Positions 1 through 64,000 of a DNA stretch of 64,000 nt are shown in pieces. The translations under genes and the position numbers were made by a program. The stretch is taken from contig NZ_JAOBPO010000001.1 of NCBI RefSeq assembly GCF_025574485.1, positions 565,501 to 629,500 on the forward strand. Direction: 5' to 3'. Position 1 is the first letter of the stretch. Each line of letters begins with the position of its first letter. The DNA comes from Kordiimonas aquimaris. Lineage in GTDB: Bacteria; Pseudomonadota; Alphaproteobacteria; Sphingomonadales; Kordiimonadaceae. The notes below the pieces were generated by a model. The model ran no database searches. It was given only the letters and a program-made list of their open reading frames with translations, and was not told the origin of the DNA.

Positions 1-2
1 GA

Positions 3-425
3 TTGCAGTCTGACTGGGGTGATTGGCGTGTGTCATGGGGTGATATTAATCGTGCTCAAAGACCAGCTGTTGACAGCAAGGGTGTACCGCAGTTTTGTGA
101 TGATTGCGAAAGCCTTGCAACACCAGGTGTGCCGCATTGGTCCGGCGGCAGTCTTATTAGCGGTAATACGCGTTTACCTGACCTGAAGAAGCGTTACAAA
201 CGTGGTGGTAATTCCTACACGGCAATTATTGATTTTCCGCGTGATCGCAGTAAGAGAATTGTTTCACGGTCCGTGCATGTATTCGGCGCAAGTGTTGATG
301 CAAATTCACAGCACCACATGGATCAGGCCGCTCTTCTCGCGCAGAAGCAATATAAACCAGCATGGCTATACCTGGATGATGTGAAAAAGCATGCAGTGCG
401 TGCGTACCATCCAGGTGAAGAATAA
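3..425 (+). CDS. Penicillin acylase family protein, C-terminal part
   Basis: The reading frame is open from the window edge, so the 5' part is missing. The 140 visible residues match the C-terminal end of the beta chain of penicillin/acyl-homoserine-lactone acylases: GDWRVSWGDINR near the start, VPHWSGGS in the middle, then a GGNSYT strand, VFGASVDANSQHH and a final Q-KPAWL region. Members are periplasmic N-terminal nucleophile hydrolases that cleave amide bonds. The catalytic Ser lies upstream of the window, so substrate (penicillin, acyl-homoserine lactone or another amide) cannot be judged. The gene ends 114 bp before the SDR gene on the same strand. Confidence 0.75.
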   Translation: MQSDWGDWRVSWGDINRAQRPAVDSKGVPQFCDDCESLATPGVPHWSGGSLISGNTRLPDLKKRYKRGGNSYTAIIDFPRDRSKRIVSRSVHVFGASVDANSQHHMDQAALLAQKQYKPAWLYLDDVKKHAVRAYHPGEE

Positions 426-539
426 GTGCCTAACAAATGTATTCTGGAGAGTGTTTGTATGTTGGGAATTTCGGCATAATTTATGAGGCATAAGGTAGCC
501 AACGATATACACCGTTGGCCTAGATAAGGATAAGCAGCA

Positions 540-1337
540 ATGAATGTATCATTTGACTATAACGGTAAAAATGTCCTGATTTTTGGTGGCACGAGTGGCA
601 TTAATTTGGGTATCGCGGAAGCATATGCGGCGTGCGGCGCCATTGTTGGTGTTGTTGGCCGGAACGCTGAAAAAGCCGAAGTTGCGCGGGAGGCCATCGC
701 TGCACACGGCGGTAAGGCATTTTGTTATACGGCTGATGTGCGCGACTTTGAGGCTGTAACAGAAGTGTATAAAGCTTTTGTCCGTGATGCTGATAAAATT
801 GACATTCTTGTGTCTGGCGCTGCCGGTAATTTTCCTGCACCGGCCTTGGGCATGAGCCCGAACGGATTTAAGTCTGTTGTTGAAATTGATCTGCTTGGCA
901 CTTTCCATGTTCTGCGTGCAGGATTTGAATATCTAAATGTACCCGGCGCCAGTGTAATGAATATTTCAGCGCCTCAAGCCATGATTGCTATGCCATTGCA
1001 GTCGCATGTGTGTGCAGCTAAAGCAGGTGTTGATATGATCACGCGTACACTTGCAATAGAGTGGGGTCCAATGGGTGTTCGTGTTAACTCTGTTATCCCG
1101 GGGCCAATTGATGGCACAGAAGGTATGGCCCGTCTCGCTCCAACCCAGAAGATGCGCGATGCCGTTGAGAAAGCAGTGCCTCTGCAACGTATGGGCCTGC
1201 CATCAGATGTGGCCGATGTGTGTCTGTTCCTTGGCTCTGACGCTGCGCGGTATGTAACCGGTGTTATTCTGCCTGCGGATGGCGGCGCTGTTGCAGCGGG
1301 GTCGGCTGGCATGGGTATGTCTTCTATGGGGCATTAA
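540..1337 (+). CDS. SDR oxidoreductase, 2,4-dienoyl-CoA reductase-like
   Basis: This 265-residue protein has a Rossmann fold with the nucleotide-binding GGTSGINLG at residues 16-24 and NISA at 141-144. The usual SDR YxxxK is not present: Lys161 is kept, but the position four before it is Val157, preceded by His156. The segments with H-x4-AKA, then RTLAIEWGP, RVNSVIPGPI and GTEG resemble the peroxisomal 2,4-dienoyl-CoA reductase (DECR2) branch, which also lacks the classical Tyr. The likely role is NADPH-dependent reduction of a dienoyl-CoA in beta-oxidation of unsaturated acids; this is by family resemblance only. The last 29 bases of the gene recur at 2718-2746. A terminator hairpin follows. 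Confidence 0.8.
   Translation: MNVSFDYNGKNVLIFGGTSGINLGIAEAYAACGAIVGVVGRNAEKAEVAREAIAAHGGKAFCYTADVRDFEAVTEVYKAFVRDADKIDILVSGAAGNFPAPALGMSPNGFKSVVEIDLLGTFHVLRAGFEYLNVPGASVMNISAPQAMIAMPLQSHVCAAKAGVDMITRTLAIEWGPMGVRVNSVIPGPIDGTEGMARLAPTQKMRDAVEKAVPLQRMGLPSDVADVCLFLGSDAARYVTGVILPADGGAVAAGSAGMGMSSMGH
1309..1337 (+). repeat. 29-bp repeat, copy 1 (3' end of SDR gene)
   Basis: The last 29 bases of the SDR gene, including its stop codon, recur at 2718-2746 in the same orientation with one mismatch (t1312 against a2721). The last 25 bases are identical. The flanks differ immediately outside on both sides. Confidence 0.9.
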
Positions 1338-1363
1338 GTTTCATGCTTTCGGTACCTTTTAGC

Positions 1364-1404
1364 GTGTCCTGACAAAAGTATTCCATTTTTCGGGACACAT
1401 TTTT
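1364..1404 (+). terminator. Rho-independent terminator after SDR gene
   Basis: GTGTCCTGA at 1364-1372 pairs with TCGGGACAC at 1390-1398 (9 pairs, one G-U) and is followed by a run of T at 1400-1404. It lies 27 bp after the SDR stop and fits as its terminator. Confidence 0.75.
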
Positions 1405-1491
1405 ACAGGATCAGGGCGACCTTTCTGTTGTAGATTGTCTTTATGTGCATAGGCTTGAAAACCTTATTGAAACACATGATGTTCATGGAGC

Positions 1492-2547
1492 ATGGTTCAC
1501 GTGACGGATAAGGAACGTTCCCTTGAAAACTGCGATGATGCTTCTGCATTAAACGACGAAGGTGTGCCGCTGAAAAAGTCGGAGACCATCGAAATCAGGT
1601 TGCCACATAAAGACAAGCAGGCCTTTGTTCTGGCATGTAAGGCAGAGGGTAAGACAGTAAGTGCAGTCTTGCGGGGCGCCATTAATCTGCATCTTCAACA
1701 TGGACATTTTGTGTTTCCACAATCCAGCAATGCCAATAGGCGTGCTGATATGAAAGGAAGCCTAAAAATGATACTGACAGGATTTTTCGCAGGCGGGTTA
1801 ACTGTTGCAGCCGCCTTTACAGTTTTTGATGAAGCAGAAAGAGATTATGGGCCCTTCGTGAGTGCCTATTTTGCAAAGATTGATCAGGATGGTAACGGAG
1901 AAATTTCGTTGCCCGAATACATTGGTAATGTGGGTAAGGCATCCAGCGCTAGTCAGATATTACCGCAAGCAAGCGTTGGCAATTATTATTTACATAACGC
2001 TGAATTTAAAACGAATAATATGCCACTGCTTGAGAGTGACGCAGTTATTATGAGCTCTGAAAAGGCTTTCACAGTCCAGAGTTTTGACACAGTATGTCAA
2101 AGCGCAATTAATGATATTGCGATCGCACAGCATACGTATGAGCATGCGTTATTGGACTTAGATAATAATCAAGCGTTGTCGATGGAAGAATTTAGTCAAT
2201 CGCAACTACTCCCAGATATTCTGCGGATTACCGCGGAGCATAACCTCTTTGATATTGATGGTAATGGAGATGTTAGTTTTGAAGAATTCAATTCTGCATT
2301 TAGCGGTAACGCAGAAGTATTCTTTGTAGAAAATTATAGCTTCCAGCAAACTGTAAAATTACCACCTGAGTGTCATAAGGCGCTTGGTGAAGGGGCGAGA
2401 CTCTCTCTATGGAATAGTTATGATCTGAATTATGGCGCGCGTAGACAGAAAAAACATATAGAAGAACTGTTTGATAGCATCGACCTTAACGATGATAAAC
2501 GCATTGTTCTTCAGGAATTCATCAATCGAATTTTATCGAAAATATAG
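1492..2547 (+). CDS. RHH-like / single TM helix / four EF-hand protein
   Basis: This 351-residue protein has three parts. Residues 32-70 (beta strand TIEIRLP, helix, KTVS turn, second helix) look like a ribbon-helix-helix DNA-binding fold. Residues 93-112 form one hydrophobic helix after a KGSLK stretch. The rest holds four EF-hand loops at 131-142 (DQDGNGEISLPE), 222-233, 254-265 (DIDGNGDVSFEE) and 331-342; loops 1 and 3 are canonical calcium loops, 2 and 4 are weaker. The predicted topology is N-terminus in the cytoplasm and EF-hands in the periplasm. GGAG at 1487-1490 is only 1 nt from this ATG but 10 nt from GTG 1501, which may be the true start. No other gene is in the repeat-bounded segment. 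A calcium-responsive membrane regulator is an inference. Confidence 0.75.
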   Translation: MVHVTDKERSLENCDDASALNDEGVPLKKSETIEIRLPHKDKQAFVLACKAEGKTVSAVLRGAINLHLQHGHFVFPQSSNANRRADMKGSLKMILTGFFAGGLTVAAAFTVFDEAERDYGPFVSAYFAKIDQDGNGEISLPEYIGNVGKASSASQILPQASVGNYYLHNAEFKTNNMPLLESDAVIMSSEKAFTVQSFDTVCQSAINDIAIAQHTYEHALLDLDNNQALSMEEFSQSQLLPDILRITAEHNLFDIDGNGDVSFEEFNSAFSGNAEVFFVENYSFQQTVKLPPECHKALGEGARLSLWNSYDLNYGARRQKKHIEELFDSIDLNDDKRIVLQEFINRILSKI

Positions 2548-2572
2548 AGCGGATAATTCAGGTAACATCGCT

Positions 2573-2602
2573 CCACTCAAGTGTAGGCCTGAGTGGCTTT
2601 TG
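2573..2602 (+). terminator. Weak terminator after EF-hand gene
   Basis: CCACTCA at 2573-2579 pairs with TGAGTGG at 2590-2596 and is followed by ctttt. The stem is 7 bp and the T-tract short. Confidence 0.5.
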
Positions 2603-2649
2603 AATGGACGCAACTTGTTTACGCATAGCTTGCGGGTACTTTGAAGAAG

Positions 2650-2700
2650 AATGAGGGTGTTTTGTAGCTTTCGCGAAGCGGTACCTTGGCCTCATTTTTT
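2650..2700 (+). terminator. Nested hairpin with T-tract
   Basis: AATGAGG at 2650-2656 pairs with CCTCATT at 2690-2696 and runs into six T. Inside the loop, GCTT...AAGC at 2667-2679 forms a second small stem around a TTCGCGAA-like core. It could be the main terminator of the repeat-bounded segment. Confidence 0.5.
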
Positions 2701-2717
2701 GCCTGAGCGTGCCTTCA

Positions 2718-2746
2718 GCAAGGGTATGTCTTCTATGGGGCATTAA
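2718..2746 (+). repeat. 29-bp repeat, copy 2
   Basis: Second copy of the SDR 3' end (28 of 29 bases, last 25 identical), here outside any gene. It lies 1.4 kb downstream of copy 1 and the two enclose the EF-hand gene. Confidence 0.9.
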
Positions 2747-2834
2747 ACGCGTTAATTTATTAATGCCTTAGACCAGAAACTTTATGCTTGTATAATCTGC
2801 CCGAGCACAACAAGGCACTCGGACAGTGGGAGGA

Positions 2835-2860
2835 GTTGGAAGCTCAGCGAAGCTTCCAAC
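2835..2860 (-). terminator. Hairpin after TonB receptor gene
   Basis: GTTGGAAGC at 2835-2843 and GCTTCCAAC at 2852-2860 form a perfect 9-bp stem with an 8-nt loop, 14 bp beyond the receptor stop codon. There is no T-run on the minus strand, so it may act as a 3'-end stabiliser rather than a strong intrinsic terminator. Confidence 0.55.
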
Positions 2861-2874
2861 CCATAGTATTCAGC

Positions 2875-5667
2875 TTAGAAGTTAGTGCGCAGGATCAATC
2901 CAAATGTACGCGGCTGATTGGTGCGGAAACCAAGACGTGCTCGTCCGCCGCGTTCGCGGTCAAACGACAGGTTTGCATTTTCATCTGTCACGTTATTGAC
3001 GTAAGCAACAACTTCCCAGTTATCGCGGTAGATACCGGCACTGAGATTAAGTGTCTGATACGCATCAAGTTCAAGGTCAGCACTGGTCACATCAGTACCT
3101 GGTGCGCCGCCGAATGCCAGACCGGAAACAAAGTCACCCGCGCCAGCAGTTTGGTCACTGGGTTGCGTGAACCGGCTGCCTACATGCTGGATGTTACCGG
3201 CAATATAAGCTTCGACGCCGTTGCCAATAAACTCGACAGGAAAGCTGTAGCTACCTGTTGCAGCAATCTGGAATTGCGGCACAGTTGGTAGTCTGTTGCC
3301 ATCTTCTACACCACCAAGTACAGCGCCTGTACTGTCGAGAACAGTGGTGTCAAACTCAGCTTCAATCACACTACCTGCGATGGAAAGGTCTAACCCTTTT
3401 GTTGGTTTGGCCTTCAATTCAAACTCGACGCCTAGCGTATGTGCTTCAGGCACATTGAATGAAATCCGTGATGAACATGAACCAGCATCCAGTGTTACCT
3501 GCAGATCAGAGATGTCAGTGTAGAATGCAGCAGCATTGAATTGCACCTTGCCTGTATTAACCTTGATACCTGCTTCATAGTTGACAAGCGTTTCGTCATC
3601 ATAGTCCTGGAAACCACCAAAGATCGCCAGATCATTAGCATTACAGAGCGCTGTGTTAAGCGGGTCGTTTACACCGCCAAGCCTGAAGCCTTTGGATACT
3701 TGCGCATTGATGGACACTTCTTCGCTAACGTCGTAACGAGCTAGAATGCGCGGCGTGAAGCCATCCGACGCTGTTTCATCCACTTGATTTACAACACCGT
3801 TACCAAAGAGACCAACCTGTGTCACTGACCGTGTTTCGCTGTAATCATAATAGCGACCGCCGGCGGTAATTTGCAGCCTGTCTGTCAGGTCATACGTAAG
3901 CTCTGCGAACGCTGCATACTGCTCTAGGCTGTATGGTAGTTCCGAGAAGAACGGCGAATCTGTCGGTCCAACACCCAACGCCACAGCTTCTGATGTGCCT
4001 GCACCAAGAACAGCGTCAGTCACAGCGTCATAACCGGGTGTAGGCAGTGTTTGCTGATAAAAGCGATCTGTATCAGAATAAAAACCACCCACTAACCACT
4101 GGAATGGGCCATCACCATTGGAAGAAAAACGAACTTCCTGTGTGAACTGCTCAACTTCGGTTACGTCGCGCAGGTTTGACGGGATCAGTACTGCACTGTC
4201 AGGGTAGCCCAAATCAATCGATACACTGCCTGTCAGGGCACTAGCGTCGCGGCTGACCAGAATTTCGCGGTCTGTGTAACTGGAAACAGCCGTTAAGTCG
4301 AAGCCATCAAAGCTTGATTCAATTGTTAAATCAGCAATCAGCGTTTCATCTTCAAAGCCTTCACGTAACTGCAGGAATTGCTGGCGTTCTTCGAAGGTAA
4401 CAGCCGGGCGTGTTGTCGTGAATGGATTGGCGAAAACATTGAATATCTCCTGACGGTTAAAACCATCAGTTTCAATTTCCTGATAAATCAGGCGCGGTGT
4501 GATGGTAAGGCTTTCAGATGGTTTGAAAGCAAGGGCTATACGCCCACCTGTGCGCGTGCCAGTGTTTACGTTTTCGTCAATGGAACCGCCCTCACGGATG
4601 GCATCAATAAACCCGCCGTATTCTGTGTGGTAGGCAACGACACGCAGTGCCGCAACGTCTTCAGCCAGCACAAAGTTGGCCGCGGCTTTTACATTGCCGC
4701 CAACACTGCCACCGTCGATGGCGTTTAGTTCACCTTGCACGGAGCCTTCGAAGCCTTCAAAGTTTGGTGCGTTCGTGATGTAGCGAATGGTGCCGCCAAT
4801 TGAACCAGAACCAAACAATGTACCTTGCGGGCCGCGTAGTGTTTCAACCCTGTTAAGGTCAAAAAGGTCAAGGTCTGGTGTAAACAGTGAGAGTGAAATC
4901 ACTGACTCGTCAAGATATACACCCACCTGTTCTTTTACACCCGGTTGGTCGCGCACAATCTGGCCTGCAGATACGCCGCGGATAGACACCTGACTTTGTC
5001 CTGGGCCTAAGTTTTGTATGGTTAATCCGGCAACATTGCGTGAAAGGTCTTCCAAGTTGTTTGCACCAGAGCGCTGGATATCAAGTTGGCTTTGTGCATT
5101 GATTGAGAAAGCAACATCTTGAATAGATGATGCGCGTTTTGTTGCTGTTACAACAATTTCTTCCAAACTGTCGCTGTCGCTATTTTGTGCTTGCACTGTC
5201 GTGGCGCCGGATGCGCCAAAAACAAGTGCTGAAATACCGGCTAATAACGACCGTTTTGTTTTGCTTGTAGACACGGAGTCCTCCCGAGCTTGCTTTTGTT
5301 TCTGTTCCAAACGCGTAATAGTCACGATACCGCGTTCAGTTAGGCCGCCGGAAAACAAGGTGTCGCGCAGCATAATATCTAGCGCTTCCTGGAGAGTATA
5401 CCGACCAGAGACGGGTTTAATGCCTTTGGTGCTTGCCAATTCGTAAGGGTATAAAAGCTGTACACCGGCTTGCAGTGTAAATGCAGTTAATGCAGCGCCC
5501 AGTGTTTCTTCGGAGATGTTGAAATCATATTTTTCCGTATGGATATCGGCTTTAACGATATCTACACGGCACAACATTAATAGTATTAATACTAAATGCA
5601 GCGCCAAACGCCTCCCCAGACGCAGTCCTCCCTTATGTTTTGACTCGGTGATTAGTATGCTCCCCAT
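2875..5667 (-). CDS. TonB-dependent receptor with N-terminal STN signalling domain
   Basis: This 930-residue outer-membrane receptor has a signal peptide (LALHLVLILLMLC), an STN domain at about 45-118 (ISEETLGAALTAFTLQAG), then a second hydrophobic stretch ending in TVQAQ at about 140-160, a TonB box (EEIVVTATKR), a plug with VSIRGVSAG and ETLRGPQGTLFGSGS, and a long barrel ending in the aromatic C-terminus ILRTNF. STN receptors pass ligand occupancy to a FecR-type anti-sigma factor. The fecR- and fecI-like genes lie directly upstream on the same strand, so this is a FecA-type signalling receptor. The ligand is unknown. The inner signal-like stretch suggests that STN was joined in front of an ordinary receptor. 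GGTGA 6 nt before the ATG supports this start. Confidence 0.9.
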   Translation of the reverse strand: MGSILITESKHKGGLRLGRRLALHLVLILLMLCRVDIVKADIHTEKYDFNISEETLGAALTAFTLQAGVQLLYPYELASTKGIKPVSGRYTLQEALDIMLRDTLFSGGLTERGIVTITRLEQKQKQAREDSVSTSKTKRSLLAGISALVFGASGATTVQAQNSDSDSLEEIVVTATKRASSIQDVAFSINAQSQLDIQRSGANNLEDLSRNVAGLTIQNLGPGQSQVSIRGVSAGQIVRDQPGVKEQVGVYLDESVISLSLFTPDLDLFDLNRVETLRGPQGTLFGSGSIGGTIRYITNAPNFEGFEGSVQGELNAIDGGSVGGNVKAAANFVLAEDVAALRVVAYHTEYGGFIDAIREGGSIDENVNTGTRTGGRIALAFKPSESLTITPRLIYQEIETDGFNRQEIFNVFANPFTTTRPAVTFEERQQFLQLREGFEDETLIADLTIESSFDGFDLTAVSSYTDREILVSRDASALTGSVSIDLGYPDSAVLIPSNLRDVTEVEQFTQEVRFSSNGDGPFQWLVGGFYSDTDRFYQQTLPTPGYDAVTDAVLGAGTSEAVALGVGPTDSPFFSELPYSLEQYAAFAELTYDLTDRLQITAGGRYYDYSETRSVTQVGLFGNGVVNQVDETASDGFTPRILARYDVSEEVSINAQVSKGFRLGGVNDPLNTALCNANDLAIFGGFQDYDDETLVNYEAGIKVNTGKVQFNAAAFYTDISDLQVTLDAGSCSSRISFNVPEAHTLGVEFELKAKPTKGLDLSIAGSVIEAEFDTTVLDSTGAVLGGVEDGNRLPTVPQFQIAATGSYSFPVEFIGNGVEAYIAGNIQHVGSRFTQPSDQTAGAGDFVSGLAFGGAPGTDVTSADLELDAYQTLNLSAGIYRDNWEVVAYVNNVTDENANLSFDRERGGRARLGFRTNQPRTFGLILRTNF

Positions 5668-5684
5668 GTTTTTTCACCGGCCTT

Positions 5685-5699
5685 ACCTGTAAGACAGGT
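5685..5699. promoter_or_regulatory. Inverted repeat ahead of the TonB receptor start
   Basis: ACCTGT, 3-nt spacer, ACAGGT form a perfect inverted repeat 18-32 bp upstream of the receptor ATG, inside the 200-bp gap after the fecR-like gene. It could be an operator or a leader hairpin for separate control of the receptor. No sigma-dependent promoter is recognised with confidence. Confidence 0.4.
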
Positions 5700-5867
5700 G
5701 GGCAGTGAAAATCCTCAGTACATTTATCAACTTTCTATAAAGGCCAGCACAGAGAATAAGGAAACAAGTGTGTCCCTTGGATTGTTTTAAGCGCGGTATC
5801 GTTGCATTCACACAACAAACCAGTGCACCTTGATGCCTGAAAATAGTCTTGGGAATTGATTGGTAGG

Positions 5868-6917
5868 TTATTGCGCCAGTGACAGACGAACGAGAGATTC
5901 ATTAATGCGGTCAACGCGTACACCAAATGATGCTTCCAGAGAATCGAGCATACCTTCAACCTCTCCTACCTTGAAGTAGCCGCCAATTGGCAGTGCCTCG
6001 AGGGCCGTGTCATCAATTTCAATGGTAATATCTGTGTAACGACTGACGTCTGCCACAACAGTTGAAAGTGGTTCGCCTGCGAAAGCGATAAACCCTTCAC
6101 GCCACAAGAGCTTTCTATCTAGTACGTCAGCACTGATGCGTGACAGACTTTCCACTTCTTCTCCGAACACAGCACTTTGTCCTGCGGTCAGGGCAGCCAG
6201 GGGTATCAGCTCATCCAGAGACGCAATGTCGATTTCAATTTCATCGCTGTCATTAGATTGAGGTATGAGTGCAACAACACCTTCGGTTACGGTTACCTCC
6301 ACAGCCTCAGTGTGCAAAAACACTGTAAACGCTGTGCCAACAGCTTTAACGATTCTGCCACGCGCGCGAACTAGAAAGGGCCTTTCGGGATCATGGGCGA
6401 CTTCAAAGTGAGCCTCACCTTTCATCAGGTTTATTTCACGTTTGCTGTCGGATAGGGCGACAGTGACTTCACTATTGGTGTTCAGAAAAATTGTCGAACC
6501 GTCTGATAGAAGCAGCGTTTTTTGGCCGCCAATTTTGGTAGCGAACTGACCATTGGAGAGTAAGTCTTGCCTGGTTTCTTGCGGGCCGAAGCTTGTCCAA
6601 ACTGCAAGTGTCAATGATGCTGCGACAGCCAAGCCTATCCACCATGGCCTTCTTCTCGTTGCTGGTGAGTGGCCATCTTGGCTGGCATCGTTGTCGATAT
6701 AATTGACATCATCCAATATGTTGAGGCCGCCCCATAACGCGGCCATGCGCTCAAGGGCTTCTCTATGATGATTGCTGGTTGCCACCCAATCCTTTAGGGC
6801 ATGTTCTTCTGATTCAGACAGTTCTCCGCGAGCGTCAATGCGCGCTATCCATAGCGCAGCCTCTTCCTCAATTGTCTTGAGGTCGGGAAACAACACTATT
6901 TTCTCAGAATCACTCAT
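5868..6917 (-). CDS. FecR family anti-sigma / signal transducer
   Basis: This 349-residue inner-membrane protein has the FecR order: N-terminal DUF4880-like part at about 12-65 (EEAALWIARIDARGELSESEE, DWVATSNHHREALERM), a single membrane helix at about 92-108 (WWIGLAVAASLTLAVW), the FecR periplasmic domain at about 120-225 (LLSDGSTIFLNTNSEV, GEAHFEVAHD-RPF) and a DUF4974-like C-terminus ending in VRLSLAQ. It should hold the sigma factor in the cytoplasm and release or activate it when the receptor is occupied. It overlaps the sigma gene by 8 bp, so the two are co-translated, and precedes the receptor by 200 bp. Confidence 0.9.
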   Translation of the reverse strand: MSDSEKIVLFPDLKTIEEEAALWIARIDARGELSESEEHALKDWVATSNHHREALERMAALWGGLNILDDVNYIDNDASQDGHSPATRRRPWWIGLAVAASLTLAVWTSFGPQETRQDLLSNGQFATKIGGQKTLLLSDGSTIFLNTNSEVTVALSDSKREINLMKGEAHFEVAHDPERPFLVRARGRIVKAVGTAFTVFLHTEAVEVTVTEGVVALIPQSNDSDEIEIDIASLDELIPLAALTAGQSAVFGEEVESLSRISADVLDRKLLWREGFIAFAGEPLSTVVADVSRYTDITIEIDDTALEALPIGGYFKVGEVEGMLDSLEASFGVRVDRINESLVRLSLAQ

Positions 6918-7503
6918 CGTTTGCTCTTAACAGATTTGAAATCGCTGTGTTAGCGTCGTTTCCAGTTTTTTTGATACGACCACCAAACTCGGCTGGATCA
7001 TACCCGCGTTCTCTGAAAAATTGACTACACTGAACTAAACCGCCAGCAATATGTTTTTCCACACCACTAACAGACATGTCCAAGTGTCTTGCGATTTCCT
7101 TTACTTTCAATCCTTCTATTTTTCTTAGTATCAATACTTTACGACAGTTTGGCGAAAGCTGCGCAACAGCCTGTGAGAAAACGAACAGTTTTCTCCGACC
7201 ATCTAACTGGTCTTCTGCACTAAGCTGCTCACTATCTATTAAGACATGTGAGTTTTGCGAATCCTCAAAATATTCTGTTGTTGTGTTAGTTTTTTTCGCT
7301 AACTCATTCAACGCAGTATTTTTTGCGACCCGAAAAAGAAATGATTTGGGGTTCTGGATTTCTGATTTTGTTGAGGCTGCAAAAGTCTTGAGAAAAGTTT
7401 CCTGGACGGCATCTTCTATATCTTGTTGCTTCGAAAAAAAACGCCTTAGATATTTCTTCAACGCAACTTCATTTCGCAAGAAATTTTCCAGCAGGTCAGC
7501 CAT
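6910..7503 (-). CDS. FecI-like ECF RNA polymerase sigma factor
   Basis: This 197-residue protein has sigma region 2 at about 12-75 (KKYLRRFF, DIEDAVQETFLKTF, SFLFRVAKNTALNEL) and region 4 at about 128-180 (LSPNCRKVLILRKIEG, VKEIARHLDMSVSGVEKHI). The YLRRFFSK and VEKHI features are typical of the FecI branch of iron- and TonB-linked sigma factors. It forms one operon with the downstream fecR-like gene and probably drives the receptor gene. The start is supported by GAAAG 6 nt upstream. A large inverted repeat occupies its upstream region. Confidence 0.9.
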   Translation of the reverse strand: MADLLENFLRNEVALKKYLRRFFSKQQDIEDAVQETFLKTFAASTKSEIQNPKSFLFRVAKNTALNELAKKTNTTTEYFEDSQNSHVLIDSEQLSAEDQLDGRRKLFVFSQAVAQLSPNCRKVLILRKIEGLKVKEIARHLDMSVSGVEKHIAGGLVQCSQFFRERGYDPAEFGGRIKKTGNDANTAISNLLRANDE

Positions 7504-7517
7504 TTATCGCTTTCTGA

Positions 7518-7598
7518 AGCAACCCCGGTTGCACGTAGAGTTATAATTATGAGTGCACACTAGCTATTTGAGCACTCATAATCAATCTCGGGGTTGCT
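7518..7598. repeat. Nested inverted repeat upstream of the ECF sigma gene
   Basis: AGCAACCCCG (7518-7527) is complementary to CGGGGTTGCT (7589-7598), and inside it ATTATGAGTGC (7546-7556) is complementary to GCACTCATAAT (7572-7582). Both arms are perfect: 10 and 11 bp. The inner loop is 15 nt; the two internal gaps are 18 and 6 nt. A third small hairpin, GCAACC..GGTTGC, shares the left arm. It fills most of the space between the DUF1295 gene and the sigma gene start. Confidence 0.8.
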
Positions 7599-7622
7599 GG
7601 CGGCGAACTGATCGTGCCTGCT

Positions 7623-8483
7623 TTATCCTTTTGGTGGGCTTGGGATAAGGGTCGGCGTGTTCTCTTTGTATGCTTGATACGCAGGGTCATTGCCCCATTC
7701 TTTGTCTGCGCGGTCTTCAAGCATGGGTATGCCGCTTATGCGAGTTAAAAGAACCGTTACAAACACCGGTGAAATCAGCGTTACCCATTGCCAACCGGAT
7801 AATACAGGAACAGCGATAATCGCGATGCCGAGCCAAAGTGTGATTTCACCGAAGTAATTGGGATGGCGTGACCAGGCCCACAAACCGGTAGAGATAAATT
7901 TACCCTTATTGGCGGGATCACTTTTGAATGCTTTCTTTTGTTGATCAGAAATGGCTTCAAACGCGAAGCCAATCACCCAAACAGCGAGGCCTGTGTATGC
8001 GAACATGTCCAGAGGAACACGGTTTGCAGATGTGATGACCGCGAGGGCGCATGCAGCCGTTAGCACGACCCAGAGACCTTGGAGTGTCCAGGCGACGAGG
8101 AAGCGAAGAGGATTTATCTTGATCTTGTCAAATCGGCTGTCTTTACCGTCGCGTATTATGCGTGCGAACAAGAAACTTCCTAGACGCAAGGCCCATACAA
8201 CTACCAATATTGCAACGATTTTACCGCGTAAATCTAACCCGGGTGACATAAAGACTGCATAGCTTGTGACGCTGAGATAAGTGATGGACCCAGTCAAGTC
8301 ATAGTATTTTTCTGTCTTGAAAATATTAGCAGGAATATAGACCGCCCAGTTAATGAGAAATGCCAGAACGCCGCATGCGAAAAACAGGGATGTTGCACCC
8401 AGCATCGTGCCGCCTTGGCCACCAGCCCAAGCGACAGCAAGGCCGATAAGTGTGCTGATAATTATTGTAATAATTGTCTTCAT
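7623..8483 (-). CDS. DUF1295 family membrane protein (steroid 5-alpha-reductase-like)
   Basis: This 286-residue protein has multiple membrane helices and the DUF1295 C-terminal signature: KGKFISTGLWAWSRHPNYFGE, with the RHPNYFGE block typical of the steroid 5-alpha-reductase/isoprenylcysteine methyltransferase superfamily, then ISGIPMLEDRADKEWG near the end. Members are poorly characterised; NADPH-dependent reduction of a lipid or steroid-like enone is a family-level possibility. A strong GGGGAGGA site lies 7 nt before the ATG. It is 70 bp after the thiolase gene on the same strand, so it may be the last gene of the catabolic block. Confidence 0.85.
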   Translation of the reverse strand: MKTIITIIISTLIGLAVAWAGGQGGTMLGATSLFFACGVLAFLINWAVYIPANIFKTEKYYDLTGSITYLSVTSYAVFMSPGLDLRGKIVAILVVVWALRLGSFLFARIIRDGKDSRFDKIKINPLRFLVAWTLQGLWVVLTAACALAVITSANRVPLDMFAYTGLAVWVIGFAFEAISDQQKKAFKSDPANKGKFISTGLWAWSRHPNYFGEITLWLGIAIIAVPVLSGWQWVTLISPVFVTVLLTRISGIPMLEDRADKEWGNDPAYQAYKENTPTLIPSPPKG

Positions 8484-8553
8484 TGGTTGGTCCTCCCCTG
8501 TTGGTTAACCACTATACGGATAAAACACTGTTTAGGATTGCACTATGTGCGCT

Positions 8554-9780
8554 TTAGCGCTCAACTATAAATGAGCAATTGGTGGTTCCGGATCCGCCAA
8601 CATTGTATGTGGCTACCGTTTTTGCTCCCGCTACCTGATATTCACCAGCAGTATGAGTGACTTGTTTAAAGGCATCAAGCATCATGCGAACTCCTGTAGC
8701 GCCTACCGGATGCCCGAGGCCGATTAAACCCCCAGACGGGTTAATTGGAAGCGCGCCTTTTGGACCAATTCGGCCTTCTTCGATTGCTTTCCACGACTCG
8801 CCGGGTGCGGTTAGGCCAAAATGGTCAATCGCCATATATTCGGTAACAGAAAAGCAGTCGTGTGTTTCAATAGCATCCAGCTGCTCTGGGCCAGAAATAC
8901 CGGCACGCGCATAGGCGTCAGTAATGGCCTTGCGGGTCCAGGGCAAGATGTAATCCGCTCCTGCGCTATCATCCAGCTTACGCTGCATCAACATTGGTGC
9001 TGTTGTGTGTCCCCAACCACGAATGCGTGCAAGGCTTTCCAACGGAATACCACGTTCATCAGCATACTGTTTGGCACGCTCAGGGCTTGCAAGGAAGATA
9101 ACCGCAGCCCCGTCGGAGATTTGACTGCAATCCTGACGTCGCATCCAGCCTTCAATTACCGGATTGGCGCCATCATGTGCCGTAAAGCTCTCGTCCGTGA
9201 AATTCCATTCCCTTGCCTGTGCGTTTGGATTACGGCGTGCGTTAGCAAAGTTGATGCGAGAGATTTCCGCAAGGTGGTCGTATTTCAGGCCGTAGCGGCG
9301 GTCATATTCTTCTGCCAGATTGGAAAACATGGCGGGCCAGATGTATGTGGCTTCCTCACCTTCTTCACCAACCCAAATGGCGGCACCTAGATTGTCCGCA
9401 GCCTGTTGACCGGTGACATTGCGCATTAGCTCAACACCTGCCACACAAGCCAAGTCATAGCGGCCACTTTCAATGTCACTCATGGCGGCTAAAATTGCCA
9501 GAGAGCCTGATGCGCACGCCCCTTCATGGCGCGAGGCGGGCATGCCTGCAAGGTCGGGGTGTACGTGGCCGAAAAAGCCGCCCAGCATACCCTGTCCTGC
9601 AAACAGTTCAGCAACGAAGTTGCCAACATGCCCGACTTGAATATCCTTGGCGTCTAGTTTGGTTTTCTCCAGCGCTCCAAGAAGTGCGGACGAGAAAACA
9701 TCAAAAATAGTTTTGTTTTGCCGCGACCAATTCAAAGAGAAATCAGTTTGATGACCACCAAGGATATAAACGTCGCTCAT
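8554..9780 (-). CDS. Thiolase family protein (acetyl-CoA acetyltransferase / SCP2-like)
   Basis: A 408-residue thiolase. HEGACASGSLAI carries the nucleophilic Cys, ETHDCFSVTEYM gives the NEAF-like histidine region in the SCP2/THIO-like form, and GGLIGLGHPVGATGVRM gives the C-terminal His. There is no second Cys-Gly motif of classical biosynthetic thiolases, which places it among the SCP2-type degradative or unclassified thiolases. The chosen start is ATG at 9780 (MSDVYILGG); a GTG at 9801 would add seven residues. It lies 40 bp downstream of the carotenoid-oxygenase gene, which suggests co-transcription and a shared acyl-CoA pathway. Confidence 0.88.
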   Translation of the reverse strand: MSDVYILGGHQTDFSLNWSRQNKTIFDVFSSALLGALEKTKLDAKDIQVGHVGNFVAELFAGQGMLGGFFGHVHPDLAGMPASRHEGACASGSLAILAAMSDIESGRYDLACVAGVELMRNVTGQQAADNLGAAIWVGEEGEEATYIWPAMFSNLAEEYDRRYGLKYDHLAEISRINFANARRNPNAQAREWNFTDESFTAHDGANPVIEGWMRRQDCSQISDGAAVIFLASPERAKQYADERGIPLESLARIRGWGHTTAPMLMQRKLDDSAGADYILPWTRKAITDAYARAGISGPEQLDAIETHDCFSVTEYMAIDHFGLTAPGESWKAIEEGRIGPKGALPINPSGGLIGLGHPVGATGVRMMLDAFKQVTHTAGEYQVAGAKTVATYNVGGSGTTNCSFIVER

Positions 9781-9820
9781 GGTTTTTCTTTCTTTGACCA
9801 CTATGCTGCGGTTGCTGTGA

Positions 9821-11320
9821 TTATTCCGCAGCTTTCAGTTGATCAAGCTCAGCGCCAGCACTCATCACCAGCTCATCTGCGTTTGCCCAAACGGCATGTG
9901 TGCCACTGCAAATACGGTGGGGCAAAATGATCTGACAAACAGGGCCTGCTTCAATATTCTTGGCATCAAGAATAACACATTCTGATCTGTTCAGGTTCAT
10001 GTCTGTTATGAAGCTGATGATATAGCCATCGTCTTCATCTACCGTACCGATGCGTGGTATGAACGGCGCTTCGGAACCAAAGCGGTTTTCGCCGAAATTG
10101 TATCGTTGTGCCTCTCCGGTTTCGAGGTCATGTTTAATCAGCCCGGTAAACAGGAACCACCCATCTTCGCCGACAACACTGTATATATAGCGGTGTTTTT
10201 CGCCAGCGATCTGTTGGTTCATCGTGCCAAATTCTACGATCTCATCGTCGTATAACTTTTCTTCTACAGTCTCACCTGTTGCGAGATTGAAGCGCCAGCG
10301 ATGCAAGTGGGTATCCAGTGAATGTAAATCTACATTAGAGCCGAGCATCTGGTATTTTTCCGGCATGCTCTGCAGTGGATCAGGACGTGGATTGTTTTGG
10401 AAGTACCCATCCATAACCACTTCGTCGCCTTCTTCATAGGCATTCACGAAATGCAGCACGTAGGTTGACGAAGCTTCAAACCATTTGATGTCTGTTGGGT
10501 TGCCGTAACGCGGCAAGACCGCAAAGCGTGCTGGCATGGTTTCATCGTATACGGGAATGTATAGCTTTTGCTTGATTGCTTCTTCTAACCAGAATTGCGG
10601 AAAATCATTCAGGATCGAATAATTCTTCGAGAAACACATGTCATGCGGCAAGCGTGGCCCGGGTAGTTCAACCGGAATGTAATGTTGCAGCTTGTTATCC
10701 GCATCAACCACACCGTAATGCATAAATGGTGTGTGTGTGGAATAGTTGAAGAACATCATCTCACCTGTGTTCACATCCACTTTTGGGTGGGCGGAAATAC
10801 CGTCAATGGGTGTCCAGGTTTGAATGCCAAGGGTTTCAAGTGATTTTGGGTCAAGGCGGTAACCTTCGCCGCACTGCCAGAATGTGGAAAGAATTTCTCC
10901 GGCATGAACAACAACGTCCGTGGACGAACTATCTTTCACGTGACCGTGCGCGCCCCAACCATTGCGTTTTGACTTGTTTGGGTTGCCCATACAACCAATC
11001 CATAATGGGCCACCTGCTTCCGCCTCCGCTTCAAAACCACGCGTGCGAATGAAGCGGTTTTTATATTCTGCCTTGCCACCTGATATTTTCATCATATGCA
11101 GCATGCCATCACCGTCAAACGGGTGATACCGGCCAATGCTGTCATGCACCGGGTTTTCCGTGTTGCGGACATAAATGCCATCAATGTCGTCGGGGATAGT
11201 ACCAATAATTTCCATATCATCAGCATCATACTCTTCGAAGTTTGGTGTCCATGCGCCGTTTAAATACGGATGATCAGATGGTGAGAGCGTTGCTTTCACT
11301 TTGTTCACAAGCTTTGGCAT
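9821..11320 (-). CDS. Carotenoid oxygenase (RPE65) family dioxygenase
   Basis: This 499-residue protein shows the whole family length and all four iron-binding histidines of the seven-bladed propeller: His178 (SAHPKVD), His226 (PHDMCFS), His290 (YVLHFVNA) and His475 (GTHAVW). The N-terminus has YLNGAWTPNFEE and IYVRNTENPVH, the C-terminus carries a glutamate-rich tail. Family members cleave C=C bonds in carotenoids or in stilbenes such as lignostilbene; bacterial genes next to thiolases and hydratases more often act on phenylpropanoid or apocarotenoid substrates. The substrate cannot be set from sequence alone. It is the first gene of a minus-strand group and lies just downstream of a tandem HxlR regulator. 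Confidence 0.9.
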   Translation of the reverse strand: MPKLVNKVKATLSPSDHPYLNGAWTPNFEEYDADDMEIIGTIPDDIDGIYVRNTENPVHDSIGRYHPFDGDGMLHMMKISGGKAEYKNRFIRTRGFEAEAEAGGPLWIGCMGNPNKSKRNGWGAHGHVKDSSSTDVVVHAGEILSTFWQCGEGYRLDPKSLETLGIQTWTPIDGISAHPKVDVNTGEMMFFNYSTHTPFMHYGVVDADNKLQHYIPVELPGPRLPHDMCFSKNYSILNDFPQFWLEEAIKQKLYIPVYDETMPARFAVLPRYGNPTDIKWFEASSTYVLHFVNAYEEGDEVVMDGYFQNNPRPDPLQSMPEKYQMLGSNVDLHSLDTHLHRWRFNLATGETVEEKLYDDEIVEFGTMNQQIAGEKHRYIYSVVGEDGWFLFTGLIKHDLETGEAQRYNFGENRFGSEAPFIPRIGTVDEDDGYIISFITDMNLNRSECVILDAKNIEAGPVCQIILPHRICSGTHAVWANADELVMSAGAELDQLKAAE

Positions 11321-11423
11321 TATTTATCCCAGTTTATTATAAGGCTATTTGGTATGGTTATAATAGTTACTGTGATATGAGACTATTTTGATGAAAAGTC
11401 AATATGGAAGATAGATGAGAGAG

Positions 11424-12365
11424 CTATTCTGTAATGATGGATACACCGCCCGGGGTAACGGCTTTCGTGCATGAATGGCAAGATACGTATGGGTTCAGAT
11501 CACCCCCACATGATTTGTGCCGCAGTAAGACGGGCGGGCCTTCGGGTGCAGCAAAATGCTGATCTCCCCAAATCATCAACATCATGATTATATAATAATA
11601 ATCATACCCTTTTTGGGTGAGAAAATATTCATTTCGTATTGGAGCATGTTGGTATGTTTCTGCTTTTAGCACGCCGCTGTCAGTAAGTGCCTTAAGGCGA
11701 GACGAGAGCGTGTTGGGTACAGCGCCGGTGTCTTTCTGGATTTGATCGAACCTGCGAATGCCGGTGAATACCGCACGCATTACCAGAGCAGACCAGCGGT
11801 CTCCCATAATCTCAACCGAACCACGAAGCAAGGAAGGTTGGTCTGTCTGTACCTTGGTTTGATTTCTGCGTCTGCTATAAGACGGAGACATCCAGCCAAC
11901 ACCGGGGCCGGGTTTCCAGTCCACGTCTGTGAGCTCAAAAGCTTTGTTGCATGAACCGCAAACTGTTTGTGGTTCCAGTATGGAACCGCAATTCTCATGG
12001 CGAACGAGCAAGTCCTTGCGTGCGGGTGCTATACCCCATTTGCGTTCCCACCAATAAAGCATCAATACTGTTGAGAACAGACCGGCGCCTTTTGGCGTTA
12101 ATGCATATTCTGTTGTTTTCGCGAGACCGGGCACATTGCGTTTTGTCAGAATATCTTTGTGGGTCAGCTTTTTTAGCCGATCAGATAAAAGCGCCTTAAG
12201 CAGGCCTGTTGTTTCCTGAATTTTACCAAACCTTGCTGACCCCATCCATATAGACTCGAGGATAAGTAAAATAGGTGCATCGCCAATAACCTCCAATGCC
12301 CGCCAAATAGAGCAGGTTTTCACCATGTTTTCTGCTTGCAGTACCGGGTTCAAGTTTTCGGCCAT
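11424..12365 (-). CDS. Tandem HxlR-type regulator with repeated Cys/His site
   Basis: This 313-residue protein is an internal duplication. Two HxlR winged helix-turn-helix units lie at about 18-115 and 180-272 (WRALEVIGDAPILLILE and VEIMGDRWSALVMRAVF; SDRLKKLT and SSRLKALT). Each is followed by the same spacing of possible metal ligands: His123, Cys126, Cys136, Cys139 and His283, Cys286, Cys296, Cys299. Most HxlR proteins are about 110 residues and work as dimers; here one chain carries both units. The Cys/His sets could bind zinc or sense oxidants or electrophiles. It lies 103 bp upstream of the carotenoid-oxygenase gene on the same strand and is the obvious candidate controller of that block. 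Confidence 0.85.
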   Translation of the reverse strand: MAENLNPVLQAENMVKTCSIWRALEVIGDAPILLILESIWMGSARFGKIQETTGLLKALLSDRLKKLTHKDILTKRNVPGLAKTTEYALTPKGAGLFSTVLMLYWWERKWGIAPARKDLLVRHENCGSILEPQTVCGSCNKAFELTDVDWKPGPGVGWMSPSYSRRRNQTKVQTDQPSLLRGSVEIMGDRWSALVMRAVFTGIRRFDQIQKDTGAVPNTLSSRLKALTDSGVLKAETYQHAPIRNEYFLTQKGYDYYYIIMMLMIWGDQHFAAPEGPPVLLRHKSCGGDLNPYVSCHSCTKAVTPGGVSIITE

Positions 12366-12474
12366 GAGGTTTATTCATCTTGGACTATAGCGTTTACGTA
12401 CATTACGCGCCAAACAGAGAGATTAACCCTACCTATTCAAGCATGTATAATCAATATACGCAGGTTGTGCGAAA

Positions 12475-13338
12475 TTAGATGAATGGCGGCTCTTCGTCCC
12501 AGTTGAAACCTCTGGGAGCGCCCTGGCTAATGCTGTCGGTAAATTCAGGGGGCCTTTTATCCAAGAATGACTGCACACCTTCTTTACCGTCCCTCGTACT
12601 GGTGTGGTACATCGTGCGGCTTTCAGCTGCATGGGCTTCCATCGGGTGAGATGCACCCATCATGCGCCACAATAATTGCCGGTTGAATGCGACAGAAACG
12701 GCGCTTGTATTTTCAGTTATCTCATGAGCGATCTCACGTGCGCGCTTTATAAGGCCTTCGCTATCAACAATTTCAGAGATCAATCCATTAGCGAGCGCTT
12801 CCTCAGCACCGAAGACATTGCCCCGGAAAGACCATTCGAGAGCCTTTTGAATACCAACAAGTCTGGGCAGAAACCAGCTTGAACAACTCTCAAGGGTGAT
12901 GCCGCGCTGCGAAAATACAAATCCAAATTTAGAAAACGGTGAGCCAATCCTGATATCCATTGGTAGTTGCATGGTAGAGCCAACACCAACCGAAGCACCA
13001 TTAATGGCCCCGATAACAGGTTTTTTCATACGGTATAACCGTAGCACGACCTCACCGCCGACATCCCTGTTTCTGACCATGTCCGGGCTTTCGGGAGCAA
13101 TCGTTTCATCAAGGCCAAATACATTGCCTTCGGTTGACAGGTCCATACCTGCACAAAATGCACGGCCATTACCTGAGACAATGACGCTACGTACGGCATC
13201 ATCATTGTCTGCTATATCAAGAGCAGTGATCAGTTCGCGTGCCATCTGAACGGTGAAGGCATTCATGCGGTCAGGCCGGTTTAATAGTATAGTATAAATA
13301 CCCTCGGCAATCTCAGTCTCAATCGTTTCAAATGTCAT
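12475..13338 (-). CDS. Enoyl-CoA hydratase/isomerase family protein
   Basis: A 287-residue crotonase-fold protein. The oxyanion-hole segments are GRAFCAGMDL and NGASVGVGSTMQL, followed by FGFVFSQRGITLESCSSWFLPRLVG. Crotonases hydrate or isomerise enoyl-CoA esters. The start at 13338 is chosen because GGGAG lies 6-8 nt upstream; the open frame extends 20 residues further without a better site. The C-terminal tail (GFNWDEEPPF) is longer than in minimal crotonases. It lies upstream of the HxlR gene on the same strand and completes the acyl-CoA theme of the block together with the thiolase. Confidence 0.88.
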   Translation of the reverse strand: MTFETIETEIAEGIYTILLNRPDRMNAFTVQMARELITALDIADNDDAVRSVIVSGNGRAFCAGMDLSTEGNVFGLDETIAPESPDMVRNRDVGGEVVLRLYRMKKPVIGAINGASVGVGSTMQLPMDIRIGSPFSKFGFVFSQRGITLESCSSWFLPRLVGIQKALEWSFRGNVFGAEEALANGLISEIVDSEGLIKRAREIAHEITENTSAVSVAFNRQLLWRMMGASHPMEAHAAESRTMYHTSTRDGKEGVQSFLDKRPPEFTDSISQGAPRGFNWDEEPPFI

Positions 13339-13483
13339 GTGAAGCTCCCTGCATTTCATAAAGTTTATGATAGGACACATGGAAGCTTTGTCGAGCAATC
13401 TGTTGAGCTGGCATTGGCGTCGTTTGCATTTGCAGCGATATGCATGGCAGAATGTGTCATAGCGATAAGGTCAGGGGAAAATT

Positions 13484-14008
13484 ATGCGTAATTGGTTTTA
13501 TGAGCAAATGGCGATGTACTCGGCGTACCACCGGGATAAGCGCAACCAGATGACCCACCATGTAGGTGTGCCGATGATTGTGTTTTCTCTTATGGTTTTG
13601 GGTGCTCAAGTATCTCTTGGAAATACAGACTTTGGTAGTGTGACATTGTCGGGTGTTTTGATTGCGGCGTTGTTGGTCGTTTATACTATTTCTGTGCCGT
13701 TGGTAGGTATATTGTGTGCAGTTATCTACGGGGTTTTATTGGTTTTAGCGCAGCAAATTGCAGGCGTAGGTACTGAGATAGCTCTTACTGCCTTTGCAGT
13801 ATTATTTGTGCTTGGCTGGATTATTCAGTTTTGGGGGCATGCTTTTGAAGGACGAAAGCCAGCTTTATTCGATAATGCCTTACAAATATTTATGGCACCG
13901 TCTTTCCTCGTTGCAGAAATACTGTTTTCACTTGGTATGCTGGGTGGCTTGCGCAGTGAAATGCAAAGCAGAATGGGACGTTATTTGCCAGAAAACGAGG
14001 CAGGTTGA
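13484..14008 (+). CDS. DUF962 / Mpo1-like membrane protein
   Basis: This 174-residue protein has the DUF962 pattern: N-terminal YSAYHRDKRNQMTHHVGVP with the conserved HR..N...H.(V/I)GVP block, about four membrane helices, and a QFWGHAFEGRKPAL segment with the second conserved His before the C-terminal FMAPSFLVAE helix. The yeast homologue Mpo1 is an iron-dependent 2-hydroxy fatty acid dioxygenase; the histidines here would suit an iron site in the membrane. It stands alone, convergent with the metallo-hydrolase gene, with a shared hairpin between them. Confidence 0.8.
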   Translation: MRNWFYEQMAMYSAYHRDKRNQMTHHVGVPMIVFSLMVLGAQVSLGNTDFGSVTLSGVLIAALLVVYTISVPLVGILCAVIYGVLLVLAQQIAGVGTEIALTAFAVLFVLGWIIQFWGHAFEGRKPALFDNALQIFMAPSFLVAEILFSLGMLGGLRSEMQSRMGRYLPENEAG

Positions 14009-14032
14009 AGGCATGTGTCACACCTTCAACCT
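14002..14032. terminator. Shared hairpin between convergent genes
   Basis: AGGTTGAAGG (14002-14011) and CCTTCAACCT (14023-14032) form a perfect 10-bp stem with an 11-nt loop between the DUF962 gene and the convergent metallo-hydrolase gene. T-tracts are weak on both sides; it may serve as a bidirectional terminator. Confidence 0.6.
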
Positions 14033-14048
14033 TTGATTGTCTTTCACG

Positions 14049-15170
14049 CTATTCCTCAGGGATAATTTCAACCATTGGAATGCCTTTCAAAGCTTTGAAA
14101 ACTGCGCTTGAGAATGGTTGTTTTGCCCAACCCTCAAAGAAAATTTTCAGGTAGGGGTCGCCGCCTGTGAAACGATTTTCAAACGCTGAAAAATCAAGTT
14201 TTTCCTTTGCTTCGTCTTCGCTTAGGCCTTCAGCTAATAATGTATCGCGTTGATCAGCAATTGAGTTGGATAACTCAATCAGCAAATCCACATATGATGT
14301 GTCGCGCTGAATATCGCCGTGGCCGGGAACCAGTATCTCGTACCCTAGTGCATTAATGTTAGCCATAGTGGCTGCCCACTTGCGTGGGGGTACGTTGAAC
14401 AGGTACGGCACGGGGTGAACAACAATATCACCTGTTGCCACTATTTTATCTTTTGGTAACCACATGACAATGTCTCCTGCGGTGTTACCATCACCTAAAT
14501 ATAAAAACTCGATTGTGCGGTTGCCTGAAATAATGGACAGCTTGTCTTCAAACGTGATTGTTGGTTGCGTTATTTTTACGCGCTGCGAGTCTGCATGAAT
14601 GATGTCGGCATCATCAATGAAGGTCTGATAGTATTTTCTGTGCGCAGGTGTGAGCGGATCACCGTCCCGGTCTTTGCCGGTTTCGAGATACCCCTCTACA
14701 GTTTTTTTATAGTTTGGTGTGTCTGTTCCGTAATTGTCGATATAGCGAATGCGTTTGCTGTTGAACACTTCGTGCGTGAATTTATGGCTAATCACCTGCA
14801 CATTAGGAAATGCTTCAAGATATGGGTGAATGCCAAAGTTGTGGTCGCCGTGCCAATGGCTGATAGCAACATGAGTGACAGGCTTATCTGTTAGGCTGCG
14901 GATTTTTTTAATCACACGCTCTGCAAAAAGCGGTAAGCCGCCACCATCATATACCACAACACCTGTGTCTGAGATGACAAAGGTTGCTGTGCCCATAACG
15001 GGATTACGTGGATTGTCTTCTCTTATACCAACCCATACGCCAGGTGCTAGCTCTTCGAATGTCGGGATAAAAGGGTCTGCTGATGTTGGAGGCGTCATAA
15101 ACACAAGCACGTTCAGGCTAATAAGAAGCCATTTGCTCGCTATTTTTTGGCATAAAGTGATAACAGTCAT
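14049..15170 (-). CDS. Secreted MBL-fold metallo-hydrolase
   Basis: This 373-residue protein begins with a signal peptide (KWLLISLNVLVFM, cleaved near TSADP). The metallo-beta-lactamase fold is shown by VVVYDGGG, SHWHGDHNFG with the HxHxDH metal motif, GDGNTAGDIV (Asn in place of the usual third His) and VPGHGDIQ. The fold serves lactonases, thiol esterases, quinoprotein-relay and other hydrolases; this one does not have the B1 or B3 lactamase signatures. Substrate unknown. It stands between the DUF962 gene (convergent) and cardiolipin synthase (same strand). Confidence 0.85.
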   Translation of the reverse strand: MTVITLCQKIASKWLLISLNVLVFMTPPTSADPFIPTFEELAPGVWVGIREDNPRNPVMGTATFVISDTGVVVYDGGGLPLFAERVIKKIRSLTDKPVTHVAISHWHGDHNFGIHPYLEAFPNVQVISHKFTHEVFNSKRIRYIDNYGTDTPNYKKTVEGYLETGKDRDGDPLTPAHRKYYQTFIDDADIIHADSQRVKITQPTITFEDKLSIISGNRTIEFLYLGDGNTAGDIVMWLPKDKIVATGDIVVHPVPYLFNVPPRKWAATMANINALGYEILVPGHGDIQRDTSYVDLLIELSNSIADQRDTLLAEGLSEDEAKEKLDFSAFENRFTGGDPYLKIFFEGWAKQPFSSAVFKALKGIPMVEIIPEE

Positions 15171-15291
15171 GGGTGATCCTCTTGTTTGTTTGGTTCAAGA
15201 GGGGGGCTTGCTCGTCCTTAACAACAATTAAGAACGCCAGATGGTTTCCTGGGCACGATAAACCGTGTTCTTAGGTTGATTACAACAGTAC

Positions 15292-16749
15292 CTATAGGTA
15301 AGGGCTTGCAAGCCACATGATACGCCCAAAAATACGATGACTGCGCGGGCGATTTTTCAAATCGTTTACGGTTACTTGTCGGGCTTTATCAAACCGGGGT
15401 TTAACCCAATTACACATTTGCTGACCAAGATCGGGGTCATAACATTCTACGTTGAATTCAAAGTTTAGCTTCAGTGAACGGGCATCCCAATTAGATGAGC
15501 CAAAAAGCGTCCATACACCATCAACAATCATCAGTTTGGTATGGTCAAATGGAGGTGGCGATAAATATAGATTGCAGCCAGCACTTACGAGTTGGCGCAT
15601 ACCTGACATAGCTGCAACAGAGAAAAATGGCAGGTTATTTTTTTCCGGTATCAATATATCGATTTTAACACCGCGCAGCGCAGCTTGTTTTAGTTCTGCG
15701 ACTAACTCTTGTTCCGGTAAAAAATAAGGACTTATGATCTGCACCCGTTCCCTTGCAGATGAAAGCGCGCTTTCCATTAACATAGCTGTTTTCTGGAATG
15801 GCTCATCGGGTCCGTCAGAAATAGCGCGTGCAGCAATTTTGCCGCCAGCTTTTACGTTTGTGTCAGCCCAGACTTCATCGTCTAACATTGGCTGATTTGA
15901 AAACAGCCAATCATCAGCAAATGTCTCTATCATTTGTTGAACAATCGGTCCGGCAAGCTTGAAATGCGTGTCACGAACGCGTTGATTGCCATGCTTGTCT
16001 TCAAGGTGATGTTTGCGGATGTTCATACCGCCGGTAAATGCAATGCTGCCATCAATCATCAGCATCTTGCGGTGTGTGCGTAGATTAAAAAATGCCAGTC
16101 GCCACGAAACGCGGGCAGGGTTAAAGGTGGCTACATCAATGCCGTGACGTCGCAGCAGATTGGTAACTGGTTTTAGGCCGTATAGATTACCGACTGCATC
16201 AACAAGCACCTTTACATCAACGCCGCGTTCTTTGGCTCTAAATAGTGCTGCAACAAATCTGCGCCCGGCTTGGTCTGCCTGAAAAATGTATGTGCTGAGT
16301 GCTACAGTTTTTTCTGCCCCGTCAATTGCACAGATCATTGCATCATATGCTTCACGGCCACCATTAAGTGGTTCAACACTATTCCCTGCCGTTAATTCAC
16401 TTGCAGTAACACGCCGCGCTAAAAGGTCGTGTGACACCCAGCGATTTGCTGCGTTTGCATTAATATCTGTAATCGTTGGCCCTGACATAGCGCCAGAGGG
16501 TGTTATGCGTGGCGCAAGGCCACGTTTTTCACGCGCAGCAACAGCGCGCCTTTTAATGCGGCTTATGCCGAATAGTCCGTAAAAGATAAGACCAAACACC
16601 GGTGCAAGCCAAACAACAGCACACCACGCAATGGCAGACCTGACTTCGTCCTTAGTATTCAAGATATGGATGCTAACCAATATTTGTATTGCGAGCACAC
16701 TGAATGCAATTGCAACACCATCCGGCCAAACCATTGCCTCGAAATCCAT
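15292..16749 (-). CDS. cls: Cardiolipin synthase
   Basis: A 485-residue member of the phospholipase D superfamily. Two N-terminal membrane helices (about 10-30 and 38-60) are followed by two HKD motifs, HRKMLMIDG with GGMN and HTKLMIVDG with GSSNWDARS. These are the signatures of bacterial ClsA-type enzymes, which join two phosphatidylglycerols to cardiolipin at the inner membrane. Length fits the family (about 480). It is divergent from ccmA across 130 bp. Confidence 0.92.
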   Translation of the reverse strand: MDFEAMVWPDGVAIAFSVLAIQILVSIHILNTKDEVRSAIAWCAVVWLAPVFGLIFYGLFGISRIKRRAVAAREKRGLAPRITPSGAMSGPTITDINANAANRWVSHDLLARRVTASELTAGNSVEPLNGGREAYDAMICAIDGAEKTVALSTYIFQADQAGRRFVAALFRAKERGVDVKVLVDAVGNLYGLKPVTNLLRRHGIDVATFNPARVSWRLAFFNLRTHRKMLMIDGSIAFTGGMNIRKHHLEDKHGNQRVRDTHFKLAGPIVQQMIETFADDWLFSNQPMLDDEVWADTNVKAGGKIAARAISDGPDEPFQKTAMLMESALSSARERVQIISPYFLPEQELVAELKQAALRGVKIDILIPEKNNLPFFSVAAMSGMRQLVSAGCNLYLSPPPFDHTKLMIVDGVWTLFGSSNWDARSLKLNFEFNVECYDPDLGQQMCNWVKPRFDKARQVTVNDLKNRPRSHRIFGRIMWLASPYL

Positions 16750-16879
16750 GAGATTCCCCGCTTTGAAACTGCTTTAATATATAGGTATATTTTTGTGTGC
16801 GGGAAGAGCGCATTCTTTAAGCGTCTAAATAAATATGATCGCCCTTGTTCATATCCGTTGCATTCGCTAGCTTGCGTGC

Positions 16880-17566
16880 ATGAATAAAGCAGTGCTTAGA
16901 TATAGTGATGACACACAAATTATGGCGGAAGCATTAACGTGCCGGCGCGGTGGCCGTACTGTTTTTGCCAATATGTCATTTACATTAAGTGCGGGCAGCT
17001 ACTTGTGTTTGCGTGGGCGCAACGGTGCCGGCAAGTCAACACTGCTACGTTTAATCGCCGGATTAGTGCCGCAAAGTGACGGTAAATTTGTGGTGCAGGC
17101 AGGCGGTCAAGCTTTGGATATCAAAAGCAGCCTGTTAATGGTTGGGCATCTGAATGGCCTGAAGCCAGCTTTGACGTTGCGTGATAATGCGGCAATGTTC
17201 CAGAAGGTAATGACTGGGCAAAATCTTGATCAAGCAGTTTTACAGGCTGCTGCAAAACGATTTGCGCTTGCGCACCTTCTTGATCAGCCTGTTCAATATT
17301 TCTCAAGTGGGCAACGACACCGCAGTGCGTTGATGCGCTTTGAATTAGTGTCGCGGCAAATATGGTTGATGGATGAGCCAACCGTGGGTCTTGATAGTGA
17401 TAACCGGCAAGCACTTGCGGTTATGATGCAATCGCATCTCGAGCGAGGTGGCATTATTATTAGTGCGACACATGATCCGATAGATGTTGAAGGTATAGAA
17501 CTTAATTTGGATGACTTTGCGCCGAAACAGATTGGGCAAAATAGCCTTGAGAGCGAATGGTTATGA
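16880..17566 (+). CDS. ccmA: Haem exporter ATP-binding protein CcmA
   Basis: A 228-residue ABC ATPase. Walker A is GRNGAGKST, the signature is FSSGQRHR (in place of LSGGQ, normal for CcmA) and Walker B is IWLMDEPTVGLD. With CcmB it forms the transporter unit that powers release of holo-CcmE from CcmC during cytochrome c maturation. No clear ribosome site supports ATG 16880; the ATG at 16922 is a shorter alternative. It is the first gene of a nine-gene operon and overlaps ccmB. Confidence 0.95.
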   Translation: MNKAVLRYSDDTQIMAEALTCRRGGRTVFANMSFTLSAGSYLCLRGRNGAGKSTLLRLIAGLVPQSDGKFVVQAGGQALDIKSSLLMVGHLNGLKPALTLRDNAAMFQKVMTGQNLDQAVLQAAAKRFALAHLLDQPVQYFSSGQRHRSALMRFELVSRQIWLMDEPTVGLDSDNRQALAVMMQSHLERGGIIISATHDPIDVEGIELNLDDFAPKQIGQNSLESEWL

Positions 17567-18261
17567 CGCATTTACCCAAGATTAATGTTTCGTCTGCTGG
17601 TGCTTTTTGGGCTCTTGTTCGTCGTGATGTCCATCTTGCATGGGCTCAAGGCGGTGCAAGCACGCTAACGATTGGCTTTTTTCTGATTGCTGTTTCATTG
17701 TTCCCGTTTGGTGTAGGACCAGAACCGCAGGTACTGGCACGTATTGCGCCGGGTGTGTTGTGGGTCATTGCGTTGCTCGCCTGCGTGATAAGTCTGGACA
17801 GGCTTTATCAAGCAGATTTCGAAGATGGCTCACTGGACGATCTTGTGCTGTCACCTGTCGGCTTTCTCGGTGTTGTGTGTGCAAAGGTGCTGGCTCATTG
17901 GCTTTCAACTACCTTGCCGCTTGCGGTTCTTGCGCCGTTTTTAGGTGTTATGATGAACCTCAATGCAGATGGGTTTGTTGTACTAATTGTTTCGCTTTTA
18001 ATAGGCACGCCCGCCCTCAGTCTTATTGGTAGTGTAGGTGCTGCGTTAACCGTTGCCGTGCGCCGTGGTGGTGTGTTGATGTCACTGATTGTGCTGCCGC
18101 TTTATGTGCCAACACTCATATTCGGTGTAGGCGCCGTGGATGCAGCCGTTAACCTTGTTGACCCGTTGCCGCACTTGGCCCTTTTGGGCGCTGTTTCATT
18201 GATGGCGATTGTTGCCGGCATCTGGGCATCAGTTATGGCGCTTAAGCTGGCAATGGAATAA
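17563..18261 (+). CDS. ccmB: Haem exporter membrane protein CcmB
   Basis: A 232-residue protein with about six membrane helices and the CcmB features LARIAPGVLWVIALLAC, LYQADFEDGSLDDL and a conserved second half (LGTPALSLIGS-like). It is the membrane partner of CcmA. ATG 17563 is chosen because it overlaps the ccmA stop (ATGA) and lies 9 nt after GAGAG; ATG 17557 is six bases upstream but too close to that site. Confidence 0.95.
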   Translation: MTHLPKINVSSAGAFWALVRRDVHLAWAQGGASTLTIGFFLIAVSLFPFGVGPEPQVLARIAPGVLWVIALLACVISLDRLYQADFEDGSLDDLVLSPVGFLGVVCAKVLAHWLSTTLPLAVLAPFLGVMMNLNADGFVVLIVSLLIGTPALSLIGSVGAALTVAVRRGGVLMSLIVLPLYVPTLIFGVGAVDAAVNLVDPLPHLALLGAVSLMAIVAGIWASVMALKLAME

Positions 18262-18332
18262 ACAATGAAAAAGTATATGTGGGACAGTGCGTCGCACTTG
18301 TCGCCAGCCTCGGATCAGTTTAGGTAGTAGCC

Positions 18333-19055
18333 ATGCATAGATTCGCCAACCCAGCTCAATTTAACCGTCTCGCTGACAGCGTCATGCCGTGGGCGTTTTC
18401 TGTTATGGTATTGACGTTGGCGTCAGGCTTGTATTTTGCGCTCTTTGATAGCCCCGCAGATTATCAGCAGGGTGAAAGTGTGCGCATCATGTATATGCAT
18501 GTGCCCGCCGCATGGATGGGCATGTTTGTGTACATGGTAATGGCGGTAGCTAGCTTTACGGCGCTTGTTTGGCGGCACCCGCTTGCATTAATTGCCGGTA
18601 AAGCAGCAGCACCGATTGGTGCAATGTTCACGGCACTTGCGCTGATTACTGGTGCACTTTGGGGCAAGCCCATGTGGGGCACATATTGGGTATGGGATGG
18701 CAGGCTAACCTCTGTGCTAGTCCAGTTTTTTCTATATCTTGGCTACATGGCTCTTTGGCAGGCGGTTGAAGACGATGAAAAGGCTGGTCGCGCCGCTTCC
18801 ATTCTTGCGCTTGTTGGTGTGGTAAATATTCCAATCATTAAATTTTCAGTTGATTGGTGGAACACATTGCATCAACCAGCCAGTGTGATGCGCCTTGATG
18901 GCCCTACCATTCATAGTGATATGTTGTGGCCTTTACTGTTGGTGGCTGTTGGTTATCAAGCTTACTTTGTTGTCGCATTTATTTGGCGGATGCGACTGGA
19001 AATTAACCTGCGCAAGCTTTCGGTGATGCGTATGAATGAGGTAGCAGGTGGATGA
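18333..19055 (+). CDS. ccmC: Haem lyase/handling protein CcmC
   Basis: A 240-residue inner-membrane protein with six helices and the periplasmic tryptophan-rich haem motif MWGTYWVWDGRLTS between helices 3 and 4. The histidines of YMHVPAAW and TLHQPAS flank it. It loads haem onto CcmE. The gene follows ccmB by 71 bp and its stop overlaps ccmD. Confidence 0.96.
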   Translation: MHRFANPAQFNRLADSVMPWAFSVMVLTLASGLYFALFDSPADYQQGESVRIMYMHVPAAWMGMFVYMVMAVASFTALVWRHPLALIAGKAAAPIGAMFTALALITGALWGKPMWGTYWVWDGRLTSVLVQFFLYLGYMALWQAVEDDEKAGRAASILALVGVVNIPIIKFSVDWWNTLHQPASVMRLDGPTIHSDMLWPLLLVAVGYQAYFVVAFIWRMRLEINLRKLSVMRMNEVAGG

Positions 19056-19216
19056 CTGAATTTTTAAATATGGGCGGATACGGTGCGTTTGTTTGGACCG
19101 CATACGGGCTAAGCGCCATTTCGCTTGTCACGCTTGTTTTGCGGTCACGTGCGCGAGCAAATGCAGTATTATTGCAAGTGGATGCCATGCGCCGCCGCCG
19201 CAAGGAAGAGGGCTGA
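19052..19216 (+). CDS. ccmD: Haem exporter protein CcmD
   Basis: A 54-residue gene too short for most calls. It starts MTEFLNMGGYGAFVWTAYG, has one membrane helix (LSAISLVTLVL) and ends with the basic RRRRKEEG tail, all typical of CcmD, which stabilises CcmE with CcmC. The ATG overlaps the ccmC stop (ATGA) and its own stop shares one base with the ccmE start (TGATG). Confidence 0.92.
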   Translation: MTEFLNMGGYGAFVWTAYGLSAISLVTLVLRSRARANAVLLQVDAMRRRRKEEG

Positions 19217-19713
19217 TGGCAGCGGGATTGAAAACACGGAAAAAACAACGCTTGCTGGTTGTCTCCATAGGACTAACGAGTTTGATAGGCGCAACGCTTT
19301 TGGTGTTGTTTGCGCTTGGCGGTGATAGCCTGAGCTTGTTTTTACAGCCGTCAGAAATAAAGGCGCGTGGTATCGAGCAGGGCAAACACTTTAGGCTGGG
19401 TGGTTTGGTGGAAAGTGGCTCATTCTTTAAAGAAGATGATGGTTTGACTTACCACTTTATTGTCACGGATTGTGCTGCTTCACAAGATGTTCAGTTCAAA
19501 GGATTATTGCCAGACCTGTTTCGGGAAGGACAAGGGGTGGTTACCGAGGGGGCGTTAAACGCAAACGGTGTTTTTGTAGCGTCGACCGTTTTAGCCAAAC
19601 ATGATGAAAATTATGCACCGCCCGGAACTTTACCTAAGTCTGAAGAACAATGTGTACACCCTGAAGCTGCGGCAAGCACATATGGTACAGCCTCTTATCT
19701 GGTAAGCGGCTAA
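19216..19713 (+). CDS. ccmE: Haem chaperone CcmE
   Basis: A 165-residue protein with a basic N-terminus (KTRKKQR), a single membrane anchor (about 13-35) and a periplasmic OB-fold. The haem-binding His is in LAKHDENYAPP, the conserved HDENY motif. It carries haem covalently from CcmC to the CcmF/H lyase. The start is set by overlap with the ccmD stop; the open frame runs 41 codons upstream but that part is ccmC/ccmD sequence in another frame. Confidence 0.95.
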   Translation: MAAGLKTRKKQRLLVVSIGLTSLIGATLLVLFALGGDSLSLFLQPSEIKARGIEQGKHFRLGGLVESGSFFKEDDGLTYHFIVTDCAASQDVQFKGLLPDLFREGQGVVTEGALNANGVFVASTVLAKHDENYAPPGTLPKSEEQCVHPEAAASTYGTASYLVSG

Positions 19714-19714
19714 T

Positions 19715-21691
19715 ATGGCTGGTGAAATTGGTCACTTCTCACTTATCTGGGTACTTGTTGCAGCAGCAATAGGTGCCGTACTGCCGCAGATTGGGGCTGT
19801 TAAGGGTGATACCCGATTGATGCAACTGGCAGACCGCACGGCTTATGTCCAATTCCTGATGGCCCTTGCTGCGTTTGCTGCGTTAACCTATGCGTTTCTG
19901 GTGTCCGACTTCTCAGTATCCAATGTGGCCGCAAATTCGCATACGCTAAAACCCCTCCTTTATAAAATATCAGGCGTATGGGGCAATCATGAGGGTAGTT
20001 TGCTTTTATGGGTGCTCATCTTAACGCTTTTTGCCACATTGGTTTCGTGGCGTGGTGCCAAATTGCCGCTACGCTTCCGGGCACGTGTGCTTTCTGTCCA
20101 GAGCCTTCTTGTTTTTGGTTTCGTCAGCTTCATTTTGCTCACCAGCAATCCGTTTTTGCGGTTTGACCCAGCGCCGTTTGAAGGCAACGGTCTTAATCCG
20201 CTTTTACAGGACCCTGGTCTCGCATTTCACCCCCCCATGCTTTACCTTGGTTATGTTGGACTAAGTGTATCGTTTTCGTTTGCGATTGCAGCATTGCTTG
20301 AAGGCGAAGTGACGCCATTGTGGGCGCGCTGGGTTCGCCCATGGACGCTGCTGGCATGGGTGTTTCTGACAGGTGGTATCGCGCTAGGGTCATGGTGGGC
20401 ATACTATGAGCTCGGTTGGGGCGGTTGGTGGTTTTGGGATCCAGTTGAAAACGCAAGCTTTATGCCGTGGCTCGCCGCGACTGCGCTTCTGCATTCAGCA
20501 ATTGTTGTTGAAAAGCGTGATGCGTTGAAAAGCTGGACTGTGTTGCTTGCAATCATTGCTTTTTCATTCAGCCTGCTTGGTACCTTTCTTGTGCGGTCCG
20601 GCATTCTTACCAGTGTGCACGCTTTCGCTGTTGATCCTGAGCGCGGCGTTTTTATTCTGGCATTTCTTGCAATTGTCATTGGTGGGTCGATGGCGCTTTA
20701 TGCGTGGCGCGCCCCCAAAATGGTGCCCAGCGGTTTGTTCGGTATTGTTAGCCGTGAAAGTGCCTTGGTTGTTAATAATATATTCCTGTCCACATTTGCG
20801 GCTGTTGTGTTGATTGGTACATTGTATCCGCTGTTTGTTGAAGCATCGGGCGCTGGCCAAATAACAGTAGGGCCGCCATTTTTTGAATACGCTGCTGCCG
20901 TGCTCATGAGCCCACTTGTTGTGGCACTCGGGATTGGGCCTTTACTAGCCTGGAAACGCGGCAAGCTTCCAAAAGCAATGCAGATTGTGTTGCCGGCACT
21001 TGTCGTTGCTCTGATTGCAGGCTTGGCGCTCGTATGGTCACAGTCTGGCGGGGTGGTTATGACCGCTTTTGGTCTTGGGTTAGCTGTTTGGTTATTGACC
21101 GCCGTGTTTGCTGAAATTGCTAGCCGCATTAAACTTTGGCAATCGCCAGGAAATGCTTTTGGTCGGCTGCGGAAAATCACACGTGCACAATGGGGCATGA
21201 GCATAGCGCATGCAGGCCTTGCCGTTATTATTTTGGGAGTGACCGTTAGCGAAGCATTTACCGATGAGCAATTGCTCGTGATGGCACCGGGCGATAGTAC
21301 AATGGTCGCTGGGCACACATTTACTTTTGACGGCGTTGCCCCTGTTGCAGGTCCAAACTATAGTGCTGTGCGCGGTTTCTTTACCGTCGCTGAAGGCGAT
21401 GATTTTGTGACAACTTTGCTGCCTGAAGACCGTGTTTATTCAAACCCTGTTATGAATACAACAGAAGCCGCAATCTATCCGCTATTCACAGGTGACCTTT
21501 ACGCCGTGATAGGCGAGGCGGCAGGCGGGAACCGCTGGTCGGTTCGACTGTACTTCAAGCCTATGATTTCGGCTTTGTGGGCAGGAGCTTTGATGATGAT
21601 GATCGGCGGGTTGCTTTCTCTTTCTGATCGCCGTTTGCGGCTTGGTTTGCCGACAGGCCGGAAAAAAATTGCTGTGAAAGAGAGTGTGTGA
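19715..21691 (+). CDS. ccmF: Cytochrome c haem lyase subunit CcmF
   Basis: A 658-residue polytopic membrane protein of family-normal length. It has the GVWGNHEGSLLLW segment, AFHPPMLYLGYVG, the tryptophan-rich GGWWFWDPVENASFMPWL motif and the second-half segment VHAFAVDPERGVFIL. It takes haem from CcmE and, with CcmG/H/I, ligates it to apocytochrome c in the periplasm. It starts one base after the ccmE stop and overlaps ccmG by 4 bp. Confidence 0.97.
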   Translation: MAGEIGHFSLIWVLVAAAIGAVLPQIGAVKGDTRLMQLADRTAYVQFLMALAAFAALTYAFLVSDFSVSNVAANSHTLKPLLYKISGVWGNHEGSLLLWVLILTLFATLVSWRGAKLPLRFRARVLSVQSLLVFGFVSFILLTSNPFLRFDPAPFEGNGLNPLLQDPGLAFHPPMLYLGYVGLSVSFSFAIAALLEGEVTPLWARWVRPWTLLAWVFLTGGIALGSWWAYYELGWGGWWFWDPVENASFMPWLAATALLHSAIVVEKRDALKSWTVLLAIIAFSFSLLGTFLVRSGILTSVHAFAVDPERGVFILAFLAIVIGGSMALYAWRAPKMVPSGLFGIVSRESALVVNNIFLSTFAAVVLIGTLYPLFVEASGAGQITVGPPFFEYAAAVLMSPLVVALGIGPLLAWKRGKLPKAMQIVLPALVVALIAGLALVWSQSGGVVMTAFGLGLAVWLLTAVFAEIASRIKLWQSPGNAFGRLRKITRAQWGMSIAHAGLAVIILGVTVSEAFTDEQLLVMAPGDSTMVAGHTFTFDGVAPVAGPNYSAVRGFFTVAEGDDFVTTLLPEDRVYSNPVMNTTEAAIYPLFTGDLYAVIGEAAGGNRWSVRLYFKPMISALWAGALMMMIGGLLSLSDRRLRLGLPTGRKKIAVKESV

Positions 21692-22221
21692 TGATCAATC
21701 GTTTTATCCCGCTTATTATTGTACTTGGGCTTTTTGCACTATTTCTTGCGCGTATGAATTCTGGTGAAAACCCAAAAGAGCTCGATAGTGTTCTTATTGG
21801 ACGTGCTGCGCCGCAATTTGAACTTGCAAGCTTGCAGGGTGGTAACCCGCCGCTAACAACAGCTGATTTGAAAATAGGCAAGCCTGTACTTGTGAACTTT
21901 TTTGCCAGCTGGTGTGTACCTTGCCGCGCAGAACACGAAAGCCTGATGGTGCTGGCGGGTCAGTACCGTGTACCGATATACGGCATTGCATATAAGGACA
22001 GTCCGGATCGGTCACGTGCCTTTTTGACCGAGTTGGGTAATCCGTTCAGTAAAACGGGTATCGATCAAAATGGCCGTGTGGCCATTGACTGGGGTGTGAC
22101 AGGTGTGCCGGAAACTTTTCTTGTCGATGGTGATGGTATTGTACGCTACCGGCATTGGGGGCCTATAGTTGGTGATGGATTGCGGAAACGTTTAGTGCCT
22201 GAGCTGGAGAAACTGCGATGA
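21688..22221 (+). CDS. ccmG: Thiol:disulfide interchange protein CcmG/DsbE
   Basis: A 177-residue periplasmic thioredoxin-fold protein with an N-terminal anchor (FIPLIIVLGLFALFLA), the active-site FFASWCVPCRAEH and the GVTGVPETFLVD cis-proline region. It keeps the CxxCH motif of apocytochrome c reduced. Two ATGs (21688 and 21691) overlap the ccmF stop; the second is equally possible. Confidence 0.95.
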   Translation: MMINRFIPLIIVLGLFALFLARMNSGENPKELDSVLIGRAAPQFELASLQGGNPPLTTADLKIGKPVLVNFFASWCVPCRAEHESLMVLAGQYRVPIYGIAYKDSPDRSRAFLTELGNPFSKTGIDQNGRVAIDWGVTGVPETFLVDGDGIVRYRHWGPIVGDGLRKRLVPELEKLR

Positions 22222-22688
22222 TCCGGCAGTTTGTAGTTGTTATAGTGACAGCCTTTTTGGTTGCAGGTGCCGCTTTTGCGGTTGCTGTTGATGAAAAGCC
22301 GTTGCCTGACCCGGTATTGGAGGCGCAGGCGCGTTCATTAATGAAAGAGATACGCTGCTTGGTATGTCAAAACCAATCTATTGAGGATTCGAACGCAGAT
22401 TTAGCACGTGATTTGCGCGCCATTGTAAGAGAGCGTGTCGCCTTGGGCGATACACCTGACAATGTTCGGGCATATCTTGTGGATCGTTACGGTGATTGGG
22501 TGTTGTTAAAGCCACCTTTTAATCCATCAACATATTTGCTGTGGGCGTCGCCGTTGTTGGCACTTGTTGCGCTTGCTTTGTTATTGTTTCGTCGGCAACA
22601 AAAAAATGAAACCCGTCAAGCTGCAATGGCGCCGTTGTCAGATAGTGAAAAAGCAGAACTGGATAAATTGCTGGAGGGCGAGCAATGA
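22218..22688 (+). CDS. ccmH: Cytochrome c maturation protein CcmH
   Basis: A 156-residue protein with a signal peptide, the redox motif IRCLVCQNQSIEDSNADLA (family LRCxxCQ), DRYGDWVLLKPPF and a C-terminal membrane helix. It corresponds to the N-terminal domain of E. coli CcmH; the TPR half is encoded separately as the next gene, the usual state in alphaproteobacteria. Confidence 0.95.
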   Translation: MIRQFVVVIVTAFLVAGAAFAVAVDEKPLPDPVLEAQARSLMKEIRCLVCQNQSIEDSNADLARDLRAIVRERVALGDTPDNVRAYLVDRYGDWVLLKPPFNPSTYLLWASPLLALVALALLLFRRQQKNETRQAAMAPLSDSEKAELDKLLEGEQ

Positions 22689-23788
22689 TTTGGCTTGTCT
22701 TTGTTAACCTGACGATTGTTGCTTTGTTGCTTTTGCTGGTTGGTGGCAAGAGGAAGCAGAATACCATTGATCCAATTGATCATTTCCGTGCACAGCTGGC
22801 TGAAATTGATGCAGATGTTGCAACAGGTGTCATTGAAGGCGCTGCTGCTGATGCGGCACGTATCGAAATTCAACGGCGCATGTTGCGTGCAGGACAAAGT
22901 AAGACTGCCTCAGTAGTTTTATCAGGTGACTATCTTTCCAAAGGTGCATTAGCTGGTTTGGCGGCATTTATGGTTGTGTCGGTTTTCGGTGTGTATACAG
23001 TGTTAGGTTCTCCTGACACGCCTTCTGCGGCCAAGAGTGAGCGGGAGCAATCCGAAGAGCGATCAATCGAAGAAGGCGGTCCAACATTTGGTGAAGCAAT
23101 TGCACAGGTGCAAGCGCATCTGGTACTTAATCCGCGTGATATGCGTGGTTGGGAGGTGCTTGGAAAATCTGCGGGTGCCGTTGGTGACTATGCATTAGCA
23201 GCGGAAGCCTTCGGTGAATTAGCGCGCATGAACCCACAAAACCCTGATTGGCGGCTAGAAGAATTTGAAGCTTTTGTCGCACATGCAAATGGTCAGATCA
23301 CGCCTGCGGCACGGTTGGTGCTTGCCGCATTAATGGACATTGAACCAAACCACCCAGCAGGACAATTTTATGTTGGTTTAACCCAATTGCAGGCTGGTAA
23401 CGAAGCTGGTGCTAAATCTACATGGCTTGCACTGGCAGACCGTTCTTCGCCGGATGCACCATGGCTACCGCTTATAAACCGGCAGCTTGCAGCGCTGGGC
23501 GTTGCCCCGCCGCAATTGAGCAGTGCAGACATCGACGCGGTTAATGCGATGAGCACAGAAGAACGTGAAGTGTTTATCCAGTCGATGATGGGGCGCCTAC
23601 AAGAACGCCTCGAATCATCACCTGATGATCCCAATGGATGGGCGATGCTTGCACGTTCACAGCTCGCTATGGGTGACAGAGAAGGTGCAATTTCCACACT
23701 AAAAAGTGGAATTTTGGCCGTTTCAGATCAAAATGCAGCAGAATTACAAGCGTTTCTTGACAATTTGCTGGTAAATATTGATCCTTAA
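22685..23788 (+). CDS. ccmI: Cytochrome c maturation TPR protein CcmI
   Basis: A 367-residue protein with a membrane helix at the very N-terminus, a second at about 78-98 (ALAGLAAFMVVSVFGVYTV), and periplasmic TPR repeats (LGKSAGAVGDYALAAEAFGELARM, WAMLARSQLAMGDREGAISTL). CcmI binds the C-terminus of apocytochrome c and hands it to the lyase. The ATG overlaps the ccmH stop. It is the last gene of the operon. Confidence 0.92.
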   Translation: MIWLVFVNLTIVALLLLLVGGKRKQNTIDPIDHFRAQLAEIDADVATGVIEGAAADAARIEIQRRMLRAGQSKTASVVLSGDYLSKGALAGLAAFMVVSVFGVYTVLGSPDTPSAAKSEREQSEERSIEEGGPTFGEAIAQVQAHLVLNPRDMRGWEVLGKSAGAVGDYALAAEAFGELARMNPQNPDWRLEEFEAFVAHANGQITPAARLVLAALMDIEPNHPAGQFYVGLTQLQAGNEAGAKSTWLALADRSSPDAPWLPLINRQLAALGVAPPQLSSADIDAVNAMSTEEREVFIQSMMGRLQERLESSPDDPNGWAMLARSQLAMGDREGAISTLKSGILAVSDQNAAELQAFLDNLLVNIDP

Positions 23789-23909
23789 TAACGCTTTTAC
23801 GTTTGGCCATTATGATGTGGCGCGGAAAGTATCCGATTAGGCAAGTAGAAAACGCATGCCTTCCTACACTGCTGAATGGGCAACATGATTTGATTAAGGT
23901 TCAAAGATC

Positions 23910-24272
23910 ATGGTTGATATAAATACCAGTAACGCAGCCTTGCAAGCGCAGTTGCAAGCAGGCCGGCAGTCCTCTCGATTAAGTGCAAGACCACCAGTTA
24001 GCGATAACGGTGCAAATCGTGCGCCTTCGCCGCAGGATGTTGTAAACCAGCGTGTAGAAGCGCGGCAGGATATACCGACAGCAGATCGCCGTGCACCGGT
24101 TAGGCAAACGGCTTCAGGAAATAGCCTGTCTACAACATCAGAAATTGAAGACGCAACACGCCGTGCCGAGGAGTTTTCAGTTTCTCGTGAGGCACCGACG
24201 GGCCGGTTTTCCAACGCGCCAGAGAGTGCGCGCCCGCAACCTCTCGGACAGATCGTTAATATTTTGGTTTAA
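23910..24272 (+). CDS. Hypothetical protein, disordered, conserved-looking C-terminus
   Basis: This 120-residue protein has no signal peptide or membrane helix. It is rich in Gln, Ser, Arg and Pro and is probably disordered through most of its length, ending in PQPLGQIVNILV, a short hydrophobic tail that looks like a conserved end motif. It starts MVDINTSNAALQ with AAGGT 9 nt upstream. I do not recognise a family. It lies between ccmI and the NUDIX gene on the same strand, and has its own promoter space of about 120 bp. Confidence 0.55.
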   Translation: MVDINTSNAALQAQLQAGRQSSRLSARPPVSDNGANRAPSPQDVVNQRVEARQDIPTADRRAPVRQTASGNSLSTTSEIEDATRRAEEFSVSREAPTGRFSNAPESARPQPLGQIVNILV

Positions 24273-24331
24273 TTCAAATTTACGGGTAAAGTTTGCTGGA
24301 CGTGGAGCGTGCGGCGCGCCACATTGTGGCT

Positions 24332-24871
24332 ATGTCGAATCCACCGTTTATACCAGATCATTTTCACCGCACCATTCCTGAAGGGGATGACCATGAGCGC
24401 CTTGTTTGTGGTGACTGTGGCTTTGTTGCCTATGAAAACCCCAAAATTATAGCAGGTGCAGTTGTTACTTATCAGGATAAAGTGATGCTGTGTCGCCGCG
24501 CGATTGAGCCGCGCAAAGGTTTCTGGACAATTCCTGCAGGGTTTCTTGAGATGGGCGAAGCGCCGCACGAAGGCGCAATGCGTGAAGCTTTTGAGGAAGC
24601 GTGCGCATCTATCAAGATTATTGACTTGCTGGCGGTATATTCAGTGCGGCGTATTAGCCAGATACATATGATGTACCGTGCCACGTTGCCAAAACCAGCA
24701 TTTGCTCCTGGCATTGAGAGCACAGACGTGCAGTTGTTTGAGTGGGCCGATATTCCTTGGGACGATCTTGCATTCCCTAGCGTGCATTGGGTGTTGAAGC
24801 ACTATAAAGACGCCGAAGGCAAGACAGGCTTTGCCCCTTATACAAATCCGGCAGGGTGGGAGCATGTTTGA
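24332..24871 (+). CDS. NUDIX hydrolase with N-terminal zinc ribbon
   Basis: A 179-residue protein with [12 protein letters not shown] near residue 21 (a half zinc ribbon) and a NUDIX box: [23 protein letters not shown]. In the box the usual Gly of EExG is Cys. The zinc ribbon plus NUDIX pattern resembles NudC/YfgM-like nucleotide pyrophosphohydrolases acting on NADH or ADP-ribose type substrates. ATG 24332 gives [11 protein letters not shown]; a TTG start upstream is unlikely. It overlaps the next gene by 8 bp. Confidence 0.85.
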
Positions 24872-25637
24872 GCTTTTGCAGAAATTTCATGATCATGCAG
24901 CCGCTTCCGGCACTGATGTCGGTGAGCTGTTTGAAGGCGCTGTGCAGAAGATTTATGAGGCGTGGTTAAAGCCTGGAGATTTGGCCGTTGATGTCGGGGC
25001 CCACAAGGGGGCTCATCTATTTCCAGTTATCGAAGCGGTTGGTGTCAAAGGGCAGATTTATGCGTTTGAACCGATTGTATCCATGCATGATAACCTGAAG
25101 CGCAAACTGAAAAAAGCAGGTATCAGAAACGTTAAACTGCACCAGCTAGCCCTTGGGCGCGAGGCAACAGATGCGGCCTTTAGCTACTTTGAGAACCGCC
25201 CCGCTTTCAGCGGTTTGCAGCGCCGAAGCACCCCGTTTGATGATGACGAAGGGGGATTGAAGGAAGTTGTTGTTAAGCAGGTTATGCTGGACAGTAAGCT
25301 GCCCTTTTTCCGCAAAGTGTCAGCGATTAAATTAGATATTGAAGGCGGCGAACTTCATGCATTGATGGGGGCACAAAAGTGCCTGAAAAAATCCAGACCA
25401 CTGGTTGTTTTTGAAAACGGCAGGCAGGCATCAGCAAAAGTTTACGGCTACACGGCTGATGATTTTTTCCAGTTTTTCAACGACATGGACATGGAAGTTT
25501 TTTGGCTGACAGGTGAGCCCTTTTTGCCTGAGCAATGGTCTAAAAGAATTCAATGCTGGGAGTTTGTTGCTCTGCCAAAAGAGCATACCGGATTTGCGGC
25601 GCAATTGCCGGATTTGTGTCGGTCTGTATTAAGCTAA
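24864..25637 (+). CDS. FkbM family methyltransferase
   Basis: A 257-residue protein with the SAM-binding [12 protein letters not shown] motif, [13 protein letters not shown], and the FkbM signature [16 protein letters not shown]. FkbM enzymes O-methylate sugars, lipids or polyketides; no substrate is evident. It overlaps the NUDIX gene by 8 bp and is probably translated with it. GGGAG lies next to the ATG, so the exact start is uncertain by a few codons. Confidence 0.85.
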
Positions 25638-25644
25638 TGGTCTG

Positions 25645-26283
25645 TTAGCTCTCTTCAGATTCTTCCTGCGGTATGTATTTTGCCAGAAACGGCATTTGAA
25701 TGATCGTGAAAACAATCATTGCACCCATATAGCCGAACGTTTTGAAATCAACCCAGGTGTCTGTTGAATAGTTACGCCATATCAGCTCATTTACCACAGC
25801 CATTACAGCCAGGAACGCCGCATAATTGCGAGTCATCATGCGCCACCCTGCATCAGGCATTTCAAAAGCAGATTCCATCAGCGTTTTCATGAATAACCGG
25901 TTGGTTAACAGTCCGAAAAACAGGATGGATGCAAATAAGCCATTAATGACTGTCAACTTCATCTTCACAAATGTTTCGTCTTGCAGGTAAAGCGTTAATC
26001 CGCCCATTACCGTAACAATAACAAGGGTGAACCACTGCATTTTTGCGATATGGCCCAGCCACTTTTTCGCGGCCAGCATGGACAGTGGGTGTGCCACCAT
26101 GAAGGTTGCAGTTGCTGCATATATGCCGCCAATTTTGAAGGCAATAAAAAAGCTGATGAGCGAACCAAATTCAATGAGAGGTTTGATCCAACCTGCTGGT
26201 TTTGTCTGGATGGGCTCGCCTGTATTTTTATTTACTGATGCTTGTGGATTTTGTGCATCATCTGTTGCTTTTTTATCAATCAC
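25645..26283 (-). CDS. yciB: Inner membrane protein YciB / septation protein A
   Basis: A 212-residue protein with about five membrane helices and the YciB pattern: IKPLIEFGSLISFFIAFKIGG, GGLTLYLQDETFVKMKLTVING, and NELIWRNYSTDTWVDFKTFG. It affects envelope maintenance and cell division in enterobacteria. GTG 26283 is chosen because GAGA lies 6 nt upstream; an ATG at 26367 would run to within 20 bp of the divergent MFS gene and add a tail with no family match. Confidence 0.88.
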   Translation of the reverse strand: MIDKKATDDAQNPQASVNKNTGEPIQTKPAGWIKPLIEFGSLISFFIAFKIGGIYAATATFMVAHPLSMLAAKKWLGHIAKMQWFTLVIVTVMGGLTLYLQDETFVKMKLTVINGLFASILFFGLLTNRLFMKTLMESAFEMPDAGWRMMTRNYAAFLAVMAVVNELIWRNYSTDTWVDFKTFGYMGAMIVFTIIQMPFLAKYIPQEESEES

Positions 26284-26386
26284 GCTGTTTCTCTTGTTTT
26301 TACTGAGTTGTGCAGACCCTATCGTCTCTTGTCGTCCGTGAAAAGACCTCGTTAGGGTGACAAACAATATTTAACCGGTGCATAGC

Positions 26387-27718
26387 ATGCTTAAGCTTTT
26401 TAAAGATCGCAATTTCTTCACGTTCTGGATCGGAGAGTTCATCTCTGTGATAGGTGATCATATCAGTTTGATTGCCTTTCCGTTTCTCGTGTTGCAAATG
26501 ACAGGCAGTCCCGCGCTAACGGCTTTTGTTTTTGCGGCGCAAGGTTTGCCGCGCGCGGTCATGATGCTGGTTGGTGGTGCAGTGGTCGACCGTACGAGCC
26601 CAAGGCTTGTTATGATTTTGTCAAATCTTGCGCGCTGTGTGCTTGTTATGCTGCTTGCCTATTTGGTTCATGTTGATCAAGTCAGCATACAGATCATTTT
26701 TATTATCGCACTGTTGTTTGGTTTAGCGGATGCCTTCTTTTACCCAGCCAGTACATCAATGGTGCCAACAATTGTAGCCAAAGATAATTTGAAAGAAGGT
26801 AATGCCATTATCCAAAGCTCCATTTTTGTGGGGGTTATTATTGGCCCTGCGATCGCGGGGCTTGTCATTGCGGGGCATGTAACCACGCTAGGGCATGATG
26901 TTGGTTTGGAGGCGGCAACGTATCAATCTAATCGACCTGGTTTTGCGCGTGCCTTTTTTATTGATGGCCTAACGTTTGCGATGTCGTTCATTACATTATT
27001 GTTTGTAAAGGCACGTTCTTTGTCGGCGGCAGATGACGAAGCCGAAACCGGAAAAGAAAGTGCTACAAGCGTTTTAGCTGAAGTCAAAGAGGCAGTGCGG
27101 TGGGTGTGGTCTGTTCCGGCCCTTAGACTGGGTTTCATTGGTATAGCGATATTGGAATTTTTCTTCCAAACGCCTATTTTTGTCGGTCTTCCAGCGCTTG
27201 CGAAAACACGCTTTCTTGAACCTGCATACGTATATGGTTTGATTATCGCCGCCTACGGTGTAGGGGCTGTTCTCGGTTCTGTGGTCGGCGGTGCCACCAA
27301 AGGGCCCAAGCCTGAAAACCTTGTACAGATCATGTTCTTTATTTTTATCGGATCAGGTGCCGCCATTGGCTTGATGGTCATATATCCACCTTATTGGTTT
27401 GCCATGACGTTGTTTCTTTTTTCAGGGTTTGCGGACAGTTATATCTGGGTGCACTTCACAACACTTGTACAAAAGGCCACGCCTGAGAAGCTGCTTGGCC
27501 GTGTAATGAGTATTTTCATGTTTATGTCGGTTGGGTTGATACCGATTGCCAGCATTATTATGGGGATTGCGTTTGAATGGAATTTGGAAGCATCGCTTAT
27601 GATTGCATCTATAATAATTGTAGTTAGCTGCCTTGTGGCGGCCATGCACCCTGACAGCAAAAAAGTTCCTATAGTTGACTTGCAATCAGACAAAGGTGAT
27701 GCAGGAGTAAATGCCTGA
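26387..27718 (+). CDS. MFS transporter, EntS/macrolide-efflux type
   Basis: A 443-residue protein with 12 predicted helices. The N-terminal FWIGEFISVIGDHI and VGGAVVDRTSPRLVM segments, and FYPASTSMVPTIV, match the MFS_3 group (exporters such as EntS and macrolide-efflux pumps). Substrate is unknown. ATG 26387 is preferred to GTG 26378. The stop shares one base with the start of the RNA methyltransferase gene. Confidence 0.85.
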   Translation: MLKLFKDRNFFTFWIGEFISVIGDHISLIAFPFLVLQMTGSPALTAFVFAAQGLPRAVMMLVGGAVVDRTSPRLVMILSNLARCVLVMLLAYLVHVDQVSIQIIFIIALLFGLADAFFYPASTSMVPTIVAKDNLKEGNAIIQSSIFVGVIIGPAIAGLVIAGHVTTLGHDVGLEAATYQSNRPGFARAFFIDGLTFAMSFITLLFVKARSLSAADDEAETGKESATSVLAEVKEAVRWVWSVPALRLGFIGIAILEFFFQTPIFVGLPALAKTRFLEPAYVYGLIIAAYGVGAVLGSVVGGATKGPKPENLVQIMFFIFIGSGAAIGLMVIYPPYWFAMTLFLFSGFADSYIWVHFTTLVQKATPEKLLGRVMSIFMFMSVGLIPIASIIMGIAFEWNLEASLMIASIIIVVSCLVAAMHPDSKKVPIVDLQSDKGDAGVNA

Positions 27719-28329
27719 TGCGCGGTTATTTTGCCATTGGAATTGATCAGGCATCCAAGGCAGGGAATGTTGGCAACCTGATGCGCACGGCTCATGCCTT
27801 CGGTGCCAGTTTTGTTTTTGCAATTAACCCCAAGGTTGTCAGCCATACAGGTGAGCTGGTGACCAAGGATTTCGTTGATACCAGCAAAAGCCATCTGCAA
27901 ATGCCGTTCTTTAATTATATGAGTGCTGCTGATCTGGATGTGCCTCAGGGGTGTAAAGTTGTTGGTATCGAGTTAACAGAGGATGCTGTTGAATTGCCCA
28001 GTTTCAAGCATCCAACACAGGCTATTTATGTGCTCGGTGGTGAACGCTCCAGTTTAAGCTCTGACATGTTGGCGCGCTGTGACCTGACAATCAAAATACC
28101 GACAAAGTTCAGCCTTAACGTTGCGACAGCTGGCGCGATTGTTATGTATGATAGACATCGACTGCTTGGTGGATACCCTGACCGGCCATTGATGACAGGC
28201 ACTAAACCTGAACCAAGGCCTACACATGTTCATGGGCCAGTGCGTAATCGCCGAGACAGCAAAGCCAAACGTGTTGCCCGCGAGGCAAAACGGGTTGGTA
28301 TATTGCCACGAACACCTAAAGGTGGTTAA
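27718..28329 (+). CDS. TrmH/SpoU family RNA methyltransferase
   Basis: A 203-residue SPOUT protein. Motif 1 is GNVGNLMRTAHAFGA, motif 2 is YVLGGERSSLS and motif 3 is IPTKFSLNVATAGAIVMYDR, forming the trefoil-knot SAM site. It likely 2'-O-methylates tRNA or rRNA; the exact target cannot be read from sequence. A basic C-terminal tail (RDSKAKRVAREAKR) could contact RNA. Start overlaps the MFS stop (TGATG). Confidence 0.9.
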   Translation: MRGYFAIGIDQASKAGNVGNLMRTAHAFGASFVFAINPKVVSHTGELVTKDFVDTSKSHLQMPFFNYMSAADLDVPQGCKVVGIELTEDAVELPSFKHPTQAIYVLGGERSSLSSDMLARCDLTIKIPTKFSLNVATAGAIVMYDRHRLLGGYPDRPLMTGTKPEPRPTHVHGPVRNRRDSKAKRVAREAKRVGILPRTPKGG

Positions 28330-28399
28330 GTTTGATACGCGCGTGTGCTAACCACTACGGTGTAAACGCGGCAGGATTGAAGACGGAGAGTTTTGAGAA

Positions 28400-28927
28400 A
28401 TGAAATCTGGTTTTTTAACACTGACACTTAGCTTGTGTGCCATGCTTATGAGCATTGCTGCTGAGGCCCAAAATGAAAAACGTCGTCATTTGGGTGCATA
28501 CCGCGATTGGGACGCTTTTGTGTATACATACCCCGGCGGTAAAAAAACCTGCCATATGATTTCAAGTCCCAAGTCATCTCAGATTAGTCGCCAAGGCGCA
28601 CGACGCGGCGATATATATGCCATGGTTTCTCATCGGCCAGAATATGGTGTGAAAGGCGAGGTAAACATCATCATGGGTTATCCGCTACGCCAAGGTTCAG
28701 ACGCGGTTGTGCGCGTTGATGGCCGCAAGCGATTTGAATTTTTTACTGAAGGTTCGGGTGCGTGGGCATATGACCCCAAGGATGATGCTGCTGCTGTTGC
28801 AGCGATGCGTGCTGGTAGCCGGATGGTGGTTAATGGTTCCAGCCAGCGCGGCACCAACACAACAGATACATACAGCCTGTCCGGTTTTACCGCGGCATAC
28901 AATGCCATCACTGCGGCTTGCAGGTGA
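28400..28927 (+). CDS. IalB family invasion-associated protein
   Basis: A 175-residue secreted protein with a signal peptide (LTLTLSLCAMLMSIAAEA). The mature part fits the IalB (invasion associated locus B) family of alphaproteobacteria: YRDWDAFVYT, KTCHMISSPK, then a C-terminal GFTAAYNAITAAC with a second Cys that may pair with the first. IalB proteins are exported and their biochemical role is unclear. It stands alone, after the RNA methyltransferase gene. Confidence 0.8.
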   Translation: MKSGFLTLTLSLCAMLMSIAAEAQNEKRRHLGAYRDWDAFVYTYPGGKKTCHMISSPKSSQISRQGARRGDIYAMVSHRPEYGVKGEVNIIMGYPLRQGSDAVVRVDGRKRFEFFTEGSGAWAYDPKDDAAAVAAMRAGSRMVVNGSSQRGTNTTDTYSLSGFTAAYNAITAACR

Positions 28928-29006
28928 TTTACTTTAGGCTTTATACTAGAAAATAGTGGTCTAGTTTGTGGTTGGATAAGATATTCCGCATGTTACGCTG
29001 GGTATT

Positions 29007-29954
29007 ATGAAAACAGATCAGCATAAACAAGAAGATGTTCAGGATTATCAGGCCATCCTTGAGAGTATAGAGGAAGCCGTGCAGCCCTGCTTTGGTAAAG
29101 GTAGAGTTGCGAATTATATCCCAGCACTTGGACAAGTATCACCTAACAAGTTTGGTATGACTGTTCGTACCGCACGCGGCGAGTGCTTCAGTGTAGGGGA
29201 TGCAAATGAGCCCTTTTCTATTCAAAGTATTTCCAAACTTTTTGTGCTGCAATTGGTCATGTCTCAACTTGGTGACGTGGTATGGGAGCGTGTTGGTAAG
29301 GAACCATCTGGAGATCGTTTTAACAGCCTGATGAAGCTTGAGCTCGAACATGGTGTGCCGCGCAATCCATTCATTAATGCGGGTGCGCTGGCAACTCTTG
29401 ATTTGTTAATGAGTTTGAGCGGCGACACCCGAGAACGCATCCTTAATTATATGCGATACTTGGGGCTAAATAAAACGATTAGCTCTAATGCTACCGTTGT
29501 AAATTCTGAACTTGAGCACGCCCATATTAACCGCGCCATGATTCATCTTATGAAAACATACGGCTGTATTGACAGTGACCCGGAAGAGTTGATCGCGACA
29601 TATTGTTATCAGTGTGCACTGGAGATGAGTTGTATGGACTTGGCTACGGCTGGGTTGCCGCTGGCAATGGATGGCTATTCACCGTTGCACGGCGATACGG
29701 TTTTGTCCGGCAAGCAAAACAAGCGTATCAATGCGGTTATGTTAACATGCGGTATGTACGACAGTGTTGGAAGTTTTGCGTATCGTGTTGGATTACCTGC
29801 AAAAAGTGGTGTTGGCGGTGGTATTCTGGCCGTTGTACCTGGTGAATTAAGTGTGGCTGTATGGTCCCCGGAGTTAGATAAGTCTGGCAATTCTTATGTA
29901 GGCACCGCCGCGCTTGAAATGTTTACCAGTATGACACACGCCAGCATTTTCTAG
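29007..29954 (+). CDS. glsA: Glutaminase
   Basis: A 315-residue glutaminase of the serine-dependent beta-lactamase-like fold. The catalytic pair is in FSIQSISKLF (SxxK), followed by NPFINAGALAT, CYQCALEMSCMDLATAGLPLA and KSGVGGGILAVVPG. It converts glutamine to glutamate and ammonia in the cytoplasm. Length matches GlsA2-type enzymes (about 308). It is convergent with the metallo-beta-lactamase gene. Confidence 0.95.
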   Translation: MKTDQHKQEDVQDYQAILESIEEAVQPCFGKGRVANYIPALGQVSPNKFGMTVRTARGECFSVGDANEPFSIQSISKLFVLQLVMSQLGDVVWERVGKEPSGDRFNSLMKLELEHGVPRNPFINAGALATLDLLMSLSGDTRERILNYMRYLGLNKTISSNATVVNSELEHAHINRAMIHLMKTYGCIDSDPEELIATYCYQCALEMSCMDLATAGLPLAMDGYSPLHGDTVLSGKQNKRINAVMLTCGMYDSVGSFAYRVGLPAKSGVGGGILAVVPGELSVAVWSPELDKSGNSYVGTAALEMFTSMTHASIF

Positions 29955-30061
29955 ACGGTATAGCTGGTAGAGCTATATAATCCCTCGTGCTAACAAATTG
30001 ATATTTGCGGCATATTAAGTCACGCTATTAATGCGGCCTGTTGTTGAGCCCGAACACTGGT

Positions 30062-30973
30062 TTATTTTGAATTCGTTTTCTCTGCTGTGGCCTGAGCGAG
30101 CGACTGTTCAAAAGCTTGGCTTAGATTTTCCATGAATTTGGGGAAGTCTTCAGGGTCAACGAAGGCGAGCGGGTCGCCGCTCTTCTGTTTTTCGCGTTTA
30201 GCATCCATATCAAAAAAGAATGGATGATTAACCAACATCACATCTGGTTGCCATGCTGCGGTTTTCTCGAACGTCCGGCGATAATCATCAACGATACCGG
30301 CATATTGTTCTGGTACTAGTGTGTTGCCAGCGACGGTTGCTCCGCAGAAGAACAATACTTCATATGAAACTTCAGCTTCAACGATGTTTGTGGTCCACGA
30401 TGTGCACCCGCGTGTGTGACCAGGTGTAAGACTTGTTTTGAGTGCGATATCGCCGAGTGTGACCAGGTCGCCGTCATTGATAATTTCATCAACTTCAACC
30501 GGAGGGGCGCTGTAATTAATATTATCTTCATAGCCAAGATAGAAGCCCCCCTCCAAAGCGGAGCGGTCGCCTGTGCTCGCTAGTAACTTTGCGCCACTCA
30601 TTTCTTTCAAGTCACGCAAACCGCCGGAGTGATCAAAGTGTGCATGTGAATTCAACAGTATTTTTACGTCTTTAATATTGAAACCAAGTGCGGTGATGTT
30701 TCCTGCAATAATGGGTGCGTTTTGTGGCAAGCCACCATCAATCAAGATATGCCCTTCACTTGATGAAATCAGAAAGCTTGATAAACCTTTTGTTCCGACA
30801 AAATAGATGTTGCCGATGATACGAAATGGCTCTGTGTTTTCTACCCAGGATGGGTTGGCGTCGCCCCATTGATCCCAAGGTGTTGTGGCAGATTCACCGT
30901 TTTGAATACTCAAAACGTTCGAGCTACAGATGATGGCAAGGAAAACGCTGAATATGCTGTGTGATTTTATCAT
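30062..30973 (-). CDS. Subclass B3 metallo-beta-lactamase-like protein
   Basis: This 303-residue secreted protein has a signal peptide and all B3 metal ligands: His110, His112, Asp114, His115 (SHAHFDHSGG), His186 (TPGHTRGCTSW) and His250 (VNHPFFF). The DYRRTF segment and CTSW are typical of B3 enzymes such as L1 and FEZ. True beta-lactam hydrolysis is likely but not proven; some B3-like proteins are lactonases. A possible promoter for it lies at 31016 to 30988 (TTCAAA, 17 bp, TATAAC on the minus strand), leaving a very short leader with no clear ribosome site. Confidence 0.85.
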   Translation of the reverse strand: MIKSHSIFSVFLAIICSSNVLSIQNGESATTPWDQWGDANPSWVENTEPFRIIGNIYFVGTKGLSSFLISSSEGHILIDGGLPQNAPIIAGNITALGFNIKDVKILLNSHAHFDHSGGLRDLKEMSGAKLLASTGDRSALEGGFYLGYEDNINYSAPPVEVDEIINDGDLVTLGDIALKTSLTPGHTRGCTSWTTNIVEAEVSYEVLFFCGATVAGNTLVPEQYAGIVDDYRRTFEKTAAWQPDVMLVNHPFFFDMDAKREKQKSGDPLAFVDPEDFPKFMENLSQAFEQSLAQATAEKTNSK

Positions 30974-31196
30974 GGGAAATATTGTCCGTTATAATAGCTA
31001 CAAAGAGAATTTTGAATATAAGTATATCGCCAAAATGACTGCATCAAGGCAATGTGTCACCCTTTTGTTCTGCTTTACAAGGCACCCTGTTTCTGCGTAT
31101 AAGCCGCGCCATCAGTAACCGCTCGATTTGTGGAACGCAAACGAGCCTTAAACGCCCTGGCGCAAATAATATTTGCAAAAGGCAAGGTGAATTATC

Positions 31197-32423
31197 ATGC
31201 AAGTGACCCCAACCGGTGAACCCGTTGTTGTATCTCCGCGCGCTAACCCTGACGCGGTTGATGGCCGCCTTAATATTCTTGGTCTTGATCGTATCGAGCT
31301 TAAGGACGCTATTGCCAATATAGGTGTGCCCGAAAAGCAGGTGAAAATGCGCACCAGCCAAGTATGGCACTGGGTGTATCACCGCGGTGTATCCAGTTTT
31401 GACGATATGCTGAATGTTTCAAAAGATGTGCGCGCCAAGCTTGCAGCGCATTTTATTATTGAACGCCCAGAGATTGTTGAAGCACAATATTCGGAGGACG
31501 GTACGCGTAAATATCTTATCCGTTTCGCTGATGGTAACGAGGCTGAGGCGGTATATATTCCCGAGGAAGATCGAGGCACGCTGTGTATCTCAAGTCAAGT
31601 TGGCTGTACCTTGAATTGCAAATTCTGTCACACAGGCACCATGCGTCTTGTGCGCAACCTGACCGCTGCTGAAATTGTGGCGCAGTTGATGATCGCACGC
31701 GATGATTTGGGCGAATGGGAAAACCCGACCGAAGGACGCCGCGTAACCAATATCGTGATGATGGGCATGGGTGAACCGCTTTATAACTTTGATAATGTGA
31801 AGAAGGCACTTGAAATTGTGATGGACGAGGAAGGCATTCAATTGTCGCGTCGTCGTATTACGCTTTCCACGTCTGGTGTTGTGCCGCACATGGAGCGGGC
31901 TGGCAAAGAGATCGGAGTTAATCTTGCGGTGTCATTGCATGCAGTGCGCGATGATGCACGCACAGAGATTATGCCAATTAACAAAAAATATAACTTACAT
32001 GAAGTACTGCAGGCCTGTGCAAATTACCCGGGTGCGCACAATGCGCGGCGTATTACGTTTGAGTATGCCATGCTGAAAGGCGTGAACGATAGCGACAAAG
32101 ATGCGCGCGAACTGGTGCAGCTTATCCGCCGTTATAAATTGCCTGCTAAAGTTAACCTTATACCGTTCAACCCATGGCCAGGTACAGACTATGAATGTAG
32201 TGAATGGGATCAGATCCAGCGCTTTTCAGACATCGTTTATGAAGGTGGTATATCAGCTCCAATTCGTACCCCGCGCGGGCGTGATATTATGGCGGCGTGT
32301 GGTCAGCTTAAATCAGCATCTGAGAAAAAGTCCAAAGCAGAATTACTGCGCGAGCAAGCGGCGGCAGCCGGAGCAGGTAGTGGTGTGGATGAGGTGCATC
32401 ACACATCCACTGGGCTAACGTAA
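31197..32423 (+). CDS. rlmN: 23S rRNA/tRNA A2503/A37 methyltransferase RlmN
   Basis: A 408-residue radical-SAM enzyme. The cluster motif is [11 protein letters not shown] (CxxxCxxC), and the C-terminal Cys of IMAACGQL is the methyl-carrying residue of the family. [16 protein letters not shown] and [13 protein letters not shown] fit RlmN. AAGGTGA 6 nt before the ATG gives the start. It adds a methyl to C2 of adenine 2503 in 23S rRNA and of A37 in some tRNAs. Confidence 0.96.
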
Positions 32424-32427
32424 CCTG

Positions 32428-32847
32428 ATGGTGCGGATTAGATACATTGCTGTTTTCCTGCTCTTGTTTTTGACCTTAACTGGATGTGGGCAGCAACTTG
32501 ATCCGTTTACAATGCATGTCGAAGATGACAATGAAACAGCGCTTCAAATTGACCTTATTGCTGTGAGCGATAATGCCGTTGGTGCAATGCTTCATTCTGC
32601 AGGAGGTGCAGGGTGGTTTAGCGATAAACAGGCTTTCTTAGCAGGTTACTCTGGCAATATTGCTGTTCGTCATTATGAACTGGTGCCTGGTTATGTAAGC
32701 GCCGAGATGCGCTGGCCTTCACTATCTGATGCCACGATGTTTATGATCGCCATAAATTATCCTGATCAACCTCGTTTTATGGCGATGGACGCATACAGCG
32801 TTCGGAAAATTATTGTTGGCAAATGCGGCATCGAAGTACAAACATGA
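32428..32847 (+). CDS. Hypothetical lipoprotein
   Basis: A 139-residue protein with a signal peptide and lipobox LTLTGC (Cys20). No family recognised. The mature part is mixed alpha/beta by eye with no motif. Its stop overlaps the GNAT gene start (ATGA), and it begins five bases after rlmN, so it is probably part of the rlmN transcript. Confidence 0.65.
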   Translation: MVRIRYIAVFLLLFLTLTGCGQQLDPFTMHVEDDNETALQIDLIAVSDNAVGAMLHSAGGAGWFSDKQAFLAGYSGNIAVRHYELVPGYVSAEMRWPSLSDATMFMIAINYPDQPRFMAMDAYSVRKIIVGKCGIEVQT

Positions 32848-33311
32848 CCGATTTAAGCCAAAAAAACACACCGGTTATACGCCCGTACCAAACGACAGAC
32901 CGCGAGAGTTGCCTTGCTGCACTCGACGCTAATACACCCGACTACTTTGCTCCACAAGAACGCGCTCTTTTTGAGAAATTTCTGGATGATATTCCGGGTA
33001 CATATTTAGTGGTGGAAGTGGCTAAAAAGGTTGTTGGTTGCGGTGGCTATATTCCTGTTCCAGATACAAATGATGTCCACACCAGTTGGGGGATGGTACA
33101 TCCTGATTATAAAGGTTACGGCCTTGGTAAAGGGTTATTGGAAGCCCGCTTAGACGCCGTTCGCTGTATGGGTGATGCAAAGCGTATTCGGGTGACAACC
33201 AGCCCCGCGACAGAATCGTTTTTCCTACCGTATGGATTTACCGTAACGCGCCGCGAGAAAGACGGTATTGTCTGTGGTATTGATCTCGTTGAAATGTGGC
33301 TGGAGCTATAG
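32844..33311 (+). CDS. GNAT family N-acetyltransferase
   Basis: A 155-residue protein with the GNAT core: IRPYQTTDRESC, VGCGGYIPVP, WGMVHPDYKGYGLGKGLLEARL (the acetyl-CoA Q/RxxGxG/A loop region) and FFLPYGFTVTRR. Substrate unknown. ATG 32844 overlaps the upstream lipoprotein stop. Confidence 0.85.
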   Translation: MTDLSQKNTPVIRPYQTTDRESCLAALDANTPDYFAPQERALFEKFLDDIPGTYLVVEVAKKVVGCGGYIPVPDTNDVHTSWGMVHPDYKGYGLGKGLLEARLDAVRCMGDAKRIRVTTSPATESFFLPYGFTVTRREKDGIVCGIDLVEMWLEL

Positions 33312-33316
33312 TCAAG

Positions 33317-33904
33317 CTAGCAGCGCGGGCCTGAAGCTTTATAAAGCTTTCGCTTATAATTCATTTCGTATGTTTGCACCCAATCATTGCTGCCCTTGAC
33401 GCGGCGAAAGACATCAGTTTGAAAACTATCCTGCGTGATGTTGTGTTGTACGGTCTTTACATCAAAGTCTTCTGTGCCTGAAAAGCCACCAAGTACAATT
33501 GTGTGCATTGCACTATCAATGTATTGAACTTCAAACCCACTCCATCGCTGTGCTGTGGCATTTAGAAAATGAGCGCGCCAAACACCTTTAGTTTCATCAT
33601 AAGCGCGTACGTCTGTGGAATAGAAGCCAGCAGCACGAAAGCACGTTTGTATTGTGCGTCCATCGGCTAAATAAAAAGCGGTAATGTCGGAGGTACCTTC
33701 AAGGGGTTTGCGCGTTCCGTTCGCATCAATGATGGTAATGGAAGACAGCCATTCCCCGCGTAGGAAATCGAATTGCCCGTATTCTGGCCTGGATAAATCC
33801 GGGCGACCATATAGATCTTCAGGGGTGTCTTGTGCCCATGTGGACCAGGCTATTAGTGTTAAAGAAAAAGCGCGAATTAACCGCGAAAGAAGACTAGTCA
33901 TCAT
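33317..33904 (-). CDS. Secreted DUF1579-like protein
   Basis: A 195-residue protein with a signal peptide ending near WAQD. FDFLRGEWLSSI, followed by many short strands and VQTYEMNYKRK, resembles the lipocalin/nitrobindin-like DUF1579 group. Function unknown. A perfect AAGCTTTATAAAGCTT lies inside its last codons. It is convergent with the GNAT gene. Confidence 0.6.
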   Translation of the reverse strand: MMTSLLSRLIRAFSLTLIAWSTWAQDTPEDLYGRPDLSRPEYGQFDFLRGEWLSSITIIDANGTRKPLEGTSDITAFYLADGRTIQTCFRAAGFYSTDVRAYDETKGVWRAHFLNATAQRWSGFEVQYIDSAMHTIVLGGFSGTEDFDVKTVQHNITQDSFQTDVFRRVKGSNDWVQTYEMNYKRKLYKASGPRC

Positions 33905-34112
33905 TACCTCCCCGAGAGCTTTATCAATTCTAGAGTCTGTGATGTGTTTTGCCTAATGCTCCTCGGCCCTAAGGGCTCGCCATTTATCCCATTGTGCAGC
34001 AGTAAATAGCGCTGAGAAGAGTCATTAAGGACTGATCAATCATCTGCGTGTAACATTTCCCCTTTGAAAAAAAGCTGATACTATTGTGTCAGGGAAATAT
34101 AGGGGGCGATGT

Positions 34113-35558
34113 ATGAAGTCTATTTTTAAGCCAGTTTTGCGCATGTCTGTTTGTTTGAGTGTTATGGTCACTTACGCTTTTTCAAGCGGCTATGCACAAG
34201 AAGACAGTCAACCATCGCCGCGTGCCGAAGTTTCGGAAACGCTGTCCCCCAAGCTTGAAAGCCTCTCATCCGAAGAACTGGATTTTCTGTTTAGTGATGA
34301 TGTTTTAGGCTTTGCAGAGCGTCACGACATATTGTTTGCACGCATTGAAGGTAAATCACCGGAAGCCATAGCTGCCTATGTACGCGCCATGATGCGTGTG
34401 GTGCAGGCATCAAAGTTTAACCCTGAAACAGATATGGCATCCATTCCGCTTAACACAGAGTCTGATGGTTTTAACGGCTGGAAAGTGCTGCGGCCTTCCG
34501 CGTTGGATACTCCGCGCGCACCGGGTCCGATTAATGTCAATCGTTACCTATACGCAGAGCCCAAACTTGGCATCCCAACTTTCATGAACATGCCTATTGC
34601 CATAACACCTGAAGACCTTGTCGCCGGTGAAGTAGAAGTGGCTATCATGGGTATTCCAATGGACATGGGTAGTGGTTACAGGGGTGCCGCATACGGCCCG
34701 CGCGCTGTGCGTACAGGCCCGATATATAAAGGCAATAGCTTTGTTGAACCGCCGCATATGCATACGATGGTGTCACCGACAAACGAGCTAACGATTGTTG
34801 ATTACGGTGATATCGCAGTTGACCAGCTTAGTACCGAACGTAGCCTTGAACATATTCGTAAAATGGTGCGTGATGTGGCTGCTGCCGGCACTATTCCCAT
34901 GATTGTAGGGGGTGATCATTCATTGATGTATCCAGACGCTGCGGGTGTTGTGGATGTGTACGGTGCAGGCAAGGTTGGCATTGTGCATTTTGATGCACAC
35001 TATGATGCTGGCAAGGGCGGTACACACCTGTTGTCGCATGGGAAGCCAGTGCAACGTTTATTTGAGGAAAAGCTGGTGCCGGGTAAAAACTTTATCCAGA
35101 TCGGCTTGCGTGGGTATTGGCCTGGCAAAAAAGGCTTTGAGTGGATGCAGGAAAACGGTTTGCGTTATCACACCATGGCCGAGATTGAGAAAGATGGCTG
35201 GGACGCTGTAATGGAGCGTGCCATGAAAGAAGTGCTGGAAGGGCCGGAGTATATCTATATTTCGTTTGATATCGATGTGCTTGACCCAGCTTATGCACCC
35301 GGAACTGGCACGCCTGAGCCTGGAGGCCTGACGACCCGTGAAGTGTTTCCAATTGTAAGGCGCTTGTGCGCTGAGAAGAATGTGGTGGGTTTTGAACTGG
35401 TTGAAGTAAACCCGCTTGTGGATCCGGGGTATACAACCTCGCAAAATGCGGACCGTATACTGCGTGAATGCCTGACCGGCATGGCGATGCGCAAAAATGG
35501 CCTGACTTCACCGCATTATCTTAGCCCGTTAACCATTGATCACGGACACGATAAATAA
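34113..35558 (+). CDS. Exported arginase/agmatinase-family ureohydrolase
   Basis: A 481-residue ureohydrolase with a signal peptide (MSVCLSVMVTYAFSSGYA) and a 140-residue N-terminal extension. The manganese ligands are His269 (GGDHS), Asp294, His296, Asp298 (FDAHYDA) and Asp386, Asp388 (SFDIDVLDP), and GTGTPEPGG is the family loop. Family members hydrolyse agmatine, arginine, guanidinobutyrate or similar guanidino compounds and are normally cytoplasmic. ATG 34113 follows GGGGGC; an upstream in-frame start would bury the signal peptide. Confidence 0.85.
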   Translation: MKSIFKPVLRMSVCLSVMVTYAFSSGYAQEDSQPSPRAEVSETLSPKLESLSSEELDFLFSDDVLGFAERHDILFARIEGKSPEAIAAYVRAMMRVVQASKFNPETDMASIPLNTESDGFNGWKVLRPSALDTPRAPGPINVNRYLYAEPKLGIPTFMNMPIAITPEDLVAGEVEVAIMGIPMDMGSGYRGAAYGPRAVRTGPIYKGNSFVEPPHMHTMVSPTNELTIVDYGDIAVDQLSTERSLEHIRKMVRDVAAAGTIPMIVGGDHSLMYPDAAGVVDVYGAGKVGIVHFDAHYDAGKGGTHLLSHGKPVQRLFEEKLVPGKNFIQIGLRGYWPGKKGFEWMQENGLRYHTMAEIEKDGWDAVMERAMKEVLEGPEYIYISFDIDVLDPAYAPGTGTPEPGGLTTREVFPIVRRLCAEKNVVGFELVEVNPLVDPGYTTSQNADRILRECLTGMAMRKNGLTSPHYLSPLTIDHGHDK

Positions 35559-35578
35559 CCTGGTGTGCGGTCTGGAAA

Positions 35579-36067
35579 TTATTTTTGCTCAAGAACGCTC
35601 TCTTGAAGGTGTGTCCATTTATTATTTGCGCTTTTGATATGACCCTGTTTGTCAAGTGACCAAAGGCCTTGAGCGAAGATGTTGGCATTAAGATAAAGCT
35701 GTCCGTCTTCAACTGCCCAATTGCGTGGGTTTATGTCAACTACATTGCCCTGTGACATGGCATAGGCACAGTAACCACCATAAGCAGGTAGATACTGTTC
35801 AGGGCTTGCCCTAAACGATTGCAGGTTTTCATCGGATGCAAAAAAGTAAGCTGTGCCATTATGTTCGGCGCGAATGTTTGCGCTGCCCGCGATAGCTTTT
35901 TGTTGGGTATGATAGGCGACAACATCATAGCCCATAACGCCGATGCCTGTTGGTGCATTCACGGTAGTGTCTGGCGTGATGTAGCTTTTGCCGCATGCGG
36001 TAAGCATCAGCAATGCACAGCATGCCAGCACTTTTTGCCATTTGACTAATATATTAAGTTTTAACAT
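35579..36067 (-). CDS. YHS domain lipoprotein
   Basis: A 162-residue protein with a lipobox LLMLTACG near residue 22 and a YHS-like domain (GIGVMGYDVVAYHT, AYFFASDENLQSFRASPEQYLPAYGGYCAYAMS). YHS domains are small metal-associated modules. ATG 36067 is preferred; two further starts lie upstream at 36079 and 36139. It lies downstream of the MerR/TipAS gene on the same strand. Confidence 0.75.
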   Translation of the reverse strand: MLKLNILVKWQKVLACCALLMLTACGKSYITPDTTVNAPTGIGVMGYDVVAYHTQQKAIAGSANIRAEHNGTAYFFASDENLQSFRASPEQYLPAYGGYCAYAMSQGNVVDINPRNWAVEDGQLYLNANIFAQGLWSLDKQGHIKSANNKWTHLQESVLEQK

Positions 36068-36171
36068 TTCTATCACCATCGCTTCAGTGCCTAGAATGCT
36101 AATATATAGTTTGCACCAAGCCACATAAACTATGGTCACTGTTCGGTGAGTGGCTTGGCGCTATTTTATGG

Positions 36172-36927
36172 TTATGTTTTTATTTCTGCACTGGCTGCTT
36201 GAATAAAGGCCCAAACCTCTTTTGAAAATGGTGGCTTGGGACCGTCTTCCGGCCAGTCATCCATATTGTCATAAAGCTTGGCCGCTCCTGCTGCGAGTGC
36301 TGGGTCCATATCAAGTAAAGGCTGCATCATCGCATTCCATTCGCGAGCGATGGCTTGCGCCTCTGGGCTAGTTGGGTCAGTGCCCACCAATGCTTCTGCT
36401 CGTGCAATTAAGGCAGGCCATGCTTGCTCGTTGGCTTTAATGGCTTCTTCCGGCATGGCTGACTTTGCCGCCGCCCATCGTTCCTGTTCTTCGGCTGTGT
36501 AAAATTTATCCCACACTTTTTGCCATTTCTCATGTGTCATTACATTTTCTCCCATTTTGATAATGTGACAAAGTGTGGAGAGGTCTGCGGGTTCGCCGGC
36601 TTCGACACAGGCGAGAGATTCGTCAATAAGGCGAAGCGTTGCTTCAGCTTCTGTGAGCTGTTTGAGCGCAATATCCTTTTGCATTTCCAGTATTTGAGCG
36701 GCGCTCCAGTCACTTGTGCTGATCATATCCTTGATCTTTGCCAGTGTTAGGCCGGTGCGTTTCAGCATCTGGATTTGTTGCAGGCGGGCTATGTCTTTGT
36801 AGGCATAAACGCGCTGTCGTGACTCAGTGCGTCCGGGCTCAATAAGCCCTAACTTTTCGTAATGCCTGAGGGCGCGAACAGTAACACCTGATCGTGTTGA
36901 TAATTCGCCTATCGATAATAGTTTCAT
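36172..36927 (-). CDS. MerR family regulator with TipAS domain
   Basis: A 251-residue protein. The MerR helix-turn-helix is at about 3-70 (SIGELSTRSGVTVRALRHYEKLGLIEPGR, YAYKDIARLQQIQML), followed by a coiled linker and a C-terminal TipAS-type effector domain (MTHEKWQKVWDKFY, AKSAMPEEAIKANEQAWPALI). TipAS domains bind small molecules such as thiopeptides. The ATG has AAGGA 8 nt upstream. A perfect 17-bp palindrome lies 35 bp before the start. Confidence 0.88.
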   Translation of the reverse strand: MKLLSIGELSTRSGVTVRALRHYEKLGLIEPGRTESRQRVYAYKDIARLQQIQMLKRTGLTLAKIKDMISTSDWSAAQILEMQKDIALKQLTEAEATLRLIDESLACVEAGEPADLSTLCHIIKMGENVMTHEKWQKVWDKFYTAEEQERWAAAKSAMPEEAIKANEQAWPALIARAEALVGTDPTSPEAQAIAREWNAMMQPLLDMDPALAAGAAKLYDNMDDWPEDGPKPPFSKEVWAFIQAASAEIKT

Positions 36928-36961
36928 GGCCGCATTCCTTTCCACAAATCACCGTGTGGGG

Positions 36962-36978
36962 CCTGACGTAACGTCAGG
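36962..36978. promoter_or_regulatory. 17-bp palindrome, probable MerR operator
   Basis: CCTGACGT-A-ACGTCAGG is a perfect 8+1+8 palindrome, 35-51 bp upstream of the MerR/TipAS ATG. MerR-type regulators bind inverted repeats of this size within promoters. TTGCAC abuts it on the minus strand as a possible -35, but no good -10 follows at 19-20 bp. Confidence 0.65.
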
Positions 36979-37074
36979 TGCAAGAACTTTTTTCAAGTGT
37001 CTTACACTTTATCGAAAGATTGAATGCGAAAATACGTATTAAGTGCCTTGATGCTTTGCCAAATAATTTATTAA

Positions 37075-37602
37075 CTATTGCTTCTGCATAAAGATTGTTA
37101 CCTCAGCAAACACAATACCGAATTTCTTGATGTAAGACCGGTTCATGATGGTATTCTCGTCAAACGCCCACATCCAATCCTGAAAGTTTACGCGGTATGT
37201 TGTGTTATCAACGGGCAGGTCCATTTCATAACGCCAGTAAAATGCGTTGCCAAATGATGTTCCTTTGGCCGGGCCGGCAATGTCGGCGGCACCACCTTCA
37301 AATGTATTATCGCCGGTGTCCGTTATTGTCCAAAGGCGTTTGGTAACGCCGTCACCGATGCTGTAATTAAATGTTTCGTCCAGTGTGATGGTATCGCCGC
37401 GGACTTTGCCATCAATATCGACAATAAAGCGCTGTAACAGGTTGCCATCACGGTCCTGAACAATGCCCCAGCCGCGCACATCTCCCTCAAAGAAATTGAA
37501 AAGATTGAACGGGGCACCAGCATCCAGATATTTTTCACCGTCAACTGAAATTGAACAGGCAGAAACCGCCAGAGCGCCTAACAGGCCAATAATACGTTTC
37601 AT
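37075..37602 (-). CDS. DUF3833 family lipoprotein
   Basis: A 175-residue protein with a lipobox LAVSACS (Cys16) and the DUF3833 pattern: FNLFNFFEGDVRGWGIVQDRDGNLLQRF, GKVRGDTITLDETF, and RYEMDLPVDNTTYRVNFQDWMW. Function unknown. DUF3833 genes are often next to DUF2878 in proteobacterial lipid/photooxidative-stress clusters; here DUF2878 is the next gene upstream. Confidence 0.82.
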   Translation of the reverse strand: MKRIIGLLGALAVSACSISVDGEKYLDAGAPFNLFNFFEGDVRGWGIVQDRDGNLLQRFIVDIDGKVRGDTITLDETFNYSIGDGVTKRLWTITDTGDNTFEGGAADIAGPAKGTSFGNAFYWRYEMDLPVDNTTYRVNFQDWMWAFDENTIMNRSYIKKFGIVFAEVTIFMQKQ

Positions 37603-37611
37603 GAAATTACC

Positions 37612-38145
37612 TCATTTAATCAGTTTTTTTGGGTTTAACTGTGTGCGGAACAAGCTGCTGATCTGCATAAATATCGGCATCATGATCAACCAAGCTGCAC
37701 CAATGATGGCCATTGCCAAAATTGTTTCTGGCCCAAAGCTAACAGCCTCGAAGCGCACGCCTGCCAAGTAACTGAAGGGTGCGGCAATCCCGATGACGAA
37801 TGTTCCAATAATTGGGCGGGTCATGAAGAATGTGAAGCTGTGTAGAAACGTGCCTGCAAAACCCAACCATATGCTCATTAGCCAGAACGGAATAGGTAGC
37901 GGTGCGGGGTTGGGGTCAAAAATATACAAACCAAATTTCGCCAGTAAACTGTCTGTAAGAATACCGATGCCACCACATGTTACGATCACCTTCAGGTCGT
38001 CTCGCCACTGCGGCACCAACAAGAGATGCAAAATTAAAAGGAGGGCAAGCAGCCATTCGTAGCGTTCTTGGCCAAGAATGGCCGTGAACCAAAGAGCCTG
38101 ATACCAGACGATATTGACCAGGTTATTATATTTAATGCCTAACAT
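37612..38145 (-). CDS. DUF2878 family membrane protein
   Basis: A 177-residue protein with about six membrane helices and the DUF2878 signature NLVNIVWYQALWF near the start, ILTDSLLAKFGLYIF, and PFWLMSIWLGFAGTFLHS. Function unknown. It is 9 bp from the DUF3833 gene and transcribed first, so the two form an operon. The cyclopropane-synthase, amine-oxidase and SDR partners found in related clusters are absent here. Confidence 0.82.
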   Translation of the reverse strand: MLGIKYNNLVNIVWYQALWFTAILGQERYEWLLALLLILHLLLVPQWRDDLKVIVTCGGIGILTDSLLAKFGLYIFDPNPAPLPIPFWLMSIWLGFAGTFLHSFTFFMTRPIIGTFVIGIAAPFSYLAGVRFEAVSFGPETILAMAIIGAAWLIMMPIFMQISSLFRTQLNPKKLIK

Positions 38146-38329
38146 GACACTTCATACGTGCGGCAACTGCGTTTGGAGTATTTTTTCTGTTTTTGGTATG
38201 CCTGTCACACAATAAAAACAGCCACAGTGGTTCATAACTGCATGTGCCGGTATGCAAAAAAGCGCACTTCAATTCATTAAATTGCTGCCAATTTATAGCT
38301 CATACTTTAATCAACATAGGAATGGTTTC

Positions 38330-38989
38330 ATGACACGGACAGTATATTTTGTTTCTGGCAGCCCGTTTGCGTGGCGCGTAATGCTGGCAATGGGCCTGAA
38401 GGGCTTGGAATATGAGGCAGTAGAGCTGCATGGCAGCAAAGGTGACCTGAAAACCCCGGAATATTTACAATTGAACCCGCGTGGCAAAGTGCCGGTTTTG
38501 GTCGACGGTGATGTGACGGTTTACGAGTCTCTGGCTATACTGGCTTATCTGGACCGCGCTTATCCTGAAAAACAAATTTTTGGCCACACGCCAGCTGATG
38601 CGGCGCTTATATGGCAACGTGTTGCTGAGGTTGATGCTTATCTTGGTGCCGCTATGGTTGGCGCTGTGCGTCCTGTTTTCACTGGTGCATACGAGGGCAA
38701 AGAAAGCGAGATTAACGAGAGTTTCGCTACTATTCGTGCAGAAATTACTACCGCTAATCAGTGGCTTGGTGACAATGACTTTATAGTAGGTAACACACCA
38801 ACCGCTGCAGATATTACACTGTATCCGGCACTTGCGATGCTGGCACGTGTCGGTTCGGCTATTGATGTACCAGGTATAACGCCAAACTTGCCTGATTATA
38901 CATCCGAGCTTCCTGCTTTGGTGGCGTGGATGAAACGTATTGAAGCATTGCCGGGTTATGACGCTGCTTACCCTCCTCATTGGCGCTAA
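38330..38989 (+). CDS. Glutathione S-transferase
   Basis: A 219-residue protein with a thioredoxin-like N-terminal domain (VYFVSGSPFAWRVMLAM, then GKVPVLVDGDVTVYESLAILAYLDR) and an all-helical C-terminal domain. GSTs conjugate glutathione to electrophiles or isomerise substrates. ATG 38330 has GGA 10 nt upstream; the open frame upstream is not GST-like. A hairpin follows the stop. Confidence 0.88.
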   Translation: MTRTVYFVSGSPFAWRVMLAMGLKGLEYEAVELHGSKGDLKTPEYLQLNPRGKVPVLVDGDVTVYESLAILAYLDRAYPEKQIFGHTPADAALIWQRVAEVDAYLGAAMVGAVRPVFTGAYEGKESEINESFATIRAEITTANQWLGDNDFIVGNTPTAADITLYPALAMLARVGSAIDVPGITPNLPDYTSELPALVAWMKRIEALPGYDAAYPPHWR

Positions 38990-39009
38990 AGTAAAGCGAT
39001 CAATGTAGG

Positions 39010-39039
39010 ATAGAGGGCAACATGGTCGTTGTCCTCTAT
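39010..39039 (+). terminator. Hairpin after GST gene
   Basis: ATAGAGGGCAAC (39010-39021) pairs with GTTGTCCTCTAT (39028-39039), 12 pairs with one G-U and a 6-nt loop. It is 21 bp after the GST stop. The T-run is weak. Confidence 0.55.
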
Positions 39040-39125
39040 TGTCACATGGTTCCACCTATTCCTTGTAGATACGGGTGGATTAGTTTTTCTGACTAAGCGG
39101 ACTATTATTTCAGCTAACACTAGCG

Positions 39126-39153
39126 TTGACGCCGTACTGGTTGCGCCTATACT
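39126..39153 (+). promoter_or_regulatory. Probable sigma-70 promoter of argG
   Basis: TTGACG, 16-bp spacer, TATACT at 39148-39153, 33 bp before the argG ATG. Both hexamers are close to consensus. Confidence 0.65.
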
Positions 39154-39185
39154 CGCGGCGTTTCAAGTATTTCCGGAGTTTTCAG

Positions 39186-40421
39186 ATGGCTGAAAAAATT
39201 AATAAAGTTGTGCTTGCCTACTCAGGCGGCCTCGATACGTCGATCATTTTGAAATGGTTGCAGGTAACTTATGACTGTGAAGTGGTGACTTTCACTGCTG
39301 ACCTTGGTCAGGGCGAGGAGCTTGAGCCAGCACGACGAAAAGCGGAAATGCTTGGTATCAAAGAGATATTCATTGACGATCTGCGTGAAGAGTTTGTAGC
39401 GGACTATGTGTTCCCGATGTTTCGTGCCAACACAGTTTACGAAGGGCAGTATCTGCTCGGCACTGCTATTGCGCGGCCACTGATTGCCAAACGTCAGATC
39501 GAAATTGCCAAAGCAGTTGGTGCTGACGCTGTTTGCCACGGTGCCACAGGCAAGGGTAATGATCAGGTGCGTTTTGAACTTGGATACTATGCTTTAAACC
39601 CTGATATCAAAGTGATAGCACCATGGCGTGAATGGGATTTGCATTCTCGTACCGACCTGATCAATTTTGCAGAGCAACACCAGATACCTGTACCAAAAGA
39701 TAAACGCGGCGAAAGCCCGTTTAGTGTTGATGCGAACTTGCTCCACACGTCAAGCGAAGGCAAAGCTCTTGAAGATCCGTGGATGGAAGCTGAAGGGCAT
39801 GTTTACAGCCGCACAGATGATCCTGTTGCAGATGCACCAGTTGAGCCTGAGTATATCGAGATTGAGTTTGAGAAAGGTGACGCTGTCGCGATAAACGGCG
39901 TTGCCATGACGCCTGCGACGATGCTGACGGCACTTAATGATCATGGCCGCAAACACGGTATTGGTCGACTTGATCTGCTTGAAAACCGGTTTGTTGGCAT
40001 GAAATCTCGAGGTATTTATGAAACCCCTGGCGGCACGATATTGCTTGCAGCACATCGAGGCATTGAGCAAATCACGCTTGATAAGGGTGCGATGCATCTC
40101 AAGGACGAGATTATGCCGAAGTATGCCGAGGCCATATATAATGGCTTCTGGTTTAGCCCTGAACGTGAAATGATGCAGGCCTTGATTGACCAAAGTCAGG
40201 AGTTTGTCGCCGGTACGGTGCGCCTCATGCTTTATAAGGGTGCTGCGCATGTTGTTGGACGGAAAAGCCAGTACAGTCTTTATTCGATGGAGCACGTTAC
40301 GTTCGAGGAAGACAGCGTTTACGACCAGCGTGATGCTGAAGGCTTTATCAAGCTTAATGCGCTGCGCCTGCAACTTCTTAAACGCCGAGGCAAGGTCACC
40401 GAACCGCCAGCTTATGATTGA
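39186..40421 (+). CDS. argG: Argininosuccinate synthase
   Basis: A 411-residue enzyme of normal length. The ATP P-loop is [15 protein letters not shown], followed by [39 protein letters not shown] and [12 protein letters not shown]. It joins citrulline and aspartate in arginine synthesis. GGAG is 8 nt before the ATG. The arginine-like exported ureohydrolase is 3.6 kb upstream, with no sign of shared control. Confidence 0.97.
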
Positions 40422-40481
40422 TCATACATATACTCGCTTAAGAAATTGAGTAGCTAGACAGACAAATTAACAAGGAAAATT

Positions 40482-41414
40482 ATGGCCGACATTCTCATAA
40501 TTATCGCGCCTGTTTTCCTTGTTTTGTTGCTGGGTTATGCGCTTGGGAAAACCAAACTGTTTCCTGAAGGTGCCAGCGATGTTCTTATTACATTTGTCTG
40601 GTATATTGCTATTCCATCCCTGATGTTTCGGGAAATAGCGTCCCGTGACTTGCCTCAAACACATGAACTGCTGTTGGTTGCTTCTTACTATACACCGGTA
40701 GTTTTGCTTTATTTTTGTGCTGTCTTGATTGCCCGGTTTGTTTTCAAACTCTCTGCGGCAGAGCAAGGCATTTTTGCTTTGTCTGCGTGTTTCTCCAATG
40801 GTGGCTTCATTGGTATTCCGTTGCTCGATGGTGCTTTTGGCAAAGAAGGAGTGCGGCTGTTGTTGGTGATCCTCAGTTTCCAGAGCATTCTGTTGCTGAC
40901 GACAACAACAATATTGATTGAAAGTACGGATAAAGCTGCAAGTGTTCTTGGAATTATCAAAAAAACGCTCAATCGTATTTTCCATAACCCACTTCTTATT
41001 GCTTTGATGAGCAGCCTGATATGGGCTGGGCTTGGTATTCCGTTCCCTCACTGGTTAGACCGTGTACTTGCCTTGCCAGCACAATCAGCATCACCTGTTG
41101 GTTTGTTTGCGGCAGGCATGGCGCTTTCCGGAGTTGCTATTGCAGGTGATCTGCGACATGCCTCAATTTCAGTTTTATGGAAAGCGGTAGCTATCCCCGC
41201 AGCGGTATTCATTATCACACATTATGTTGTGGAGTTGCAGCCGCTTTGGGTAGCGGTCGCAACGTTGACAGCAGCCTTGCCTACAGGGATGGTTGCATAC
41301 AGTTTTTCTGCACAATACGGAGGCGTGGGCTCCCGGCGTGCGGCAAGTACAGTGCTTATTTCAACTGCTATCTCGTTCTTTACCTTGTCATTCCTGCTTT
41401 ATGTGCTGACCTAG
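40482..41414 (+). CDS. AEC family transporter
   Basis: A 310-residue protein with 10 predicted helices of the auxin-efflux carrier family (IIIAPVFLVLLLGYALGK, FSNGGFIGIPLLDGAFG, LPTGMVAYSFSAQYG). AEC proteins export organic acids or auxin-like compounds; substrate not clear. AAGGA is 9 nt before the ATG. Convergent with the DUF3108-like gene. Confidence 0.85.
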   Translation: MADILIIIAPVFLVLLLGYALGKTKLFPEGASDVLITFVWYIAIPSLMFREIASRDLPQTHELLLVASYYTPVVLLYFCAVLIARFVFKLSAAEQGIFALSACFSNGGFIGIPLLDGAFGKEGVRLLLVILSFQSILLLTTTTILIESTDKAASVLGIIKKTLNRIFHNPLLIALMSSLIWAGLGIPFPHWLDRVLALPAQSASPVGLFAAGMALSGVAIAGDLRHASISVLWKAVAIPAAVFIITHYVVELQPLWVAVATLTAALPTGMVAYSFSAQYGGVGSRRAASTVLISTAISFFTLSFLLYVLT

Positions 41415-41416
41415 TA

Positions 41417-42133
41417 TTAGGGAGTTGCCTTGCGTTCAAAATGGAGTGGTTGACCTACAACATCAATACGAACGATTTTTTGCGGTAATGCCTTAGAGAC
41501 ATATATAATATTTTCAGGTGTACCGCCTTTAAGGTTTACCTTGTGCGCTTCAAAGGTGCCCGCAGGTGTTTTTACCGTCTCTTGCCCAGCATGAATGATC
41601 TGTATGGACTCTGTTTTATTCGACATCGTATTAAACCAAGGCAACTCCATTTGAAAACCGTCGTCTAATGGCAGCGCACTAATGATACCAAACACAGCCA
41701 TGCGTAACACGGCATTATCATTGCTGTTAATGGGTACAATGCGTTCTGGCTTGTCGGATTGATTGATGGTTACTTTGCCTGAGAGCACACTGTCATTCCA
41801 TTCAAAATCAAAAACGGTGCGGTTTTTGCCGATTGCAAAATCAATATCTACAGTTCTTGGCATTAGCGTTGCGGCATCAAGTATACCAGTTGCCGTTTCC
41901 AGAATGTTTGGCTACATTTCTGTTCGGTCTTCGATGACATATATATCACCGTCACGGCGCATACTGTATGCCATGCTGCCAGCAGCAGAGCCGTCTTTGA
42001 TCAGTACCATCGAAAAGGGCCGCAAGTCAGCACGGGAAAAGTCAACGCTGGTGCGCCAATCAGTATTGGCAGCAAAACTACTTGCTGAAAAAATTGCTGT
42101 GCTGAAAGCAACAAGAAGAGGTAGGTGTTTCAT
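41417..42133 (-). pseudogene. DUF3108-like exported protein broken by an amber codon
   Basis: Two open pieces lie in the same frame. The first starts at ATG 42133 (GGAG 6 nt upstream), has a signal peptide (LPLLVAFSTAIFSASSFA) and runs to TAG at 41914-41912 after DRTEM. The second continues at once (PNILETATGILDAATLMPRTVDIDF) to 41417. Joined, they give one protein of about 238 residues, with the DUF3108-like pattern of a small periplasmic beta-rich protein. A single TAG separates them and nothing is missing between. This may be a recent nonsense mutation, a sequencing error or a readthrough stop. The downstream piece alone lacks a signal peptide. Confidence 0.75.
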
Positions 42134-42377
42134 TGTGAGCTCCATAGCGGCATTAAAGTGCCGTAGGTTATGGTGGTTCAAAATCACCATAACGTCGCTA
42201 CTCATCTCAAGGATATCTAACTTTAGTTTATTTTTTGCGAACAGGTGATCGAATATCATTGCATGTATATTGATACGATTATGACATTGTCTTTGTGCAA
42301 TGCTTAAGGTTTAACTGGCGATGACGTACTAACGGGCTATATCTTGGCAGGCTGTGTTTTAAAACAAAGGAATGCTG

Positions 42378-42968
42378 ATGAAGCTGTATTATTCAAAGAC
42401 ATCTCCCTATGCGCGCAAGGTTCTGCTTTTGGCCAAGCATCTAGATTTGGACAATGACATTGAGGTTGTTTCAACAATCCCGCTTGAGGCCGACGACGCG
42501 TTTTTGACAGTTAATCCGCTTTCCAAGGTGCCGGCGCTTTCACAGGCAGGGGAAACGCCTCTGTTCGATAGTCGTGTCATCGCCGAGTTTTTGCTGGACC
42601 GCGCAGGCATGAATGACACTGGTCGCAACAAAACCGAGATTCTGAAACGTCAAGCTCTAGCTGATGGTATGATGGACGCAGCTGTCGCAGCAGTTATGGA
42701 GAGCAAGCGTGTTGACGCCGAGCAATCTGCTTACTGGATGGAGCGATGGCACAGTGCACTGGATCGCTCAATTGCTTGTCTTGAAGACGGTACGGTTAAC
42801 GCCCTTGAAAGTTGGGGGCTGGACAGTATCGCTATTGCTTGTGCGTTGGACTATATCTGCTTCCGGTTACCTGAGGTGGCATGGCAAGCGAAATACCCGA
42901 ACACAGCTGCTTGGTATGAGCGTGTAATAGCGCGTGAAGATATGCAAAACACGAACCCGCGCGGTTAA
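42378..42968 (+). CDS. Glutathione S-transferase family protein
   Basis: A 196-residue GST with YYSKTSPYARKVLL at the N-terminus, SKVPAL and DSRVIAEFLLDR as the thioredoxin-fold glutathione site, and a helical C-terminal part. AAGGA is 7 nt before ATG 42378; ATG 42372 is too close to it. Function within GSTs is not evident. Confidence 0.85.
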   Translation: MKLYYSKTSPYARKVLLLAKHLDLDNDIEVVSTIPLEADDAFLTVNPLSKVPALSQAGETPLFDSRVIAEFLLDRAGMNDTGRNKTEILKRQALADGMMDAAVAAVMESKRVDAEQSAYWMERWHSALDRSIACLEDGTVNALESWGLDSIAIACALDYICFRLPEVAWQAKYPNTAAWYERVIAREDMQNTNPRG

Positions 42969-43029
42969 ATGCTAAAACGTGACAGGCATCAGGCGCCGCT
43001 CTAGCGCCTAATGTCTATTGAAGTAAGAG

Positions 43030-44670
43030 TTATTTACCAGCTCGTTGTTTGTCGCGGTTGGCTTTAAATTCAGTACCTTCGCGCCAGTTTGGCCATATAT
43101 CACTGTCAACAATCATGCGGCCCATGTTGTAGTATAACTGCAAGTCCTCTACGGCACCTGTAAAGTCCCAATCATCGGTGATTTCATCTGATGGTTTGTG
43201 GTAATTGTTGGCCAGATACTCTGCATTTTTCTGCTCGATATAGGCTCGTCCAAATTCTTTGTGGGTAACGCCTGTGTTGGGGTACAGCATCGGAACACCA
43301 AATTTGGCGAGTTCAAAATGATCTGAACGGTAAAAATAACCTTTCTCTGGCTCCGTATCAGCTACGAGTGTGCGGCCTTGCTCAGATGCTGCTTCAGCAA
43401 TTATGTCATCCAGTTCCGAGTTGCCGTAACCAACAATGGTGATGTCGCTCGTCGGCCCGTAATAATTCAGTCCGTCCATGTTCAAGCCTGCAACAGTCTG
43501 GGCAAGTGGATGTAGCGGGTTTGCCGCATAATATGCGGAGCCAAGCAAGCCTTGCTCTTCTGCCGTAACAGCCAGAAACATCACAGAACGCTTGGGTGGG
43601 TTAGGTGCAGTAACATAAAGGTTTGCCAGTTCCAGCAGACCACCTGTACCGGTAGCATTATCAAGGGCGCCGTTATAAATACCATCGCCATCAATGGTTG
43701 GATCCGTTCCCAAGTGATCCCAGTGTGCCATATAAATAAAGGTTTCATCGGGCGCTTCGCTACCCTTTATCATGGCGGCCACATTACGCGATGTGACATG
43801 ATTAACCTGGCTATTGAAGCTGGTTGAGGCCTTAAGGTTCATTGGAACTGCCTTAAAGCCGGGCAATTGAGCAGCTTGTGTTAGAGCGGCCCGGTCTAGC
43901 CCGGCGCTTGTAAACAGCTGGTCTGCAGCTTCAACTGTAATCCATCCTTCAACAGCCGCCAGATTTGCGCCTTTGTTGGTGCGCACAGTGTCGAACTGTG
44001 GCCCTGTCCAGCTGCTATCAACTGTTTCCCATGGGTATGCCGCCGGTTTTGTCTGGTGAATGATCAATGCACCAGCGGCGCCTTGCTTGGCTGCTTCATC
44101 AAACTTGTAACCCCAACGCCCATAATAAGTCATGCTGTTACCATTAAAAACGGCATCATCCTGTGTTGCAAACCCGGGATCGTTTATCAGCATCACAACA
44201 GTTTTGCCGGTAACGTCGATCCCTTCATAGTCGTTCCATCCACGCTCTGGTGCGTTGATGCCGTAGCCCACAAAAACAAGGTCGCTATCGCTTAGAGATG
44301 TTTCCGTTTGCTCGCGGCGTGTCCAAATGACTTGGTCCGTCCGATAATCAAAGGAAAGTGCGTCTTCACCGCCCAAAATGGTCAGTGCAGGGCTGTCCAT
44401 TGTTTCAATGGAAGCAAGGGGAACATTTTGTATATAACTGTTCCCGTTTGCAGGTTCTAACCCCATACTCCGGAAAGCATTCTCTAGATACTGGATTGTC
44501 AGTTCTTCACCGCGTGTGCCTGGGGCCCGCCCACCAAAAGCATCAGATGATAGCACTTCAACATGTTTGCGCAGTCCATCATTTGACAGTTGATACGCGG
44601 TGTTCTCTTCTGTGCTACAGCCTGTTGCAACCATTGCTGCAACACTCATGCATGCAATCTGTTTAAACAT
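43030..44670 (-). CDS. M28 family metallopeptidase with PA domain
   Basis: A 546-residue lipoprotein (lipobox VATGC, Cys18). A PA-like domain at about 130-260 is inserted before the M28 zinc peptidase core: YMAHWDHLG, NGALDNATGTGGLLELA, VTAEEQGLLGS, NMDG and YFYRSDHFELAKFG. These give both zinc ligands and the catalytic Glu. The family includes aminopeptidases and glutamate carboxypeptidase-like enzymes. It probably digests peptides in the periplasm or at the outer membrane. Confidence 0.9.
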   Translation of the reverse strand: MFKQIACMSVAAMVATGCSTEENTAYQLSNDGLRKHVEVLSSDAFGGRAPGTRGEELTIQYLENAFRSMGLEPANGNSYIQNVPLASIETMDSPALTILGGEDALSFDYRTDQVIWTRREQTETSLSDSDLVFVGYGINAPERGWNDYEGIDVTGKTVVMLINDPGFATQDDAVFNGNSMTYYGRWGYKFDEAAKQGAAGALIIHQTKPAAYPWETVDSSWTGPQFDTVRTNKGANLAAVEGWITVEAADQLFTSAGLDRAALTQAAQLPGFKAVPMNLKASTSFNSQVNHVTSRNVAAMIKGSEAPDETFIYMAHWDHLGTDPTIDGDGIYNGALDNATGTGGLLELANLYVTAPNPPKRSVMFLAVTAEEQGLLGSAYYAANPLHPLAQTVAGLNMDGLNYYGPTSDITIVGYGNSELDDIIAEAASEQGRTLVADTEPEKGYFYRSDHFELAKFGVPMLYPNTGVTHKEFGRAYIEQKNAEYLANNYHKPSDEITDDWDFTGAVEDLQLYYNMGRMIVDSDIWPNWREGTEFKANRDKQRAGK

Positions 44671-44734
44671 ATTTCACCCCTAAAAATTAGCTCTAGGTGC
44701 AACAGTGGCGAACACTCGCTTACCTGTCAATCTT

Positions 44735-44761
44735 CATGAGATGTTTGCGAAATTGCATGAG
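44735..44761. promoter_or_regulatory. CATGAG direct repeat at 21-bp spacing
   Basis: CATGAG occurs at 44735-44740 and again at 44756-44761, exactly 21 bp apart, 89-115 bp before the outer-membrane barrel gene. LytTR regulators bind pairs of direct repeats about two helical turns apart, and a LytTR gene lies just past the barrel gene. Confidence 0.35.
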
Positions 44762-44849
44762 CGGTTCGCGGCCCGCTTATGTGGAAATGAGGAATGTATG
44801 TGCATCATCCTGACACCAAAATCGAACAAACAGCTTTCAGGAGGAAACA

Positions 44850-45644
44850 ATGAATAAAAGAATAATAAAAAGTTTGGTATGTGCATCGGCATTGAGTGTG
44901 GCGGCCCCAGTGACGGCAGATGAGGAAAAGAGGGATAGCTTTATCAGTTACTCCTTCATTGAAGGTGCATATGTGCACAATGACTTTAGTCCAAACGGTT
45001 TAGTCATTTCAGATAGTGACGGTGTGGGTGATACAACAGACGATAATCTTGGCACTCTCTTTGGTGCGACAGGTAAAGGCGGTGCTGGTCGTTTTTCAGT
45101 GGAATTGTATAACGGCGATTCAGTAGGTCTGCATTTCGTGGGTGATTACCTGCAAACCAATCATGATTTACGTATCGATGTGGTCAGCCTTGCTGGGGCA
45201 ACAGCAAGCGGTATTCTAGCGACAAAACAAGAAGAACTAAGATTTGCTCTCGGCCTGAACACGATGGTTTCTGATAGCATAAGTGTGTTTGCAGAGCTGG
45301 GCTTTGTTAATACCAAGACTGCCTTTGCTGAGGCTGACTTGGTTTTAGGTACTGGCGGTACGGTTGTTGCGGATGTTAGTTCTGCAAGCGGCAGCCGAAA
45401 AGCGTTAGACGGTCGAGTAGGTTTCCGTGCGATGGTAACTGACCATTTTGAGTTTACTGGATACGCGCGGTATAACGGCAACGGTAAGATTGTGAGTGAC
45501 GGTGCTGGCGGGGCCGACTTTTCCCATAAAATACAAGCAGGCGCGGGCGGCTTTTATCATTTTAACAACAGCATTTCTCTTGGCGCAGATTATGAATTTG
45601 CCAAGCCTGGCCGTTTACGCTTAGTGGCACGCCTTAGTTTTTAA
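44850..45644 (+). CDS. Outer-membrane beta-barrel protein
   Basis: A 264-residue protein with a signal peptide (LVCASALSVAAPVTA) and strands alternating in polarity to the end, finishing LRLVARLSF with a C-terminal Phe for BAM insertion. It resembles small opacity- or OmpW-like barrels; no ligand evident. AGGAGG 5 nt before the ATG is a strong ribosome site. It is convergent with the LytTR gene. Confidence 0.7.
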   Translation: MNKRIIKSLVCASALSVAAPVTADEEKRDSFISYSFIEGAYVHNDFSPNGLVISDSDGVGDTTDDNLGTLFGATGKGGAGRFSVELYNGDSVGLHFVGDYLQTNHDLRIDVVSLAGATASGILATKQEELRFALGLNTMVSDSISVFAELGFVNTKTAFAEADLVLGTGGTVVADVSSASGSRKALDGRVGFRAMVTDHFEFTGYARYNGNGKIVSDGAGGADFSHKIQAGAGGFYHFNNSISLGADYEFAKPGRLRLVARLSF

Positions 45645-45660
45645 CTTCAAATTAATGTTG

Positions 45661-46377
45661 CTATGAGGCGCGTTTCTCAATCAATTGCCGAACATGATTT
45701 ACTCGTGTTCGGCCCACAGGTATGTTTGCACCGTTTGAGAGATGCAGTTCGTAGCGACTACCCTCTAGGGACTTTAGGTCGCGGATGGCAAACTGATGCA
45801 CCAAATAAGACTTGTGCGCTCTTACAAACTCTTCGGACAGGATGTGTTCTAACCTGTTAAGTGGTTTTCCGTGAAATTTTGTATCGCCGTTCTTTAGCGT
45901 TGCTTCTGAATATTTATCAGCACCTTTGAAAAACAGGATATCGCTGGTCGCTACAACATCAATGCCGCGCCCGCTTTCGAAAGATAACCGCTTGGTTCGA
46001 CTGCTATTGTTTTCTGGTGTGCTCCACAGACGATTTAACGCTTTCTCCAGGCGGAGTTTCGTAAAAGGCTTTGGTACGAAATCAAGCACACCAAATTCAA
46101 ACGCCTCTAGTGCTCGCTCGGTTTGCGCTGACACGACAATAGTATGAGCTGCTTTTGCTGTAAAATGTTTAAGAAGGGCAAAGCCATTTTCGCCTGCAAG
46201 GTTTAAATCTAGCAGTATCAGGTCAATGTCATATGTATTGAGAATATTTTCTGCTTGAGCGATTGATGCTGCGCACATTGACTTTTCTTGCTGCACGCCC
46301 ATGATTTGATGAGTTAGTCGCTCAATTCGCTTTGCAACCTGCGGTTCGTCTTCAACAATGAGTGTTTGATAAGGCAT
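45661..46377 (-). CDS. LytTR family response regulator
   Basis: A 238-residue protein. The receiver has DLILLDLNLAGENG with the phosphorylatable Asp, and FVPKPFTKLRLEKAL. The LytTR DNA-binding domain is at about 130-235 (ILFFKGADKYSEATLKNGDTKFH, SEEFVRAHKSYLV, LSNGANIPVGRTRV). It is 6 bp downstream of the LytS-type kinase gene and forms a two-component system with it. Confidence 0.92.
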   Translation of the reverse strand: MPYQTLIVEDEPQVAKRIERLTHQIMGVQQEKSMCAASIAQAENILNTYDIDLILLDLNLAGENGFALLKHFTAKAAHTIVVSAQTERALEAFEFGVLDFVPKPFTKLRLEKALNRLWSTPENNSSRTKRLSFESGRGIDVVATSDILFFKGADKYSEATLKNGDTKFHGKPLNRLEHILSEEFVRAHKSYLVHQFAIRDLKSLEGSRYELHLSNGANIPVGRTRVNHVRQLIEKRAS

Positions 46378-46383
46378 GCTATT

Positions 46384-48087
46384 TTATAGTCTGGCTTGGT
46401 TGATCTGGATAGTGGTTTGCCAATTGGCGCTTACTTGTTCGGATGTAAAGCTAAACCGAGTGCCACAAAATTCTTCGAGGCGAGCTAGAATATAGCGCGT
46501 TCCTGCACCTGTTCCCATATGCCGGTTTGTTGGTTCAGTTGTTGAAAGGCTTCTGGGCACACTCTCAAGGTTTCCCATTGGTGCGCTGAAAATATACGTA
46601 GTGCTGTCGCCGGATGTGATGCTTCGCAGGTTAAAAGTGCCTTGTATTTTTGCCAGATTATTGTGGCTAAAAGTATTTTCCACCAGCGTGTGAAAAACAC
46701 CCGGCGGGATAAGCGCAGTTCTGTCGATGTTCTCTGTTTTCAATATAAATGTGCCGTTTAGACGCTGACTCATCAGGTCGAGATGGGTTTGGCAAAGAGT
46801 TAATTCTTGATCAAGAGTGACAGTAGTTTTTTCTGAAAATTGATCGAGCATTCGAAATTCGGTTGCAAGTCCGTCAATAAATTCAACAGCTTCATCGGGA
46901 TCAGTTTCGACCCATTCCATGAGTGCCGTTAGAGAATTCATCAGAAAATGCGGTCGAATGTTCCGCTTGATAAGGTCTGCTCGCAATCGCTCTGATATGA
47001 GTTTTTGTCGCATGGCGTCTGCCGTACGGCGCTTAATGTCGATGGCCAGATCGATGGCCAGCATAAGTGTAATAACGATTAAAAACAGATGCTTTAAGTT
47101 TGGGTCTGCCCATAACGCGGTAAGAGACAGTGCAAACCCAAATACAAAGAGCCGGGATGTTTTTAAACCGCGCCACCACCCATAACACGCTATCAGCATT
47201 AATGTGACTGAGAGTAAACCGAATGCGCGGATATCATGATCAATTGAGCTAAGTTGAACAAATGACAGAGCAGCAACTACGGGTATAATTGTCATCCATT
47301 TGAGTGGGCTTTTAAGGCCGAGACGTGCAAACACAAACCACGGTAATGATAGAAAGACAATTATTGTAAAGATGGGTAGCATCATATCGAGCCGGGGTTG
47401 CCACCCATATGGATAGCTAAACAATTGTCTCCCTTCTTGTAACAAAATGATTGCTGCTATCGAGATGCTAACAAAAATAGCTGCCCACAAGCCAGGTTGG
47501 GCGCCGACGGTCTGCCGGATAAGCAATAAGTAACACGCCGTAAATAAAGCAGCAGTTGCTACAAAAAAAGTGCTGATTACGGATGAGTGGACACCAAAGA
47601 AGTCAGATTGAACCGCTGCAGGGCGCACTTCAAGTCCAAGGCTGTCACCTGTATTCATGCCGTAAGGTGTGATGCGCATCTTAATGATATGATGTCCGGG
47701 TGTTAGGTTTCTTAAGGGTATTAATACGCGGCTATATTGGTTAGCCGTGGTTCCCTTATAGTGGTTGGAGCCAATAAGCTCACCATCCCAGTAAAAATCA
47801 TAGACACCTGATACCTTAACCCCGAGAGAAAGAGGGTTGTGAACTTGTTCGCCTTTTTCAAATTTTAACATGATTTCCATGTGAAACCATTGAGAGGTAT
47901 CACTGTTAATAACCAGTCCAGTGAATGGCTGCCAGCTAGAATCTTTGTCTGGCGTGTCAGGGCTTTTTGCTGCTGACTCAAGAAGGCTGCCTTGCATGTT
48001 GATGATATCGTATGCATTCACAGAGTGGCTAAGGAATAGAAAGCAGATAAAAAGTAATTGCAGTATTTTAAACATGACTGCGAACAT
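46384..48087 (-). CDS. LytS-like sensor histidine kinase
   Basis: A 567-residue protein. A signal-like start is followed by a periplasmic beta-sandwich (about 25-165, DFYWDGELIGSN) resembling 7TMR-DISM extracellular domains, then about seven membrane helices, and a His_kinase domain with IRPHFLMNSL (phosphorylated His) and LVENTFSHNN. The GTGAGTRYIL block is the ATP-lid region, somewhat divergent. The signal sensed is unknown. The ATG at 48075 is an alternative start. Confidence 0.88.
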   Translation of the reverse strand: MFAVMFKILQLLFICFLFLSHSVNAYDIINMQGSLLESAAKSPDTPDKDSSWQPFTGLVINSDTSQWFHMEIMLKFEKGEQVHNPLSLGVKVSGVYDFYWDGELIGSNHYKGTTANQYSRVLIPLRNLTPGHHIIKMRITPYGMNTGDSLGLEVRPAAVQSDFFGVHSSVISTFFVATAALFTACYLLLIRQTVGAQPGLWAAIFVSISIAAIILLQEGRQLFSYPYGWQPRLDMMLPIFTIIVFLSLPWFVFARLGLKSPLKWMTIIPVVAALSFVQLSSIDHDIRAFGLLSVTLMLIACYGWWRGLKTSRLFVFGFALSLTALWADPNLKHLFLIVITLMLAIDLAIDIKRRTADAMRQKLISERLRADLIKRNIRPHFLMNSLTALMEWVETDPDEAVEFIDGLATEFRMLDQFSEKTTVTLDQELTLCQTHLDLMSQRLNGTFILKTENIDRTALIPPGVFHTLVENTFSHNNLAKIQGTFNLRSITSGDSTTYIFSAPMGNLESVPRSLSTTEPTNRHMGTGAGTRYILARLEEFCGTRFSFTSEQVSANWQTTIQINQARL

Positions 48088-48147
48088 ATCCCGAATGTTA
48101 TGCTAAATCATTCGGGAATGCGTGAACGCCTCAAAATGAACCGCAAA

Positions 48148-48768
48148 TTATCCGATAAATGAATTCCTCAAGCCATCCAGAACAAACTGGGTGGCGAGTG
48201 CCGCAAGTATAACGCCGAGTAGGCGCGTTAAAATGGTGTTCACAGTTGGACCCATCAGTTTCATTACAGGGCCTGAAGCAAGGAACACTATAAGTGTCAC
48301 AACCATAACTGCACCAAGTGCTGCGGTTACAACAAGCTGTGCTGCCATGTTGGCACCTGCATCAGCAACTTGCAGCATGACAGTAGTAATTGCGCCAGGG
48401 CCAGCCAGCAGTGGCAGGGCTATTGGAAAAACCGAGATATCCTCGAAATAGTCATCCATTTTTTCCGCAGATTCTTGTTTGCGTGCATGACGTTTCTCAA
48501 AGACCATTTCAAGAGCAATGATAAACAGCATCAGGCCACCTGCAATACGCAGTGCATCAATTGAAATGCCGAGCAAAGCAAGAAAGCTTCTGCCAAAGAA
48601 AGCAAAGAAAATTAGGATAAACAGAGCAATGATGGTGCCTTTAACCGCCATACGGCGTTGATGCTGCGCAGGTGTGCCATTGGTCAGGCTTGCAAAAACA
48701 GGGGCAATACCTGGTGGATCAATAATTACAAATAGTGCGACAAACGCTGATATAAATGTCTCGTACAT
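48148..48768 (-). CDS. MarC family membrane protein
   Basis: A 206-residue protein with six helices and the MarC pattern: FVIIDPPGIAPVFASLT, GISIDALRIAGGLMLFIIALEM, and ALPLLAGPGAITTVML. MarC proteins were once linked to multidrug resistance, but their function is unclear. Stand-alone gene. Confidence 0.92.
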   Translation of the reverse strand: MYETFISAFVALFVIIDPPGIAPVFASLTNGTPAQHQRRMAVKGTIIALFILIFFAFFGRSFLALLGISIDALRIAGGLMLFIIALEMVFEKRHARKQESAEKMDDYFEDISVFPIALPLLAGPGAITTVMLQVADAGANMAAQLVVTAALGAVMVVTLIVFLASGPVMKLMGPTVNTILTRLLGVILAALATQFVLDGLRNSFIG

Positions 48769-48815
48769 GATGAAGTTATGCTCTGCTATGGATGTGCAGG
48801 TCTACAGACTCTGCA

Positions 48816-49712
48816 TTATCCTAACGTTTCAGGGTCAATCTGATTTTGTTTGCATGTAGCCGTTACTGTATTTTTTAGCAAGCACGCAATTGTCATGGGG
48901 CCCACGCCGCCTGGCACAGGTGTTATAGCACCTGCCACGCGGGATGCTTCTGCATATGCCACATCACCAACAAGGCGTGTTTTGCCCTCGCCTTTTTCCG
49001 GTGCAGGGATGCGGTTAATACCCACATCAATGACCGTTGCCCCTTTTTTGATCCAGTCGCCTTTTATCATTTCTGGTCGTCCGACAGCGGCAATGACAAT
49101 ATCTGCTGCCGCAACCTCATTTGCCAGATCCTTTGTCCTGCTGTGTGCAATGGTAACTGTGCAGTTTGCATCGAGTAAAAGTTGCGCCATGGGTTTGCCG
49201 ACAATATTTGAGCGTCCCACAACAACAGCTTTCAGGCCGCTCAGGTCGCCGTGCTTGTCTTGCAGCATCAACAAACAGCCGAGCGGAGTGCAGGGCACCA
49301 TACCGCCGCCGCCTGTGGCAAGCAGGCCTGAGTTTACAACATGGAAACCGTCCACGTCTTTCGCGGGTGCAATTGTTTCAATCACTGCTGCTTCATTGAT
49401 GTGATCCGGTAAAGGAAGTTGAACGAGAATGCCGTTCACCGCAGGGTCATTATTTAGCTCTGTTACTTTGGCAATCAGTTCAGCCTCACTAACAGTGTCG
49501 TCCATGTGAAAATGAAAACCGTTCATGCCAACTTCGGCTGTTTGCTTGACCTTGTTACGAACATAAACCTGACTGGCAGGATCATCACCAACGATAACCA
49601 CGGCGAGGCCCGGCTGAATGTCGTGTTTGTTCTTGAGAGACGCAACGTCACGAGTGACAGCACCGCGTATGTTTTCCGCAAATGCTTTGCCGTCGATAAT
49701 TGATGCCGTCAT
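48816..49712 (-). CDS. folD: FolD methylenetetrahydrofolate dehydrogenase/cyclohydrolase
   Basis: A 298-residue bifunctional enzyme with [15 protein letters not shown] (active-site Lys), [24 protein letters not shown] and [14 protein letters not shown]. It interconverts methylene- and formyl-tetrahydrofolate with NADP in C1 metabolism. Confidence 0.97.
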
Positions 49713-49755
49713 CTGATCCCCCTATATGACAATGAATACCCTGTTGCCGTACATT

Positions 49756-50097
49756 TTAGTCTAGAGACATTATCATTTGTTCGACGCGCGGCAGGAGTAT
49801 GTCAGCTTCTCCTGAAATGAAGATGATTTTGTCTCGCGATTGGTGTCCCGCTATAATCTGAATAGTGGATTTGGGCAACCTGAGTTTTTTAGCGAGCAAG
49901 GTAATTAAAGCTTTGTTGGCTTTGCCTTTTTCTGGCGGTGTTACAACGGTTGACCGCAGTCGCGGGTGGTGGTCAGCACCTTTGTCGATGCGGTCAATCT
50001 TTGTATGTGCTGCATTGGGCGTTAAGTGGACGTGTGTTTTGACGCCGTCTTCAGCGCGCTCAACTGGTAGTTCATGGTGTGGGTCTTTAGTAGCCAT
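49756..50097 (-). CDS. DUF167 / YggU family protein
   Basis: A 113-residue protein with the DUF167 core (VHLTPNAAHTKIDRI, RSTVVTPPEKGKANKALITLLAKKLRLPKSTIQIIAGHQSRDKII). Function unknown. ATG 50097 overlaps the end of the yggT gene by 11 bp, so the pair is co-translated. Confidence 0.9.
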   Translation of the reverse strand: MATKDPHHELPVERAEDGVKTHVHLTPNAAHTKIDRIDKGADHHPRLRSTVVTPPEKGKANKALITLLAKKLRLPKSTIQIIAGHQSRDKIIFISGEADILLPRVEQMIMSLD

Positions 50098-50389
50098 AAA
50101 CGCCGAAAAGCGGTGCAATATCGGCACGCAACAGAATACGCACGGCATAAACGGCAAAATATAATATCAACGGTGAAATATCGATGCCGCCCAAATCCGG
50201 TAAAAACCGACGGATACGACTAAGTGCAGGTTCCGTTATGGCATACAGTGTTCGAGACACAGCTTGCACAAAAGGTTGGTAGCTATTGATGATGCCAAAA
50301 GAAACCAGCCAGCTGATGATGATTGATATGATGATTGCCAACGCATATGCGCCAAGTAATGCGTCTATGAAGAAAAATATGGCTGTCAT
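50087..50389 (-). CDS. yggT: YggT family membrane protein
   Basis: A 100-residue protein with two or three membrane helices and the YggT motif (YQPFVQAVSRTLYAITEPALSRIRRFLPDLGGIDISPLILYF split around ITEPAL). YggT proteins are linked to osmotic tolerance and, in some bacteria, cell division. It is followed by DUF167, the common pair. Confidence 0.92.
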   Translation of the reverse strand: MTAIFFFIDALLGAYALAIIISIIISWLVSFGIINSYQPFVQAVSRTLYAITEPALSRIRRFLPDLGGIDISPLILYFAVYAVRILLRADIAPLFGVYGY

Positions 50390-50475
50390 TTGATAATCCT
50401 TAACGTCGTTGGTTCATAAATACCGTTGTTACCGCATATTTGTCACGGCGTTTGCAAGAGATGTAGGACGTTAAG

Positions 50476-50514
50476 GCCCATTTTGCAATTGGGCGGCAAT
50501 TATTGCCTGTTTTT
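50476..50514 (+). other. Tandem hairpins with T-tract in a divergent intergenic region
   Basis: GCCCA...TGGGC at 50476-50494 is followed by GGCAAT-T-ATTGCC at 50495-50507 and then tgttttt. It has the shape of an intrinsic terminator on the plus strand but has no plus-strand gene upstream; yggT runs away on the minus strand. It may end a small RNA or leader ahead of the 1002-residue gene. Confidence 0.4.
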
Positions 50515-50627
50515 CGAGTCGTTTTGTGATGATTCGTGATTCGTATCGGTAATTGCTGCCGCATAGGCAAATTTTACCTAGTCGGTATGTTGATGACAGG
50601 GCCTGTAATATAGAAAGCTGAGCAAAA

Positions 50628-53600
50628 ATGGCGTTCTTTGGTGTACAAAATTCTGGTGGATTGTTCGGCTCGGCCGGGCAGCAGAGTTTTCGTCCACAAA
50701 TTGTCGGTATTGATACCTCACTTATTGCGCTCAGCAGTCAGGCGCAGCTTGCCCGTATAGCCGTTAATAGCTTAAGCGCGGATCAGCGTGCATCGTTTTC
50801 CAGTTTTGATCGGACACCAGCGGTAACTGCCCCTGGTCAGGGTGCTGAAGACACACGCTCGCTTAATCAGCGTATTCGAGAAGTGCGCGAGCTTACAAAC
50901 TTTGTTGATCTGGATGACCCATCCCTGGAAGATGTTGCTGGTAATGTTGACCAAACAGCGACGTTTGTACTTTTTAATGCACTGAGTAACTTACGTGTGC
51001 TTGCTGAGTTTGCTGCGGAAGAGGCTACACCGGAAACATCGCTTGGCCGGTTGGACGAACAGTTTCAATCCGGCCTTGCTGAAGTGCGGGACTATATATC
51101 CTCAGCGGAACTTAACCGGCTTGAAATTCAACTGGGTGAGCGAGAGACAGAGTTTGAAGCCACAACACGTACAGGGCGCAACTCGACAGGGTTTTCCGGT
51201 TCAGGGGTTGCCAGCAGTGGCGATCAGATTCTGGAAGAATTAACGGGTACTGAAACTTTAACAGTTTCTATCACAAAGAACGGTGTTACTGACGATATTT
51301 TAGTTGATCTAAGTGCGATTTCAGGTGATCTGACTTTAAATAATGTTGCTGCTGAAATAAATACCCAGATCGAAGCTTTGACAGACCTGAATGATGAAGG
51401 CGAAGCAGTTGCGAGACATTTAACGCGTTTTAGTGTCCAGCGCGACGTTGATACAGGCCGTTTTGGTCTTCAGGTTGATGGCACGCTCCTCGAGAAAGTC
51501 TCGCTGTCTGCCGCTGCTGCGGAACCAACGCTATACACGGTTTCGTCTTTTGAGCAGCTTGATGATGGTATTGCGGTTACAAGCCGGCTAAGCGAGTTTA
51601 ATAATATATCTGGCGAAATAGCCCTTGATGATACCACGTCTTTCGCGGCGATTGACTATGAGGAAACGGCAGTACAATTGTTGGTGGCAGAAGAAGAGGA
51701 TGATGACCTTGATCCTGCCATTGCCGCGCGGCGCGACCAGTTTTTAGCAGATTCTCTAGCGGAAGTGACAGAAAATAGTACATCAACAACTGAGAGCACA
51801 GTGGTTGATAATACAGCGTCTATCACCAATGTGAATGATGAAGACCGAGTAAATGCAGATACATTTGGCACCCGTGTGGCGACAGATAGCCAGGGTGGCA
51901 TTTATGTGGTTGGTACATCTACAGGAAGTTTTGGCCTGCAGTTGAATGTTGCCAGTGAGCAGGATGTGTTTCTGACTAAACTGGATACGCAAGGCAATGT
52001 TATTTTCTCCCGCCTTCTTGGGGCTGGGTCATCTGCTGAAGCCTTTGATATTAAAGTCGACAGCCAGGACAATGTTATTATCGCTGGTGCAACTGAAGGC
52101 GCTTTATCCAACAGTGATGTTGTTGAAAGCAGTTCGGATGCTTTTGTGGTTAAATATAATCAGCTGGGTGATGAGGTTTTCCGGTATCAGCTGGATACCT
52201 TTGGGCGGACATCTGCGAACTCGATCGCGATTGACAGTAATGATGATATTTTTGTTGGTGGGTCAACCTCGTCAGCCATCAGTGCAACATCAGGGTTTTC
52301 CGGTGGTAATGACGCCTTGATTTTAAAACTAAATGGCACTGACGGGGCACTTCTTGATTCCAATGTTTTTGGAACATCGGACAATGAAGTGATCCAGGGC
52401 ATTGTCGTTGACGGGAACGATGACCTGATCATTGCTGTTGAACAGCAAGATAATGCATCTGTTGTGCGCGTGTCCGGTTCGGGCCTGACAAGCCAGACAG
52501 CCTCTGTATCCCTTGGCGATCTTGGGTCAGCTGGCGCTATTGAAAGCATCGCTATTGATACAGCAAACAATCAAGTGTTTATTGCCGGAGTTACCACAAA
52601 TGCAGCACTTGATGCATTGGGTGCAGCAACAATCAATGGTAGTGCCGCGGGCGGTATAGAAGGTTTTGTGACCGGGTTGAGTTTTTCGGGCACATCTGTG
52701 TTGAATGCAGATTTTACTACGTATGTGTCAACGTCTTCAACTGACAGAATTAATGATTTAACCGTTCAGGGCGGCAGCGTTTTTGTTGCGGGTTCAACAG
52801 GTGGTGGTCTTTCAGGTGAAACCGAAGCTGGGCCAACAGATGGTTTTGTGGCGCGCATAAACGGCACAACGGGTGTTGTTGAAAACACAGAACAATTTGG
52901 TGCGCAGTTTGCCAATACAAATGTCGGTGGTATTGCTTTTACAAGTCAGGGCGATTCAGTGCTTGAGACGTTGGGCTTGCCTGCGGGGCTTGTTAATGGT
53001 GACCAAACGCTTGATCTGGAAACGCAGACAACGGCCCGTGTCGGAGATCATTTCTTCCTGTCTATCGATGATGGACGACGTATTCGTATTGAATTGGATG
53101 AGGGTGATGATTTTAACGACATCGCCCGTCAAATTCGTGTTGCCGGATTTGGACGCGTGGAAGTAGACGTATCACGCACCTCAGAAGGTGATCGATTGCA
53201 GATTGGCACAGTTGATGACGGTGTGCCTATTGATCTTATACCTGGAGCCGAGGGGTCTGATTTGCTCGAGCGTATCGGGTTGTCGGCAGGTCGCCTTTTG
53301 CCTCGCGATCAGGTTTTTGGGCTTGGTGAGTTTGCAGATATTCCGCCTGAAGAAGATCTTGGAGGTGTTTTTGGGTTGGGTCTTGAGGGTGCGCTGAATG
53401 TTAGAGACCGCGCAACAGCAAGGTTCGTCCTTGGTCTTCTTGATAATGCAATTGGTACAACGCAGCGTGCTTTCCGGTCCCTTACGTTTAACCCTATAAG
53501 ACAACGGCTTTTGGACAATGCGGCAACACAAGGCCCTGTGCCGCCCCGGGTGGCCGCGCAAATTGCTAACTTCCAAAGTGGCCTTGCCAGGTTGCAAAGT

Positions 53601-53636
53601 GGTGCCAGCTCATCAACTCTTAGTTTGTTCGCATAA
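50628..53636 (+). CDS. Large propeller protein with flagellin/FliD-like flanks (FlaEY-like)
   Basis: A 1002-residue protein with no signal peptide. Residues about 205-260 (LTVSITKNGVTDDILVDLS, LNNVAAEINTQIEAL) and 778-878 (FLSIDDGRRIRIELDEGDDF, GDRLQIGTVDDG, LLERIGLS) resemble hook-associated/flagellin strand-and-IN motifs. Between them, about 400-770, lie at least six repeats of the beta-propeller type: ATDSQGGIYVVGTS, VDSQDNVIIAGAT, IDSNDDIFVGGST, VDGNDDLIIAV, IDTANNQVFIAGV, VQGGSVFVAGST. The N-terminus is helical and a helical FVLGLLDNAIGTTQRAF ends the protein. Size and layout recall the regulatory protein FlaEY of Caulobacter relatives, from memory and not verified. Probably non-classically exported and flagellum-linked. 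Confidence 0.55.
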   Translation: MAFFGVQNSGGLFGSAGQQSFRPQIVGIDTSLIALSSQAQLARIAVNSLSADQRASFSSFDRTPAVTAPGQGAEDTRSLNQRIREVRELTNFVDLDDPSLEDVAGNVDQTATFVLFNALSNLRVLAEFAAEEATPETSLGRLDEQFQSGLAEVRDYISSAELNRLEIQLGERETEFEATTRTGRNSTGFSGSGVASSGDQILEELTGTETLTVSITKNGVTDDILVDLSAISGDLTLNNVAAEINTQIEALTDLNDEGEAVARHLTRFSVQRDVDTGRFGLQVDGTLLEKVSLSAAAAEPTLYTVSSFEQLDDGIAVTSRLSEFNNISGEIALDDTTSFAAIDYEETAVQLLVAEEEDDDLDPAIAARRDQFLADSLAEVTENSTSTTESTVVDNTASITNVNDEDRVNADTFGTRVATDSQGGIYVVGTSTGSFGLQLNVASEQDVFLTKLDTQGNVIFSRLLGAGSSAEAFDIKVDSQDNVIIAGATEGALSNSDVVESSSDAFVVKYNQLGDEVFRYQLDTFGRTSANSIAIDSNDDIFVGGSTSSAISATSGFSGGNDALILKLNGTDGALLDSNVFGTSDNEVIQGIVVDGNDDLIIAVEQQDNASVVRVSGSGLTSQTASVSLGDLGSAGAIESIAIDTANNQVFIAGVTTNAALDALGAATINGSAAGGIEGFVTGLSFSGTSVLNADFTTYVSTSSTDRINDLTVQGGSVFVAGSTGGGLSGETEAGPTDGFVARINGTTGVVENTEQFGAQFANTNVGGIAFTSQGDSVLETLGLPAGLVNGDQTLDLETQTTARVGDHFFLSIDDGRRIRIELDEGDDFNDIARQIRVAGFGRVEVDVSRTSEGDRLQIGTVDDGVPIDLIPGAEGSDLLERIGLSAGRLLPRDQVFGLGEFADIPPEEDLGGVFGLGLEGALNVRDRATARFVLGLLDNAIGTTQRAFRSLTFNPIRQRLLDNAATQGPVPPRVAAQIANFQSGLARLQSGASSSTLSLFA

Positions 53637-54108
53637 TTTATTATTATCGCAGTAATGCCGTATTGCTGGCCAGTGTACCGCTGTGTCTAGTGCACAAGCT
53701 TTACAGCTGCTTATTATTTTTTAGCAAATAATGATGAAGAGAGCAGAGTACGCGGGAGAAGGTGCACGATTGGGGGTCGAGTAAATTAAACCCGCTCCCG
53801 CCCCCCTGCTCGAGAGGTGCTTAATAAGTTACAATTGGCATGCCAACTTTGGTTCATTTAATATTACATATATATATCAATATGTTGGTTGTTTTAACGA
53901 GAGAGTTTATATTTGTTTTTGCAATAATGTCGCAACTTGCGATAAAATAGTGTGACGCAAAATGCAACATTTGTATATAATTGCAACACATCTAAAGGCC
54001 CTGAATATTGCGAAATACATGTTGGTGACATTTTTTTAACGCCTGATGGTTACGCTTAGCCAATAATCGACGAACCCGGCGATTCTGAATGAGAGAGGCA
54101 CGTTAGAA
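53637..54108. other. 472-bp gene-free stretch with a GC-rich island
   Basis: No supported coding sequence. The stretch is AT-rich apart from about 53750-53820, where GCGGGAG (53752-53758) can pair with CTCCCGC (53795-53801) around a GGGGG and CCCCC pair. Repeated gcaaca words follow at 53950-53990. It probably holds the promoter of the FliL-like gene; a structured RNA is possible. Confidence 0.4.
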
Positions 54109-54552
54109 ATGTATTCCACGACCGTCAAAAATAAGTGCTTTTCTATATTTGCAGCTTTTCTCATATGTACTTCGGCTGTATTTGGAGTGTCTTCAGAATT
54201 ATACGCAGAGGAGCCGGCGACATTACCGGAAGAGGGCAAGCTTGCTATTGAGATGGCGCCTTATGATTTCTCTTTAATCCAGCGTGGGAGATTGAGGGGA
54301 AAAGTTTCACTTACATTGACAATTGTAGTAGAAAATCAGCGAGATTCGGAAATGATCCGCCAACGATTGCCCCAAATCCGCTCGGATTTTCTCAATGGGT
54401 TAACTGCGTTGTCGCGGCAAAGATTTAATGTAAATCGCCCAATTGATCCTGACATTGTTACAGCATTTCTAATGCCATATCTTAATCACCGCGTTGGTGA
54501 CGGCAAAGCAAAAGTATATGTGAAACATGCACAAATAAAACCGGGCGGCTGA
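54109..54552 (+). CDS. Secreted FliL-like protein
   Basis: A 147-residue protein with a signal peptide (IFAAFLICTSAVFGVSSELYA). The mature part has VSLTLTIVVENQRDSEMIRQRLPQIRSDFLNGLTALS split over a long strand, turn and helix, the pattern seen in the FliL periplasmic domain, followed by a strand ending KVYVKHAQI. Unlike FliL it has a cleavable-looking signal, not a retained anchor. GAGAGAGG lies upstream of the ATG. Assignment is by eye and uncertain. Confidence 0.45.
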   Translation: MYSTTVKNKCFSIFAAFLICTSAVFGVSSELYAEEPATLPEEGKLAIEMAPYDFSLIQRGRLRGKVSLTLTIVVENQRDSEMIRQRLPQIRSDFLNGLTALSRQRFNVNRPIDPDIVTAFLMPYLNHRVGDGKAKVYVKHAQIKPGG

Positions 54553-54723
54553 TTTTATACATACCAATATGCATACTGTATCACGCATTTCATATATGTT
54601 GCGGTTTTGTAACAGATTGTCCTATCCGGTCCTGATTGCTCATATTGTACTTGACGATAACCCCTCCTCACATGTCCAATGATTGCGGGAAGAACATGAA
54701 TAATATCCGATCGGGAGAGCAAA

Positions 54724-57378
54724 ATGCGACATGGATACTTAAAATATGCAACGGCACTTACGGCAGGTTGCCTGACAATGGCGATCAGTTCTGCTGCAAT
54801 AGCGCAAACTGATAGTAATGCTGAGATTGAGGAAGTTGTTGTTACGGGTTCATACATTAAAGGTAAAACGCAGAGTAGCAGCCCGTCACCAATATCAGTT
54901 ATTGGTGCAAACAATTTAAGCGAAATTGGTGCCAGCACAGTTGCCGACCTGGTGCAGACATTAACCATCAATAATGGCGCGCAAAATAATCCTGACGCTT
55001 TTACGCAGGGTTCTACAACAGGTACATCAAACTTTAACCTGCGTGGTCTCGGCGTGTCGTCAACACTTGTTCTTATGAACGGTCGCCGTCAGGTAACCAG
55101 CGCTAACGTAACAAACGATGGTATCGCCTTTGTTGATACCAGTGCACTTGTTCCACAAATTGCTACGCAGCGAATTGAAATCGTAAAAGATGGTGCTGCT
55201 GCCATTTATGGTACGGACGCTGTTGCCGGTGTGGTTAATTTTATCACAGACGACACTTTTGAAGGATTTGAAGTTAACGCAAAATACCAAACGCTGACAG
55301 ATCAGGGCTCGCAGTCTGATACACTGATTGAAGGTAAGTTTGGTTGGGCCGGTGAAACCACAAACATAATGGTTGCTGGTAGCTATTTTAACCGCACACC
55401 ACTTACAACAGCGGAGCGCCGCCTGAGCCGCCGCGGACAAGATGATACATCATCACTTGGTAATCCGGGCGCTTTCTTCCTTTTTGGCGCTCTTCCTGTT
55501 ATCGATCCAACAGGTTGTGATGCGCAAGGTGGTTTCTCTACGCCAATTGGTGGCGGTGCACAAACAACGCTGGACAATGCGGGTCTGCCATTTACTGCTG
55601 GTTTTTGCCGTTTTGACTTTGGTGATTTCTTCAACTTAGTGCCTGACGAAGAGCGCATTCAAGCCTTCGGTGTGATAACGCAGGAGCTTGGCGGGGATCA
55701 TGTTTTCCGTGCTGAGGTATCATATGCTGACCAAACGGTTGAGCGCGGTAACTCTCCAACTTTCCCATTCTTGCAACTGAGTAGCGCGGTTGTGCCAACG
55801 AATAATCCGGGGAATATATTTCCGGCAGCTGTTGGGCCCGTTCTGTTCTTTGGTCGCGCCATTGGTAACGGCGGTGACGTATCACCGCAAACAACGGACC
55901 GTGACACACTTCGTTTAAGTGCGAGTGTTGATGGCACGTTGTCTGGTGACTGGACATATGATGTTGCTGTTACGCACGGTGTTTCCAATGCACTCCTGCG
56001 TACAGAAGATACAGTAACAGCAAACTTTAGTGCTGCTCTGCGTGGGTTCGGCGGCGCAGGCTGTGATGCATCAACAGGTACAGCTGGTGTTGGCCCGTGT
56101 GAGTTTTATAACCCGTTTGCCACCAGCTTTAGTACTATACCAAACAGTCAGAGTGTGCTCGATTTCGTTATCGGTACGCAGGTTACGGACAGCAAGTCTG
56201 AACTGACCGTTGTTGATGCTGTTATCTCTGGCACAGCAGGCGACATTGGATTAGCGCTTGGTGTTCAATACCGTGATGAAACATTCAGTCAGGATTTTGA
56301 TCCTATTTCTGAAGCAGACGGATTTGCCTTCCTGATTGGCGGGCAGGACTTTTCTAGAAGCCGTGATGCGAAAGCGATTTTTGCAGAAATGTTCGTGCCA
56401 CTTGGTGACACGCTCGATTTTTCTGCCGCTGTTCGCTATGAAGATTATGGAGGAAATATTGGCGATACGCTTGATCCGAAGTTCTCTTTGCTTTGGCGCC
56501 CGACAGACGAATGGTCACTGCGTGGTAGTTATTCAACAAGCTTCCGTGCACCAAGTGTATTCCAGGAAGCTGGCGTGAACACATCACTGAACCAGGTTAC
56601 TGATCCGCTTGGCGGTACAGCGTTTGCCGCAGTGCGTTCGCTGCCTGCTGCTGGTCGGGATATTGGTCCTGAGCAAGGTAAGGCACTTAACTTTGGTGCG
56701 TCTTATCAGTCAGCTGGTTGGGAACTGGATATTGATTACTGGCACTATGATTTCAGTAACGTAATCATTCAGGAAAACTTCCAGGCAATTGTAAACGCAG
56801 ACCCACAAGGTGATCGTGTGATCCGCGCCAACGGTGATACTGGTAACATTCTTATCGTTCTGGTGGATTTCGTAAATGCGTCATCTGTGACAACAAATGG
56901 TCTGGATGTGAACCTGCGCTATAACATCGATACAGATTACGGCATTATTCAGCCTTTCTTTGAAGGTACGCGCGTATTCAACTACGATATTGATGATCCG
57001 CAGGGCGGTGAAATTGAAGGCGCAGGTAGCCGTAACTTCTCTAACTTTGGTAGCCCAACAGCGGAAACACGTTTCAATACAGGTATCGCATTTACCAATA
57101 GTGTTCATGATGCGCGTTTTTATGTGCGTCATATCAGTTCACTCACTGATGATGAAAACCAAGGCCAGCGTATTGGTGCCTTCACTACAGTTGATGCACA
57201 ATACACATTGAACCTTGGCGGCGTAATTGACGGCGCTGATGGAACAAGCCTTCAGATTGGTGTCATCAATGCTTTCGATAAAACACCACCACAAGTATTT
57301 ACAAACGGTGGTTTTGAAAGCCGTACGCATGATCCGCGTGGCCGTAGTGTCTATGCGAGGATTTCTGCCCGCTTCTAA
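54724..57378 (+). CDS. TonB-dependent receptor
   Basis: An 884-residue outer-membrane receptor with a signal peptide (LTAGCLTMAISSAAIA), TonB box EEVVVTGSYIK, a plug (FNLRGLGVSSTLVLMNGRR, RIEIVKDGAAAIYGTDAVAGVVNF) and a barrel ending VYARISARF. The plug type GTDAVAGVVNF is common in polymer-degrading and peptide-uptake receptors. No STN domain. GGGAG is 5 nt before the ATG. Ends with a strong terminator. Confidence 0.93.
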   Translation: MRHGYLKYATALTAGCLTMAISSAAIAQTDSNAEIEEVVVTGSYIKGKTQSSSPSPISVIGANNLSEIGASTVADLVQTLTINNGAQNNPDAFTQGSTTGTSNFNLRGLGVSSTLVLMNGRRQVTSANVTNDGIAFVDTSALVPQIATQRIEIVKDGAAAIYGTDAVAGVVNFITDDTFEGFEVNAKYQTLTDQGSQSDTLIEGKFGWAGETTNIMVAGSYFNRTPLTTAERRLSRRGQDDTSSLGNPGAFFLFGALPVIDPTGCDAQGGFSTPIGGGAQTTLDNAGLPFTAGFCRFDFGDFFNLVPDEERIQAFGVITQELGGDHVFRAEVSYADQTVERGNSPTFPFLQLSSAVVPTNNPGNIFPAAVGPVLFFGRAIGNGGDVSPQTTDRDTLRLSASVDGTLSGDWTYDVAVTHGVSNALLRTEDTVTANFSAALRGFGGAGCDASTGTAGVGPCEFYNPFATSFSTIPNSQSVLDFVIGTQVTDSKSELTVVDAVISGTAGDIGLALGVQYRDETFSQDFDPISEADGFAFLIGGQDFSRSRDAKAIFAEMFVPLGDTLDFSAAVRYEDYGGNIGDTLDPKFSLLWRPTDEWSLRGSYSTSFRAPSVFQEAGVNTSLNQVTDPLGGTAFAAVRSLPAAGRDIGPEQGKALNFGASYQSAGWELDIDYWHYDFSNVIIQENFQAIVNADPQGDRVIRANGDTGNILIVLVDFVNASSVTTNGLDVNLRYNIDTDYGIIQPFFEGTRVFNYDIDDPQGGEIEGAGSRNFSNFGSPTAETRFNTGIAFTNSVHDARFYVRHISSLTDDENQGQRIGAFTTVDAQYTLNLGGVIDGADGTSLQIGVINAFDKTPPQVFTNGGFESRTHDPRGRSVYARISARF

Positions 57379-57405
57379 TTCGGGTTAAAATAAGTACTAA
57401 AATTG

Positions 57406-57443
57406 CGCAAGAATGGGTTTTTCATACTCATTCTTGCGTTTTT
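57406..57443 (+). terminator. Intrinsic terminator of TonB receptor gene
   Basis: CGCAAGAATG (57406-57415) and CATTCTTGCG (57429-57438) form a perfect 10-bp stem followed by TTTTT. It lies 27 bp after the stop of the 884-residue receptor gene. Confidence 0.9.
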
Positions 57444-57659
57444 ATGTGTGGTTTATTAGCGACACTATGTAAAAACACGACGGGTTCTTTTTGACGAAGA
57501 ACTTGACCTTTCCCCAAACTCACGTGAAGATATTAATGGAAGTGCTTAAAATAAGCGTTTGATTCATACCTGTCTGTATAGGTTTTAGCCAGAACCTGCC
57601 ACTTCAGAAGTTGTTCAAGCGCGGTATTGTTTTTTTATATCAAGTCTGGGGAGGACTTT

Positions 57660-60179
57660 ATGACCACTATGAAGCGACGTTCGTTGCGCACTCAACTCCT
57701 TGCATCTGCCGCAGTTACGGCCACGGCAATTGGCAGTATTGGTGTGCAAGCGCAGGATGCAGATTCTGACGGTTACGCAATTGAAGAAATTGTCGTGACA
57801 TCTTCAAAGCGTGAGCAAACACTGCAAGCAACACCTATTGCTGTATCGGTAACGGGTGCAGAAACGTTTGAGAAAGCGCGCCTGTTAGATATCTCGGACT
57901 TACAATCTGTCGTGCCATCACTGCGTGTAACAACGCTGCAAACGTCCACCAACACTAACTTTGTGATCCGTGGTTTTGGTAACGGTGCCAACAATGCTGG
58001 TATCGAGCCATCTGTTGGTGTGTTCATTGATGGTGTTTATCGTTCCCGCTCTGCCGCTGCTATTGGTGACTTGCCAAGATTACAGCGTGTTGAGGTTCTG
58101 CGCGGACCGCAAAGTACCCTGTTTGGTAAAAATGCGTCAGCAGGTGTGATCAGCGTTGTAACTGAGGCACCTTCATTCGATACAGAAGGCCGTATTGAAG
58201 TGCAGTATGGTAATTATGACCAGAAGCTGGTTAAGGCGTATGTGACAGGTGGTTTGTCTGAAACTCTTGCCGTTAGTCTGTCTGGTGGCTGGAATAAGCG
58301 CGATGGTTATACAGAAGCACTAGAAGCTGGCATCCCTGACCTTAATGATAGAGATCGTTGGAATGTTCGCGGGCAGGCCCTTTGGGAGCCAAACGAGAGC
58401 ATGACGTTCCGTTTGATCGCAGATTATAGTGAGCTTGATGAAATATGTTGTGGCGTGACTAACATTGTCAATGGCCCAACTGCGGCTGTTATCTCTGGCT
58501 TGTTAGGTGGCGCAGTTCTGGATGATTCTGATCCGTTTGCCTACGAGTCTGTAATTAATGAAATCCCTATCAACGAAGTTCAGGACGGTGGTATCTCGCT
58601 ACAAGCCGATATTGACTTTGAAGGCTTCACCCTTACGTCGATTTCAGCTTATCGTAGCAACGACTCGTTAAACGATACCGAGCCTGATTATACGGGTGCT
58701 GAAATTCTTGATAGTGCTTTCAACGAAGCAAACATTGACACTTACACGCAGGAAATTCGCCTAACATCAACGGGTGATAATACTGTCGATTGGATGCTTG
58801 GTGGTTACTACTTCAATGAAGATGTAACGCAGGTGCAAGGTCTTGAGTACGGTGATGCGGCGCGACCTTACATTGACGCACTGGCTGGTGGTATTCTTGG
58901 TACGCTTGAGGCTCTCTCGGGTTCAGTGCCGGGTTCGTTCTTCAATGGTGATACAATCACGCGTGAAACATTCACTCAAGACAACGAGGCATACTCACTG
59001 TTTGCAACACTTGATTTTCATATCAATGATCGCCTGACGTTTACAGGCGGCATTAACTATACCAATGATAAGAAACGAGTTACCGGCAGCACAGTTAACG
59101 GTGATGTGTTCTCAAACATTGACTTGTTCAACGTTAATGGTGGGCTTATTCCGCAAGCTTTCTTTGGTCAAGCTTTCACAGGCGCGACTGGTCTTGCGCC
59201 AACACCTGCTAATATTGCAGCTGTTGAAGCAGGTGCACCGGGAACTACTGCGGCAATCCAGAACGGCGTTAACGCATCAATAACTGGCTTGCAGGCACTG
59301 CAGTTCCAACCACAATTCCTTGCATTCCCGAACTCCGTTCAGGATGGGCGCTCATCTGATGATAAGCTGACATACACAGCACGTTTGTCATTTGAAGCAA
59401 ACGATAATCTAAACCTCTATGTGAGTTATGGAACAGGTTATAAATCGACGTCTTGGAACCTGTCACGTGATGCACGGCCTTTTGCTGCTAATCGGGCTGC
59501 ACTCGAGTCGGCTGGTTTAACACTGACCAACCAGGCATTCGGTACATTGTTTGCTGGACCTGAAGAATCAAAGGTATTTGAGCTTGGCTTAAAAGCTAGA
59601 TTCCCTCGTGGTGCATTTAACTTGGCCGTCTTTGATCAGAGCATTGATGGTTTCCAGTCAAATATCTTCACGGGTACAGGCTTTAGTCTTGTGAATGCTG
59701 GTAAACAGTCCACAAAAGGTGTTGAAGTTGATACAACTTGGACGCCGATTGATGAGTTAACGCTGACATTTGCTGGTACATACCTGGATCCGGTGTTTGA
59801 CTCGTTTGTTAACGGTCCTGGTGGTGACTTGTCTGGTGCGAGGCCTGCTGGTATTCACGAATTCAGTATTACGACATCTGCGACTTACAACCATGACTTT
59901 GGTGAAGGTACCCTTGGCTTTATCCGTGCGGACTATTTGCATGAAAGCGATGTGCAGGTGGTTGATAATATTCCTGGTGTTAACCGCGAAGTGAATACGT
60001 TTAATGCCAGCGCAGGCGTATCATTTGAAAATGGTTGGGGCGTTCAAATTTACGCACGTAACCTCTTCAATGATGAGTATTTCCTGAGTGCATTCCCGGG
60101 TGTTATTCAGGCAGGCACGGTTAATGGTTATGTAAATACGCCGCGTCTATGGGGTGTATCTTTAACCTACGATTTCTAA
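57660..60179 (+). CDS. TonB-dependent receptor
   Basis: An 839-residue receptor with a signal peptide, TonB box IEEIVVTSSKREQ, a plug with VIRGFGNG and VEVLRGPQSTLFGKNASAGVISVV, and a barrel ending GVSLTYDF. The plug motif LFGKNASAGVI belongs to a large group of alphaproteobacterial and sphingomonad receptors with unknown or aromatic/steroid ligands. ATG 57660 has GGGGAGGA just upstream and is preferred to earlier in-frame codons. Confidence 0.93.
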   Translation: MTTMKRRSLRTQLLASAAVTATAIGSIGVQAQDADSDGYAIEEIVVTSSKREQTLQATPIAVSVTGAETFEKARLLDISDLQSVVPSLRVTTLQTSTNTNFVIRGFGNGANNAGIEPSVGVFIDGVYRSRSAAAIGDLPRLQRVEVLRGPQSTLFGKNASAGVISVVTEAPSFDTEGRIEVQYGNYDQKLVKAYVTGGLSETLAVSLSGGWNKRDGYTEALEAGIPDLNDRDRWNVRGQALWEPNESMTFRLIADYSELDEICCGVTNIVNGPTAAVISGLLGGAVLDDSDPFAYESVINEIPINEVQDGGISLQADIDFEGFTLTSISAYRSNDSLNDTEPDYTGAEILDSAFNEANIDTYTQEIRLTSTGDNTVDWMLGGYYFNEDVTQVQGLEYGDAARPYIDALAGGILGTLEALSGSVPGSFFNGDTITRETFTQDNEAYSLFATLDFHINDRLTFTGGINYTNDKKRVTGSTVNGDVFSNIDLFNVNGGLIPQAFFGQAFTGATGLAPTPANIAAVEAGAPGTTAAIQNGVNASITGLQALQFQPQFLAFPNSVQDGRSSDDKLTYTARLSFEANDNLNLYVSYGTGYKSTSWNLSRDARPFAANRAALESAGLTLTNQAFGTLFAGPEESKVFELGLKARFPRGAFNLAVFDQSIDGFQSNIFTGTGFSLVNAGKQSTKGVEVDTTWTPIDELTLTFAGTYLDPVFDSFVNGPGGDLSGARPAGIHEFSITTSATYNHDFGEGTLGFIRADYLHESDVQVVDNIPGVNREVNTFNASAGVSFENGWGVQIYARNLFNDEYFLSAFPGVIQAGTVNGYVNTPRLWGVSLTYDF

Positions 60180-60201
60180 ATCAAATCGATATAAAAATTG
60201 G

Positions 60202-60229
60202 AAAAGGGTGGCTTTGGTCACCCTTTTTT
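60202..60229 (+). terminator. Intrinsic terminator of second TonB receptor gene
   Basis: AAAAGGGTG (60202-60210) pairs with CACCCTTTT (60219-60227), loop of 8 nt, then TT. It lies 22 bp after the receptor stop. Confidence 0.88.
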
Positions 60230-60330
60230 AATAGTTGTACTGTAAATTCATCAATTACAAAGCACTGTTGGGGGAGAACAAAACTGTGCGCTGGAATCTG
60301 TAGGCGTTTCAGCAACCGAAAGTTTATGTG

Positions 60331-60765
60331 ATGCTTGAAGCTTTGGTCTATGTCAGCGCCGCCAACCCAGAGATTAGTGATTCGGATGTTGAGGACATCC
60401 TAGAAGTGGCAAAGCGTAATAATTTTGCTGATCAACTGACCGGCGCACTTATTTTCACAGGCACCCTCTTTGTTCAGCTTCTTGAGGGTAATCCTCGAAA
60501 TCTTGACCAAAGGATGCGTAGTATCGTTTTAGATGATCGGCATAGTGCGGTTATAGCCTTGGCTCGTGGTTCTATAACGCAGCGTCAATTTCCGTCATGG
60601 TCGATGGCCTACAGGGCTATGGATGGCCTTACTGCTGATCGCCTCCATGCTCAAGTGGGTTGGGATAACAGCGTAAAAAAACTGCTAGACACTATCCCGT
60701 ATCAGCATTCGATAAATTCCCTGACCACGATCTTTGAGAGTATTTTAGACGAACTGCAGCACTAG
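60331..60765 (+). CDS. BLUF blue-light sensor protein
   Basis: A 144-residue short BLUF protein. The flavin-site residues are all present: Tyr7 (LVYVS), Asn31 (KRNN), Gln49 (LFVQLLEG), Trp90 and Met92 (WSM), with DDRH after the second helix. BLUF domains bind FAD and switch by hydrogen-bond change at Tyr/Gln on blue light. There is no output domain; the C-terminal helix (about 105-144) may dimerise or bind a partner, as in PixD. ATG 60331 is used; GTG 60328 precedes it. It is convergent with polA by 4 bp of overlap and sits 151 bp after the receptor gene. Confidence 0.9.
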   Translation: MLEALVYVSAANPEISDSDVEDILEVAKRNNFADQLTGALIFTGTLFVQLLEGNPRNLDQRMRSIVLDDRHSAVIALARGSITQRQFPSWSMAYRAMDGLTADRLHAQVGWDNSVKKLLDTIPYQHSINSLTTIFESILDELQH

Positions 60766-63557
60766 TGTGCTTCGTCCCAGTTCGCACCAGTGCCACAATC
60801 AACAACAAGCGGTACAGATAGATCTAGTGCTGGTGAGGCAGCGTCAGCCATCACTTGCTGAATAACCGGGATCGCATCACTTTCACATCCAATCGGACAT
60901 TCAAACACCAGTTCATCATGTACTTGTAGCAGCATACGCAGGTCATCTAGGCCATTTTGTCTTAATGCTGCCGGAACACGTATCATGGCACGGCGAATAA
61001 TATCGGCAGCAGTACCTTGAATGGGCGCATTAATGGCGGCTCGCTCTCCAAACCCACGCTGCATAGGATTTTTCTCTACCAATGCGCGGATATGACATTT
61101 GCGACCAAATAGTGTTTCCACGTATCCGTGTTCTTTACCAAACGCGATCGTCTTATCCATGTAAGCCCTAATGCCCGGGAAGCGTTCGAAATAAGCATCA
61201 ATATACCCCTGCGCATCCTTGCGGCTGATACCTAATTGTCGTGCCAGACCAAAAGCGGAAATGCCGTAAATAATGCCAAAGTTAATTGCTTTGGCTTGCC
61301 GGCGTACCATCGGGTCCATTCCCTCTACGGGGACGCCGAACACCTCGGACGCTGTCATGGCATGAATGTCTGTGCCGTTCGCAAATGCGTCTTTAAGAGC
61401 GCCGATATCTGCAATATGTGCAAGGATGCGTAGTTCAATCTGGCTGTAGTCAGCTGCAATCAGTATATTGCCATCTTCTGGTACAAAGGCACGCCTTATC
61501 TTGCGGCCTTCCTCCGTTCGGATAGGAATGTTCTGCAGGTTCGGATCATTGGATGACAGGCGCCCGGTTGTGGTGGATGCCATGTGGTAGCTGGTGTGCA
61601 CGCGCTTTGTTGCTGGGTTTACCTGAGCGACCAAGCTGTCTGTATATGTGCTCTTAAGCTTGGAAAACTGGCGGTACTGCATGACCTTTTGAGGTATTGT
61701 ATGGCCTTCCGCTGCCAGTTTCTCAAGCACATCAACATTGGTTTGCCACGCGCCTGTTTTAGCAGACTTCTTACCACCAGGCAGGCCCATGTCATCAAAC
61801 AAGACTTCACCGAGTTGTTTGGGTGAATTAACATTAAACGGACGACCAACAAGATCCTGAATCTCTTTGTCAAGGCGGCTAATGCCTTCAGCAAATTCAT
61901 TTGAGAGGCGTGTTAGCGTGCCAACGTCAACCCTAATGCCTTCGCGCTCCATTTGTGACAGCACAGCAGAAAGAGGACGCTCAAGTGTTTCATACACTGT
62001 TGCAACCTTTTCTGCCGCTAGGCGTGGCTTTAAAAGCATATGTAGGCGCAGTGTGATATCAGCGTCTTCGGCTGCATACTCCGTTGCTTTATCGAGCGGG
62101 ATTTGATCAAAGGTTAGCTGGTTTTTACCGGTTCCGGCAATCTCTTTAAATGCTATCGGTGTCATATCCAGATGAATGCCTGCAAGTTCATCCATACCGT
62201 GATTATGCAGACCTGCCTCCAGCGTGTAGGACATCAGCATGGTGTCATCAATGGGCGTGAGATCGATTCCAGCGCGCGCTAAAATAGAGATATCGTATTT
62301 AAGGTTTTGCCCAACTTTAAGAACCGCCGGGTCAGTGAATAAACCTTGTAGAGCTTCAATCACGACTGCTTTTTCTAGCTGGTCCGGTTTTTCGGAAAGC
62401 AAATCACCACCGGCACCGCCGTGCCCAACAGGGATGTAGCAAGCTTGCCCCGGCGCCGTTGCAATTGAAATGCCGACAAGGTCAGCAGCACTGGCATCAA
62501 GGCCGGTTGTTTCGGTATCAACAGCAATGACACCTGCTGCATATGACGCGTTGATCCATTTGTTCAACGCTGCAATGTCAGTCACACACTCGTAATTTTT
62601 CTCAGCGCTTTCGACTGTCTCGCTGAGTGTGTCTGCTGGTAGGTCGCCGCCCCATGCTTGACGGGCCTTTACTTGGAGTGAGCGAAAATCCTGTGCGTCA
62701 AAGAACTTTAACAGAGGCTCTGGGTCGGGGGCAGTTAACGCAAATCCATCGATTGTGTGTGCAACATCAATATGCTGATCAAGTGTAACCAACTGGCGGC
62801 TGATACGCGCTTGCTCTGCATATTCTATTAGACTCTCACGGCGTTTTGGCTGTTTGATTTCCGTTGCACGCGCAAGCAAACTGTCAAGATCACCGTACTC
62901 ATTAATCAGCTGTGCTGCCGTTTTGATACCAATGCCAGGCACACCGGGGACATTGTCAACGCTATCCCCCGCAAGAGATTGCACATCAATGACTTTGTCA
63001 GGCCCAACACCGAACTTTGCCATGACCCCATCAGCTGAATTGCGTACGTTTTTCATGGTGTCAAACATATCAGTATGGTTGTCGACCAGCTGCATCAGGT
63101 CTTTGTCCGAGCTGACAATGGTAACTTGCCAATCGTTCTCGCGGGCGTGCCGTGTATATGTTGCGATCAGGTCATCAGCTTCATAACCATCCATTTCAAT
63201 GGATGGCAAGCCAAACGCTTCTACAGCTTCTCTGATAATCGGGAACTGCGGCCTGAGGTCTTCAGGAGCTGGCGGTCTGTTGGCTTTATATTCGGTATAA
63301 ATCTTATTGCGAAAGGTTTTACCTGGCGCATCAAAGATAACGGCCAGATGTGTTGGTTGTTCACCGTCTTCAAGATCACGCAGTAACTTCATCAACATGT
63401 TCGAAAAGCCGAACACTGCCCCAATAGGTGTGCCATCGCTTCTGGTCATTGGTGCGCGGCCTTTGCCGCCATAAGCCATTGCATGATAGGCACGAAAAAT
63501 ATAGCCGGACCCATCGATTAGATACAGATGAGGCCTGTCTGATTTTGACGGTGCCAT
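60762..63557 (-). CDS. polA: DNA polymerase I
   Basis: A 931-residue enzyme with all three domains: 5'-3' exonuclease at about 1-295 (SGYIFRAYHAM, VIFDAPGKTFRN, GYEADDLIA), 3'-5' exonuclease at about 325-520 with an intact VDTETTGLD, and the polymerase with IAADYSQIELR and LLQVHDELVFE. It fills gaps and removes RNA primers in replication and repair. The stop codon overlaps the BLUF gene end on the other strand. Confidence 0.98.
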   Translation of the reverse strand: MAPSKSDRPHLYLIDGSGYIFRAYHAMAYGGKGRAPMTRSDGTPIGAVFGFSNMLMKLLRDLEDGEQPTHLAVIFDAPGKTFRNKIYTEYKANRPPAPEDLRPQFPIIREAVEAFGLPSIEMDGYEADDLIATYTRHARENDWQVTIVSSDKDLMQLVDNHTDMFDTMKNVRNSADGVMAKFGVGPDKVIDVQSLAGDSVDNVPGVPGIGIKTAAQLINEYGDLDSLLARATEIKQPKRRESLIEYAEQARISRQLVTLDQHIDVAHTIDGFALTAPDPEPLLKFFDAQDFRSLQVKARQAWGGDLPADTLSETVESAEKNYECVTDIAALNKWINASYAAGVIAVDTETTGLDASAADLVGISIATAPGQACYIPVGHGGAGGDLLSEKPDQLEKAVVIEALQGLFTDPAVLKVGQNLKYDISILARAGIDLTPIDDTMLMSYTLEAGLHNHGMDELAGIHLDMTPIAFKEIAGTGKNQLTFDQIPLDKATEYAAEDADITLRLHMLLKPRLAAEKVATVYETLERPLSAVLSQMEREGIRVDVGTLTRLSNEFAEGISRLDKEIQDLVGRPFNVNSPKQLGEVLFDDMGLPGGKKSAKTGAWQTNVDVLEKLAAEGHTIPQKVMQYRQFSKLKSTYTDSLVAQVNPATKRVHTSYHMASTTTGRLSSNDPNLQNIPIRTEEGRKIRRAFVPEDGNILIAADYSQIELRILAHIADIGALKDAFANGTDIHAMTASEVFGVPVEGMDPMVRRQAKAINFGIIYGISAFGLARQLGISRKDAQGYIDAYFERFPGIRAYMDKTIAFGKEHGYVETLFGRKCHIRALVEKNPMQRGFGERAAINAPIQGTAADIIRRAMIRVPAALRQNGLDDLRMLLQVHDELVFECPIGCESDAIPVIQQVMADAASPALDLSVPLVVDCGTGANWDEAH

Positions 63558-63599
63558 ATGGAATGCTCTCCCAAGTACGATAAAATTATATCGTGATGA

Positions 63600-63785
63600 T
63601 TAATTAGTAGTTTTATCTGAAGGGCCGCCTTGCAAAAGATACTGGCGGTCACAATATGGACATTCTACTTGTCCGTTTTCATCCATGGTCAGATATACGC
63701 GTGGATGGCCAAGTGGTCCTTCGTCACCGTCACAGCTTACTTTGCGGGTTGTAACGGTAATTTTTTCTGGTGCGTCGATGGTCAT
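63600..63785 (-). CDS. CHCC zinc-finger protein (NDUFS6-like)
   Basis: A 61-residue protein. The zinc site is Cys (VSCDGDEG), His (LGHPRVYL) and CPYCDRQYLL. It matches the zf-CHCC family that includes the mitochondrial complex I subunit NDUFS6; alphaproteobacteria have free-standing homologues. Same strand as polA and 42 bp upstream of it. Confidence 0.9.
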   Translation of the reverse strand: MTIDAPEKITVTTRKVSCDGDEGPLGHPRVYLTMDENGQVECPYCDRQYLLQGGPSDKTTN

Positions 63786-63951
63786 TGAATACTCTCGCTC
63801 AAGAAAACACTGTTTAATTCCATAATTTCACTCAAAATTATGGATATATGATCTATATACTAACGCAAAGGCATGGGACAAGCGGCACTATGCAATAATC
63901 GTCACTATGCTTCATGTAAGCTTTAGGAAGGCCGTATCGAAAGGCAATGTC

Positions 63952-64000
63952 GTGACAAAAAATGCAATCGAAATCAAAGGCCTGAAGAAAATATATAAAG
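63952..64000 (+). CDS. ABC transporter ATP-binding protein, N-terminus only
   Basis: Only 16 codons are in the window. VTKNAIEIKGLKKIYK is the usual first strand of an ABC ATPase (A-loop Tyr before the Walker A). GTG 63952 has AAGG 7 nt upstream; an in-frame ATG at 63907 is an alternative. The gene runs past the window end. Confidence 0.55.
   Translation, partial: MTKNAIEIKGLKKIYK

Follow-up and report, generated by a model that had tools for sequence, protein, structure and literature searches.

Calcium-responsive transcription in bacteria has usually been traced to two-component systems. The ribbon-helix-helix (RHH) superfamily comprises intertwined dimers that insert a two-strand ribbon into the major groove of operators that are palindromic and usually tandem. 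In CadC, a cytoplasmic N-terminal DNA-binding domain is joined through a single transmembrane (TM) helix to a periplasmic sensor, and no phosphorelay is involved (PMC5430869, PMC6320335). EF-hands of the proteobacterial envelope or periplasm are known from EfhP (PMC9132961) and from Caulobacter CaBP (PMC13171946); in the text consulted no DNA-binding domain is described for either protein. CaBP is given there an ordinary 21-aa Sec signal peptide, and a "probable transmembrane" EF-hand protein, CCNA_02234, is listed beside it (PMC13171946).

The locus described here lies in a 64,000-nt stretch of the Kordiimonas aquimaris genome (GCF_025574485.1, NZ_JAOBPO010000001.1, 565,501-629,500, forward strand), hereafter the window. 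Judged from its layout and charge bias, the encoded protein resembles ToxR and CadC in having a putative cytoplasmic N-terminal DNA-binding domain, one TM helix and a periplasmic sensor, and with EfhP and CaBP it shares predicted envelope EF-hands. While ToxR and CadC use an OmpR-type winged helix, the window family combines an RHH domain with an EF-hand sensor, and its likely targets are the gene itself or an adjacent peptidase gene. Because RHH replaces the winged helix, the window protein would be ToxR-like in its working and not a member of the ToxR family. Sequence analysis confirmed an RHH domain at the N-terminus of the encoded protein, followed by a single TM helix and four EF-hand loops of canonical form, arranged as follows.

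1492-2547, forward strand: gene for the proposed RHH-TM-EF regulator, 351 aa, ATG start, uninterrupted open reading frame
1573-1704, forward strand: RHH domain, residues 28-71 (strand ~31-37, helix A 39-51, helix B 56-70), from profile, AlphaFold2 and Foldseek
1762-1827, forward strand: TM helix, residues 91-112, N-in/C-out from charge
1882-1917, forward strand: EF-hand loop 1, residues 131-142, DQDGNGEISLPE, from Pfam and alignment
2155-2190, forward strand: EF-hand loop 2, residues 222-233, DLDNNQALSMEE, from Pfam and alignment
2251-2286, forward strand: EF-hand loop 3, residues 254-265, DIDGNGDVSFEE, from Pfam and alignment
2482-2517, forward strand: EF-hand loop 4, residues 331-342, DLNDDKRIVLQE, from alignment
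2095-2097, forward strand: Cys202, invariant among the 12 long homologues aligned, may form a disulfide with Cys294
2371-2373, forward strand: Cys294, invariant in 12 aligned long homologues

The protein contains one hydrophobic segment (residues 91-112), with a net charge of +3 on its N-terminal side and -3 on its C-terminal side. Its EF-hands score above the Pfam cut-offs (EF-hand_7, 7.5e-14; EF-hand_1, 4.5e-11), and all four 12-residue loops carry aspartate at position 1 and glutamate at position 12, both invariant or near-invariant when 12 long homologues were aligned. The hydrophobic segment, Pfam and the alignment thus bear out the single membrane helix and four EF-hand loops claimed in the initial annotation. 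The C-terminal part is likely periplasmic, a placement that fits the charge bias and the invariant cysteine pair; such invariance would be expected of a periplasmic disulfide.

The same annotation had called the N-terminus RHH-like. The window protein itself has no Pfam RHH match, missing every RHH cut-off; its relative L061, which also carries EF-hands, reaches the cut-off of RHH_9 (23.4/23.4). A profile built from 15 family members over residues 28-71 was searched against all PDB sequences and gave DinJ (9lew) as the best (E 9e-4, columns 3-43). This profile also matches stand-alone proteins of 50-100 aa in other Alphaproteobacteria, several of them Pfam RHH_9. Positions K, E, R, K, F, T, S and R of the profile are invariant, and so are E34 and R36 in the RHH strand. 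AlphaFold2 predicted an extended segment followed by helices 39-51 and 56-70, with pLDDT 93-98 over the helices; the strand came out extended and DSSP assigned it no strand pairing, as a monomer would be expected to show. When this head was compared with the PDB using Foldseek, 13 of 15 matches were RHH proteins (RelB, Arc, KacA, AtaR, ParD, omega and ORF56), with RelB superimposing at rmsd 1.4 Å and TM 0.81 (2k29) or rmsd 0.9 Å (4fxe). E-values were ~1 or worse because the head is so short (55 residues), and the full-length model returned, among the matches shown, calmodulins and other EF-hand proteins only. A fold other than RHH at residues 32-70 would have refuted the initial annotation; AlphaFold2 and Foldseek instead give RHH, and on profile and model we take the N-terminal domain to be established as such.

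Homologues lacking the N-terminal part had been named at the outset as a possible refutation; the homologues found keep this part better than any other, making the RHH domain the best-conserved region of the family. Its dN/dS of 0-0.33 in 13 close pairs indicates that the fusion is translated and selected. These observations bear on whether the gene encodes an ordinary exported EF-hand protein that was wrongly extended, its true start being an ATG inside the reading frame, where the TM helix lies:

1753-1770, forward strand: candidate internal start (ribosome-binding site and ATG, M93) where the TM helix begins; signal weak in the window gene (p 0.12), stronger in paralogues

In several homologues the Shine-Dalgarno sequence before this ATG exceeds that of synonymous-random sequences (Fisher p 8e-4; control Met codons p ~1), a synonymous-codon result that suggests selection. 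However, the upstream part is in frame, stop-free, under purifying selection and better conserved than the rest, and of the 81 homologues listed, 53 lack an ATG at that point, so that we consider misannotation of the start very improbable. A second, RHH-less product from the internal ATG is possible, and both products could coexist. At the TM start of L002, L004, L008, L009, L014 and L083, an internal ATG is preceded by a strong Shine-Dalgarno sequence (duplex ~-7 kcal/mol). Most of the long Kordiimonad homologues have little Shine-Dalgarno sequence at the annotated start.

A contig scan with the window protein as sole query gave no relatives; an alignment query then found 181 in a scan of one genome per species, of which 80 were kept. 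They come chiefly from Alphaproteobacteria, including Caulobacter, Brevundimonas, Sphingomonas, Hyphomonas and Ruegeria. Within the window's taxonomic family, 11 of 30 genomes contain the gene, and the window's own genome has two paralogues with identical layout; a search of plasmids for the family gave no match. Among 81 proteins, nearly all combine the RHH domain and a single TM helix with 1-5 EF loops, three (L108, L131, L151) having no EF loop by the pattern used, and the Caulobacterales members are ~110 aa long with mostly one EF-hand. The RHH-TM-EF order, which the initial annotation proposed to look for in other genomes, is conserved throughout the family. A literature search for an RHH/EF-hand membrane fusion found none, and this widespread alphaproteobacterial family is apparently undescribed. 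CCNA_02234 may be a relative. Tandem arrays of family genes occur in G019:C278 (L006, L014, L020, L023, L028) and G013:C17 (L009), where RHH and TM parts are nearly identical and EF-hand parts divergent (in one pair dN is 0.01 for RHH versus 0.66 for the ectodomain). Such like heads and unlike ectodomains suggest that gene conversion has kept the heads alike and that the sensors have diversified.

Loci had been gathered by an RHH peptide pattern, independently of any operator. Word counts of upstream regions yielded GTCCGGAC and a candidate operator, a paired TGTCCGGACA palindrome that is a new finding of this analysis. By-eye alignment of the regions upstream of short homologues gave no motif, and scans for sigma-70 promoters and terminators gave nothing above chance. 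Upstream of the window gene, the pair is represented by two boxes without assigned strand.

1365-1374: candidate operator box 1, TGTCCTGACA, differing from TGTCCGGACA by 1 mismatch, 127 bp upstream of the ATG
1388-1397: candidate operator box 2, TTTCGGGACA, 2 mismatches to TGTCCGGACA, 23 bp after box 1

An exact TGTCCGGACA box was present in the 260 bp before 35/101 family genes and in none of the mononucleotide shuffles, and one-mismatch boxes preceded 9 more genes (0.6 expected); many loci are closely related, so these counts are not independent events. A second box follows at +22/+23 in 17 of the 44 box-bearing genes. For genes of the 4-EF type, the window's included, the pair is spaced by 21-23 bp and lies upstream of the gene itself, and some distant members have box variants such as TGTCATGACA. 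Across the 3.8 Mb of the window's genome, a relaxed 22/23-bp pair is found twice, before the window gene and before the long paralogue, and is hardly present in relatives without a family gene. The exact pair was found in 13/16 carrier genomes, one copy each save one genome with two, against a background of 2/385 genomes. Exact single boxes number one or two per Kordiimonad genome, are rarer than the reversed control, and precede an HExxH gene in the window's genome and two relatives. One locus (L211, G703:C63:1007-1035) has an extra exact pair that adjoins neither a family gene nor a signal peptidase recognised by the motif test, which may be a further target or chance. Literature on TGTCCGGACA is mostly p53 work, with no bacterial use among the matches listed.

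The box follows the family although the gene behind it appears to vary by type: the family gene itself, signal peptidase I or a metallopeptidase-like gene. All 10 Kordiimonad short (2-EF) paralogues with enough flank are convergent to a secreted HExxH metallopeptidase-like gene, and each of these 10 genes has two upstream boxes 31-32 bp apart (two of the genomes are near copies of each other). The 2-EF genes themselves lack a box, which indicates that autoregulation is not universal. The HExxH family (L185:290-1396, L197:2963-4096 and equivalents) has no Pfam or NCBIfam name, and its genes often overlap the 2-EF paralogue at the stop. The neighbouring gene in Caulobacterales and some Sphingomonas encodes signal peptidase I (Pfam Peptidase_S26, 2.4e-48), is convergent or co-directional and represents a second or further genomic copy; with this 1-EF type the boxes are 21-22 bp apart upstream of the peptidase gene, ~45-140 bp from its putative start. 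Signal peptidase I is within reach at 41/80 loci, and in 39 of these 41 a box (0-1 mismatch) precedes it; in 30 of the remaining 39 loci the box precedes the family gene (background windows, 2.6%). The window locus has no peptidase neighbour, being flanked by an SDR gene and a TonB receptor gene.

The occurrence of the paired palindrome before family genes or neighbouring peptidase genes lends independent support to DNA binding by the family, and the genomic linkage of box and family is the main evidence that this is its binding box. Palindromic tandem operators are what RHH proteins use, and the TGTCCGGACA boxes are paired at 21-23 or 31-32 bp, spacings near two and three helical turns that would fit RHH dimers on one face of the DNA. 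On this sequence comparison, the pair is probably the family's DNA target. Were the RHH domain only to dimerise an envelope calcium buffer or sensor, another regulator would have to read the boxes; this is improbable, given that the boxes are near-confined to family loci even where the target gene differs, and that the RHH strand retains its invariant E34 and R36. RelB/DinJ antitoxins are the nearest solved relatives, and with other RHH antitoxins and repressors they share the strand-helix-helix fold, tandem palindromic boxes and autoregulation. The window family differs in lacking a toxin partner, in its membrane tether and in its C-terminal, predicted calcium-binding ectodomain. No toxin-like gene lies beside the window gene and the relatives' neighbours are peptidases, and we hold it extremely unlikely that the protein is a membrane-anchored type II antitoxin.

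Architecture, RHH fold, canonical loops, and operator conservation and placement are demonstrated by these comparisons, and we think it quite probable that the protein is a membrane-tethered, ToxR-like one-component regulator, in which an RHH head is combined with an EF-hand sensor in the periplasm, and that it controls itself or its cognate peptidase. The RHH domain, presumably as a dimer, would bind the paired TGTCCGGACA boxes, spaced by two helical turns (self, signal peptidase) or three (metallopeptidase), and one TM helix would link this head to periplasmic EF-hands sensing Ca2+ or another divalent ion. For the window's 4-EF type the target would be its own promoter (boxes 1365-1374 and 1388-1397), and for the sister types the neighbouring signal peptidase I or secreted HExxH metallopeptidase-like gene. 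The signal may be passed by Ca2+-driven pairing of EF-hands across the dimer, which would explain the single-EF members; these can pair EF-hands only across a dimer, suggesting that Ca2+ stabilises the dimer or alters TM packing. Since most RHH proteins repress, repression is the likelier direction.

The regulator could also be a substrate-like sensor, cleaved behind its TM helix by the very enzyme under its control (signal peptidase I in Caulobacterales); the uncut form would then report low peptidase capacity, and Ca2+ bound to the adjacent EF-hand would tune cleavage. A signal-peptidase-like motif, P[STAV][LIVF]A, ends the TM helix in 41/41 signal-peptidase-linked members versus 11/39 others, a difference confounded by phylogeny, and the peptidase gene next to them is an extra copy from the S26 family that carries the operator. 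The window TM helix, however, has no clear motif and its locus no peptidase neighbour, and we regard this reading as plausible but rather unlikely. More speculative, and doubtful at present, is a novel class of self-contained circuits from envelope to DNA: a tethered RHH repressor with periplasmic EF-hands would gauge Ca2+ and also, through being cleaved as a substrate, how active its target peptidase is, and would set the synthesis of a dedicated signal peptidase I or secreted metallopeptidase to match.

If the tethered-regulator model is true, one chain carries an EF-hand signal straight to DNA, and a second signal peptidase I has a specific regulator; to our knowledge, control of such an enzyme is undescribed in Alphaproteobacteria. 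Because the family is widespread, also in genera used in the laboratory such as Caulobacter, and has a defined operator and targets, the model is readily testable. Elsewhere in the window, a TonB-dependent receptor with an N-terminal extension was found at 2875-7503 on the reverse strand (Pfam-checked). Upstream of it lie FecR-like and ECF sigma factor-like open reading frames, a set that resembles cell-surface signalling.
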